DNA of 47,206 nucleotides, taken from contig NZ_JAJUWU010000029.1 of NCBI RefSeq assembly GCF_021390325.1, positions 1-47,206 on the forward strand, given 5' to 3'. A program made the position numbers and the translations under genes. The stretch is from Jiella avicenniae (lineage in GTDB: Bacteria > Pseudomonadota > Alphaproteobacteria > Rhizobiales > Rhizobiaceae). Shown here in pieces: positions 1-47,206 of this stretch (its first letter is position 1; the number at the start of each line of letters is the position of its first letter). The notes below the pieces were generated by a model, which did no database searches, was not told the DNA's origin, and worked only from the letters and a program-made list of their open reading frames with translations.

Positions 1-43
1 CCTTGAAGGCCGGGCTATGGTTCCGGCGCGGTCTCTTGCTCAT
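1..43 (-). mobile_element. IS3-family transposase OrfA, N-terminal fragment (cut by window edge)
   Basis: The minus strand from 43 reads MSKRPRRNHSPAFK before the window ends. That matches the opening of IS3-family OrfA (the small helix-turn-helix subunit) as I know it. An AGGAGAGACG ribosome-binding site sits just upstream of the ATG. Only 14 residues are visible, so subgroup and intactness cannot be judged, and I could not define the terminal inverted repeat. Confidence 0.55.
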
Positions 44-308
44 CGTCTCTCCTGTTCACGGCCATCTTCGCCGTCTTCAGGCAGACATTCCACTCAGCCC
101 GCTGTTCAAATTCGCCGAGCCACCTCTGGCCGAGCCCGGGATCGCGCAGGAAACCGTCATACGACGCATTCTGGATGGCAGTCGTGGAGATCGTTTAGAG
201 CCTCACGCGCTAAGCTCGTGGACCATAATCTCCAAAGCTTCAGGTCATTCCCCGTCAGTCCCCAGACCGCAGTGACTTCCCGTGGAGACATCAGCTTACT
301 AGGACTAT
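44..308. other. Intergenic stretch beside the IS3 fragment
   Basis: This stretch lies between the IS3 OrfA start and the next gene. Open frames here are short and lack good start signals. It presumably contains the end of the insertion sequence, but I cannot place the terminal repeat or a target duplication. Base composition towards the right is clearly less GC-rich than the rest of the window. Confidence 0.4.
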
Positions 309-758
309 TCAATCCTGGTCGGCGCCAACCAGCATTTCCTTCGATACTCCCCAATTCGTCGCAATCAGATCACGGCATGATTTCGCCAACCTGTGAGATC
401 GACTGCTGAGGGAAATGTCGTCGCATCCCTGGGCGCCTTCGCCTTGCAGTTTGCGACCAAAGCACACCATGTGGCTCTCGACTAAATTGCCTTCGACGAC
501 ACTCAGTGGCCCATAATAGAGCACCCAAAAGCGATCCACCGCCTGTTGGCGAGTTGGATCGGCATCCGGCTTGCTAGCGATTGTCGCAGTCACCGTACTG
601 GCTTCCAGACAAAGCTCCATTTGCTTCTCGAGGAATGGTCTCTTCGCGTCCATCTCATAGGTTTGATTGAATTGATGTATGGATACCGCGACACCCACGA
701 GAGCTACGACCACCCCCAAAGCTTTCGCCCAGCTCTCCAATCGTTGTGACGATGACAT
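309..758 (-). CDS. Hypothetical membrane-anchored protein (149 aa)
   Basis: I do not recognise a family. The start is supported by GGAGGAACAGGCT upstream of the ATG. One hydrophobic segment, around residues 13-27 (ALGVVVALVGVAVSI), looks like a single N-terminal membrane anchor. The remainder is soluble, with cysteines in MELCLEAS, HMVCFGRK, AQGCDD and AKSCRD. The gene has visibly lower GC than its neighbours and sits beside an IS3 fragment, downstream of the rplQ terminator. Recent acquisition is a reasonable inference. A small exported or inner-membrane accessory protein is all that can be said. Confidence 0.6.
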   Translation of the reverse strand: MSSSQRLESWAKALGVVVALVGVAVSIHQFNQTYEMDAKRPFLEKQMELCLEASTVTATIASKPDADPTRQQAVDRFWVLYYGPLSVVEGNLVESHMVCFGRKLQGEGAQGCDDISLSSRSHRLAKSCRDLIATNWGVSKEMLVGADQD

Positions 759-885
759 AGCCTGTTCCTCCGCGACATCGATTCACAACCCTGAATAGCG
801 GAATTACTTGAGTATGTCGAATGCGGCCTGTTCCAGACCCTATTGAAGCGTCGGCGCCACTACGGCAACCTCACGCAAGACGGAC

Positions 886-911
886 AAAAAAAGGGAGCCG
901 AAGCCCCCCTT
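886..911 (-). terminator. Intrinsic terminator of the rpsM-rpsK-rpoA-rplQ operon
   Basis: Read on the minus strand, a GGGGGC stem pairs with GCTCCC (one G-U pair) across a TTCG tetraloop and is followed by seven T. It lies 32 nt past the rplQ stop codon, the expected place for the end of the ribosomal operon transcript. Confidence 0.85.
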
Positions 912-942
912 AGATCATTCACAAAACTTGGAAACTTGCGGC

Positions 943-1365
943 TCATGCCGCCTCTTCGTTGCCTTCGGCCTCGAGCCGGGCGCGGTCGGCCGCGCCGCGC
1001 GCATCCGGATCACGGTCGACGAATTCGATGACGGCGAGCGGGGCGTTGTCGCCGCGCCGGAAGCCGGCCTTGAGAACCCGGCAGTAGCCGCCGTTGCGCT
1101 CGGCATAGCGGGCCGCCAGCGTGTCGAACAGCTTGGCGGTGGCCGCAGCGTCCTGCAGGCGCGAGCCGGCGAGACGGCGGGCATGGAGGTCGCCGCGCTT
1201 GCCGAGGGTGATGAGCTTCTCGACGATCGGACGCAGGTCCTTGGCCTTGGGAAGCGTGGTGATGATCTGTTCGTGCTCGATCAGCGAGGCCGCCATGTTG
1301 GCGAACATCGCCTTGCGGTGGCTGGCGGTACGATTGAGCTTACGGCCGCGATTGGCGTGGCGCAT
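943..1365 (-). CDS. rplQ: 50S ribosomal protein L17
   Basis: Large-subunit ribosomal protein L17, 140 aa. It begins with the family signature [20 protein letters not shown] and continues with the conserved [15 protein letters not shown] block. The C-terminus is Glu/Ala-rich (EAEGNEEAA), as in other alphaproteobacteria. The ATG is preceded by AAGGAAACCGACCC. It is the last gene of the operon, 158 nt after rpoA, and an intrinsic terminator follows. The order rpsM-rpsK-rpoA-rplQ is standard for alphaproteobacteria, in which rpsD is not part of this operon. Identity is certain from sequence. Confidence 0.98.
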
Positions 1366-1523
1366 GGGTCGGTTTCCTTGGTCGAAGAGCCGGCTTTCGC
1401 CGGGGGTCGGTATCTTTGCGTCCCTGCCGCGATGCGACAGGTCGCCGTGCCTTTGAATGATTCATGCCATGCCGGAGCATGGGATCGACCCGGCCGGTGA
1501 CGAAACCGGCCGGGTCGCTCGTC

Positions 1524-2561
1524 TCAGTACTGGTCTTCGTAGCGCTTGGCGAGATCGTCGATGTTTTCCGGCGGCCAGGAGGGCACTTCCATACCGAGGT
1601 GCAGACCCATGGAGGCCAGGACTTCCTTGATCTCGTTCAAGGACTTGCGGCCGAAGTTCGGAGTGCGCAGCATCTCCGCCTCGGTCTTCTGGATGAGATC
1701 GCCGATATAGACGATGTTGTCGTTCTTCAGGCAGTTGGCCGAACGGACAGAAAGCTCCAGCTCGTCGACCTTCTTGAGCAGCGCCGGGTTGAAGGCGAGT
1801 TCGGCGATCTGCTCGTCGGCCACGCCGCCGGCGGCGCCCGGACGGACGTCGCGCTGCGGTTCCTCGAAGTTGACGAAGACCGAAAGCTGGTCCTGCAGGA
1901 TGCGCGCCGCATAGGCGACGGCGTCCTCGCCGGAGATCGAGCCGTCCGTCTCGATCGTCATGGTCAGCTTGTCCTTGTTCAGGTCCTGACCCTCGCGGGT
2001 GTTCTCGACCTTGTAGGACACCTTCTTGACCGGCGAGAACAGGCTGTCGACCGGGATCAGGCCGATCGGCGCGTCCTCGGCGCGGTTCTGGTCCGCCGGG
2101 ACGTAGCCCTTGCCGGTATTGACCGTGAACTCCATGCGGATCTCCGCGCCCTCGTCGAGGGTGCAGATCTCGTGCTCGGGGTTCAGGACCTCGATGTCTC
2201 CGACCGTCTGGATGTCGCCCGCCTTGACGACGCCCGGGCCGGACTTGCGCACGACCATGCGCTTCGGCCCCTCGCCCTGCATGGAGATGTTGATCTCCTT
2301 GACGTTCAGGACGATGTCGGTGACGTCCTCGCGGACGCCCGGGATCGAGGAGAATTCATGCAGGACGCCGTCGATCTGCACGGCCGTGACCGACGCGCCG
2401 CGCAGCGACGACAGAAGGACGCGGCGCAGCGCGTTGCCGAGCGTCAGGCCGAAGCCGCGCTCGAGCGGCTCGGCGACGAGCGTCGCCTTGGTCCGGCTGT
2501 TCTCGTTCTTGAAGACAAGCTGGTTCGGCTTCGTCAGCTCTTGCCAGTTGCTGGAAATCAT
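1524..2561 (-). CDS. rpoA: DNA-directed RNA polymerase subunit alpha
   Basis: Alpha subunit, 345 aa, close to the usual 330-345. The N-terminal assembly domain (about 1-235) includes [20 protein letters not shown]. The C-terminal domain (about 255-330) carries the DNA and activator-contact surface RSANCLK and the helix [12 protein letters not shown]. The protein dimerises to nucleate RNA polymerase assembly, and its CTD binds UP elements and activators. The ATG is preceded by GAGAGGCAT. The gene is flanked by rpsK (205-nt spacer) and rplQ on the same strand, so it is co-transcribed with ribosomal protein genes. Confidence 0.99.
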
Positions 2562-2766
2562 CGGGGATGCCTCTCAGTTTCCTCGCCACCATCCAATCGT
2601 GGCGATAGGTCTGATGCCGGTGTGCCGCCGGCGCGCGCCGGCAGGGCCTTCCGGAAACTCGAACAGCGGAGCGCTTCGCGCCCCGCCCTTGCACTGGCCG
2701 CATGACGGCCGGGTCCTCACCACGCGAAAGGGCGCGGCCCTCGGGCGCGCCATCCGCGGGACGGTG

Positions 2767-3156
2767 TCAGACGCGGCGCTTCTTGCGCGGCCGAACGCCG
2801 TTGTGCGGGATCGGCGTCACGTCACGGATCGAGGTGATGGTGAAGCCCGCCGACTGCAGGGCGCGCAGCGCCGATTCGCGGCCCGAACCGGGGCCGCAGA
2901 CCTCGACCTCGAGCGTCCGCATGCCGTGCTCCTGCGCCTTCTTGGCGCAATCCTCGGCGGCGATCTGTGCCGCGAAGGGGGTCGACTTGCGCGAGCCCTT
3001 GAAGCCCTGCGCACCGGCCGAAGACCAGGCGATCGCGTTGCCCTGGGCGTCGGTGATGGTGATCAGCGTGTTGTTGAAGGTCGAGTTGACGTGCGCCACA
3101 CCCGACGAAATGTTCTTGCGCTCGCGGCGGCGAACGCGCTGGACTTCCTTGGCCAT
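2767..3156 (-). CDS. rpsK: 30S ribosomal protein S11
   Basis: Small-subunit protein S11, 129 aa, of the platform region that contacts 16S rRNA and mRNA near the E site. Recognised from [18 protein letters not shown], the [14 protein letters not shown] block and the C-terminal [19 protein letters not shown]. The ATG has AGGAAGTCTGA upstream. It lies 172 nt downstream of rpsM and 205 nt upstream of rpoA. Both spacers are long for a ribosomal operon, but I see no promoter or terminator inside them. Confidence 0.98.
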
Positions 3157-3328
3157 TCAGACTTCCTGTTCGATCTCGACACCGCCGTAATTCCGGCGGC
3201 TCCACCTGCGCTGCCAGCGGGCAGCGCGACATTGGGAGCGGGCATGACGAAGCCAAGCATGGCGACCGCACCCGTTCCCGAACGAAAGCGGGCGCACAGC
3301 AAACGCCGGCGCCCGACCTCGTAAAAGC

Positions 3329-3697
<369 letters not shown>

Positions 3698-3849
3698 GTC
3701 GCTTCTCCTACAATGTCATGGCAGGCCGTCGAGCCCGCTTTCCTGTTGGGCAATGCGCCCGATCGTTCACGCGGGGCTTTTATGGCCGAAAACAGCCGGC
3801 CGGTCCTCGTTGGAGCCCCGTGCCAGCCGCAAAAATCGCGAATGGGCTG

Positions 3850-3878
3850 CGTATAGGGAGTCGCGGCGGGCAAGTCAA
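3850..3878 (-). promoter_or_regulatory. Sigma-70-type promoter of the rpsM operon
   Basis: On the minus strand TTGACT (3878-3873) and TATACG (3855-3850) are separated by exactly 17 nt. A start near 3843 would leave a leader of about 145 nt before rpsM. That leader could hold an autoregulatory ribosomal-protein site, but I could not identify one. The promoter fits the observation that the operon starts here, separated from secY/adk. Confidence 0.7.
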
Positions 3879-3967
3879 CCGGCACGACGAGCGCGCGACG
3901 GGGCCGAGAGCAGCCGTTTCCGCCCGCTTCGCGCGATCTTGCGCAAGCCGTGGCAGACTCGGCGCCG

Positions 3968-4417
3968 TCAGCGCAAGAGGCCCTTCACCACGGTCGAGGC
4001 CTTGCCGAAATCCATCTTGCCGGGATAGCGCTCCTTGAGCTTGTTCATGCAGCGGCCGACGTCGCGCAGGCTCTTCGATTCGGTGTCCTCGACGGCCTTG
4101 CGGCAGGCCAGCTCGATCTCTCCGTTGTCGAGCTGCGGCGGCAGGAACTCGCGAATGATGGCGATTTCCTCGCGCTCCTGCTCGGCCAGTTCCAGACGAC
4201 CGTTGTCCTCGTAGGTGCGCGCCGATTCCTCGCGCTGCCTGATCATCTTGTCCAGGATGTGCAGCACCTCCTCCTGGCTCACCGGGTCGCGGCCGGCGCT
4301 GCGATTGGCGACGTCGCGGTCCTTGATGGCGGCGGTGATCAGCCGCAACGTGCTGATGCGGCGTTTGTCCTGCTGTTTGACTGCGGCGTTGAGAGCGTCG
4401 GAGAGATGCTCGCGCAT
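3968..4417 (-). CDS. yqeY: GatB/YqeY domain protein
   Basis: A 149-residue stand-alone YqeY protein, homologous to the tail domain of the GatB subunit of tRNA-dependent amidotransferases. It is probably an RNA- or tRNA-binding helical protein of unsettled function. Family features are the N-terminal LSDALNAAVKQQDKRRISTL, a central EVLHILDKMIRQREES and EREEIAIIREFLPPQL, and C-terminal PGKMDFGKASTVVKGLL. The start MREHLSD at 4417 gives the usual family length; the longer open frame upstream has no homology-like sequence. The gene is divergent from carA, a pairing common in rhizobia. Confidence 0.92.
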   Translation of the reverse strand: MREHLSDALNAAVKQQDKRRISTLRLITAAIKDRDVANRSAGRDPVSQEEVLHILDKMIRQREESARTYEDNGRLELAEQEREEIAIIREFLPPQLDNGEIELACRKAVEDTESKSLRDVGRCMNKLKERYPGKMDFGKASTVVKGLLR

Positions 4418-4754
4418 GGTGCCTGACTTTCGAGTTCGATTGACGGCGCGCTCATCGAGCGCGCTGGCGTTGACGTAGTGCAATACCTGTAGAGGCCGGA
4501 CGTAAAGGTCGAATCGCGTTTCGAGCCGCGCTACGCTGTGAACGAAACGGGGAGATGTCGCCTGTTTGCATCGGGCCCGCCGGGATCGATCCGGCCCTCG
4601 ACGCTCTTGCTCGTCGGCACCGGCTGCATGTAAAGACGCCCACGACTTTGCGCAAGATGTCTTGCCTCCGCCTGACGCGCACCTGATATGGGCGTGCGAC
4701 GGGGCGCGCCGCGCCGCACCCGCTTGCAACATCAGCATCCCGAAAGGAACGATC
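4418..4754. other. Divergent intergenic region yqeY/carA
   Basis: 337 nt carrying the promoters of yqeY and carA. A TTGCCT...TGATAT pair ending near 4690 is a possible weak carA promoter. I see no attenuator, PyrR-type or other recognisable riboswitch, and no convincing small gene. Confidence 0.4.
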
Positions 4755-5942
4755 ATGACCGGCGAAGCCTGGACCGAGCGCAGGACGACGGCAGTGCTCG
4801 TCCTTGCCGATGGAACGGTGATCGAGGGATTCGGCGTCGGCGCCGAAGGGGCGGTCGAAGGCGAGGTCTGCTTCAACACCGCCCTCACCGGCTATCAGGA
4901 AATCCTCACCGATCCGTCCTATGCCAGACAGATCGTCACCTTCACCTTCCCGCATGTCGGCAATGTCGGCGCCAATCCCGACGATCACGAGGACCTGACG
5001 CCGGCCAATTCCTTCGGCGCCGTCGGCGCGATCTTCCGGGCCGACGTCACCGCTCCGTCGAACTACCGCTCCGCCGGCCATCTCGACGCCTGGCTGAAGA
5101 CCCGGGGCGTCGTCGGCCTGTCCGGCGTCGACACGCGGGCGCTGACCGCCTGGATCCGCGACAACGGCATGCCCAACGCCGTCATCGCCCATTCCGAGGC
5201 CGGCGAGTTCGACCTCGAGGCCTTGAAGGCGCGGGCGAGGGCCTGGCCGGGCCTCGTCGGCCTCGATCTCGCCAGGGAGGTCGCCGTCGGCCAGTCGGCG
5301 GTCTGGAAGGAAACGCCGTGGATCTGGGACGCCGGCTATGCCGAAATGGCCGAGCCCCGCTACAGGATCGTCGCCATCGACTACGGCACCAAGCGCAACA
5401 TCCTCCGGCTGATGTGCGGCCACGGCGCCGAGGTGATCGTCATGCCGCCGACCGCCAGCGCGGAAGAGATCCTCGCCCACCGGCCGGATGGCGTGTTCCT
5501 GTCCAACGGCCCGGGCGATCCGGCGGCGACCGGCGAATATGCCGTCCCGACGATCCGCAAGCTGATCGAAGCCGACGTGCCGCTGTTCGGCATCTGCCTC
5601 GGCCATCAGCTGCTGGCCCTGGCGCTGGGCGCCAAGACCGAGAAGATGCATCAGGGCCACCACGGCGCCAATCATCCGGTCAAGGACTACACCACGAACA
5701 AGGTCGAGATCGTCTCGATGAACCACGGCTTCGCCGTCGCCGCCGACAGCCTGCCGGCCGGGGTCGAGGAGACCCACCGCTCGCTCTTCGACGGAACGAA
5801 TTGCGGCCTGCGGCTCGCCGGAAAGCCGGTCTTCTCGGTGCAGCATCACCCCGAAGCCTCGCCCGGCCCGCAGGACAGCCATTACCTGTTCCAGCGCTTC
5901 TTCGACCTCATTGAGGAGAGCCGGTCGAAAAAGGCCGCCTGA
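4755..5942 (+). CDS. carA: Carbamoyl-phosphate synthase small (glutaminase) subunit
   Basis: Glutamine amidotransferase subunit, 395 aa. It releases ammonia from glutamine and channels it to CarB for carbamoyl phosphate, the precursor of arginine and pyrimidines. The N-terminal CPSase_sm domain includes LTGYQEILTDPSYA. The C-terminal class-I GATase domain has the nucleophile elbow GICLGHQ (Cys281) and the catalytic His365/Glu367 in QHHPEAS. AAAGGA precedes the ATG. The partner carB is not adjacent: about 1.1 kb with a perfect hairpin, a possible small ORF and an XRE regulator gene separates them, so they may be separate transcripts. Length and key residues are normal. Confidence 0.97.
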   Translation: MTGEAWTERRTTAVLVLADGTVIEGFGVGAEGAVEGEVCFNTALTGYQEILTDPSYARQIVTFTFPHVGNVGANPDDHEDLTPANSFGAVGAIFRADVTAPSNYRSAGHLDAWLKTRGVVGLSGVDTRALTAWIRDNGMPNAVIAHSEAGEFDLEALKARARAWPGLVGLDLAREVAVGQSAVWKETPWIWDAGYAEMAEPRYRIVAIDYGTKRNILRLMCGHGAEVIVMPPTASAEEILAHRPDGVFLSNGPGDPAATGEYAVPTIRKLIEADVPLFGICLGHQLLALALGAKTEKMHQGHHGANHPVKDYTTNKVEIVSMNHGFAVAADSLPAGVEETHRSLFDGTNCGLRLAGKPVFSVQHHPEASPGPQDSHYLFQRFFDLIEESRSKKAA

Positions 5943-5987
5943 CCCCGGGAGGCAATCTCCCTCGTCGCCTCGACGACGCCTGCCGAC

Positions 5988-6037
5988 CAATGCGAAACCG
6001 GCGCCGGAGAAACCTCTCCGGCGCCGGTTTCGCATTG
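5988..6037. terminator. Perfect 22-bp hairpin after carA
   Basis: A flawless inverted repeat (arms 5988-6009 and 6016-6037, 6-nt loop) begins CAATGCGAAACC and ends GGTTTCGCATTG. It lies 45 nt past carA, so it can fold in the carA transcript, and it lies in the same position for the small minus-strand ORF. There is no T run, so termination is inferred from stability and place only. Related palindromes occur at 10621-10668 and, in part, at 20279. Confidence 0.6.
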
Positions 6038-6062
6038 TCGCATGTCGTGTCCGGAATCGCCG

Positions 6063-6200
6063 TCAGGCAAACCGGAACAGCCTCATCGTCCGCTTCCAAA
6101 ACGACTTGATGCCGCAGCTGAACGTCGCATGACGATGCAGATCGTCCCGCCCGCGATCACCGCCGTAAGAAGAGCGGCCGACCAGAATATCCGCCAACAT
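6063..6200 (-). CDS. Possible small protein (45 aa), unknown
   Basis: An ATG at 6200 is preceded by AAAGGGTGAG, with GGAG further up, and opens a 45-codon frame reading MLADILVGRSSYGGDRG and ending FWKRTMRLFRFA. The C-terminal third is basic and aromatic. The 5988-6037 hairpin lies just after the stop and could terminate it. I recognise no family and there is no hydrophobic span. Support rests on the ribosome-binding site and placement, so it may not be a real gene. Confidence 0.35.
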   Translation of the reverse strand: MLADILVGRSSYGGDRGRDDLHRHATFSCGIKSFWKRTMRLFRFA

Positions 6201-6295
6201 GGCAGCTCACCCTTTCTCCGTTGCCCCAACTTGACCGACGATACGATCGAAAACCTGCGCGAGCATTAATTCGCCGTTCGTCATGAGGGTAGAAT

Positions 6296-6366
6296 GTGCA
6301 CGTTGTGCACCCCCGTCAAGCGATTTTTGCGCACTGTGTGCGCCGAATTCTATGCACACAGTGCGT
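6296..6366. promoter_or_regulatory. Three palindromic operator sites
   Basis: Three 15-bp palindromes share the plan RYGCAC-N3-GTGCRY: GTGCACGTTGTGCAC (6296-6310), GCGCACTGTGTGCGC (6329-6343) and ATGCACACAGTGCGT (6352-6366, one mismatch). Centres are 33 and 23 nt apart, close to whole helical turns. They lie between the possible minus-strand ORF and the XRE gene at 6581. Autoregulation by that XRE protein is the simplest inference. Binding is not shown by sequence alone. Confidence 0.65.
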
Positions 6367-6580
6367 ATTCGCCCGTGCCGGGAGAGCGTTTCCGGAAGCG
6401 GGAATCAGGCTGAATCGCTTATGAGGCAGGGATCCGAGCCCAGGTACCTTGCCGGAATGGCGTCACGGCGACTGCACGATGCCGTCGGCCCGGCGGCGAA
6501 GTCACGGTGACGTGACATGCTCGCGAAGTCCTGCTTTGGTGCGCCGCAGGCAATGCATCGGCAACCGCGTCGAGAGTGAC

Positions 6581-6850
6581 ATGACCCCCGAAGCCTTCAA
6601 GGACTGGCGCAAGCGCCTCGGCCTCAAACAGAAGGAGGCGGCCGAGAAGCTCGGCCTGAAGAAGCGCGTCATCCAGTATTACGAAAAGGGTCACCGCGAC
6701 GGAAAGACGGTGGAGATTCCGAAGAACGTCGAGCTCGCCTGCGTCGCGCTGGCGCTGGGCTACGAGGGGTACGACGCGGCGCTCCTGAAGGAGGCGCCCT
6801 CCTCCGCAGGACCGGCGGACGACGAAGCCGACGGGTCCGACGACGAATGA
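6581..6850 (+). CDS. Small XRE-type helix-turn-helix regulator (89 aa)
   Basis: A single helix-turn-helix domain fills residues 1-60. TPEAFKDWRKRLGLKQKEAA is followed by a recognition-helix region KKRVIQYYEKGHRDGK, the pattern of Cro/CI-type repressors. The tail after residue 70 is acidic and probably disordered (DDEADGSDDE). The ATG at 6581 was chosen because it starts exactly at the domain; an upstream in-frame extension looks non-coding. GAGAG sits 5' of the ATG. Three palindromic operators lie about 215-285 nt upstream. Position between carA and carB hints at, but does not prove, a link to carbamoyl-phosphate supply. Confidence 0.8.
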   Translation: MTPEAFKDWRKRLGLKQKEAAEKLGLKKRVIQYYEKGHRDGKTVEIPKNVELACVALALGYEGYDAALLKEAPSSAGPADDEADGSDDE

Positions 6851-7068
6851 CCAGCCCCGCCGCCCGCATGACCGCAGCACCATTCATCGCGAAGCCCGAG
6901 GGCAATCCTCCCCGCTCTGCCCGAAGCAATTCACCCTTTCCGTCCCCAGCCCCTTCCGTCCCCGGTCCACCTTCCCTATAAGCCGGCCTCAGCCTCATGA
7001 TCGCCAGCCCGTCCGGCCGCCAGCCCTGCTGCGCGCCGGGGCTTTGGCATGCACCGGAAGACGACGCG

Positions 7069-10563
<3,495 letters not shown>

Positions 10564-10620
10564 CGTTGTCGGGCGCCTGACGGACGGGCGTCTCGGGCAA
10601 TCTCAATCGGTCCGACGCTT

Positions 10621-10668
10621 CAATGCTGGCCCAGAACGGCGAAGCCGTTCGGGGCTGGTTTCGTATTG
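10621..10668. repeat. Palindromic element after carB
   Basis: A 48-bp imperfect palindrome starts CAATGCTGG and ends GGTTTCGTATTG, with a perfect core GAACGGC-GAA-GCCGTTC (10634-10650). The outer ends resemble those of the carA hairpin at 5988-6037, suggesting one dispersed family. It lies 58 nt after the carB stop, so it could serve as a carB terminator, though no T run follows. Confidence 0.55.
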
Positions 10669-10779
10669 TGCCGAGGGCGTCTTCCTCGGCTGAGTTTGTG
10701 CAGAACGACGTCGCCGAATGCGCGGGGTCCTTGAAAAATTGACTCCGCGCCGTGCGCGAAGTCCGGAAAGGTGGAGGCC

Positions 10780-11253
10780 ATGGAAAAGGTCCCGATGACG
10801 AGTCGCGGTTTCGAGGCGCTGCGGGAAGAGCTGCGCCGTCGCCAACAGGAGGAGCGACCGCGGATCATTGCGGCGATCTCCGAGGCGCGCGCTCACGGCG
10901 ACCTCTCCGAGAACGCCGAATATCATGCCGCCAAGGAAGCCCAGAGCCTCAACGAGGGCCGCATTTCCGAACTCGAAGACCTGACGGCCCGCGCCGAGGT
11001 GATCGACCTGTCGAAGATGTCCGGCGACCGGGTCAAGTTCGGCGCGACCGTCAAGCTCGTCGACGAGGACACCGAGGAAGAGAAGCGCTACCAGATCGTC
11101 GGCGATCAGGAAGCCGACGTGAAGCAGGGCAGGATCTCGATCTCCTCGCCCATCGCCCGCGCCCTCATCGGCAAGACCGAAGGCGACACCGTCGAAGTCG
11201 CCGCCCCCGGCGGCGCGCGCTCCTACGAGATCCTCGAGGTCAGCTGGCAGTAG
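10780..11253 (+). CDS. greA: Transcription elongation factor GreA
   Basis: GreA, 157 aa, rescues backtracked RNA polymerase by stimulating transcript cleavage through the secondary channel. The N-terminal coiled coil (about 10-75) carries [20 protein letters not shown], whose acidic tip residues (DLSENAEY) coordinate the catalytic metal. The C-terminal FKBP-like domain contains [20 protein letters not shown]. The ATG at 10780 was chosen over the GTG nine nt upstream because GGTGGAGG lies just before it and the length is standard. greA after carB is a common alphaproteobacterial order. Confidence 0.96.
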
Positions 11254-11287
11254 GGTGCGGATCTTGTTTTGATGGACGCGGTCTTCC

Positions 11288-11551
11288 GTGGATTTTGAGT
11301 ATGATCCCGAGAAGAGCGCGTCGAACAAGATCAAGCACGGCATCGATTTCGAGGAGGCCAAGCGCCTCTTCGACGATCCTGATCTTTTGGTGATCGAGGC
11401 AACGACGAGCGGCGAACGGCGCTACATGGCGATTGGCCGATTGCACGCTAGACACTGGACCGCCATCTTCACCCCGAGAGGCTCGAAGATAAGATTGATC
11501 TCGGTGAGGCGATCGAGACGGAGCGAGGTCGGGAATTATGAAAGCGCATGA
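11288..11551 (+). CDS. brnT: BrnT-family toxin (DUF497)
   Basis: An 87-aa protein with the BrnT layout: N-terminal DFEYDPEKSASNKIKHGIDF, central FDDPDLL, and C-terminal KIRLISVRRSRRSEVGNYE. The family has a RelE-like fold and acts as a ribonuclease that stalls translation; the KHGI..EEA and arginine-rich C-terminal motifs are where family members carry active residues. The start is GTG with no strong ribosome-binding site. It overlaps brnA by 14 nt and follows greA after 34 nt. Toxin activity is inferred from family only. Confidence 0.85.
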   Translation: MDFEYDPEKSASNKIKHGIDFEEAKRLFDDPDLLVIEATTSGERRYMAIGRLHARHWTAIFTPRGSKIRLISVRRSRRSEVGNYESA

Positions 11552-11753
11552 GTTCGACAGGATCTTCGACGACGGCGGATCGGTCGACGAGGCGATCGAC
11601 TGGACCACTGCGCGGCGGCCGAACCAACCAGCCACGCGCCTGTCGGTCGAATTGCCGCATCGCCTGTCGCAGGCGCTCGACCGAGAGGCGGAGCGCGTCG
11701 GCCTCACGCGGGAAGAAGTCATCCGTGCGCTGATCTCGGACCACCTCGCCTGA
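11538..11753 (+). CDS. brnA: BrnA-family antitoxin
   Basis: A 71-aa antitoxin. The N-terminal half (FDDGGSVDEAIDWTTARRPN) should wrap and neutralise BrnT. The C-terminal half (RLSVELPHRLSQALDREAER) is a ribbon-helix-helix-like DNA-binding region through which BrnT/BrnA complexes autorepress in characterised systems. The start lies inside the end of brnT, so translation is likely coupled. Toxin-first order is the usual brnTA arrangement. It is only 10 nt upstream of the mannosyltransferase gene, which may therefore share the transcript. Confidence 0.82.
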   Translation: MKAHEFDRIFDDGGSVDEAIDWTTARRPNQPATRLSVELPHRLSQALDREAERVGLTREEVIRALISDHLA

Positions 11754-11763
11754 CCTGACCCGA

Positions 11764-12816
11764 TTGCCCGACCTCTCCACCATCACCGTCGTCGCGCCGA
11801 ACTTCAAGCGCCGGCTCTCCGGCGTCACCTCGACGATCGTCCAGCTCGTGCCCCTCCAGGCCCGGTCCATCGGCATCGCCACCCTCGGTCCGGGCCTCCC
11901 GAAGTCGCTGCCGAGACTCGGGTGGCGCGACCTGCCGAAACTCTGGCGCCGGCCGGAGGGACGGCCGTTCCGCATCTGGCACGCCCGCCGCAACCCCGAA
12001 ATGCTGGCGGGCGTCGTTCTGCGTGACGTGCTGCGCATGCCGCTCCGGCTTCTCTTCACCTCCGCCGCCCAGCGCCACCACACCGCCTGGACCCGTTTCC
12101 TGATCTCCCGCATGGACGCGGTCGTGGCCACCAGCGAGCGCAGCCGAGCCTTTCTGAAGGTTCCGTCGCGGGTGGTCATGCACGGGATCGACTGCGAGTG
12201 GTTTCGCCCGGACGGTCCGATGCCCTCGGGCCCGCTTGCCGAGCGCCTCGCCGGCCGCAAGATCGTCGGCTGCTCCGGCCGCATCCGTCACCAGAAGGGC
12301 ACCGACCTCTTCGTCGAGGCGATGATCGCCCTCCTGCCAGGGCATCCGGACTGGTCCGCCGTCGTCACCGGCCGCGCCACGTCCGAAAACGAGACCTTCG
12401 CCGCCGACCTCGAACGGCGGATCGAAGCCGCAGGCCTTGCCGAGCGCATCCTGTTCGCCGGCGAGGTCGAGGACATCTCGGCCTGGTTCCGCCGCTTCGA
12501 CCTCTACGTCGCTCCCCCCCGCAACGAGGGATTCGGCCTCACTCCGCTGGAAGCCATGGCGAGTGCGACGCCGGTCGTCGCCAGTGACGCCGGCGCCTTC
12601 GCCGAACTGATCGTCGAAGGCGTGACCGGACGGATCGTTCCGACAGGCGAGGCGGGCGCCCTCGCCTCCGCGATTGAACCCTATCTGTCGGACGACGCCG
12701 TGCGCCTCGCCGCGGGTGCGGCGGGGCTCGACCATGTCAGGCGGAACTTTCCCCTGGAGCGGGAGGCCGGCGAATTGCGCGCCGTCTACGAGGCGCTCTG
12801 GTCCGCCGCCGCGTAG
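11764..12816 (+). CDS. lpsB: LPS core mannosyltransferase, LpsB/LpcC type (GT4)
   Basis: A GT-B fold glycosyltransferase, 350 aa, transferring a sugar (mannose in characterised rhizobial LpsB/LpcC) to the lipopolysaccharide inner core on the cytoplasmic side. The opening VVAPNFKRRLSGVTSTIVQL and the block RIWHARRNPEML are as I recall for rhizobial LpsB. The GT4 donor-site motif appears as APPRNEGFGLTPLEAMASAT (about residues 254-273). The start is TTG at 11764, since no ATG precedes the conserved N-terminus. The 3' end overlaps the convergent GT25 gene by 31 nt. LPS role is inferred from family. Confidence 0.85.
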   Translation: MPDLSTITVVAPNFKRRLSGVTSTIVQLVPLQARSIGIATLGPGLPKSLPRLGWRDLPKLWRRPEGRPFRIWHARRNPEMLAGVVLRDVLRMPLRLLFTSAAQRHHTAWTRFLISRMDAVVATSERSRAFLKVPSRVVMHGIDCEWFRPDGPMPSGPLAERLAGRKIVGCSGRIRHQKGTDLFVEAMIALLPGHPDWSAVVTGRATSENETFAADLERRIEAAGLAERILFAGEVEDISAWFRRFDLYVAPPRNEGFGLTPLEAMASATPVVASDAGAFAELIVEGVTGRIVPTGEAGALASAIEPYLSDDAVRLAAGAAGLDHVRRNFPLEREAGELRAVYEALWSAAA

Positions 12817-13649
12817 CGCCGCGTCTCGGCGGCGAGCGCTTCGCGCGAAATCGGCAGCAGCGGCGCGAACGCCTCCCCGTCGAAGGCCGCAGGCCGGAAC
12901 TCGACGTCGCCGAGCCGCCGCAGATTGACCGTCGCAAGCCGCAGCTGCGTGCGCAGGCGCCGGGCGAAATAGCCGAGGTTCTTCGTCGAAAGCGGCAGTC
13001 GCTTGCGCGGCTGATGGATCGAGGTCTGGGTCGACAGGCCGACGTCGAAGCCGCGCTCTTCGAGGAGATGCACTTGCATCGTCGCCGCCGGCTCCACCTG
13101 GGCTGTCCTCAGCCGGCAGACCGCGAACATGTAGGCGTCGACCGGCGCCGTCCGGGCCTCGGCGGTTGCCAAGAGCCGACGGGCACCCCCCTGGGAAACG
13201 TAGTAGGCGCCGGCGCCCGATTTTTCCCGCACGAGCTCGGTCAGCCGCAGCCGACTCATCCCCTTCGTCCGGTGCCTCGCGAAGAACTTCCGCCGGCCGA
13301 CCGTCTCGAAGTTGACGAGATCGTAGCCGCTCGCCGCGACGCTTTCGGCCGCCGCGACGAAATGTGTGGAAAACACCGTGTCGTCCTCGAGGACGATCAG
13401 CCCCCCGGGGCGTTCCGACGCGATCTCCCACAGCGCCCGGTGGGAGAGGAACGCCGCCAGTTCCGGCCGGGTGATCGGCCGCTCCCATCGGGTCGAAAGT
13501 CGGGCGAAGGCGGCATCGTCGACGGTCGTCGCGTCGATCGCCGCAAACCGGGTCAGGGCGATACCCAGCGCCCTCGCCTGCACCTCCATCAGCGCCCGCC
13601 GCTGCGGCGCCCGGTCGAGGTTGATGTAGAAGATCTCGGGACGGGACAC
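12786..13649 (-). CDS. Glycosyltransferase family 25 (LPS biosynthesis)
   Basis: A GT25 protein of 287 aa. The signature opening is RPEIFYINLDRAPQRR, followed by AFLSHRALWE and the acidic metal/donor motif LIVLEDDTVF. GT25 enzymes typically add galactose or related sugars to lipooligosaccharide. The start is GTG at 13649 with GAGGGAGCCG upstream, 14 nt after trkH ends, so the two are probably co-transcribed. It converges on the LpsB-type gene with a 31-nt overlap, pairing two envelope glycosyltransferases. Substrate unknown. A much longer frame running through trkH in this phase is not coding. Confidence 0.85.
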   Translation of the reverse strand: MSRPEIFYINLDRAPQRRALMEVQARALGIALTRFAAIDATTVDDAAFARLSTRWERPITRPELAAFLSHRALWEIASERPGGLIVLEDDTVFSTHFVAAAESVAASGYDLVNFETVGRRKFFARHRTKGMSRLRLTELVREKSGAGAYYVSQGGARRLLATAEARTAPVDAYMFAVCRLRTAQVEPAATMQVHLLEERGFDVGLSTQTSIHQPRKRLPLSTKNLGYFARRLRTQLRLATVNLRRLGDVEFRPAAFDGEAFAPLLPISREALAAETRRYAAADQSAS

Positions 13650-13663
13650 CGGCTCCCTCGCGC

Positions 13664-15133
13664 TCAATCGATCCAGACGGACGGGAACAGCAGGATCAGC
13701 ACCGTCACCAGTTCGAGCCGGCCGAGCAGCATGGCCGCCGACAGGACCCACAGGGCGGGATCGGGCAGGGTCGAGAAATTGCCCGCCGGCCCGATGACCT
13801 GGCCGAAGCCGGGGCCGACATTGGCCAGCGCCGTCAGCGTGCCGGAAAAGGCGGTGATCAGGTCGAGCCCGAAGACCGTCAGCACCACCGTCCCCATCAA
13901 CAGCGTCCCGAAGAACAGGAAGAAGAAGATCGTGACGGTCTGGATGGTCTGGGCGCTGATGTCGTCGTTGCCGTATTTCAGCCGGATGATCGCGTGCGGC
14001 CGGACCAGTCGGCGAAAGCTCGCCCTGACCACCAGATAGAGGACGACGAGGCGGTTCGCCTTGATGCCGCCCGCCGTCGAGCCGGCGCAGCCGCCGAGAA
14101 AGGACGCGAGAAAGAAGATGCCGATCGCCGCGTTCGACCAGAGCGTATAGTCCTCGGAGGCATAGCCGGTGGTGGTGATCACCGAGACGAGGTTGAAGGT
14201 GGAGGAAACCAGCGCCTCGCCGAACGGCGTGTCGTTGATGATTCGCCGGGTCACCGCGATGGCGAAGCTGAGGACCGCGCAGATGACCAGGAAGACCAGG
14301 ATCTGCGGATCGCGCCAGAGCTGGAAGCGCCGCGGCAGGAAGGCGCGGACATAGACGACGAAGGGCAGCGCCGCGAGCACCATGAAGACCGTCGCCGCCA
14401 TCAGGATGCGGTTGTCGTCGAAATAGCCCATCGAGGCGTCGTGGGTGGAATAGCCGCCCGTCGCCATCGTCGACATCGCATGGTTGGTCGCATCGAAAAG
14501 CGTCATGCCGAGCGAGGTGTAGGCGATGGCGCACATCAGCGTCAGCGCCACATAGGCGGCGATCAGCCCGCCGGTCAGCTGGTTCACCCGCGGCAGCACC
14601 TTGTCCGACTTGTCGGAGCTTTCCATGTGGAACAGCGCGAGGCCGCCGGCCTGCAGCGACGGCAGGACGAGCAGCACCATGCCGATGATCCCGATGCCGC
14701 CCAGCCACTGCAGCAGCGAGCGCCACAGGAGGATGCCGCGCGGCAGCGTGTCGAGGCCGGAGATCACCGTCGAGCCGGTGGTCGTCAGCCCCGACATCGA
14801 TTCGAAGATGGCGCCGGCGAAGCTGACGTTGACGGAGGAGAAATAGATCGGCAGCGAGCCGATCAGGCAGGCGGCGAGCCATACCGTGGTGACCAGCAGG
14901 AAGCCGAGCTTCTGGGTGAATTGCGGCCGCTCGCCGCGGGTGGCGACGGCGATCAGGGCGCAGACGACGCCGACGAGAAAGCCGGTTCCGACGAAGACCC
15001 GGAAGTCGTCGTTCTGGTCGGCGAGGTCGGTCAGCGCCGGCAGGAGCATGGCAAAGGCGAGGCCGAGACCGAAGATCGACGTGACGTGGGCGATCGTCCT
15101 GAAAATGTCATGCTCTCCGAATGCTGGCGACAC
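13664..15133 (-). CDS. trkH: Trk/Ktr-type potassium uptake protein TrkH
   Basis: An integral membrane K+ transporter subunit, 489 aa. All four selectivity-filter loops of the superfamily are visible: SGLTTTGSTVI, MSTMATGGYS, SVITTTGYASED and ALANVGPGFGQV. Roughly ten hydrophobic segments surround them. GGCAGSTAGGIK is the conserved loop after the third pore repeat. TrkH works with the cytosolic NAD-binding protein TrkA, whose gene is not in this window. The start is GTG with TTCGAGGGT upstream; no in-frame ATG precedes the first membrane segment. It is followed by the GT25 gene after 14 nt. Confidence 0.93.
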   Translation of the reverse strand: MSPAFGEHDIFRTIAHVTSIFGLGLAFAMLLPALTDLADQNDDFRVFVGTGFLVGVVCALIAVATRGERPQFTQKLGFLLVTTVWLAACLIGSLPIYFSSVNVSFAGAIFESMSGLTTTGSTVISGLDTLPRGILLWRSLLQWLGGIGIIGMVLLVLPSLQAGGLALFHMESSDKSDKVLPRVNQLTGGLIAAYVALTLMCAIAYTSLGMTLFDATNHAMSTMATGGYSTHDASMGYFDDNRILMAATVFMVLAALPFVVYVRAFLPRRFQLWRDPQILVFLVICAVLSFAIAVTRRIINDTPFGEALVSSTFNLVSVITTTGYASEDYTLWSNAAIGIFFLASFLGGCAGSTAGGIKANRLVVLYLVVRASFRRLVRPHAIIRLKYGNDDISAQTIQTVTIFFFLFFGTLLMGTVVLTVFGLDLITAFSGTLTALANVGPGFGQVIGPAGNFSTLPDPALWVLSAAMLLGRLELVTVLILLFPSVWID

Positions 15134-15316
15134 CCTCGAAGGGCCCGTCGAACCGGTTTTCTAGTGCTTCCCCGCAGCGACGGCAATTCGCCCTCGCCCG
15201 CCGGCTGCGGCTTCCTCCGGCCCTGTTGCCGCCATGTTGCAGCACGGGAAGGCCTCGTCTATTGAACCACAATAACCCCGATGCCATTTGCTAGGCGCAT
15301 TGCTCGCGAGGCCGCC

Positions 15317-16288
15317 ATGTCCGATCGTCACGCCAACGTCATCATTCTGGGTTCCGGCCCGGCCGGCTACACCGCCGCGATCTATGCGGCGCGCGCGATG
15401 ATGAAGCCTTTGATCGTCGCCGGCCTGCAGGAGGGCGGCCAGCTCACCATCACCACCGACGTCGAGAACTATCCCGGCTTCGCCGAGCCCGTGCAGGGCC
15501 CGTGGATGATGGAGCAGATGAAGGCTCAGGCCCTCAACGTCGGCGCCGAGATGGCGAACGACATCATCGTCGAGGCCGATCTGAAGCAGCGCCCGTTCCG
15601 TCTCACCGGCGACTCGGGCACGGTCTACACGTGCGACGCCCTGGTCATCGCGACAGGGGCCCAGGCCAAGTGGCTCGGCCTCGACAGCGAGGAGAAGTTC
15701 CAGGGCTTCGGCGTCTCGGCCTGCGCCACCTGCGACGGCTTCTTCTACCGCGGCAAGGAGGTCGTCGTGGTCGGCGGCGGCAACACCGCCGTCGAGGAGG
15801 CGCTCTATCTCTCGCACATCGCCGGCAAGGTCACCCTCGTCCACCGCCGCGACGAACTGCGCGCCGAGCGCATCCTGCAGGAGCGGCTCTTCGCCAGCGA
15901 GAACGTCGAGGTCCTGTGGGACACCGCGGTCGAGGAAGTCGTCGGCGTCGAAAAGCCGATGAAGTCGGTCAACGGCGTCAGGCTGAAGAACATGAAGACG
16001 GGCGAGGTGACGGAAAAGTCCGTCGACGGCGTCTTCGTGGCGATCGGCCATGCCCCGGCGGTCGAACTCTTCGTCGGTCAGTTGAAGCAGAAGCCCTCGG
16101 GCTATCTGTGGGTGGAGCCCGGTACGACGCGCACTTCGCTCGAAGGCGTCTTCGCCGCCGGCGACGTCGCCGACGACGTCTACCGTCAGGCGGTGACGGC
16201 GGCCGGAATGGGATGCATGGCCGCGCTGGAAGCCGAAAAATGGCTTGCCGAGCAGGCTCTGTCCGACGCGCGAGAAGCCGCCGAATAG
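15317..16288 (+). CDS. trxB: Thioredoxin reductase
   Basis: A low-molecular-weight FAD/NADPH thioredoxin reductase, 323 aa, which keeps thioredoxin reduced. The FAD motif is VIILGSGPAGYTAAIYAARA, the redox-active disulfide CATC is Cys136/Cys139 in SACATCDGFF, the NADPH motif is VVVVGGGNTAVEEALYL and the second FAD motif is GVFAAGDVADDVYRQ. The ATG at 15317 follows GCGAGGCC and matches the family start; an upstream in-frame ATG would add 12 unlikely residues. lsrB follows after 54 nt on the same strand, the arrangement I recall from Sinorhizobium. Confidence 0.97.
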   Translation: MSDRHANVIILGSGPAGYTAAIYAARAMMKPLIVAGLQEGGQLTITTDVENYPGFAEPVQGPWMMEQMKAQALNVGAEMANDIIVEADLKQRPFRLTGDSGTVYTCDALVIATGAQAKWLGLDSEEKFQGFGVSACATCDGFFYRGKEVVVVGGGNTAVEEALYLSHIAGKVTLVHRRDELRAERILQERLFASENVEVLWDTAVEEVVGVEKPMKSVNGVRLKNMKTGEVTEKSVDGVFVAIGHAPAVELFVGQLKQKPSGYLWVEPGTTRTSLEGVFAAGDVADDVYRQAVTAAGMGCMAALEAEKWLAEQALSDAREAAE

Positions 16289-16342
16289 GCACCGATCCCC
16301 CTTCCGGCACAGTCTGCCGGATCGCTTGAAGGACCAACCCCG

Positions 16343-17239
16343 ATGGCCCTCGACTGGGACAAGCTGCGGATCTTCCACGCAGCGGCCGAAGCCGGCTCGT
16401 TCACCCATGCGGCAGACGCGCTCAATCTCAGCCAGTCGGCCATCAGCCGCCAGGTGGCGGCGCTGGAAAACGAGATCGGCGTGCCGCTGTTTCATCGGCA
16501 TGCTCGCGGCCTCGTCCTGTCGGAGCAGGGCGAACTCCTGTTCCAGACGGCCAACGACGTCCTGAAGCGGCTCGAAACGGTGCGCATGCAGCTCACCGAG
16601 ACGAAGGAAAAGCCGACCGGCAAGCTGCGCGTCACCACCACCGTCGGCCTCGGCTCCGGCTGGCTGACCGAGCGCGCCCGGGAGTTTCTCGAGCTCTACC
16701 CCGATCTCGAACTCCAGCTCGTCTTCGACAACGAGGAGATCGACCTGACGATGCGCAAGGCGGACGCGGCGATCCGCCTGCGCCAACCCCAGCAGCCGGA
16801 CCTCATCCAGCGGCGGCTGTTCACCGTGCATCTCCACGTCTATGCGGCGCCCGCCTATCTCGCCCGGTTCGGCACGCCGGAGACCCTCGACGATCTCGAT
16901 CAGCACCGGATCATCACCTTCGGCGAGCCGGCCCCGAACTATCTGCGCAATCTCAACACGCTGGAGACCGTCGGCCTGCCGGAGGGCAAGAGCCGCAGCC
17001 CGATCCTCCAGATCAACAATCTGATGGCCATCCGCTCGGCCATCGAGAGCGGCACCGGCATCGCGCTCCTGCCGGACTACATGATCGACAAGCGATCGAA
17101 GCTGGTCCAGGTGCTGCCCGAGATGGAAATGCCGACCTTCGACACCTATCTCTGCTATACCGAGCAGATGCGCAGCGCCGCCAAGCTGAAGGTCTTCCGC
17201 GACTTTCTGATTTCGAAGGCCCGCACCTGGGCCTATTGA
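16343..17239 (+). CDS. lsrB: LysR-type regulator LsrB/VtlR
   Basis: A LysR-type transcription factor, 298 aa. The winged helix at 1-60 includes ALDWDKLRIFHAAAEAGSF and LSQSAISRQVAALE; the effector domain follows from about 90. The N-terminus and the trxB linkage match rhizobial LsrB and Brucella VtlR, which influence LPS, redox balance, small RNAs and host interaction. In Sinorhizobium, LsrB is reported to sense redox through cysteines. Here the whole protein has a single cysteine (Cys271, in TYLCYTEQ), so that mechanism may not apply. Orthology is by sequence similarity and synteny as I recall them. Confidence 0.85.
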   Translation: MALDWDKLRIFHAAAEAGSFTHAADALNLSQSAISRQVAALENEIGVPLFHRHARGLVLSEQGELLFQTANDVLKRLETVRMQLTETKEKPTGKLRVTTTVGLGSGWLTERAREFLELYPDLELQLVFDNEEIDLTMRKADAAIRLRQPQQPDLIQRRLFTVHLHVYAAPAYLARFGTPETLDDLDQHRIITFGEPAPNYLRNLNTLETVGLPEGKSRSPILQINNLMAIRSAIESGTGIALLPDYMIDKRSKLVQVLPEMEMPTFDTYLCYTEQMRSAAKLKVFRDFLISKARTWAY

Positions 17240-17311
17240 GGACGGCACTCCATCGCCGATCGCACAGCCGGTCCCGACGCCTCCTCCCACACGATTTCGA
17301 AGGCGGAGACA

Positions 17312-18091
17312 TTGTCGAACGAACCGAGCGAAATCGTCGCCATCGGCGACGTCCACGGCGAGAGCGAACTGTTCCGGCGTTTCCTCGACGGCGTCGACCG
17401 TCTGGCGTCGCAGCGCGGCGTGCGGCCGGCGGTCTACATGCTCGGCGATCTCGTCGATCGCGGCGAGGACAGCCGAGGCGCCCTGGAGATCGCCGACGAG
17501 GTGCTCTCGCACTGGCCGGACTCGAAGCTCCTCCTCGGCAATCACGACGAATGGCTGCTGCGCTTCTTGAAGAACGAGCTTTCGCTGGAGGAGGTTTTCC
17601 ACTGGCTGGATCAGGGCGGCGCGGAGACGCTGGCCTCTTATGGTTTCAGCATCACCGAGACGCAACCCGACGAGATCCGCCGCACCATCGTCGAACGGTG
17701 GCCCGCCCATGTGCATCGGCTCACCGAAGCCTCCTTCATCGAATTCGCCGGTCCCTTCGCCTTCGTCCATGCCGGCGTCGATCCGGCCCACCCGCTCGAT
17801 CGTCAGCGTCCGCACGACTGCATCTGGATTCGCGCGCCGTTCATGAACCATGTCGGCCGCCTCAGCCACGTCGTCCTGCACGGCCACACGCCGCAGAAGG
17901 CCAGCCTTCCGACCGTCACCGAAAATCGCCTCTCCCTCGACACCGGCGCGGTCTTCACCGGCTGCCTGACGGGCGCGTGGGTCGACACCCGCAGCGGCAC
18001 CATGGAATGCTGGCAGGCGGTGCACGGTCACGACCTTGCCCGGATCGAGCCGAAGCGACTCGACCGCGGCCTCGGCACGGCGATGGACTGA
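17312..18091 (+). CDS. PPP-type metallophosphoesterase
   Basis: A 259-aa calcineurin-like phosphoesterase with the full PPP motif set: GDVHGE (metal 1), GDLVDRG (bridging), GNHDE (catalytic Asn-His-Asp), HAGVDP and HGHTP (metal ligands). Bacterial members act as Ser/Thr or Tyr protein phosphatases or as ApaH-like nucleotide hydrolases; substrate cannot be told here. The start is TTG at 17312, supported by GGCGGAG seven to eight nt upstream and by MSNEPSEIVAIGDVHG being a typical N-terminus. It follows lsrB and converges on the radical SAM gene with only 5 nt between the stops. Confidence 0.88.
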   Translation: MSNEPSEIVAIGDVHGESELFRRFLDGVDRLASQRGVRPAVYMLGDLVDRGEDSRGALEIADEVLSHWPDSKLLLGNHDEWLLRFLKNELSLEEVFHWLDQGGAETLASYGFSITETQPDEIRRTIVERWPAHVHRLTEASFIEFAGPFAFVHAGVDPAHPLDRQRPHDCIWIRAPFMNHVGRLSHVVLHGHTPQKASLPTVTENRLSLDTGAVFTGCLTGAWVDTRSGTMECWQAVHGHDLARIEPKRLDRGLGTAMD

Positions 18092-18096
18092 CGGCC

Positions 18097-19554
18097 TCAG
18101 GCCGATCGGGCCGGAGCGCTGAGCGCCGGCGGAGACGCGCTCGCGCCGGTGCCCGTGCCATTTTCCGGATCGAGACGTCCTTCGTCGCCGGAGGTGCCCC
18201 GCGTCACCTTCGAGAGCACGGCCTCGAGCAACGGCGTCATCACGCCGAGACGCTGCGCCTTGATCACCAGGTCCCAGAGCGGCTCGAACTTCTTCCAACC
18301 GGCCGCATAGAAGAAGTGCTTGGCCCGGTGTCTGGCGCCGTCATGGCCGGTGGCGGCCCGGACGATGTTCCGCCAGCCGTAGAAGTCCCGATACGCCTTG
18401 TCGTAACCCGCCTCGAGTTCGTCCGGCGTCAGCCGCGCGGGTTCGTAGACGACGTGCCGCGTGTCGTAGAGGTCCCAGTCGCGGGTGGTGATCCGCCCGG
18501 CCCGCTCCATCGCCGCGAACAGCCGGGTGCCGGGATAGGGCGTCTGGATATGGAAGGTCGCCGTGGTGATGCCGTGCTCGACCGCCCAGTCCACCGTCCT
18601 GTCGAAGACGTCGGCGTCGTCGGCATCCATGCCGAAGACGAACGAGCCGTTGATCATGATGCCGAGATCGCTGAGCCGCTTGGCGACGGCCGCATAGTCC
18701 TTGGCGAGGTTCTGCGTCTTGTTGCTGGCGGCGAGATTGGCCGGGTCGAAGGTCTCGAAGCCGACGAAAAGGCTGCGCAGCCCCGCCTCGGCCGCCCGTT
18801 CGATGAGATCGCCCCTGAGGATGCTGTCGACGGTCGCCGCCCCCTGGAACAGCCGGCCCATTCCCGTCAGCCCGGCGAAGAGTTCGCGCGCGAAGGTCGG
18901 GCTGCCGAGCAGATGGTCGTCGAGAAAATAGAGGTGCCGGCCGGGAAGTCGCTCGATCTCGGCCAAAGCTTCGTCGACGCGCTGGGTGTAGAAGGAGCGC
19001 CCGCCGCCGAAGAACGCGTCCTTGTAGCAGAAGTCGCAATGCTGCGGGCAGCCGCGCGTCACGACGATCGAGTTCGGCACGAGATAGCGGTTGCGCTTGA
19101 TCAGGTCGCGGCGGACCGGCGGCAGGCCGCGGATGGAGCGCTTGCCGCGCGAGACGTATCGCGGCTTCGGCGATCCGGCCCGAAGATCGGCCAGGAATTG
19201 CGGGAAGGTGTCCTCGCCGGGCCCGAGAAAGATCGTGTCGGCATGCCGTTCAGCCTCGTCCGGCAGCGACGTCACGTGCAGTCCGCCGAGGACCACGCGG
19301 CACCCCTTCGCCCGGTAGCGATCGGCGATCGCGTAGGCGCGATAGGCGTTGGTGACGTAGACCTGAATGACGACGAGATCGGGCGTGTCGTCGAGCCGGA
19401 GAACCTCGACATGGTCGTCGACGAGTTCGACCGTGTCGTCGTCCCCGAGGAAAGCCGCCAGCGTGGCGAGCCCGAGCGGCGGGAACAGCGAGTATTTGAT
19501 CGGACGAAAGAGCGGGCTCTTCGCCTCCGTCAAAGCCGGCAGGATCAGTTTCAC
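18097..19554 (-). CDS. B12-binding-domain radical SAM protein
   Basis: About 485 aa. An N-terminal Rossmann-like cobalamin-binding domain (1-130, with VVLGGLHVTSLPDEA) is followed by a radical SAM barrel with the cluster motif CPQHCDFC (Cys168, 172, 175). Then come YFLDDHLL and FVGFETFDP, which are typical of this superfamily. Such enzymes do radical methylations or rearrangements; the substrate is unknown. It does not resemble the hopanoid methylase HpnP as I know it. I favour GTG at 19554, giving MKLILPAL; GTG 19566 or TTG 19560 are possible, and a GGGAGG lies between them and the upstream region. The tail is Pro/Ala/Ser-rich. Confidence 0.85.
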   Translation of the reverse strand: MKLILPALTEAKSPLFRPIKYSLFPPLGLATLAAFLGDDDTVELVDDHVEVLRLDDTPDLVVIQVYVTNAYRAYAIADRYRAKGCRVVLGGLHVTSLPDEAERHADTIFLGPGEDTFPQFLADLRAGSPKPRYVSRGKRSIRGLPPVRRDLIKRNRYLVPNSIVVTRGCPQHCDFCYKDAFFGGGRSFYTQRVDEALAEIERLPGRHLYFLDDHLLGSPTFARELFAGLTGMGRLFQGAATVDSILRGDLIERAAEAGLRSLFVGFETFDPANLAASNKTQNLAKDYAAVAKRLSDLGIMINGSFVFGMDADDADVFDRTVDWAVEHGITTATFHIQTPYPGTRLFAAMERAGRITTRDWDLYDTRHVVYEPARLTPDELEAGYDKAYRDFYGWRNIVRAATGHDGARHRAKHFFYAAGWKKFEPLWDLVIKAQRLGVMTPLLEAVLSKVTRGTSGDEGRLDPENGTGTGASASPPALSAPARSA

Positions 19555-19670
19555 CTTCAAGAGCACCTCCCGTCACGAGGTCTCGAGGAGCGCTCGAAAG
19601 GCGATATCCGGTCCGGACCGGCGTGCGGGCGAACGCCGCCCGCACGCCGCATGTCCCTGCCCGGCCGGTG

Positions 19671-20156
19671 CTACATCGCGCCGGCCTTTTCCTTCAGCGA
19701 CGACAGGCCGGCATCGTAGATCCCGCCGATGACGTTCGACGCCTCTTCGTCGCTGGCGCCAGCCGCGTCGAACGTCCCGGACCAGCTGACCGTCGAGCCC
19801 TCGCCCGAGCCGGTGACGCTGATCGTCGACTTGTAGTTCGCGACCGGCAGCGGGCCTTCGAGAATCGCGTAGGTGTAGCTCATCGCGCCCTCGTCGCGGG
19901 AAACCTCTTCTTCGACGAGGGCCGCGCCGTCCGGCAGCGTCAGGGTCCGGACGTTCTTGTCGCCGTCCTTCGACAGCTCGCATTTCGTCACCGCCGGGTG
20001 CCAGGTCTCGATGTCGCAGAACGTCCCGATCATCTGCCACACCGCCGCGGGCGCCGCCTCGATGTCGACCGACTTGGAGACCTCGATGGCGAGGGACGGC
20101 GTTGCAACGAATGCTCCGGCCACGGCCAGGCCGGCGAGTTTCGGCGAAAATGTCAT
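19671..20156 (-). CDS. Exported SRPBCC (START-like) protein
   Basis: A 161-aa protein. A Sec signal peptide (MTFSPKLAGLAVAGAFVATP, then SLA) is followed by a polyketide-cyclase/START-like fold: SKSVDIEAAPAAVWQMIGTF, WHPAVTKCEL and TISVTGSGEGSTVSWSGTF. The family binds hydrophobic ligands in a helix-grip cavity. Export is unusual for the superfamily but seen in this subgroup. The start is certain: GGGAGGAATTCAC precedes the ATG. It is followed by the radical SAM gene on the same strand after 116 nt; no functional link can be shown. Confidence 0.85.
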   Translation of the reverse strand: MTFSPKLAGLAVAGAFVATPSLAIEVSKSVDIEAAPAAVWQMIGTFCDIETWHPAVTKCELSKDGDKNVRTLTLPDGAALVEEEVSRDEGAMSYTYAILEGPLPVANYKSTISVTGSGEGSTVSWSGTFDAAGASDEEASNVIGGIYDAGLSSLKEKAGAM

Positions 20157-20278
20157 GTGAATTCCTCCCACGCCCGCGTCAGGAATCCTGAACCCGGGAC
20201 GGCATCGGGTGCCCGGCACCATGTTAGCCGAATTCGTCCGCTCGGCAATCGCATGAAAACGCCGGCTGCCTTGCCCCC

Positions 20279-20323
20279 AATGCGAAGAACCGGCGGGCCG
20301 CATCTCGCGGACCCGCCGGCTCT
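20279..20323 (-). terminator. Hairpin downstream of the His-rich gene
   Basis: CCGGCGGGCCGC (20290-20301) pairs with GCGGACCCGCCGG (20307-20319) with a one-base bulge. It begins with CAATGCGAAGAACC, echoing the carA hairpin. It lies about 30 nt after the stop of the minus-strand gene at 20352. No strong T run follows, so terminator function is inferred. Confidence 0.5.
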
Positions 20324-20351
20324 CCGGCATCACGGCAGGGCGCGCCGAGGA

Positions 20352-20609
20352 TCAGCGGCAGACCTTCTTCATCGTCACGATGCGCTTGTGGTGACGATAT
20401 TTCACGACCTTCTTCGTCACGCAGTGGTCGTGGTGACGGACCCGGTGAAGAACCACTGGAGCACGGTGCTTCACGACGACGTCGTGATGGCCATGGCCAT
20501 GGCCATGGCCGTTGCCGATGACGACCTTGACGTCGCGCGCCTCGGCCGAAGCGCCGGCGGCGAGGGTGGTTGCGAGAGCGACTGCGGCGGCGATGACGAG
20601 ATTACGCAT
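20352..20609 (-). CDS. Histidine-rich exported small protein (85 aa)
   Basis: A signal peptide (MRNLVIAAAVALATTLAAGA, SAEA) is followed by a mature peptide of about 60 residues with twelve histidines, including GHGHGHGHHD and HHDHC, two cysteines and many Lys/Arg/Val. The composition suggests periplasmic metal binding, but no known family motif is present and function is unknown. The GHGHGH stretch is encoded by four perfect ATGGCC repeats (plus strand, 20487-20510). AAGAAGG precedes the ATG. It lies among a START-like and a SOUL protein, both ligand-binding folds. Confidence 0.75.
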   Translation of the reverse strand: MRNLVIAAAVALATTLAAGASAEARDVKVVIGNGHGHGHGHHDVVVKHRAPVVLHRVRHHDHCVTKKVVKYRHHKRIVTMKKVCR

Positions 20610-21123
20610 TTGCCAAACCTTCTTGGTACTGCGTCTGAGGATCAGACGATAATCAAGACTTACGGCCTCCCGGCTGAACGATGGCTGAACGCCGGCACCG
20701 GATTTGATTCAGCCGACGTCACCCGCCCGTTTCCCGGACCGCCGGCCCATCCCGACAAAGGCCCCGAAAGCTTGCACGGGTCGCGGCGACGGACAAAAAA
20801 AAGGCGGCCACGGGCCGCCTTGAAGTTTGGCTGGAGTATCAGGTCGAAAACCCGATATGCCCACAACGCTACGGCCCGAACATGGTTGCAGTTGGGCAAC
20901 GCGCATATGGAAAAATTCGTGCGCGGGCCATATGTCGGTCACGACCGGGTGACGGGTCCGTTCTCGCCCTCTCGCCGCAAACATCGATCTGCCGCCTGCC
21001 GTCGCGGCGCAACCAATGCAGCGGGCTCACGTTATCCGGTCGAATTCGGCGGGCGAAGGCCCGGCCGCTCCCCCGCCCCATACGATCGCCTTCGACGCAT
21101 CGGCAACGCCAGGAGTTTCGCAA
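20610..21123. other. Intergenic region between His-rich gene and SOUL gene
   Basis: 514 nt. It holds the promoter of the minus-strand His-rich gene, the candidate small RNA with its terminator, and the SOUL gene promoter. Open frames in it overlap the terminator stem or lack start signals, so I call none of them. Confidence 0.5.
20795..20900 (-). ncRNA. Candidate small RNA with intrinsic terminator
   Basis: On the minus strand AAGGCGGCC-CGT-GGCCGCCTT (20821-20801) followed by eight T is a textbook intrinsic terminator, yet no convincing minus-strand gene lies upstream of it. A second hairpin, TATCGGGT-TTTCG-ACCTGATA (one G-U pair), sits at 20837-20857 just 5' of it. Two stems plus a U-tract fit a short trans-acting RNA. 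The 5' end and promoter are not clear, so the right boundary is a guess; a short leader peptide is the alternative. I match it to no known family. Confidence 0.4.
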
Positions 21124-22143
21124 ATGTTTCGCGACCGACCCAGCACCTACGACAACCTCGCCAACGCACTCGGCGCGATCAGCGAGCGGATCGGGGAACT
21201 GGAAAGCCAGGTGGCCGAACGGCTCGATCCGACGCCCTCTGCCGGCGAGCGTGCTCGGCGGGCGATCGGGCGGATCGTGCCGGGCATCGCGCCGGAGCCG
21301 ACCGGCCTGACGCGGTACCTTCCCCACCTGTCGGACTACTGGCCGGACGACGCCGGCCGGCGCGCGCGCCGTCAGGTCCGGGCTCTGCAGGATGCCGGCG
21401 GCGACCTCGCCCACGGGGCCGAGGATTATTTCGACAGCGCCCGGCGCCATCTTTCCGGCTGGTCGGCGCCCGCCCTCGCCTCGCTGCGCAGCCGCCTGCC
21501 CGCCCGCTACCAGCCCGAGCCCGACCGCCGCAATCGCGAGCTGACGGCCCTTCTGATCGCCGGCGGCGCCATCGCGGCGGTCGGTGCGGCCTACTACATC
21601 ACCAAGAAGGTCAACGAGCACAGCGAGGAGCCGGATTACGACGTCGTTCGCGCCGACGGACCGGTCGAAATCCGCGACTACGAGGCGATGATCGTCGCCG
21701 AGACGGTGAAGAGCGGCTATCACGAAAAGGCCCGGCGCATGGGCTTCATGACTCTGGCCGACTACATCTTCGCCAAGAACCGGCCCGGCAAGAAGATCAA
21801 GATGACCACCCCCGTCCTGCAGCAGCTCGCCGAAGGCGAAGGCCGCTCGAAGGGCTGGGCGGTTCGCTTCGTCATGCCGAAGAAGTTCACCCTCGCCAGC
21901 CTGCCCGAGCCCGGCTCCAGCGACGTCGCGCTGAAGGACGTCTCGGCACGGCGGGTCGCGGCCATCCGGTTCTCCGGCAACTTCACCGCGACGCTCGCCT
22001 CCAAACATCTGATGACGCTGTACAATTATCTGGCGGACAACAATCTGAAACAGAAGGGCGATCCGGAATACGCCTTCTACAATCCGCCCTGGACCCCCGG
22101 CTTCCTGAAGCGCAACGAGATCCTCATCGAGATCGAGCGCTGA
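21124..22143 (+). CDS. SOUL heme-binding-domain protein with membrane anchor
   Basis: 339 aa. The C-terminal half (from about 172) is a SOUL/HBP domain: YDVVRADGPVEIRDYEAMIV, KIKMTTPVLQQ, YNPPWTPGFLKRNEILIEIE. Members bind heme or tetrapyrroles. The N-terminal half is an unusual extension: a charged, Arg-rich region (1-137) and a single membrane segment (ALLIAGGAIAAVGAAYYI, about 142-159). The domain is thus likely membrane-tethered; which side is unclear because there is no signal peptide. The ATG at 21124 is chosen from AGGAG eight nt upstream. It is monocistronic, with a 15-bp hairpin terminator shortly after the stop. Confidence 0.85.
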   Translation: MFRDRPSTYDNLANALGAISERIGELESQVAERLDPTPSAGERARRAIGRIVPGIAPEPTGLTRYLPHLSDYWPDDAGRRARRQVRALQDAGGDLAHGAEDYFDSARRHLSGWSAPALASLRSRLPARYQPEPDRRNRELTALLIAGGAIAAVGAAYYITKKVNEHSEEPDYDVVRADGPVEIRDYEAMIVAETVKSGYHEKARRMGFMTLADYIFAKNRPGKKIKMTTPVLQQLAEGEGRSKGWAVRFVMPKKFTLASLPEPGSSDVALKDVSARRVAAIRFSGNFTATLASKHLMTLYNYLADNNLKQKGDPEYAFYNPPWTPGFLKRNEILIEIER

Positions 22144-22165
22144 GCCGTTGGATCCCCAGGATGAA

Positions 22166-22200
22166 GAGAAAGGCCGGCGATCGTCTCGCCGGCCTTTCTC
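22166..22200. terminator. Bidirectional terminator between SOUL and yhhQ genes
   Basis: Perfect 15-bp stem GAGAAAGGCCGGCGA / TCGCCGGCCTTTCTC with a 5-nt loop, between two convergent genes. T/A-rich stem ends (CTTTCTC, then GTTTG) let it act for the plus strand and probably for both. Confidence 0.75.
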
Positions 22201-22234
22201 GTTTGTGGACGGGCGCCGCGGCCGGACACGCGCC

Positions 22235-22918
22235 TCAGGCCGGCTGCGGTCGGTAGGGCATGAAGCGCTGCATGATCACCCGGTAGGGAATCAGCGCGAA
22301 GACGGCGATGGCGAGCTTGACCGTGAAATCCCCGATCGCCCATGAGACCCAGCGCGGCGCCTCGAGGGAAAACACCCCGAGCAGCGGGGCGCTCTCCAGC
22401 GCGAAGCCGTCATTGGCGCCGAGGAAGACGAAGAGCGGCGCGAAGGCGAGGGAAAAGAACGTCACCGTATCGAGCACCGAGCCGCTCAGCGAAGACGCGG
22501 CCGGCGCCCGCCACCAGCTGTCCTGTCGCAGCCGGTTGAACACCGCGACGTCGAGGAGCTGGGCCATCAGGAAGGCGCAGCCGGAGGCGACGGCAATGCG
22601 AAACAGCCGGTCGGCCGTCGTCGAGAAGCCGAGCAGCCCGAGATCGTAGAGGACCGGCGGCACCACCAGCGAGCAGACGACCGCTGCCGCAAAGCCCGCA
22701 TAGACCACCCGCCGGGCGACCCGCGGGCCATAGCGGCGATTGGTGAGGTCGGTGACCAGGAAGGCGAAGGGATAGGTGAAGGCCCCGAAGGTCAGGAGGT
22801 CGGCGAGCTGCAGCCCGCCGATTTCAGCGAAGACCGGATACTGAACCGCGACGTTCGAGGCGAGGACGATCGCGGCCATGGCGGCGATCGGAAGAGCATA
22901 GATTCTGGCAGAAGCCAT
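22235..22918 (-). CDS. yhhQ: Queuosine precursor transporter, YhhQ/VUT family
   Basis: A 227-aa inner-membrane protein of the COG1738 family, which imports preQ0/preQ1 for queuosine modification of tRNA. About six hydrophobic helices are visible. Family features include LQLADLLTFGAFTYPFAFLV, VTDLTNRRYGP and the C-terminal WAIGDFTVKLAIAVFALIPY. The ATG at 22918 (MASARIYALP) is chosen because AGGA lies seven nt upstream and the family starts there. The same leader forms an apparent preQ1-I riboswitch that involves both this AGGA and the start codon, directly supporting the predicted substrate. The gene converges on the SOUL gene. Confidence 0.9.
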   Translation of the reverse strand: MASARIYALPIAAMAAIVLASNVAVQYPVFAEIGGLQLADLLTFGAFTYPFAFLVTDLTNRRYGPRVARRVVYAGFAAAVVCSLVVPPVLYDLGLLGFSTTADRLFRIAVASGCAFLMAQLLDVAVFNRLRQDSWWRAPAASSLSGSVLDTVTFFSLAFAPLFVFLGANDGFALESAPLLGVFSLEAPRWVSWAIGDFTVKLAIAVFALIPYRVIMQRFMPYRPQPA

Positions 22919-22946
22919 TTTTTTATCCTGGGTGATGGAACCAGCG
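22914..22946 (-). promoter_or_regulatory. preQ1-I riboswitch overlapping the yhhQ start codon
   Basis: On the minus strand, P1 CTGG (22944-22941) pairs with CCAG (22931-22928). The loop starts TTCCAT and the conserved CACCC (22934-22930) follows. The A-rich L3 is GATAAAAAA. Pseudoknot P2 pairs CCAT (22938-22935) with ATGG (22918-22915), the start codon plus one base. This matches the known class-I layout GGTTC...CACCC...ATAAAAAA; P1 and P2 differ from the Bacillus aptamer by compensated changes. The Shine-Dalgarno AGGA lies in and next to P1, so ligand binding should block translation. Confidence 0.8.
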
Positions 22947-23002
22947 ATCATATGACGGCGCGATCTCGGCGCGCCGCCGCGGCGAAATTCTCTCCTTCAG
23001 GC

Positions 23003-23040
23003 GCGAAAATGCCGCTCGTTCGATCCCGTTCGAGCGGCAT
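23003..23040 (-). terminator. Terminator of rpmB
   Basis: AATGCCGCTCG pairs perfectly with CGAGCGGCATT (11 bp, 12-nt loop); on the minus strand the stem is followed by a short T run (CATTTTCG). It lies about 50 nt after the rpmB stop. Confidence 0.7.
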
Positions 23041-23088
23041 TCGGCTGAAGAGACCTTGACCCGCCCGGACGGGCGGCTCGTTCGACGC

Positions 23089-23400
23089 TCAGGCCGCGGT
23101 GGCGGCCGTCTCGCTCGTCTCGGCGACCTTCTTGGCGATCTGGCGCTTCAGAAGCCGGGCGCGCTGGGACAGATCGTCCTCGCTGGCCTTGATGAGGAAG
23201 GCATCGAGGCCGCCGCGATGCTCCACCGTGCGCAGGGCATGGGCCGAGACGCGCAGGCGGAAACGCTGGCCGAGCGCATCGGAGATCAGCGTGACGTTGC
23301 ACAGATTCGGCAGGAACCGGCGACGCGTCTTGTTGTTCGCGTGGGAGACGTTGTTGCCGGTCAGGACGGCCTTGCCGGTCAGTTCGCAGGCGCGTGACAT
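23089..23400 (-). CDS. rpmB: 50S ribosomal protein L28
   Basis: Large-subunit protein L28, 103 aa. Recognised from [32 protein letters not shown] and [20 protein letters not shown]. The Ala/Thr/Glu-rich C-terminal tail is the alphaproteobacterial form, longer than the roughly 78 aa of enterobacteria. No zinc-binding CxxC pairs are present. The gene is monocistronic: a hairpin terminator follows, and a DUF3108 gene is divergent on the other side, a neighbourhood I know from rhizobia. Confidence 0.96.
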
Positions 23401-23670
23401 CGGTTCACCTTTCAGTCTATCGAAAACCCTTGAGCCGCGCGCCGCCGTTCAAATCCGGCGCGATCATCGCTTCAGGGCATGATCGGGAAAATCTGGCGCT
23501 TCATAGTCGCGATCGAAAGAGGCGTCAAGGTTTCCGCGCGATTGCGACGTCGAAGCGAAGAACACGGGACTGTGGCTTTCGTCGGTCTCGCCAACTTCGT
23601 AGTGAGACCGGTAAGATCCGGCAACGACCTCCTGCCGTGAACGTTTCGGCAGACGAGGCGACCATTGAAG

Positions 23671-24477
23671 ATGCGACCCAATCCCATGCAGTTCAGACGA
23701 ATCGCGATCAGCCTGGCCGTTCTTTGCGGCGTCGTCCTCACCCCCGCGACGGCCCCCGCCGCGGCCGACCGGGTCGTCACGACCGAATACGGCATGGCGC
23801 TGATCGGCCTCATCATCGGCAAGGCGACCTTCGACACCAAGATCGACGGCAACAGCTTCTCGGTGAAGGGCCGGATGTCCTCGGCCGGCCTCGGCCAGTT
23901 GGTCTCCAAGACCGGCGGCACCAGCCAGGTGTCGGGTCGCGTCACCTCCCGCGGCTTCGCCCCCGAGCGCTACGGCCTCGACTACACCTCGGACGGCAAG
24001 CGCTGGTCGAGCGACGTCAGCTTCCGCTCCGGCCGGGTCACCGGCTCGAACGTCAGCCCGAAGCGATCGGCGGACGAGAAGCCGTCCTACGTGCCGGTGC
24101 AGCGCTCGCAGCTCGCCTCGGTGGTGGATCCGCTGAGCGGCATGATGGTCCGCACCAGCGATCCCGCCAGCGTCTGCCGCCGCACCCTGCCGCTTTACGA
24201 CGGCTGGTCGCGGCTCGACCTGAAGCTCTCGCCCAAGGCGCGGCGGACGGTCTCCCTCAGCGGCTACGACGGCGATGCGGTGGTCTGCAACGTCCGCATC
24301 GATCCCGTCAGCGGCTACGACAAGAAGTCCAAGGGTCTGCGCTTTCTGAAGAACCAGACGATCGAACTCTGGTTCGCACCGATCGCCCGGCCGGACGTCT
24401 TCGTTCCCGTCTATGTCCGCATCCCGACGACGATCGGCCCCCTCACCCTGCAGGCGACGTCCGTCTCGGTGAAGTGA
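23671..24477 (+). CDS. DUF3108 exported protein
   Basis: 268 aa. A signal peptide (FRRIAISLAVLCGVVLTPAT, then APAAA) leads a periplasmic beta-rich domain typical of DUF3108: YGMALIGLIIGKATFDTKID, KTGGTSQVSGRV, RYGLDYTSDGK, and a C-terminal DVFVPVYVRIPTTIGPLTLQ. The function of the family is not established; envelope assembly is often suspected. ATG 23671 is preferred; TTG at 23665 has better spacing to GAGG and ATG 23686 is also possible, so the true N-terminus is uncertain by a few residues. Divergent from rpmB. Confidence 0.82.
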   Translation: MRPNPMQFRRIAISLAVLCGVVLTPATAPAAADRVVTTEYGMALIGLIIGKATFDTKIDGNSFSVKGRMSSAGLGQLVSKTGGTSQVSGRVTSRGFAPERYGLDYTSDGKRWSSDVSFRSGRVTGSNVSPKRSADEKPSYVPVQRSQLASVVDPLSGMMVRTSDPASVCRRTLPLYDGWSRLDLKLSPKARRTVSLSGYDGDAVVCNVRIDPVSGYDKKSKGLRFLKNQTIELWFAPIARPDVFVPVYVRIPTTIGPLTLQATSVSVK

Positions 24478-24601
24478 TCGGCCGAGCGGGTTGAAACCGG
24501 TGTCGCCGCGGCGCGTGGTTGCTGCACTTGGCCGCCCTCTGGCCAGACGACTGACGCATGAATAAGCTTGCCTCCTCTTTGACCGTTGGAGGGAGTCGGA
24601 C

Positions 24602-25549
24602 ATGCGGATGGGGACGAAACGCGCTGCCGCGGCGGTAACGTCGCTGGGCCTGGCGTTGTGGCTGGCGGGGCCTGCACTCGCGCAGGATCAAGGCGGCAAG
24701 GGTCTCTGGTCGGTCTATGACAAGGCGTTGAAGGGCGCCAAATATGTCGACCTCACCCATACGATCACGCCGAAGATCCCCGTCTGGGCCGGTTTCTCCG
24801 ATCCGACCTTCGCGCCTGCCAAGGCCGGCAAGGACATCGAGGGCTACGCCGCCAAGGGCAACACCTACACATACGAAAAGCACGGCTTCGAAGCGACGGA
24901 CTATCGCCTTCCGACCGACCAGCTCGGCACCCAGCTCGATCCGCCGGCCCATTGGGCGCCGGAATATCCGGCGATCGACGAGCTTCCGGCGACCTATACG
25001 CTGCGCCCGCTGGTCGTCGTCTCCATCGTCGAGCAGCTGAAGGACGATCCGAACTACGCGCTGAAGGTCGCCGACCTCGAGGCGTGGGAGAAGGAGCACG
25101 GCCGGATCCCGGAAGGCTCGGTCGTCTTCGTGCGCTCCGACTGGTCGAAGGCGTGGCCGGACCCGAAGCTCGCGACCCTGACGAAGTTTCCCCAGGTCGG
25201 CCTCGACGCGCTGAAGTTCCTGCACGAGCAACGCCACATCCTGTTCCACGGCCACGAGCCGCTCGACACCGATTCGACCCCCGATCTCGAAGGCGAATAC
25301 TGGCTGATGCACAATGGCTACGCCCAGGCCGAGGGTGTCGCGAATCTCGACCAGGTGCCGCCGACCGGTTGCCTCGTCTCCATCGGCTATCCGAAATTCG
25401 GCGGCGGTCTCGGCGGCTATGCCCGCTACGTCGCCGTCTGCCCGGCCGACTGGCAATATGGCGTGACGATCGGGGAGAACGACGCACCGCTGCCGAAGTC
25501 CGATACGAAGCTGCACTTCGACGAAGCCGCCGGCATGCGGGTGCGCTGA
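24602..25549 (+). CDS. Exported cyclase-family protein (kynurenine-formamidase-like fold)
   Basis: 315 aa with a signal peptide (residues 1-27, ending GPALA). It belongs to the cyclase/kynurenine formamidase/isatin hydrolase superfamily: YVDLTHTITPKIPVWAGF, a central DQLGTQLDPPAHW, then VVFVRSDWSKAW and HILFHGHEPLDTDS. The canonical metal motif is HxGTHxDxPxH. Here both early histidines are glutamine (QLGTQLDPPAH), while Asp and the last His are kept. Activity may therefore differ or use another metal site. Start is firm: GGAGGGAGTCGGAC precedes the ATG. Neighbours give no pathway hint. Confidence 0.82.
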   Translation: MRMGTKRAAAAVTSLGLALWLAGPALAQDQGGKGLWSVYDKALKGAKYVDLTHTITPKIPVWAGFSDPTFAPAKAGKDIEGYAAKGNTYTYEKHGFEATDYRLPTDQLGTQLDPPAHWAPEYPAIDELPATYTLRPLVVVSIVEQLKDDPNYALKVADLEAWEKEHGRIPEGSVVFVRSDWSKAWPDPKLATLTKFPQVGLDALKFLHEQRHILFHGHEPLDTDSTPDLEGEYWLMHNGYAQAEGVANLDQVPPTGCLVSIGYPKFGGGLGGYARYVAVCPADWQYGVTIGENDAPLPKSDTKLHFDEAAGMRVR

Positions 25550-25648
25550 GGAGACACCTGGATCTCCGCGGCCCGGAGTCTCGTCGCCGGCGCCTTCCGT
25601 CGGACGCGGGGACGACGCGGTGCCGATCCTCCGCCTCGCCGGATACCC

Positions 25649-28600
25649 TCAGTATTCGAAGATCCGCCGGAAGATGCCCGGCGCGATCAGCGAGATCGGA
25701 TTGACGGTGAGGGTCGGGTCGGACAGCAGTCCGTCGAGGCGGTAGGTGATGCCGATGAGACCGCCCTCGCCGCCATTGCCCAACACGCCGCCGACGAAGG
25801 GCAGCGCGCCGAACAGCCGGTTGACGCCGTAGGCCGGCATGAACGAGCCGGCCATGGCGACCCGGCCGGACGGATCGATCAGCGTGCCGGCGAAGCTCGA
25901 TCCGAACACCGGCCCGCGAATGATCCCGTCGTCGAGAATCAACCGGCCGCCCCGCCACAGCATCGTGGCATAGGCCGTGTCGAAATAGGCGTTGGCGACC
26001 GGCAGATCCTTGCCGAGCCGGGCGGCCAGACTGTCGGAGCGTTGCTGCGCCGTTCCGACGAGGCGCCGCAACCGCTCCTCGTCGACCAGGATGAAATCGC
26101 TCAGGACCACCTGCCCCGCATAGGCGCCCTCCCGGGTGCCGAGCTTGGCCCGCAGGCGCCCACCCTTCATCTTGCCGTAGAAACCGGAAAAGCGCAGCAG
26201 CGCGCCGGTGTCTCCCGCTTCCAGCCGAAGCGCCGGCGCGTCCTTGGCCGCCGGCTCGAAGACCATCGAGACCGGGGCGCCGTCGATGCTGGCCGCCAGA
26301 GACGCCCCACGGACGCGGCCGCCGCTCGCCTCGTAGCGGATCGCCGCATCCTCGAGGGTCTCGCCGTTGAAGCCGACGACCCTGTCCGCGGAAAGCTCGA
26401 TGCGCAGCCGGTCCGTATCGGCGGATTTTTCCTCGCCGCTCTCGCCGAGCCCGGTTTCCAGCGTCGCCAGCATCGGCCGCGCATCGATGCCGTTCGCGGC
26501 GATGCTGACGCCGAGGCCGCCCTCGATCCGGGTCACGCGGGCGGAAATCGAATCGCTGCGGTTGAGCGCCAGGGAGTTCAGGACCATCGACTTCAGACCC
26601 GCTTCGTCGAGTTCGGCCGATCCCGTCGCCGAGAACCCCTCGCCGTCGAGCACCGCGTCGTCGATCTGGTAGACGGGACCGTCCTGCTTCGCCGAGAAGG
26701 TCAGAACCCCCGCGACGCCGGCGCTTTTCGACCAGCCGATGGCCGGCAGCTTCATCGACGCGTCGGTCAGATCGACCCGCGCCGCGAAGCCGCTGCCCTG
26801 CCGGGTCAGTCCGACGGTGACGGGACCCTTCACGACGCGCGCGAGCGCCGGCGACAGTGCGGCGATCTCGCCATCGTCGAGGCGCGCGGAAATCTTCAGC
26901 GAGCTTTCGCCCACCGGATCGGGGCCGATCGGCTGCGAGAAGCTGACGTCGGCGGCGATGCCGTCGATGCGGCCGGTGAAATCGCCCATGGCGCTCGCTT
27001 CGGCGATCATCGCCGTGCCGGTGAGATCGGACAGCCGCCGTCCCTCGATCGGCTTCATGACGTCGACGCCCTTCAATTCGGCGACGACGGTCCATTTCAG
27101 GCCGCTCACCTCCGATCCCGTCTCCGGCTCATCGCCGAGATGGAAGGCCGTTCCGACGCCGACGCGGGCCTTGCCCGCGAAGTCCTCGGGTTGCCAGTCC
27201 TTGGCGGCGTTGGCGATGATCGGTTCGTGCCCGGCCAGCCGCACGAGGTCGGCCGCGGCACCCTCGATGTTGAGGGACAAGGCGCCGTCGACGCCGCCCC
27301 CGGCATGCTGGATGTCCAGCGACGAGGGCAGGACCGAAAGCTCAGGCATTCCGACGACGGTGCCGGTCTCCAGGCCGATCGTCGCGTGGTCGCCGCGATG
27401 GCGCACCCCGCCGGACACGTCGGCGAGCGGCGGCATGTCCTTGAGGGTGGTGAACGCACCGCCCTCGAAGGCGAGCCGCAGCTGGAACTCGTCGTCCCGC
27501 ATCGGCGTGTTGGGCTGGATGACGGCGAGAAACCGTTCGATCGTCAGGTCGAGCCCGACCTCGGCTTCGGTGATCACGCCGTCCTTCAGATGCTCCATTG
27601 CCCAGCCACGAGGCCCCTCGGCGATGAAGAACGGCCAGAAGGCGGTGAGATCGGCGGCAACGAGCTTGTTTCCTCGAAGCTTCGTCTCCAGCCGGTCCTG
27701 CGGATCGAACCCGCCGATTTCGGCGGTGGCCTCCAGCCAGCCGGTGCCGGCGTCGAGCCGGGCCGCGTCGATGCTCAACCTGCCGCTCTCGATGTCGATG
27801 GTGCCGCGGGACGTCAGACGTGCCGTTCGCTCCGGGGATGGCCCGGGCTCGGCGACGGCGCTCCGGATGCGCGAGACCAGCCGCGTCGAATCGAGGCGGA
27901 ACGGAACCTTGCCGTCGGTCCCCGCGGCAAGATCGGCGACGCCCGCGAAGGCTGCCCGGAGGTCCGATCCATCGGAAAAATCCGCTGCGATCTCCGCCTC
28001 TTCGCGGCCTTCGTTGAAGTCGATTCCCAGCGTGCCGTCGATTCGCTCGCCGGCCCCGCGCGAGATCGCCGTCGCCGCGGCCAGTTTCAGGTGGCGGGCG
28101 CCTTTCTCGCCACCGAGCGCCAGCGAGACCGCCAGCGACGGACGCGCCGACGGACCGATGGTGACGGGGAGGTCGATCGAATCGGTCGTGAGGTCGAGGT
28201 GCTGCAGCCCGTCGCCGGTGTCGGAAGGCCGCGCCGACCCGGTGACCGCGATGTTCGTTCCGTCGAGTGCGAGGGCCCCATCGAGGCGCAGATCGCCGCC
28301 GTTGCCCTTGTCGATCCGCAGCCGCGCGATTCGCGGCTCGGACGGGCTGCTGCCCGCGATCGTGAGATCGCTGACGGTGATCGCTTCGATCGGAATGCCG
28401 GCGACTTCGGCGCCGGCGCGGTCGAGCGCGGCAAAGATCGCCTCCGTCGTCACCGGGCCGAGATCCGCGCTGCCCGAAAGAATCGCCGGGTCGACGGCGA
28501 CGCCCGTGGCGGTGATCGCCTCCGCTGCGAGGTCGTCGGTGAGGAGATCGAACAGGCTGAAGTCGACGGAAAGATCGGCGACGGTGGCGAGCGTCGTCCC

Positions 28601-28849
28601 GGAGGCACGATCTGTCAGGACGACGTCGGCATAGCGCAGGCCGATCTTGCCGGTAGCCGCGAAGCCGACGCTGCGGCCGCCGATCGAAACCGCGACGCCG
28701 TCGGGCAACATCATAGCCGCCAGGCGCTCGCTCTGGTCGAGGAGCAGGCGGTTGCCGAAGGACGTGGCGACGACGAGGGCGACTGCGCCGACGACGAAGA
28801 CGAGGACGGCGGCGAAGACGCCGCAGGAAATTCCGGCGGCGCGCCTCAT
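25649..28849 (-). CDS. AsmA/YhdP-like large envelope protein
   Basis: 1066 aa. A single N-terminal membrane helix (ISCGVFAAVLVFVVGAVALV) anchors a very long, mostly beta periplasmic region. A DUF3971-type block lies around TAFWPFFIAEGPRGWAMEHL. The C-terminus is AsmA-like: LLRFSGFYGKMKGGRLRAKL, DFILVDEERLRRLVGTAQ, ending PISLIAPGIFRRIFEY. YhdP/TamB/AsmA proteins form hydrophobic-groove bridges moving phospholipid to the outer membrane. MRRAAG at 28849 is chosen because GGGAG precedes it and the helix begins there; the longer frame upstream is not protein-like. Divergent from bcp. Confidence 0.85.
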   Translation of the reverse strand: MRRAAGISCGVFAAVLVFVVGAVALVVATSFGNRLLLDQSERLAAMMLPDGVAVSIGGRSVGFAATGKIGLRYADVVLTDRASGTTLATVADLSVDFSLFDLLTDDLAAEAITATGVAVDPAILSGSADLGPVTTEAIFAALDRAGAEVAGIPIEAITVSDLTIAGSSPSEPRIARLRIDKGNGGDLRLDGALALDGTNIAVTGSARPSDTGDGLQHLDLTTDSIDLPVTIGPSARPSLAVSLALGGEKGARHLKLAAATAISRGAGERIDGTLGIDFNEGREEAEIAADFSDGSDLRAAFAGVADLAAGTDGKVPFRLDSTRLVSRIRSAVAEPGPSPERTARLTSRGTIDIESGRLSIDAARLDAGTGWLEATAEIGGFDPQDRLETKLRGNKLVAADLTAFWPFFIAEGPRGWAMEHLKDGVITEAEVGLDLTIERFLAVIQPNTPMRDDEFQLRLAFEGGAFTTLKDMPPLADVSGGVRHRGDHATIGLETGTVVGMPELSVLPSSLDIQHAGGGVDGALSLNIEGAAADLVRLAGHEPIIANAAKDWQPEDFAGKARVGVGTAFHLGDEPETGSEVSGLKWTVVAELKGVDVMKPIEGRRLSDLTGTAMIAEASAMGDFTGRIDGIAADVSFSQPIGPDPVGESSLKISARLDDGEIAALSPALARVVKGPVTVGLTRQGSGFAARVDLTDASMKLPAIGWSKSAGVAGVLTFSAKQDGPVYQIDDAVLDGEGFSATGSAELDEAGLKSMVLNSLALNRSDSISARVTRIEGGLGVSIAANGIDARPMLATLETGLGESGEEKSADTDRLRIELSADRVVGFNGETLEDAAIRYEASGGRVRGASLAASIDGAPVSMVFEPAAKDAPALRLEAGDTGALLRFSGFYGKMKGGRLRAKLGTREGAYAGQVVLSDFILVDEERLRRLVGTAQQRSDSLAARLGKDLPVANAYFDTAYATMLWRGGRLILDDGIIRGPVFGSSFAGTLIDPSGRVAMAGSFMPAYGVNRLFGALPFVGGVLGNGGEGGLIGITYRLDGLLSDPTLTVNPISLIAPGIFRRIFEY

Positions 28850-29089
28850 GCCGGCTCCCGGCAGAGGACGGCAAACTCCACGTCCGTCGCGCGCCCGTCC
28901 GGACGCATCCCGTCCCTCACCGTCGACCGGGTCCCCGCCCGCATCGCCCCGCCCGCATCTCAACAGCTTCCTACCCCACTCCAGCAAGACGGCATGGCCA
29001 GGACCCCTCCCGTACGCTATCGGTCGCAACCGATCCGCCATGCCCCTCGAGGTGCTCCTTCAATCTTCTCGCGTCGAAAGGATGACACG

Positions 29090-29566
29090 ATGACCATTTT
29101 CGTCGGCGACAAATGCCCGGACTTCAACTTGCCGGACGACCGTGGCGAGATGGTCTCGCTCGCAGGCGTCCTCGGAAAGCCGTTCGTGCTGTATTTCTAT
29201 CCCAAGGACGATACCTCGGGATGCACGCGCGAGGCTGTCGATTTCAGCAAGCTGGCCAAGGATTTCGAAGCGGCCGGCGTGGCGGTCTTCGGCGTGTCGC
29301 CGGATCCGGTGAAGAAGCACGGCAAGTTCCGCGACAAGCACGAACTGACGGTCCGGCTGTTGTCCGACGAGGAGAAGGCGCTGCTGTCGGCCTTCGGCGT
29401 CTGGGTCGAAAAGTCGATGTATGGGCGCAAATACATGGGCGTCGAACGGACGACGGCGCTGATCGGCGCAAGCGGCGAAGTGACGCGGCTCTGGCCGAAG
29501 GTGAAGGTGCCCGGCCATGCCGAAGAGGTGCTCGAGGCGGCCCGCCAACTTTCCGAGACGGCGTGA
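29090..29566 (+). CDS. bcp: Peroxiredoxin, Bcp/PrxQ type
   Basis: A thiol peroxidase of 158 aa that reduces H2O2 and organic peroxides using thioredoxin. The peroxidatic cysteine is Cys45 in PKDDTSGCTREAVDF. The position five residues on, where E. coli Bcp has its resolving cysteine, is valine, so this is a 1-Cys-like member. The conserved GVSPDPVKKHGKF and the Arg in VERTTALIG complete the site. GAAAGGA precedes the ATG. The stop overlaps the GTG of the DUF455 gene by 4 nt (GTGA), so the two are translationally coupled. Confidence 0.93.
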   Translation: MTIFVGDKCPDFNLPDDRGEMVSLAGVLGKPFVLYFYPKDDTSGCTREAVDFSKLAKDFEAAGVAVFGVSPDPVKKHGKFRDKHELTVRLLSDEEKALLSAFGVWVEKSMYGRKYMGVERTTALIGASGEVTRLWPKVKVPGHAEEVLEAARQLSETA

Positions 29567-30417
29567 GCGAAGTGACCGCGCCAGCAGAGACCGCACCCTC
29601 GCCTGGGCAGCCGGCGACGCTGCGCGAGGCCGCGATCGACGCCCTGGCGGCGGGCGATCTCGACGAAAAGGTTCGGCTGACGAATCTCGCCTGCCGCCTG
29701 TGGTTTGCCCGGCGGCTCGGCCTTCATTCGGCGACCGACCCGGCTCATCCGGGTCGTCCCGGCCGCCCGGAGGAGCCCGAACTCGTCTCGCCGCGGTTCC
29801 TCCCGCGCCGCTCGGCCCATACCGAAGAAGGGCGGATCGTCCTCATCCACGCCCTCGCCCACATCGAACTCAACGCCATCGATCTCGCCCTCGACATCGT
29901 CGCGCGCTTTGCCCGCGAGGCGATGCCGCGCAGCTTCTTCGACGGCTGGATGACGGTGGCGCTGGAAGAGGCCAAGCATTTCGGCCTCCTCTCCCGGCGG
30001 CTGCAACAGCTCGGCTCGCGCTACGGCGCCCTGCCCGCCCATGACGGCCTCTGGCAGGCCGTCGAGGCGACGGCGCACGATCTGTCCGCCCGGCTCGCCG
30101 TCGTGCCGCTGATTCTCGAAGCGCGCGGCCTCGACGTCACGCCGTCGATGATCGACAAGCTCACCGCCGTCGGCGACCTCGACACGGCGAAGATCCTGGA
30201 GATCATCTATCGCGACGAGAAGAAGCACGTCGCCATCGGCGCCAAGTGGTTCCGCTTTCTCTGCGCCCGCCAGAACGTCAATGCCGCCGAGCGCTTCGGC
30301 CTCCTGGTGCGGGAGAGTTTCCGCGGCGAGGTGAAGGCCCCGTTCAACGACCGCGCGAGGGCCGAAGCGGGGCTGACGCCGACCTTCTATCGCTCGCTGT
30401 CGCCCCGCTCGCGCTGA
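29563..30417 (+). CDS. DUF455 ferritin-like protein
   Basis: 284 aa, an all-helical DUF455 protein of the ferritin-like superfamily. Potential di-iron ligands are visible in HALAHIELNAIDLALDIV, WMTVALEEAKHFGLLSRRL and IIYRDEKKHVAIGAKWF, the E/H pattern of four-helix metal sites. Biochemical function is not established; in bacteria it often neighbours peroxiredoxin genes. It starts at GTG 29563 inside the bcp stop, implying coupled expression with a peroxide-reducing enzyme. That supports, but does not prove, an oxidative-stress or iron role. Confidence 0.85.
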   Translation: MSEVTAPAETAPSPGQPATLREAAIDALAAGDLDEKVRLTNLACRLWFARRLGLHSATDPAHPGRPGRPEEPELVSPRFLPRRSAHTEEGRIVLIHALAHIELNAIDLALDIVARFAREAMPRSFFDGWMTVALEEAKHFGLLSRRLQQLGSRYGALPAHDGLWQAVEATAHDLSARLAVVPLILEARGLDVTPSMIDKLTAVGDLDTAKILEIIYRDEKKHVAIGAKWFRFLCARQNVNAAERFGLLVRESFRGEVKAPFNDRARAEAGLTPTFYRSLSPRSR

Positions 30418-30455
30418 GCTCTGACTGATTTCATCGGGTGGTTGCCAACGAAACG

Positions 30456-30466
30456 TTAACCTTAAG
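30456..30466. promoter_or_regulatory. Possible CtrA-type site
   Basis: TTAACCTTAAG, 60 nt before the M23 peptidase start, holds two TTAA half-sites; TTAACC resembles the CtrA half-site TTAACCAT. The 2-nt spacing is not the classical TTAA-N7-TTAAC, so this is tentative. Cell-cycle control of a cell-wall enzyme would be sensible in this order. Confidence 0.3.
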
Positions 30467-30525
30467 GATTTCTAATCGCCCTCGACGAGAGAGCCCCTTC
30501 GGGCCGCCCAGAAGCGATCGGGTCG

Positions 30526-31938
30526 ATGCAGGCGAGCAAGCTGACGAGCACCTTCGGTAGACGCAAAGAGCCCCACACGGTGATCATCGCGCGGGGCGAG
30601 CACGTCCGGCATTTCACCGTCTGCCGCACGCGCCTGCTGCTCGGCTCGGCGCTCGCCGCCGCCATCGTCACGGCTGCCTTCGCCGCGCCCTTCGGCTACG
30701 TCGCCGCGGCCCCGGAGGACGCCGGCGCGCCCGAACGGCAATGGCAGGTCCGCCACGAATACGAGGAGCGGATCGCCACGCTCAGGGCCGAACTCGACCG
30801 CGCCACCAGCCGGCAGTTCCTCGCCCAGAAGATGGTGGAGAGCAAGGTCGACGTCCTCCTGGAGCAGCAGGAGGAACTCACCGCCCGCTACGAGCGGCTT
30901 CGCCCGCTGTTCGACCGGGCGAAGTCGACCGGCCTGCTCGCGGCAGCCGTGCCGATCCCGACGCCCAAACCCGAGGAGGATGCGTCGGATCACCTCGAAT
31001 CCGAGGCAGCCTCGGACTCCTTGTCCCTCGCCGAGAGCGACGGCACCGGCGACGCCGAGGGCCCCGTCGAGGCCCCCGTCGAGGCCATGCCGGACGCCCC
31101 CGCCGCCAATGCCTTCGCGCCGCAGGAAAATCCCGCTCCGGTCGACTGGCTCGCCCGCCTCAGGGCCGAAGCCGAGCCGGTCCCGGCGGCATCGACCGTC
31201 GCCAAGTCGGCGCGCCTCGTTCGCAAGCCGGCAGAGGTCATTTCCGACGACAGCCTGCGACGCATCGGCGAGGCGATCAGCGTCGCCGAACTCGGCCAGA
31301 TCCGTCACCTCGAGGCCCTGGCCTCGACCGCCCGCGGCCGGGCGGTGCGCATATCCTCGGCGCTGGCGGCGGCGGGAATCCGGGTGCCCGGCGACGACGA
31401 CGAGGAGCGCGCGCAGGGCGGTCCCTACGAGCCGGTGCCCGCGGTCGACGCCTTCGACCAGTCGGTCGCCGAACTCGACGAGGCGCTCGACGCATTGCAG
31501 CGCGTCGCCGCCGTCACGAAGAGCCTGCCGCTCGAACGGCCGATGCCGGCGCGGCTGATCTCCTCCACCTTCGGCGTCCGGGCCGATCCGTTCCTCGGCC
31601 GCAGCGCCTTTCATTCCGGCATCGACTTCGCCGAGCCGCAGGGCAGCGCCGTCCGCGCGACGGCGCCCGGCAAGGTGATCAAGGCCGGCTCCTACGGCGG
31701 CTACGGCAACATGGTCGAGATCGACCATGGCGACGGCATCACCACGCGCTACGGCCACATGTCGAAGATCGCCGTGAAGGTCGGCGCGACCATCGCCCGT
31801 GGCGAAACCATCGGTTCCGTCGGCTCGACCGGCCGCAGCACCGGCCCGCATCTCCATTACGAGGTGCGCCGCAACGACAAGGCCGTCGACCCGGCGAAGT
31901 TCTTCCGCCTCGGCGACCGCATCCGCGAATTCGGCTGA
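30526..31938 (+). CDS. M23 (LytM) family metallopeptidase
   Basis: 470 aa. A short cytoplasmic part and one membrane segment (LLLGSALAAAIVTAAFAAPF, about 37-56) are followed by a coiled coil (QWQVRHEYEERIATLRAELD to about 130), a Pro/Ala/Glu-rich linker and a C-terminal peptidase domain. The zinc site is complete: FHSGIDFA and HLHYEV, with YGHMSK between. It should cleave or control cleavage of peptidoglycan cross-links in the periplasm; because all ligands are kept it is more likely an active endopeptidase than an EnvC-type activator. The rhizobial polar-growth factor RgsM has a comparable layout. It ends at a bidirectional terminator shared with prfB. Confidence 0.9.
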   Translation: MQASKLTSTFGRRKEPHTVIIARGEHVRHFTVCRTRLLLGSALAAAIVTAAFAAPFGYVAAAPEDAGAPERQWQVRHEYEERIATLRAELDRATSRQFLAQKMVESKVDVLLEQQEELTARYERLRPLFDRAKSTGLLAAAVPIPTPKPEEDASDHLESEAASDSLSLAESDGTGDAEGPVEAPVEAMPDAPAANAFAPQENPAPVDWLARLRAEAEPVPAASTVAKSARLVRKPAEVISDDSLRRIGEAISVAELGQIRHLEALASTARGRAVRISSALAAAGIRVPGDDDEERAQGGPYEPVPAVDAFDQSVAELDEALDALQRVAAVTKSLPLERPMPARLISSTFGVRADPFLGRSAFHSGIDFAEPQGSAVRATAPGKVIKAGSYGGYGNMVEIDHGDGITTRYGHMSKIAVKVGATIARGETIGSVGSTGRSTGPHLHYEVRRNDKAVDPAKFFRLGDRIREFG

Positions 31939-31967
31939 GCGCCGTCGCGATACCGCACATCCCAAAG

Positions 31968-32008
31968 GCGACGGGCCGGCACCGCGTGATGCGATGCCGG
32001 CCCGTCGC
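31968..32008. terminator. Bidirectional terminator between M23 peptidase and prfB
   Basis: Perfect 14-bp stem GCGACGGGCCGGCA / TGCCGGCCCGTCGC with a 13-nt loop, flanked by AAAG on the left and TTT on the right. It lies between two convergent stop codons. Confidence 0.8.
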
Positions 32009-32044
32009 TTTCCATAGGTATCGGGCCGTCGGTCCGGCTGCGCC

Positions 32045-33173
32045 CTACTCGACGTCCTCGACGTCGACCTTGCCGCCGTGAACCCGCTGGGCGAGCGCCG
32101 CTTCCATGAAGGCGTCGATGTCGCCGTCCAGCACGTCCTGCGGGCTGGTGCTTTCGACGCCGGTGCGCAGGTCCTTCACCATCTGATACGGCTGCAGCAC
32201 GTAGGAGCGGATCTGGTGGCCCCAGCCGATGTCGCTCTTCGACGCGGCCTCGGCATTCGCCGCGGCTTCGCGTTTTTCGAGCTCGGCCTCGTAGAGCCGC
32301 GCCTTCAGCATGTTCCAGGCGGTGGCTCGGTTCTTGTGCTGCGAGCGCTCCTGCTGGCAGGCGACGACGATGCCGGTCGGAACGTGGGTGATGCGCACCG
32401 CCGAATCGGTGGTGTTGACGTGCTGACCGCCGGCGCCGGACGCCCGATAGGTGTCGATCCGGCAGTCGGACTCGTTCACCTGGATGTCGATCGTGTCGTC
32501 GACCACCGGATAAACCCAGACCGAGGCGAAGGAGGTATGCCGCCGCGCCTGGCTGTCATAGGGCGAGATCCGCACCAGGCGATGCACGCCGGATTCGGTC
32601 TTCGCCCAGCCATAGGCGTTGTGGCCCTTGATCAACAGCGTTGCCGACTTGATGCCCGCCTCTTCGCCGGCATGCTCTTCGAGCACCTCGACCTTGAAAC
32701 GCGCCCGTTCGGCCCAGCGCATGTACATGCGCTCGAGCATCTCGGCCCAGTCCTGGCTCTCGGTGCCGCCGGCGCCGGAATGGACTTCCAGATAGGTGTC
32801 GTTCGAATCGGCTTCGCCCGAGAGCAGCGTCTCGACCTGGCGCTTGTCGACCTCGGCCTTCACCTCGCGAAGCGCCTTCTCGGCCTCCGTGACAATCTCC
32901 TGGTCGCCCTCCTCTTCGCCCATGGCGATGAGGTCGATCGAATCGGCGAGGGTCTGTTCCAGGCGGCGGATCGCCGTGATGGAGGATTCCAGCTCCTGAC
33001 GCTCGCGCATCAGCTTCTGGCCTTCCATCGGGTCGTTCCAGATCGACGGATCTTCCGCCTTCTGATTCAGCTGGTCGAAGCGTTTGAGGGAACGATCCCA
33101 GTCAAAGATGCCTCCTCAGCAGGCTTATGGCCTGCTTGATTTCGTCGACCAGGGTCTCGATCTCGGCACGCAT
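32045..33173 (-). CDS. prfB: Peptide chain release factor 2 (programmed +1 frameshift)
   Basis: RF2 ends translation at UGA and UAA. The gene is in two frames: codons 1-23 (33173-33102, [12 protein letters not shown]...LLRRHL) end at an in-frame TGA, and the rest continues from GAC in the +1 frame, giving 375 aa. The GGQ hydrolysis motif lies in [18 protein letters not shown]. The codon-recognition tripeptide is SPY ([13 protein letters not shown]) where enterobacteria have SPF. AAGGAGAATGCGGC precedes the ATG. It is downstream of mrcA, as in other rhizobia. An annotation starting at an internal ATG would miss about 50 N-terminal residues. Confidence 0.95.
33102..33116 (-). promoter_or_regulatory. 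prfB programmed +1 frameshift site
   Basis: Minus strand: AGGAGG-CAT-CTT-TGA-C. An internal Shine-Dalgarno-like AGGAGG three nt before CTT, with the slippery CTT and the RF2 stop TGA followed by C, is the same arrangement as in E. coli prfB (AGG GGG TAT CTT TGA C). Low RF2 slows termination and favours the shift, so RF2 controls its own level. Confidence 0.95.
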
Positions 33174-33304
33174 GCCGCATTCTCCTTGCGATGTTCGTGG
33201 GTGCCGCGTCGAATGGGACGGCGCGACGCCCGCTCTGGATGAGCCGGGTCTTACCGGCGCACCCGGCGGGGCGTCAACATGCGGTGCGGCGGAAGAGCGG
33301 CCGA

Positions 33305-35758
33305 TCAGAACAGGCCGCCCGCCCCTTGCGAGATCGCCTGTTCGGCCTGCTGCGAGACCTGACCCGTCGGCGTGCCGAAACCGTCGCCGGCAATCTCGTC
33401 GTCGCCGATGATCTGGTAGCTGTCGGCCGGGCCGGTGCCGGGCTTGAAGGCCTCCATGATGACGTCGGAACCGGAGCCCGAGGCCCGCATGCCGGTCTTG
33501 CGGTTGACCGCGATCAGTTCCATCCCCTCGGGGACCTTGAAGTCCACCGGCTTCTTGCCCTTCAGCGCTTCCTTCATGAAGTCGATGAAGACCGGCGCGG
33601 CCATGCCGCCGCCGGTGGCGCCGTGGCCCATCGGCGTCGGATTGTCGTAGCCGAGATAGACGCCGCAGACGAGGTCGGGGGTGAAGCCGACGAACCAGAC
33701 GTCCTTCTCGTCGTTGGTGGTACCGGTCTTGCCGGCGATCGGCACGCCGAGCGCCTTGACGCGCGTTGCCGTGCCGCGCTGGACGACGCCCTCCATCATC
33801 GAGGTGATCTGGTAGGCGGTCATCGGGTCGAGCACCTGGTCGCGCTCGTCGACGAGCTGCGGCTCGCCCTGGCCGTCGTATTCGCGGCTGTTGCAGTCGG
33901 CGCAGAAGCGCTGGTCGTGCTTGTAGATCGTGCGGCCGTAGCGGTCCTGCACACGGTCGATCAGCGACGGCTCGATCGAGCGGCCGCCATTGGCGATCAC
34001 CGAATAGGCCGTGACCATCCGCAGCACCGTCGTCTCGCCCGCGCCGAGCGCCATCGGCAGATAGGGCTTCAGATGGTCGTAGATGCCGAAGCGCTCGGCA
34101 TATTGCGCGACGAGATCCATGCCCATGTCCTTGGCGAGGCGCACGGTCATCAGGTTGCGGCTTTTCTCGATGCCGAGCCGCAGGGTCGAGGGACCGGCAT
34201 AGCCGCCGCCGTAGTTCGACGGCGTCCAGTAGCCGCCATTTCCGTCGGGCAGCGAGATCGGCCCGTCCATGATCACCGAGGCCGGCGTGTAGCCGTTGTC
34301 GAGCGCGGCGGAGTAGACGAAGGGTTTGAACGAGGAACCCGGCTGGCGATAGGCCTGGCTCGCGCGGTTGAACTCGGACTGGGCGTAGGAGAAGCCGCCG
34401 ACCATGGCGCGCACCCGGCCGGTCTCCGGCTCCATCACGACCATCGCGCCCTGCACCTTCGGCGGCTGGCGCAGCCGGTAGCCGTCGCCTTCGCCCTTCT
34501 TCTGGACGTAGACGACGTCGCCGCGCGACAGGACGTCGTCGGCCGCGCGCACCGAACCCTTCCTGTCCTTGGTGTTGAGCCGCAGCGCCCATTTCATGTC
34601 GGCCAGCGCGACCGTGCCGATGTCGCGCTCGCTGGAGAGCGAGCCGGAGACCGTGCGGGATGGCTGCAGACCGACGCTGACCTGGTCGGCCCCCGCCTCC
34701 AGAACCACGGCGAGCCGCCATTCAGGAACGTCGGACAGGGCGTCCAGCTTGCCGAGTTCGGCGCCCCAGTCGCTGCCGATGTCGAGGGTCTTGACCGGGC
34801 CGCGATAGCCGCGCTGCTGGTCGTATTCGATGAGGCCGTTCTGCAGCGCCGAGCGCGCTTCCTTCTGCAGGGTCGGATCGAGCGTCGTGCGCACCGACAG
34901 GCCGCCTTCGTAGAGCGACTTCGAACCGTAGCGCTGGACGATCTCGCGTCGCACGTCCTCGGTGAAATATTCCGACGAGGCGAGATAGGTGCCGGAGGGT
35001 CGCGGATTGACCTCGATCGGCGTCTCCTTGGCGGTCTCCGCCTGATCGTCGGTGATGACGCCGTTGGCCGCCATCTGCGTGATCACCCAGTTGCGGCGAT
35101 CGATCGCCCGGTCGTAGTCGCGGAACGGGTTGTAGTTTTCCGGGGCCTTCGGCAGCGCCGCGAGATAGGCCGCCTCGGCGACGGAAAGCTCGGTCACCGA
35201 CTTGTCGAAATAGGCGAGCGCCGCGGCGGCGATGCCGTAGGAGCCCATGCCGAGATAGATCTCGTTCAGATAGAGTTCGAGGATCTTTTCCTTCGAATAG
35301 GCCTGCTCGATCCTGAGCGACAGGATCGCTTCCTTGATCTTGCGGTCGAGGGTCCGCTCGTTGGTCAGGAGGAAGTTCTTCGCCACCTGCTGGGTGATCG
35401 TCGAGGCGCCCTGCATCCGGCCGCCCTTGGCCAGCACCATGACGGCGCGGCCGACGCCCTCGATGTCGATGCCGGGATGGGTGTAGAAGTTCTTGTCCTC
35501 GGCCGACAGGAAGGCGTTCTTGACCATGTCGGGAATCGCCTGGATCGGCAGGAAGAGCCGCCGCTGGGTGGCGTATTCCGCCATCAGCTGGCCGTCCGAC
35601 GCATGAAAGCGCGTCGTGACCGGCGGCTCGTACTTCGCCAGCACCTGATAGTCCGGCAGCCCCTCGGACATCCGCTCGACATACCAGGCGACCGCGCCGG
35701 CGACGAGAATGAAAAGGACGGCGCCAATGCCGAAGAAATAGCCGATCAGCCTGATCAT
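33305..35758 (-). CDS. mrcA: Penicillin-binding protein 1A
   Basis: Bifunctional class-A PBP, 817 aa. It has a short cytoplasmic start, one membrane helix (YFFGIGAVLFILVAGAVAWY) and a GT51 transglycosylase with catalytic Glu in SAEDKNFYTHPGID and GASTITQQVAKN. The transpeptidase carries SxxK in RQPGSSFKPF (Ser near 472), SRN in GIEKSRNLMTV and KTG in IAGKTGTTNDEKD (near 674). It polymerises and cross-links peptidoglycan. GGAGTTTCG precedes the ATG. It sits between amiC and prfB on one strand, an order conserved in rhizobia. Confidence 0.96.
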   Translation of the reverse strand: MIRLIGYFFGIGAVLFILVAGAVAWYVERMSEGLPDYQVLAKYEPPVTTRFHASDGQLMAEYATQRRLFLPIQAIPDMVKNAFLSAEDKNFYTHPGIDIEGVGRAVMVLAKGGRMQGASTITQQVAKNFLLTNERTLDRKIKEAILSLRIEQAYSKEKILELYLNEIYLGMGSYGIAAAALAYFDKSVTELSVAEAAYLAALPKAPENYNPFRDYDRAIDRRNWVITQMAANGVITDDQAETAKETPIEVNPRPSGTYLASSEYFTEDVRREIVQRYGSKSLYEGGLSVRTTLDPTLQKEARSALQNGLIEYDQQRGYRGPVKTLDIGSDWGAELGKLDALSDVPEWRLAVVLEAGADQVSVGLQPSRTVSGSLSSERDIGTVALADMKWALRLNTKDRKGSVRAADDVLSRGDVVYVQKKGEGDGYRLRQPPKVQGAMVVMEPETGRVRAMVGGFSYAQSEFNRASQAYRQPGSSFKPFVYSAALDNGYTPASVIMDGPISLPDGNGGYWTPSNYGGGYAGPSTLRLGIEKSRNLMTVRLAKDMGMDLVAQYAERFGIYDHLKPYLPMALGAGETTVLRMVTAYSVIANGGRSIEPSLIDRVQDRYGRTIYKHDQRFCADCNSREYDGQGEPQLVDERDQVLDPMTAYQITSMMEGVVQRGTATRVKALGVPIAGKTGTTNDEKDVWFVGFTPDLVCGVYLGYDNPTPMGHGATGGGMAAPVFIDFMKEALKGKKPVDFKVPEGMELIAVNRKTGMRASGSGSDVIMEAFKPGTGPADSYQIIGDDEIAGDGFGTPTGQVSQQAEQAISQGAGGLF

Positions 35759-36084
35759 CGAAACTCCGTCCGGACGGTTCCCAACTGGTTGCCGTCCGGG
35801 TGTCTGCGAACGTCCGCGTCCGGCCGTCCTGCCCCCGTCGGAACGGCCCTGGCCGTCCCCGCCCCCGATCGATGCCGTGGAACTGTGTCAGCCATGACCG
35901 CAAATTGCGGCACTGCCATGGATGAAGGCGATTATCCGGGTTTTCGCGTCCGAAACTTGCGGAATTGCCACAGACGGCCGGTCCGCTGTCAAGCTCCGCG
36001 CAGGCCCCGCGGCACGCGGGGACGCAGCTTCGTTGCGGCATCCACCGAAAAAACCCGCATAACGCCTCGTGAGGCCTGAAGAAT
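35759..36084. other. Intergenic region amiC-mrcA
   Basis: 326 nt. It contains a possible amiC terminator, the perfect 7-bp hairpin CCCCGCG-GCA-CGCGGGG (36005-36021), and a possible mrcA promoter on the minus strand, TTGACA (35992-35987) with GCAATT (35968-35963), 18-nt spacing. No gene is apparent. Confidence 0.45.
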
Positions 36085-37305
36085 TCAGTTCTTCGCCTCG
36101 GCGGCCTTCAGGGCGTCGGCCTTGCCGCCGCGAAAGAACTGGATGACCGATTCGGCGATGGCCCGGCAGATCTTGGCCCGCCATTCGCCGTTCTTCAGAA
36201 GCTTCTCGTCGTCCGAATTGGACAGAAATCCCATCTCGATCAGCACCGAGGGGACGTCCGGCGACTTCAGCACCCGAAACCCGGCCGAGCGCTTGGGGCG
36301 GTTGATGAGGTCGATCTCGTGCCTCGACAGGTCGGTCACCAGCGCCGCGGCGAAATGCTCCGAAAAGCTCACGGTCTCCCGCCGGGTCAGATCGAGGAGG
36401 ATGTCGAAGACCTCCGGCGAACCCTGCTGGAAACCCTCCGGCGCGTAGCGGTCGGCGGCATTCTCGTTGGCGGCGATCTGCCGGGCCAGATCGTCCGATG
36501 CGTCCTCGGAGAGAGTGTAGACGGTGGCGCCGCGCAGGGACTGGTAGTGGATGGAATCGGCGTGGATCGAAAGGAACAGGTCGGCGTCCTTCCGCCGCGC
36601 GATCTCCGCCCGGTCGTCGAGCGGGATGAAGGTATCGTCGTCGCGGGTGAGCTCGGCATCGACGCCGGGATAGCCGTTGAGGACGTCCCGCAGCATCCGG
36701 GCGTTTTCCAGATTGATGGTCTTCTCCATCGTCCCCGAGGGCGACACCGCTCCCTTGTCCTCGCCGCCGTGGCCGGGATCGATGACGATCGTCAGGCGCC
36801 GTTCCGCGGCCGCCTCGTGGGGGGCCTTCTTCGCGGCGTGATCGGGCTTCGCCGCCGCGGCGGCCGATCCAGACGGCCCCGGCGCACCTTGCCCGCCGCC
36901 CGGCCGGATCGTCAGTTCGACGACGTCGCCACCGCCCTCGCCCCGCTCCGACAGCATGCCGACGGCCGGCGCCTTCAGGCGGAAGATCACCCGGTAGCGA
37001 TCGGCGGTGACGAGGCCGTGGCGAACCGTCGAGACCAGCGGATTGTCGGGCAAATCGTCGAACGGCACGGCCGGGACGGCATTCTCGAAATCGATGGCGA
37101 TGCGGTCCGGATTCTTCAGGGCGAAGCTGCGCACCTTGGCCTTGCCGGTCAGGGTGAAGCGCACCGCCAGGCCCTCCTCGCTGGCCGCCGGCTCGATCCG
37201 GGTGATCACCCGCTCGCCCGCCGCCCGGGCCGGAACGGCGCTCGATACCAGGGGCAGCGACAGGAGAAGTGCGAAGACGAGAGCCGAGAGGCGGCCGGTG
37301 GCCAT
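36085..37305 (-). CDS. amiC: N-acetylmuramoyl-L-alanine amidase (AmiC type)
   Basis: 406 aa. A signal peptide (LSALVFALLLSLPLVSSAVP, ARA) is followed by an AMIN domain (about 30-130, RFTLTGKAKVRSFALKNPDR) that targets peptidoglycan, a Gly/Pro/Ala linker, and an Amidase_3 zinc domain. Ligands and catalytic residues are visible: IVIDPGHGGEDKGA, the Glu in MEKTINLE, LFLSIHADS, and the final Glu in VLIEMGFLSN. It removes stem peptides during daughter-cell separation. The rne gene is divergent, and mrcA and prfB follow on the same strand. Confidence 0.94.
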   Translation of the reverse strand: MATGRLSALVFALLLSLPLVSSAVPARAAGERVITRIEPAASEEGLAVRFTLTGKAKVRSFALKNPDRIAIDFENAVPAVPFDDLPDNPLVSTVRHGLVTADRYRVIFRLKAPAVGMLSERGEGGGDVVELTIRPGGGQGAPGPSGSAAAAAKPDHAAKKAPHEAAAERRLTIVIDPGHGGEDKGAVSPSGTMEKTINLENARMLRDVLNGYPGVDAELTRDDDTFIPLDDRAEIARRKDADLFLSIHADSIHYQSLRGATVYTLSEDASDDLARQIAANENAADRYAPEGFQQGSPEVFDILLDLTRRETVSFSEHFAAALVTDLSRHEIDLINRPKRSAGFRVLKSPDVPSVLIEMGFLSNSDDEKLLKNGEWRAKICRAIAESVIQFFRGGKADALKAAEAKN

Positions 37306-38170
37306 GCCAACATCCCCCTTGATTCATTCGTTGCGCGCCCTTGCGGCGCGATGCCGGGCCGGAGCGGCGCCCTCCCGCAGGCCGGGGCCATAGCACATCG
37401 TCGCGCGATCGGAGACGGGGCGACGAACGCGGCGCGAAGATTTGAACGCGGCCCCGAGGGGCGGCGCTCAGTCTCCGTCTCGCCGCCGGCGGTCGCCGGA
37501 GACGCCATGGACGACGGCACCGTGCCCGCGCGATGCCGGACGGCCTCCGGCGTTCGACGGCCTCCGCAGGCAAGTCGACGACGTCGCCCGCCAGACCTAG
37601 GCCGCGAGGCTTGTCCGGGGCTCGCCCGGCGGACGCCGGACGAGCCTTGCGACGCCTTCCGAACAGGCAGTGCCCTTGTCATGATCAATAACCCGTCATA
37701 AAAGCAGGATCGAGGTTCTAGGTGGCAGGGAATCGCTCCTCGCCGGCAAGGGTTTCGGGTGCAGTCGCGGGCGACGTCCGTGGTGGCGTCCTGCGATGCC
37801 CGGCGGGCGATGCCGCGTCCCACCATCCCCTCGTGTCGAGAATTTCCGTCGATGCCGCAGCGTGAACTGCGATCGACACGCTTCGTCCTTCAAGATGCGC
37901 ACGTCCGCTCGGCGGCAGCGCGGTTGAGGCGTTCCATCGGCCGCCAGACGGCGGTCACCTGTTGTTATAAGGTCGTGTTGTTGCCGCCCCTGTCCGATTC
38001 GCTTTGTATGCCATTGCCCTGCGCCCGCTTCGAGGCGGCCGGTCATCAGCGTGCGATCGATGCGTCGCGGCGCCAACGCACGGCCCATTCGGGCTCGCGC
38101 CCTTTCCAAGACCGCCAGGCGTTGAGATGCCGGATGCGTGTCCCTTGCGCGAGCGCCGGGGAGTCATCTG
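37306..38170. other. Long divergent intergenic region amiC/rne, with rne leader
   Basis: 865 nt without a supportable gene. The frames here are GC-rich shadows. A TATAAG element at 37966-37971 lies in an AT-rich patch and may be the rne -10; no good -35 is visible at the right spacing. If so, the rne leader is about 190 nt. RNase E messages elsewhere carry long structured 5' leaders through which the enzyme feeds back on its own level, so a similar role is plausible. The part nearer amiC (37306-37900) shows nothing I can name. Confidence 0.45.
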
Positions 38171-41100
38171 ATGGCAAACAAAATGTTGATCGACGCGTCC
38201 CACCAGGAAGAGACGCGCGTCGTCGTCGTCCGCGGTAGCCGCATCGAAGAGTTCGATTTCGAATCGGAACACAAGAAGCAGCTCAAGGGAAACATCTATC
38301 TCGCCAAGGTCACGCGGGTCGAACCGTCGCTGCAGGCCGCCTTCGTCGAATATGGCGGCAACCGCCACGGTTTCCTGGCCTTCTCCGAGATCCATCCCGA
38401 CTACTACCAGATCCCCAAGGCCGACCGCGAAGCCCTGATCGCCGAGGAACTGGCACGCGGCGGCGACGACGATGACGACGCCGAGGAAATCAAGCCGAAG
38501 TCCCGCTCGCGCAACGGCGGCCGCTCCCGCAGCAAGGCGGCAAGCCGGACCGACGGCGATGCGATCGCCGAGACCGTCGAGGGAGCCGAAGCCGGCGACG
38601 TGCAGGCCGCAGCCGAACGTCCCGACACCGACGAGACCGTTTCCGCTGACGATCGGCCCGACGCAGCGGTCGAGGCCCGGCGCGGCGACGGCGATTCGAC
38701 GGACGGCGAGACCACCGAGTCCGACGGCGACGACGCCGGCCGGGCAGAAGGCGATTCCGACGAGAGCGAGGACGATGGCGGCCGCAACCGCAGGGGCCGG
38801 CGCAGCCGCAGGCCGCGGGGCCGCGGCCGCAACGCCGATGCCGACAATGGCGACGAGGATTCCGAAGAGGCCGAGGAGATCGACGATCTCGGCTCCGAGG
38901 ACGCCATGGAGGAAGTCCCGGTCCGCCAGGTGCGCGCCCGCAAGCAGTACAAGATCCAGGAAGTCATCAAGCGCCGGCAGATCCTGCTCGTCCAGGTCGT
39001 CAAGGAAGAGCGCGGCAACAAGGGCGCGGCGCTGACCACCTATCTGTCGCTCGCCGGCCGCTACTCGGTGCTGATGCCGAACACCGCGCGCGGCGGCGGC
39101 ATCTCCCGCAAGATCACCAATGCCGCCGACCGCAAGCGGCTGAAGGACGTCGTGCGCGAGCTCGACGTGCCGCGCGGCATGGGCATCATCCTGCGCACGG
39201 CCGGCGCCAACCGCACCAAGGCCGAGGTCAAGCGCGACTACGAATATCTGATGCGCCTGTGGGAGACGGTGCGCACCGTCACCCTCTCCTCGATCGCCCC
39301 CGCCCTCGTCTACGAGGAAGGCAGCCTGATCAAGCGCTCGATCCGCGACCTCTACAACAAGGACATCGACCAGATCCTCGTCGCCGGCGAAGGTGGCTAC
39401 CGCGAAGCCAAGGACTTCATGCGGATGCTGATGCCGAGCCAGGCGAAGGTGGTCCAGCCCTACCGCGATCCAACGCCGATCTTCGCCCGTCAGGGGATCG
39501 AGACCCAGCTCGACAAGATGCTGCAGCCGCATGTGACGCTGAAGTCCGGCGGCTACATCATCATCAACCAGACCGAGGCGCTGGTCGCCATCGACGTCAA
39601 TTCCGGTCGCTCGACGCGCGAGCACTCGATCGAGGACACCGCCTACCAGACCAATCTGGAGGCGGCAGAGGAGGTCGCGAGGCAGCTCAGGCTGCGCGAC
39701 CTCGCCGGGCTCATCGTCATCGACTTCATCGACATGGAGGAAAAGCGCAACAACCGCGCCGTCGAGAAGAAGATCAAGGACTGCCTGAAGAACGACCGTG
39801 CGCGGATCCAGGTCGGCAAGATCTCGCATTTCGGCCTGTTGGAGATGAGCCGCCAGCGCATCCGCGCCAGCGTCCTCGAATCCACCATGCAGCCCTGCCC
39901 GATCTGCGGCGGCGCCGGGCACATCCGCTCGGCCTCCTCGCTGGCGCTGCACGTCCTGCGCTCGATCGAGGAGCATCTGCAGAAGCACGCCACCCACGAT
40001 CTCGTGGTCAAGGTCCCGACGGCGACGGCGCTCTACGTCCTCAACGAGAAGCGCAAGCGGATCGAGGAGCTCGAACAGCACTACGGTCTGAGGATCACCA
40101 TCGAGGCGGACGAGGCCGCCGGCCACCAGGCCGTGGCGATCGAGCACGGCGCGCCCGCCGCGCAGCCGATCATCCGCCAGGAGGTGGTCAATCCGGAATC
40201 GGTTTCGGCCGAGGACGAGATCGAGGTGGCCGAAGAGGAAGAGAGCGTCGCCGAGACGATCGAGACGAAGGCCCCCGACGAGCAGAAGGACGAAGGCGAC
40301 GGCAAGCGTCGCCGTCGTCGGCGCCGGCGGCGGCGCGGCGACCGGCAGGAAGGCCGGGACAATCAGAGCGATGCCTCGTCCGAGGCCGGCTCCGATGACG
40401 ACGACGCCCAGGACGGCGAGGAGGACGACCTCGCCGACGGTCGCAGCGACGACGAAGGCGGCGCACGGGCCGGATCCGAGACGGGTGGCGACTCCGACGA
40501 CGACGATCGCGGCTCGCGCCGTCGCCGGCGCGGCCGGCGGGGCGGACGCCGCCATCGCGATGGAAGCGACGAGGCCGGCACCGACAACCTGGAAGCCGTG
40601 CCCGAGGACCGGCCCGTCGAGGCGGTCGCCGCGACTTCGGTCGAGGCTGGGGCGGCGGACGTGTCGAACGGCGGCGTCTCGCCGATCGGCGAAGCCGGCA
40701 CCGAAGTGTCCGACGCGGGCGCTTCCTTGGCGGTGACGGAAACCGTCGTCGCCGAGACCGAAAGCCTCTCGCGCGAGACCACCGTTCAGGTGACCAGCAC
40801 GACGATCGAGCCGTCCGGAACCGAGGCGTCCGACGATGCCGCCGTGGGCGACGTCGGTTCGCAGGGCGCCGGCGATCCCGAGCCGGTGAGCACCGCGATG
40901 CCCGCCACCGAGGTTTCGCAGTCGACGGACGACGCGGCCTCGGCCATGGATCCGGCGGCATCCGATGCGCTCGGCTCCATCGACGGTGCGGAGACATCGG
41001 CCATGATGCCGGCTGCCGAGCCGGCCTCGAGCGAGATCGAAGCGGTGGAGCAACCCGCTGCCAACGACGACACGCCCGAACCGGCGCCGAGCAAGGAGCC

Positions 41101-41188
41101 GGTGGTCACCTCCTCGCGCGAGGAGGAAAGCGGCGAGGAAGGAAAGCCGCGCCGCACCGGCTGGTGGGCCCGCCGCAGTTTTTTCTGA
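38171..41188 (+). CDS. rne: Ribonuclease E
   Basis: 1005 aa, the endonuclease for mRNA decay and rRNA/tRNA processing. The S1 domain is split: VYLAK-type strand GNIYLAKVTRVEPSLQAAFV comes first, then an acidic and Arg-rich insertion of about 150 residues (95-250), before ILLVQVVKEERGNKGAALT. Catalytic aspartates are in ALVAIDVNSGRSTRE and IVIDFIDME. The Zn-link is QPCPICGGAGHI. The C-terminal 300 residues are low complexity with an RNA-binding Arg run (RRRRRRRRRR) and acidic repeats, ending RRTGWWARRSFF, probably a degradosome contact. GGGGAG precedes the ATG. Divergent from amiC. Confidence 0.95.
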   Translation: MANKMLIDASHQEETRVVVVRGSRIEEFDFESEHKKQLKGNIYLAKVTRVEPSLQAAFVEYGGNRHGFLAFSEIHPDYYQIPKADREALIAEELARGGDDDDDAEEIKPKSRSRNGGRSRSKAASRTDGDAIAETVEGAEAGDVQAAAERPDTDETVSADDRPDAAVEARRGDGDSTDGETTESDGDDAGRAEGDSDESEDDGGRNRRGRRSRRPRGRGRNADADNGDEDSEEAEEIDDLGSEDAMEEVPVRQVRARKQYKIQEVIKRRQILLVQVVKEERGNKGAALTTYLSLAGRYSVLMPNTARGGGISRKITNAADRKRLKDVVRELDVPRGMGIILRTAGANRTKAEVKRDYEYLMRLWETVRTVTLSSIAPALVYEEGSLIKRSIRDLYNKDIDQILVAGEGGYREAKDFMRMLMPSQAKVVQPYRDPTPIFARQGIETQLDKMLQPHVTLKSGGYIIINQTEALVAIDVNSGRSTREHSIEDTAYQTNLEAAEEVARQLRLRDLAGLIVIDFIDMEEKRNNRAVEKKIKDCLKNDRARIQVGKISHFGLLEMSRQRIRASVLESTMQPCPICGGAGHIRSASSLALHVLRSIEEHLQKHATHDLVVKVPTATALYVLNEKRKRIEELEQHYGLRITIEADEAAGHQAVAIEHGAPAAQPIIRQEVVNPESVSAEDEIEVAEEEESVAETIETKAPDEQKDEGDGKRRRRRRRRRRGDRQEGRDNQSDASSEAGSDDDDAQDGEEDDLADGRSDDEGGARAGSETGGDSDDDDRGSRRRRRGRRGGRRHRDGSDEAGTDNLEAVPEDRPVEAVAATSVEAGAADVSNGGVSPIGEAGTEVSDAGASLAVTETVVAETESLSRETTVQVTSTTIEPSGTEASDDAAVGDVGSQGAGDPEPVSTAMPATEVSQSTDDAASAMDPAASDALGSIDGAETSAMMPAAEPASSEIEAVEQPAANDDTPEPAPSKEPVVTSSREEESGEEGKPRRTGWWARRSFF

Positions 41189-41442
41189 AAATCTTCGGGC
41201 TCGGCCAGTAGGCCGGGTCCGACTGCCGTTCGGCCTGCGCCGGAAGACGCCGCCGGGCAATCCTCCGCGCGCGTCTGGGAACCGGGCCGGTCCACTCGGC
41301 GAGACCGACGCCCGAACGGTCGGATCGGTCGGCACGAAACCGTATGTCGGCTAGCGTTTATTGGCCTTTCCCTGACGCAACGAAAGCAGTGGTCGCGCCC
41401 TTATCGGCGCGGGGCGCTGTCGTCCCCGTTGCGTGGGTGGCC

Positions 41443-42594
41443 ATGAATTGCGGTTTCAGCGATCTCGTCTTCCGGCACGGTGCCGAGCTGACGTGCGTCG
41501 AGCGCTGGCCCGGCGTCGCCCTTTCGACGCGATGGGTCGCCTGCATTCCCGCCCGCGACGAAGCCGCCCGGATCGCGGCGGCGATCCGCTCCCTCGACGA
41601 GGAATTCGGCGCCGTCCTCCACATTCTGCTTTTGGTCAACGACACCTTCGACGACACCCTCGCCGTCGTCCAGTCGATCGCCGGCGAACTCACATGTGCC
41701 CTCACGGCGGTCTGCGTCGAATGGCGCGGTGAGCCGAGTTCTGCTCCGAAGGCGCGCACGCTCGCCTTCGACCTCGCCGATCTCGCTGCGCCGAACGCCT
41801 CGTGGATTTTCTCGACCGACGCCGACAGCGTCGTCCTGCCGGGACTGAGGCGCGCCTATGAGGATGCCTTCGGGCGCGGCTTCGACATGGTCTGCGGCCC
41901 GATCGACTTCATCGAGGCGGAGGTCGCGGCCGTCGATCCTCTCCACCCGCAGCGCGACGCCGCAATCGGCGAATATCGGCGCCTCGGCCGGGAAATCGCA
42001 GCGCTCTGGTTTCCCGATTCCGACAATCCCTGGCCGCACCATGGCGGCATCGGCGGGGCGAATTTCGCGGTGACGCGGTCGGCCTATCGGATCGCCGGGC
42101 CTTTCCCGCCCGTGCCCTTCGCCGAGGACTGGGCGCTCCGGCGCCGCTTCGAAGCCTTCGGCCTGCGGATCAGGCACGACGAGGACCCGCGCGTCGCAAC
42201 CTCCTGCCGTTTGGACAGCCGGACGGAAGGCGGCCTTTCGGCGGAACTGCGTCGCAACCGCCTCGAAGCCGATCCCCTCGTCGACGAGGCGCTGGAAACG
42301 CCCGCCCGCCTGCACCGCCGGCTGCGATTGCGCCGCCTCGTCGAGGGCGAGCCCAACCGCCGGCGTGTGGCGGCCGTCCTCGTCGGGCGCGGCCTGCCGC
42401 GGGAGCGGGCGGATGAGCTTGCCGCTTTGCCGGCCCGCAAGATGGCCTGGTTCCGGGTCGAAGCCGAATTGCCCTGCCTGCGACGGACGCCGATGCGGTT
42501 CAGCGAGATGTGCCGTCACCTTCCGGCGCTGCGCCGGCTTCTGGCAAGAACCGCAGCAGCTCGGCCAGATAGCGTTCCCGAGCACGCCGGCTGA
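41443..42594 (+). CDS. Family 2 glycosyltransferase
   Basis: About 383 aa with a GT-A fold: ALSTRWVACIPARDEAARIA at the start, the DxD-type metal motif in WIFSTDADSVVLPG, GANFAVTRSAYRIAGPF, and the acceptor-base motif PFAEDWALRRRF. No membrane segments are visible, so it is a cytosolic transferase rather than a processive synthase. ATG 41443 (MNCGFSDL) is preferred, with GGGTGG upstream; ATG 41344 would add a less protein-like stretch. Its last 95 nt overlap the 3' end of the convergent deacetylase/methyltransferase gene. Sugar and acceptor are unknown. Confidence 0.8.
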   Translation: MNCGFSDLVFRHGAELTCVERWPGVALSTRWVACIPARDEAARIAAAIRSLDEEFGAVLHILLLVNDTFDDTLAVVQSIAGELTCALTAVCVEWRGEPSSAPKARTLAFDLADLAAPNASWIFSTDADSVVLPGLRRAYEDAFGRGFDMVCGPIDFIEAEVAAVDPLHPQRDAAIGEYRRLGREIAALWFPDSDNPWPHHGGIGGANFAVTRSAYRIAGPFPPVPFAEDWALRRRFEAFGLRIRHDEDPRVATSCRLDSRTEGGLSAELRRNRLEADPLVDEALETPARLHRRLRLRRLVEGEPNRRRVAAVLVGRGLPRERADELAALPARKMAWFRVEAELPCLRRTPMRFSEMCRHLPALRRLLARTAAARPDSVPEHAG

Positions 42595-43894
42595 TCGTCC
42601 GGACTTGCCGGCCGAAACAGGCGACGAACAGATCGTGCGCCTCGCGGCCGGACAGGGGCGTATCGGTGGGCCCGAGATAGCTGACGACCAGAATGTCGGC
42701 CCCGGGTGAGAGACGACCGGCCAGCCCGCCGGCGGTCGCGGCGATGTCCGTCGCGTCGAGGAAATACAGAACCTCCGAGACGATCGCGCAGTCGAACGGC
42801 CCTTCCGGCAGGTCGGCCGGCAAGGCGCCGGCGCAGAAGCGCAACCGCGCGTCTGCACCGTACCGGCGCTCGGCACGGGTGACGATGGACGGATCGCGGT
42901 CGAGCCCCGTCATCGCCGCCACCTTGCCGGCCGCCACCAGTTCGGCGGCGAGATGGCCCTCGCCGCACCCGATGTCGAGGCCGCGCCGATAGTGCGGCCG
43001 TTCGAGCTGGTCGCGGTTGTCCGCCCGCTTTTCCACCTCGTAGGCGGAACGCTGCGCTTCCCAGGGATCGCCCCCATCGGCATAGAGTGCGGCGAAATGC
43101 TCGGCTCCGGGCGGCACCCCCGGCCGCGTCGCCCAGACATGCACCTCTTCCGGCTCGCTTTGCGCCTCGAGGAAAAAGTCCGGCAGCGTGAAGCCGGTGG
43201 GATCGTCGGTGACCACCTCGCCGAGCTGCGAACGGTGGCAGGCGGTGGCGCGTGCCTTCGCCTCCGGGTCGGTGGCGACCCGGAACGGCAGAAGCCCGTC
43301 GCTGCGATAGGGCGCGTCGTCGTCGAGGCGCATCGACCAGATCGGATAGAACAAAAGCCGCAATCCGGGCCGCAGTCGCAGCACGGCTTCGGCAAGCTCG
43401 GCTGCGGCATGGTGGTCGATATGCGGATCGTCCGGATGCGGCGCCGAAAGGGTGCCGGCCCCGACCTCGTCGCAGAAGGCCGCGATCTTCTCCGCTGCCG
43501 CTGCGAAGCCGGCCGATCGCTTCGCAGCGCCGTCCGGCAGACCGAGCCGCAGCCACCGCGCCGTGCCGACCCCGAGGGCCGCCACCGCCCGTTCCTGTTC
43601 GGCGCGCCGGATCTCGGCAAGTGTCGCACCGGGCACCTTCCGCGAGTTCGGATGCGAGGCGTCGCCGTCGGTCACCGCGACGATGCCGACGGCCCGGCCG
43701 CTTCGGGCCGCTTCGAGAAGCAGCGCGGAGGCGCCGAAAGTCTCGTCGTCCGGATGCGGCGCGATGACGACCAGCCCGCCCTCGCCGAGGAGCCGCGCCG
43801 CATCCGCCCGCGGCGCCGCATCGCAGCGGGCGCGAAAGGCGCCCCAGCTTCCGGGCCGTTGCTCGGGTCGAAGTCCCGACGAGGTCTCGTCCAT
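42500..43894 (-). CDS. PIG-L deacetylase fused to SAM-dependent methyltransferase
   Basis: 464 aa with two domains. Residues about 35-240 are a LmbE/PIG-L zinc deacetylase (PHPDDETFGAS near 47; HPDDPHIDHH near 155-162), which removes N-acetyl from GlcNAc-like sugars. Residues about 270-440 are a class-I methyltransferase (LDIGCGEGHLAAEL near 305; GLDRDPSIV), in style like NodS, which N-methylates a deacetylated amino sugar. A single chain doing deacetylation then methylation is an attractive inference. ATG 43894 shares its A with the TGA of the upstream acyl-CoA-dehydrogenase-like gene (TGATG), so translation is coupled; GGAGG lies 10 nt upstream. Confidence 0.85.
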   Translation of the reverse strand: MDETSSGLRPEQRPGSWGAFRARCDAAPRADAARLLGEGGLVVIAPHPDDETFGASALLLEAARSGRAVGIVAVTDGDASHPNSRKVPGATLAEIRRAEQERAVAALGVGTARWLRLGLPDGAAKRSAGFAAAAEKIAAFCDEVGAGTLSAPHPDDPHIDHHAAAELAEAVLRLRPGLRLLFYPIWSMRLDDDAPYRSDGLLPFRVATDPEAKARATACHRSQLGEVVTDDPTGFTLPDFFLEAQSEPEEVHVWATRPGVPPGAEHFAALYADGGDPWEAQRSAYEVEKRADNRDQLERPHYRRGLDIGCGEGHLAAELVAAGKVAAMTGLDRDPSIVTRAERRYGADARLRFCAGALPADLPEGPFDCAIVSEVLYFLDATDIAATAGGLAGRLSPGADILVVSYLGPTDTPLSGREAHDLFVACFGRQVRTISRRARERYLAELLRFLPEAGAAPEGDGTSR

Positions 43895-44937
43895 CACAGA
43901 TAGGCCTCCGCCATCGCGCGGCATTTGTTCAGGAGCAGCGCGTCCGGATTGGCCTGCCGCAGATAGACCGACAGGTCGGCGGTCGCCCGATCCAGCGGAT
44001 GGCCGCTGGCGAAGGATGGAAGACCCACCGATCGCCGGGCGAGTTCCATCACCGCCAGCGCGTCCCGCTCCACCTGCAGCCGCGTATAGGACGACGCCGC
44101 CACCGCCTGCGGGATCGTCTCGTCCGGCTTCGGCGCCTCGATCCGGCGGGCGGCGTCTTCCACCCAGAGCCGGGCGGTCCGCGCATGCATCACCGCCTGG
44201 CCGAGCCGCTCGGCCTGCAGCGGATGGTCGAGCCGGCCGCTGCCGTCGAGATGGCGGGCCATCATCCCGAGGATCGCCTCGACGGCGCCGAGATGCACCG
44301 CGGCGCAGCGCCAGATGCCGCCTTCGAAGAACGGCTCGATCCTGTAGTCGCCGGGCCGGCCGAGACGCGTCGCCGCGTCGGCGGCGATTCCTTCGAGCGA
44401 GAAGCTGCCGGAGGCCGATTCCTGCATGCCGCTCATCTGCCAGCCCGAGACGTCCTGCCGAAACGCCTCGTCGGCCGGAACGAGGAAGAGCTGCTGAACG
44501 CCGTCCGCCCCGGCGATCGGCACCAGCGCCAGCGAGACCGTCCCGAGCCCCGACGCATAGCGTTTCCCGCCGGCGAGCATCGCAGCCTCCGCGCCGTCCC
44601 CGACCGATGCGGGCGGTGCTCCGTCGGCGCCCCAGACGCCGAGTATGCGGTCCCCTTCGAGAGCGTCGTCGATCCGGGCCTTCTGGGCCTCGTCGCCATA
44701 GAGGCGAACGAGTTGGACCGCGTTGGCGTGTCCCTCCAGCAGCCGGCCGAGATTGAGGTTCCGGCCCCCGGCCTCGGCGAGACGGGCGAGCATCGTCTGC
44801 CAGCGATCGCCGAGCCGGCCCTCGCGGTCGTAGAGGCCGCCCACCGCGCGGAACAGCCCCGCCTGCCGGGCACCGGCGAAGGCGGTTTCGAAGGGCTGAT
44901 AGTCGAGCCCTTCCTGTGGAGATTGCGACCCACTCAC
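43894..44937 (-). CDS. Acyl-CoA-dehydrogenase-like protein
   Basis: About 347 aa, resembling the acyl-CoA dehydrogenase superfamily: GVWGADGAPPASVGDGAEAA in the beta domain, WQMSGMQESASGSFSLEGI (cf. GMRxTGSG of the family), and C-terminal helices with AVAASSYTRLQVERDALAVM and LARRSVGLPSF. It is shorter than canonical members and I cannot identify the catalytic Glu, so activity on an acyl-CoA is uncertain. The start is uncertain; GTG 44937 is my best choice, without a clear ribosome-binding site. It is coupled to the deacetylase/methyltransferase gene by a TGATG overlap. Confidence 0.7.
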   Translation of the reverse strand: MSGSQSPQEGLDYQPFETAFAGARQAGLFRAVGGLYDREGRLGDRWQTMLARLAEAGGRNLNLGRLLEGHANAVQLVRLYGDEAQKARIDDALEGDRILGVWGADGAPPASVGDGAEAAMLAGGKRYASGLGTVSLALVPIAGADGVQQLFLVPADEAFRQDVSGWQMSGMQESASGSFSLEGIAADAATRLGRPGDYRIEPFFEGGIWRCAAVHLGAVEAILGMMARHLDGSGRLDHPLQAERLGQAVMHARTARLWVEDAARRIEAPKPDETIPQAVAASSYTRLQVERDALAVMELARRSVGLPSFASGHPLDRATADLSVYLRQANPDALLLNKCRAMAEAYL

Positions 44938-45281
44938 TGCGGTAGACCGCAGACCGCGGCCCTTGAGCGGCGCCTCGTCAGCGCGTCGGCGCGGCGCAAA
45001 CACCTGGAAAGACAAGAGAGATCCGTCAGCGTCGTCGCTCCGGCTGCAGGGGCTCGCCCGATGGTCGGGGGCACATCGGCTCAATCTGAGCGCCGGCAGG
45101 ACGAAGTCAAAACGCTTGCTTGAAGCCGGCTATCGTTCCGGCCGCCCGCCGGCTGCGGGACGACGGAGCCGCCGCACCGGCCTTCCCCCGCGAGTTCCAC
45201 GGGCCGACACGGCGATTGACATCGACGCTGCCGGCATGATTGTTTGTATACGAACGAATGGTGGTCGAAGCGATGGTGGAC
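44938..45281. other. Divergent intergenic region before the hydroxynicotinate-reductase-like gene
   Basis: 344 nt. The part next to 45281 holds a promoter and a GTATAC-centred operator (listed separately). The rest has no supportable gene; the frame extending the acyl-CoA-dehydrogenase-like gene upstream of 44937 is not protein-like. Confidence 0.45.
45216..45254 (+). promoter_or_regulatory. Promoter and GntR-type operator of the hydroxynicotinate-reductase-like gene
   Basis: TTGACA (45216-45221) is followed after 17 nt by a weak -10, ATTGTT (45239-45244). The palindrome TTTGTATACGAA (45243-45254, 5 of 6 arm positions matching) sits on the -10/start. TTGTATACAA-like sites are typical of FCD-type GntR repressors, so substrate-induced derepression is a reasonable inference. 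No GntR gene is in the window. Confidence 0.5.
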
Positions 45282-46769
45282 ATGTCCTCGCAACAAGCTG
45301 CCGGCCCCGTCGCGGACGACAAGATCCGCTGCGACGCCTGCCCGGTCATGTGTTACATCAAGCCCGGCATGACCGGCGCCTGCGATCGCTATGCCAATCG
45401 CGCCGGCGAGCTGGTGCGCGTCGATCCACACGTCCTGCTCGAACAGGCGATCTCCGGCGGCACCGACGTCGTCCCCTTCACCCGGCCGGCGGACTGGGAC
45501 GGCACGATCGTCCAGACCCCGGAACGCTTCGTCACGGCGATCGGCGCCGGTACGACCTATCCTGACTACAAGCCCGCCCCCTTCATCGTCTCCTCCGAGA
45601 TCGACGGCGTCGACATGGTGACCGTCGTCACCGAGGGCATCTTCAGCTATTGCGGCGTCAAGGTGAAGATCGACACCGACCGCTTCGTCGGGCCGGAGGC
45701 GAGCCCCGTCCGGGTGTCGGGCGAACAGATCGGCCACGTCACCACGGGCGAATACGGCTCGCAGATGCTGTCGCTCGGCGGTGTCCACCACCTCACGGGC
45801 GGCTCCAAGAAGGAAGGCCGCGTCACCTGCCAGGCGCTGCTCGACCTCTCCAACGGCCAGGCCGTCGAGATGACCGTCGACGGCGGCGCGACGCTCGTCG
45901 TCGAGGCCGGCAAGCCGCCGATCGTCAACGGCCAGACCGAGACCCGCATGCGCGTCGGCTGCGGCTCGGCCACCATCGGCATCTTCGCCAAGCAGTGGCT
46001 CGGCAAGGCCGACGAGGTGGTGGTGGTCGACGATCACATCACCGGCGTCCTTTCCGAGCACCAGGCCGGCAAGATGCTCGACATCCCGCCGACCGGCATC
46101 CGCCTCAAGGGCCGGCGCTCCACCCCCGGCCGCTACTTCCAGGTCGCCGAGCCCGGCACCGGCTGGGGCGGCACCAACATCTCCGACCCCCTGTCGATCC
46201 TCGGCGATTTCGATCCGAAACACGCCTTCCCCGGCCTGCGGCTTTTGATGGTTTCCACCACCGGCGAGCACGCCGCCTATTACGAACTCGACGAAGCGCT
46301 GCGCCCGGTCGAAATGGCGATGCCGGAGCCGCTGATCGAGCCGGTCGAGCGGATCGCCGAAAATTGCGAGCCGGCGCTGTGCACCGTGCTCTTCATCGGC
46401 GGCGCCGGCGGCTCGCTGCGCGCCGGCGTCACGGAAAATCCCGTCCGCCTGACGCGCTCGATCAAGGACGCGCTCACCAACGTCACCTGCGGCGGCGCGC
46501 CGGTCTATCTGTGGCCGGGCGGCGGCATCACCTTCATGGTCGACGTCACCCGCCTGCCCGAAAACGCCTTCGGCTACGTGCCGACCCCGGCCCTCGTCGC
46601 GCCGCTGGAATTCACCCTGAGGCTCTCCGACTACGCCGCCCTCGGCGGCCACATGGATCACGTCCGCCCCCTCGCCTCGCTCACCGGCGGCGACCGCCAG
46701 AGCATCCCCAACCGCCGCGACAACCCCTGGCCCTTCGCCCGCCGCATCGCCGGCGAACTGAGCCAGTGA
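45282..46769 (+). CDS. 6-hydroxynicotinate reductase-like iron-sulfur protein
   Basis: About 495 aa, resembling 6-hydroxynicotinate reductase (Hnr), which in anaerobic nicotinate breakdown reduces the pyridine ring of 6-hydroxynicotinate using ferredoxin. The N-terminus has clustered cysteines, IRCDACPVMCYIKPGMTGAC, suited to an Fe-S cluster. Other blocks are EGIFSYCGVKVKIDTDRFVG, MRVGCGSATIGIFAKQWLG and CTVLFIGGAGGSLRAG. Homologues in aerobic rhizobia sit in N-heterocycle degradation clusters as I recall; the true substrate here is unknown. ATG 45282 is chosen to leave room after the promoter; ATG 45258 and 45273 are alternatives. It appears alone, followed by a repeat and an IS110 fragment. 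Confidence 0.8.
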   Translation: MSSQQAAGPVADDKIRCDACPVMCYIKPGMTGACDRYANRAGELVRVDPHVLLEQAISGGTDVVPFTRPADWDGTIVQTPERFVTAIGAGTTYPDYKPAPFIVSSEIDGVDMVTVVTEGIFSYCGVKVKIDTDRFVGPEASPVRVSGEQIGHVTTGEYGSQMLSLGGVHHLTGGSKKEGRVTCQALLDLSNGQAVEMTVDGGATLVVEAGKPPIVNGQTETRMRVGCGSATIGIFAKQWLGKADEVVVVDDHITGVLSEHQAGKMLDIPPTGIRLKGRRSTPGRYFQVAEPGTGWGGTNISDPLSILGDFDPKHAFPGLRLLMVSTTGEHAAYYELDEALRPVEMAMPEPLIEPVERIAENCEPALCTVLFIGGAGGSLRAGVTENPVRLTRSIKDALTNVTCGGAPVYLWPGGGITFMVDVTRLPENAFGYVPTPALVAPLEFTLRLSDYAALGGHMDHVRPLASLTGGDRQSIPNRRDNPWPFARRIAGELSQ

Positions 46770-47092
46770 CGGGGGTGGTTGCGCTGATGGCTCCTCGTCT
46801 TGCGACGAAACTTGTGACGAGCGGGGCATCGCCCTGGATCAGGCCACGGAGGTGGCCGCTTCGGATCCATCCAACCCGGCGGGTTTCAGTCGGCTTGGCA
46901 ATGTCACCGGGGATCTCGGAAGAAGGCCGCTGGCAGCGGCGCAAAGGGATGGTCGCAAGCCTGGACGCTTCGTCATCCCGGCCTTCGAGCCGGGATCCAT
47001 GCCTCGGCATCAAAGTGCCTTTCCGCGGCAGAATGAGCCGATCGACCGGCGTCGACTGCAAGAACTGCAACGATTTGGAATGGCAACTGTGT
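46770..47092. other. Intergenic region before the IS110 fragment
   Basis: 323 nt with no supportable gene. It contains a REP-like palindrome pair (46975-47010). I cannot place the end of the IS110 element, as that family lacks clear terminal inverted repeats. Confidence 0.45.
46971..47010. repeat. REP-like intergenic palindrome
   Basis: CGTCATCCCGGCCTTCGAGC opens a perfect stem ATCCCGGC / GCCGGGAT (46975-46982 and 46989-46996, 6-nt loop), followed at once by a second palindrome ATGCC-TC-GGCAT (46999-47010). Palindromes of the form GTCATCCCGG...CCGGGATCC are common dispersed repeats in alphaproteobacterial intergenic DNA. Confidence 0.6.
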
Positions 47093-47206
47093 TCATGCAA
47101 AGGCCTTTTTGTCCCTCTGCATGGCATTGAGGACGGTGAGAAGCTTTCTGGCGACGGCGATGATCGCGACCTTCTTGGATCCCGATCTTTCGGTGACGGC
47201 GTTGAA
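47093..47206 (-). mobile_element. IS110-family transposase, C-terminal fragment (cut by window edge)
   Basis: The minus strand entering from the right edge reads FNAVTERSGSKKVAIIAVAR, continues KLLTVLNAMQRD and stops after KKAFA. The motif KKVAxxAVxRKLLxxLNAMxRD is the typical C-terminus of IS110/IS116/IS902 (DEDD) transposases. Only 37 residues are visible, so intactness is unknown. Confidence 0.75.

Follow-up and report, generated by a model that had tools for sequence, protein, structure and literature searches.

The preQ1 riboswitch family is a model for the gating of translation by tiny RNAs. Within class I, type II has a longer L2 than the element described below, and type III was reportedly defined by McCown et al. 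in 2014. For the E. coli yhhQ leader, a type III element, the accessible text of PMC10622847 reports a crystal structure, preQ1 binding, repression of a reporter and a preference for preQ1 over preQ0, and it describes type III as almost confined to gamma-proteobacteria; the structure is PDB 8fza as cited in the available part of a review of the family (PMC11625349). That part of the review places AAGG in the type III P2 and gives the control modes of the family as indirect, partial or full occlusion of the Shine-Dalgarno (SD) sequence, termination and domain docking. It describes no start-codon mode, and the terms 'start codon' and 'AUG' occur 0 times in it. Among riboswitches more widely, the available sections of PMC10907184 describe start codons sequestered solely by separate hairpins (add, the Mtb ileS T-box).

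We focus here on an element of about 30 nt ahead of the gene for a queuosine-precursor transporter, yhhQ, in a 47,206-nucleotide stretch of the Jiella avicenniae genome (contig NZ_JAJUWU010000029.1; Rhizobiaceae), referred to below as the window. With a probability of roughly 0.86, we take it to be a translational OFF switch, namely a preQ1 riboswitch of class I that most resembles type III, with its P2 shifted off the SD and onto the start codon. Such a start-codon-gating variant of class I has apparently gone unreported: a literature search by title or abstract start, with the alphaproteobacterial content of McCown et al. 2014 outside its scope, returned no paper reporting the element, and the available portions of PMC2258182 and PMC8632094 mention none, the latter paper being free of the words 'preQ1', 'queuosine' and 'yhhQ'.

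The element and its gene

Inspection of the sequence shows that the minus strand at 22944-22916, directly 5' of yhhQ, is CUGG-UUC-CAU-CA-C-CCAG-GAUAAAAAA-AUG. The parts of the element and the genes beside it are as follows.

23089..23400, minus strand: rpmB (ribosomal protein L28), upstream of yhhQ, from the open reading frame list and profile matches
22941..22944, minus strand: 5' strand of P1, CUGG (CTGG in DNA), from the sequence and pair counts in 226 distinct leaders
22938..22940, minus strand: L1, UUC, which places the window in the UUC class; in the window strain, a further pair, C22938 with G22915, is possible
22935..22937, minus strand: 5' strand of P2, CAU (CAT in DNA), the anti-start-codon, invariant in 43 distinct cores, for which the search pattern required CAT
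22933..22934, minus strand: L2, CA, from the sequence and the leader table
22932, minus strand: predicted preQ1 specificity cytosine, C22932, the 5' neighbour of the P1 3' strand, placed by a match by eye to the E. coli type III position
22928..22931, minus strand: 3' strand of P1, CCAG, from the sequence and the leader table
22926..22929, minus strand: SD, AGGA, two bases in P1 and two in L3
22919..22927, minus strand: A-rich L3, GAUAAAAAA (DNA letters GATAAAAAA), from the sequence and distinct cores
22916..22918, minus strand: 3' strand of P2, the AUG start codon of yhhQ, from a frame check across loci and two annotated records
22235..22918, minus strand: yhhQ, preQ0/preQ1 transporter (VUT family), from the open reading frame list, TIGR00697 and PF02592

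The initial annotation had described P1, the loop and the A-rich L3 at these positions, and their letters are confirmed on the minus strand. It had also held that P1 covers most of the SD AGGA (22929-22926), which is not so, only AG lying in P1 and the rest in L3. The role given to the specificity cytosine is taken from work on E. coli type III, as set out in the accessible text of PMC10622847. The base after the AUG is G22915. When the window was scanned for the pattern with 3 mismatches permitted, a single match was obtained, and 10 of 100 shuffles match too; the motif is thus unremarkable within the window alone, and the case against chance is built on its conservation across relatives. A scan for a sigma-70 promoter found none.

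Counted from the motif AUG, yhhQ has 227 codons. Its product scores 99.6 bits against TIGR00697 (queuosine precursor transporter; cutoff 50.95) and 96.2 bits against PF02592 (cutoff 27.2), in agreement with the gene assignment first made. The order rpmB-yhhQ is present in both annotated Rhizobiaceae records examined, and the motif AUG is the annotated yhhQ start in one S. meliloti and one Rhizobium record. At 233 of 239 motif loci, an open reading frame runs from the AUG into YhhQ. YhhQ lies within 800 nt downstream at 239 of 241, a figure that speaks to position and not to control; at the two exceptions (L240 and L271) the sequence ends 90 and 88 nt past the AUG.

Distribution among relatives

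YhhQ was found in 157 of the 297 genomes sampled across the order. Among 30 yhhQ loci from this sample, the motif stands 5' of the gene in all 11 from Rhizobiaceae and in 0 of the 19 others. The 11 family leaders served to build a covariance model, R1, in which P1 was the only helix, the P2 pairs being left out. R1 matches 356 of the 394 genomes of the family, in 99 of 109 genera, a count that includes one chance match, in a genome of the same genus as the window (G414) that has no YhhQ at E 1e-10. The order sample yields 12 strong matches, all in Rhizobiaceae (12 of its 13 genomes there), and no strong match outside the family, the remainder standing at E 0.018 or worse. In the class sample of 289 genomes, the J. 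avicenniae genome alone matches R1 strongly, and two others stand at E 0.003 and 0.004. We attribute the weak matches beyond the family to chance: at 12 loci (L066-L077) the retrieved stretch contains no YhhQ, and two more (L288, L289) have no matching hairpin by eye. A pattern scan of named species gave at least 119 stretches; among the matches listed (80 titles) are Rhizobium, Sinorhizobium meliloti, Agrobacterium tumefaciens, Mesorhizobium, Neorhizobium, Brucella, Bartonella and Aureimonas.

When 20 of the 38 family genomes negative for R1 were checked for YhhQ, it was present in 12. Two of these 12 (g220) hold a variant with a longer L3 that R1 misses, L303 and perhaps L298 hold a decayed copy of the motif, and in the rest of the 12 no motif is discernible by eye. 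Small genomes of the family (1.1-1.6 Mb; L297, L298, L302, L303) keep yhhQ, with the motif lost or decayed.

Conservation and covariation

The family was compared at 239 parent loci, 117 from an exact-pattern scan and the others pattern-filtered model matches, which gave a table of 226 distinct leaders, each consisting of 30 nt upstream, the motif and 60 nt of coding sequence. The pattern fixed CAT, C, the A run and ATG, leaving L1 and codon 2 free. In the 212 leaders of modal length, mean conservation is 1.82 bits per position in the core, a value inflated because the parent loci were selected by pattern, vs 0.16 in the 30 nt upstream. The specificity C was likewise required by the pattern, yet it is seen by eye in motif-bearing leaders of the unfiltered list, as is the A-rich L3, for which the pattern required four A in the distinct cores.

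The same leaders bear on whether the motif is coding sequence. An in-frame ATG at 22951 would place it inside yhhQ as an N-terminal extension, and the longer open reading frame, 22235-22951, does exist in the window. In 50 of the 226 leaders, however, an in-frame stop lies in the 30 nt upstream or the motif, L3 is 8 or 10 nt long in eight of the 226, which breaks the frame, and in both annotated records yhhQ begins at the motif ATG; this reading is scarcely credible, and we reject it on these three grounds.

L1, unconstrained in the table, begins with U in 226 of 226 leaders and takes three forms: UGG, UGC and UUC. In the first two, which make up the UG class (110 of 226, about half), the third L1 base predicts the base after the AUG: UGG goes with AUG-C in 96 of 96 leaders and UGC with AUG-G in 14 of 14. 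P2 in this class therefore reaches codon 2; it is SCAU/AUGS, with four pairs, the last of which uses the first base of that codon. In the UUC class (n=116), P2 is CAU/AUG, with three pairs, and the base after the AUG is A in 64 leaders, C in 31, T in 20 and G in 1. The fourth pair is thus absent in 115 of 116, the exception being the window itself, the sole leader of the class with G there; in three relatives of the same genus (L053, L079 and L091) the base is T, C and A, respectively. P2 had at first been given as CCAT/ATGG. The added C22938-G22915 pair is possible in the window strain, but the conserved core is only CAT/ATG. The 122 loci found by the model alone give UGG with C in 40 of 40, UGC with G in 10 of 10, and UUC with A in 32, C in 27, T in 12 and G in 1. 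The base before the specificity C is A in 114 and C in 2 leaders of the UUC class, and A in 81, C in 19 and T in 10 of the UG class, which is also without the UU motif of types I and III.

With only four pairs, P1 hardly varies. It is made of standard pairs in all 226 leaders and is CUGG/CCAG in 224, with two-sided changes in two, CUAG/CUAG (L142) and CCGG/CCGG (L149). The core P2 pairs are invariant in the family because the AUG is fixed as the start at most loci and the pattern required CAT and ATG; covariation in P2 thus depends on the fourth pair and on comparison with gamma-type leaders. The leader alignment that the initial annotation had proposed accordingly gives two-sided changes of P1 in 2 of 226 leaders and the fourth P2 pair in 110 of 110 of the UG class.

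Pair counts were made on 32 of the 43 distinct cores, those of equal length, with 11 of other length left out; six UG-class cores among these 11 obey the codon-2 rule too. The covariation score was reached by 0 of 500 shuffles, both on the 32-core alignment and on the 15-core alignment of the UG class, and pairing stands at 93.8% in the 32 cores, vs at most 47.7% in slid registers, and at 100% in the 15 UG-class cores. Other controls are adverse. The number of pairs with a two-sided change was reached by 20 of 500 shuffles (32 cores) and 30 of 500 (UG class), that of further pair types by 479 and 455 of 500, respectively, and a +3 slide of the 32 cores (5 pairs, 27.5% paired) has a covariation score of 0.057 vs 0.043 in the true register. 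On a quick tree of 176 YhhQ proteins, in which 68 of 173 inner branches are unsupported, L1 class changes at least 12 times with no UG-class mismatch; independent contrasts on well-supported branches number 3-4, with none opposing, too few for a sign test.

A leader with no RNA structure at all, consisting of a conserved ribosome-binding region and an A-rich spacer, would explain part of this pattern, as the SD AGGA, the spacer and the AUG are conserved in any case. Such a leader would not explain why CUGG and CAU are conserved 5' of the SD, why P1 shows paired changes in two leaders, why L1 predicts codon 2 in 110 of 110 leaders of the UG class, or why CAU/AUG is kept where the AUG is out of frame (below), and we regard it as most improbable. 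The pseudoknot of P1 and P2 remains our reading of the element.

A run of at least four T ends within 2 nt of P1 in 18 of the 226 leaders; in L056-L058 the T run resembles the tail of a terminator hairpin.

Loci without a Shine-Dalgarno sequence

Aureimonas and a few other loci no longer have the SD 5' of the AUG (CCAGCC or CCAGCG). Seven loci of the 239-locus set have CC after CCAG in place of the SD, and at six of them yhhQ is read in a frame other than that of the P2 AUG; L156, the seventh, has the AUG in frame, with a GTG following at offset 15. At all 232 loci with G after CCAG, the AUG is in frame. In the loci without the SD, the GGA of AUGGA lies 8-11 nt 5' of an ATG or GTG in the yhhQ frame (GGA ends at offset 4, and the gap is the start offset minus 5), L158 having a nearer ATG as well. 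To judge from the letters, this GGA would serve as a new SD. Five of the seven fall in one supported clade with Aureimonas, L150 and L158 come from other genera, and the two g220 loci with a longer L3 resemble them. CAU/AUG and the UGC/G pair are retained in all of these SD-less and g220 loci. Kept where the AUG is out of frame, the CAU/AUG pairing thus seems to be selected apart from the start codon.

Proposed mechanism, ligand and physiology

In the mechanism that we propose, the transcript would fold the four-pair hairpin P1, and preQ1, when present, would sit on C22932 between P1 and P2. The CAU of the loop would pair with the AUG start codon, closing an H-type pseudoknot, and the A-rich strand, with half of the SD, would lie along P1. 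With the A-rich strand along P1 and the CAU paired with the AUG, both the SD and the start codon would be out of reach of the 30S subunit, and synthesis of the transporter would stop in a well-supplied cell. When preQ1 is low, P2 would open and yhhQ would be translated. In the UG sub-class (L1 UGG or UGC), the four-pair P2 would take in the first base of codon 2 as well.

The gene content of the strain is consistent with such control. Its genome, which is 97.65% complete, contains Tgt, QueA and QueF and has no match for QueC; it thus probably imports preQ0 and makes preQ1 from it, and a preQ1-sensing brake on the importer fits, with preQ1 the ligand suggested by homology. QueC has no match in 42 of 61 sampled genomes of the family. 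The tie between its absence and the motif is not strict, as a same-genus genome (G316) has both QueC and the motif. The element would also be a hitherto unlisted switch in rhizobia, agrobacteria and their relatives; many of these have no QueC match and probably rely on the transporter for queuosine. Among the genomes sampled for QueC are four family genomes negative for YhhQ (G304, G306, G339, G342); three have QueC and G304 has neither, which hints that import and endogenous synthesis are interchangeable.

Alternatively, the ligand of the same pseudoknot could be preQ0 or a different deazapurine, at least for the UG class, which has G in place of the second L1 U and less constraint than the UUC class on the base 5' of the specificity C; the strain, with no QueC match, should take up preQ0, and 42 of 61 family genomes likewise have no match. 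On the other hand, the UUC loop is near-identical to that of E. coli type III, which prefers preQ1 according to the accessible text of PMC10622847, and with QueF in the genome preQ1 can be made. We therefore consider a ligand other than preQ1 unlikely. A structured leader that tunes yhhQ translation with no small-molecule ligand, as a fixed attenuator or a protein site, is more doubtful still, as the bases reported to contact preQ1 in E. coli type III are kept (the L1 U, the specificity C, the G closing P1 and the A-rich strand), together with the matching gene. A preQ1 riboswitch is the reading that we carry into the comparison below.

Relation to known riboswitches

The initial annotation had taken the Bacillus aptamer as its comparison and had suggested a test against RF00522, the lack of a match being one half of what it would have taken as a refutation. 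This covariance model finds no match in the window at the gathering score, and none in a 261-base region or the whole J. avicenniae genome at E 10. In scans with all families of Rfam 15, it equally finds none in the E. coli type III leader (L078, 3180-3220) at E 10 or E 5, nor in 17 other non-alpha loci (L339-L352, L355-L357) at E 5; the absence of a match thus says little here, since a known type III leader is also unmatched at the limits used. In a single-family control with RF00522, all 14 control genomes, including E. coli, match somewhere at E 10 or better. E. coli type III, rather than the Bacillus aptamer, is the closest relative known. A pseudoknot that pairs with the yhhQ AUG, as proposed at the outset, finds support in its conservation across the family, in the covariation of both P1 and P2, in the gene and in a loop nearly identical to that of E. 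coli type III.

The yhhQ leaders of 12 of 14 loci (L359-L371, L373) in another alphaproteobacterial family (f74, which is perhaps Rhodobacteraceae) carry a different preQ1-I-like hairpin, mostly CCAAG-U(C/G)N-CCG-NNN-C-CUUG-NNAAAA-CGG, with P2 as CCG/CGG over the SD; f74 yhhQ leaders have no Rfam preQ1 match at E 5.

As for class I in general, the element is an H-type pseudoknot of P1 and P2, for which P1 changes in 2 of 226 leaders and the fourth P2 pair in 110 of 110 speak, the shuffle controls being mixed. It also has U first in L1 (226 of 226) and C before the P1 3' strand, an A-rich 3' strand and a queuosine transport gene downstream. With type I (C. antarcticum), it shares the H-type pseudoknot and, in the UUC class, the UU motif. 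The available text of PMC11625349 gives type I two ligands and a UC preceding the P1 3' strand; the window, on the other hand, has AC, the UUC class has A in 114 of 116, and T before the C occurs in 10 of 226 leaders, all of the UG class. With type II (T. tengcongensis, B. subtilis), the H-type pseudoknot, the A-rich L3 and AC before the P1 3' strand are in common, but type II acts by partial SD occlusion or transcription termination (Table 1 in the same text). Direct-occlusion riboswitches (SAM-II/V, SAM-III, SAM-SAH) likewise have aptamer and expression platform in one fold, but they embed the ribosome-binding site, as described in the available sections of PMC10907184.

The comparison with E. 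coli type III is the closest. The E. coli leader reads UUGGG UUC CCU CA C CCCAA ... AAAAAGG, with P2 as CCU/AGG, and its nine-base loop differs from that of the window at one base, CAU in the window vs CCU (UUCCCUCAC against UUCCAUCAC). The gene is the same, L1 is UUC, L3 is A-rich, NA mostly precedes the specificity C and P2 has three pairs (the pairing being read from the sequence). The type III UU flanking the P1 5' strand, with A before the C, is found in the window and the UUC class (A in 114 of 116); the UG class does not have the UU flank. The differences are equally clear. In type III, the P2 3' strand is AGG, within the AAGG of the SD; here it is AUG, the start codon, in the window and all distinct cores (where the pattern required ATG), and the SD lies 5', in P1 and L3. 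P1 is CUGG/CCAG, and the UG class (110 of 226) has a four-pair P2 that extends into codon 2. We file the element as a variant, and not as type III, because its P2 does not hold the SD.

Leaders of the type III form account for 47 of the 51 yhhQ leaders examined, one being from E. coli and the others from 50 non-alpha Pseudomonadota genomes (50 of the 59 such yhhQ places listed). P2 in these 47 is CCU/AGG in 46, UCU/AGA in 1 and CAU/AUG in 0, and in five of them the linker, L3, is 30-53 nt long, which makes their P2 less sure. The UCU/AGA leader (L345, non-alpha and type III-like) is a compensated change of P2. In the 47, the P2 3' strand is followed by T in 33 cases, C in 8, A in 6 and G in 0; G there is thus rare in both groups (0 of 47 type III-form leaders and 1 of 116 in the UUC class), and the G of the window, odd for both, may weaken or alter its switch.

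We think it fairly likely that Rhizobiaceae hold a fourth kind of class I preQ1 riboswitch, one that gates the start codon and arose from an SD-gating, type III-like ancestor by a change of the loop from CCU to CAU; that the pseudoknot sets the first base of codon 2 in roughly half of the leaders; and that Aureimonas and a few genera reverted to SD gating, with CAU/AUG kept though the AUG is no longer the start. A one-base loop difference accompanies a change of target, from the SD, as in E. coli, to the AUG, within one kind of aptamer, and the natural variants on both sides, together with a covarying codon 2, form a ready set with which to test whether it is the SD or the start codon that the ribosome needs free.
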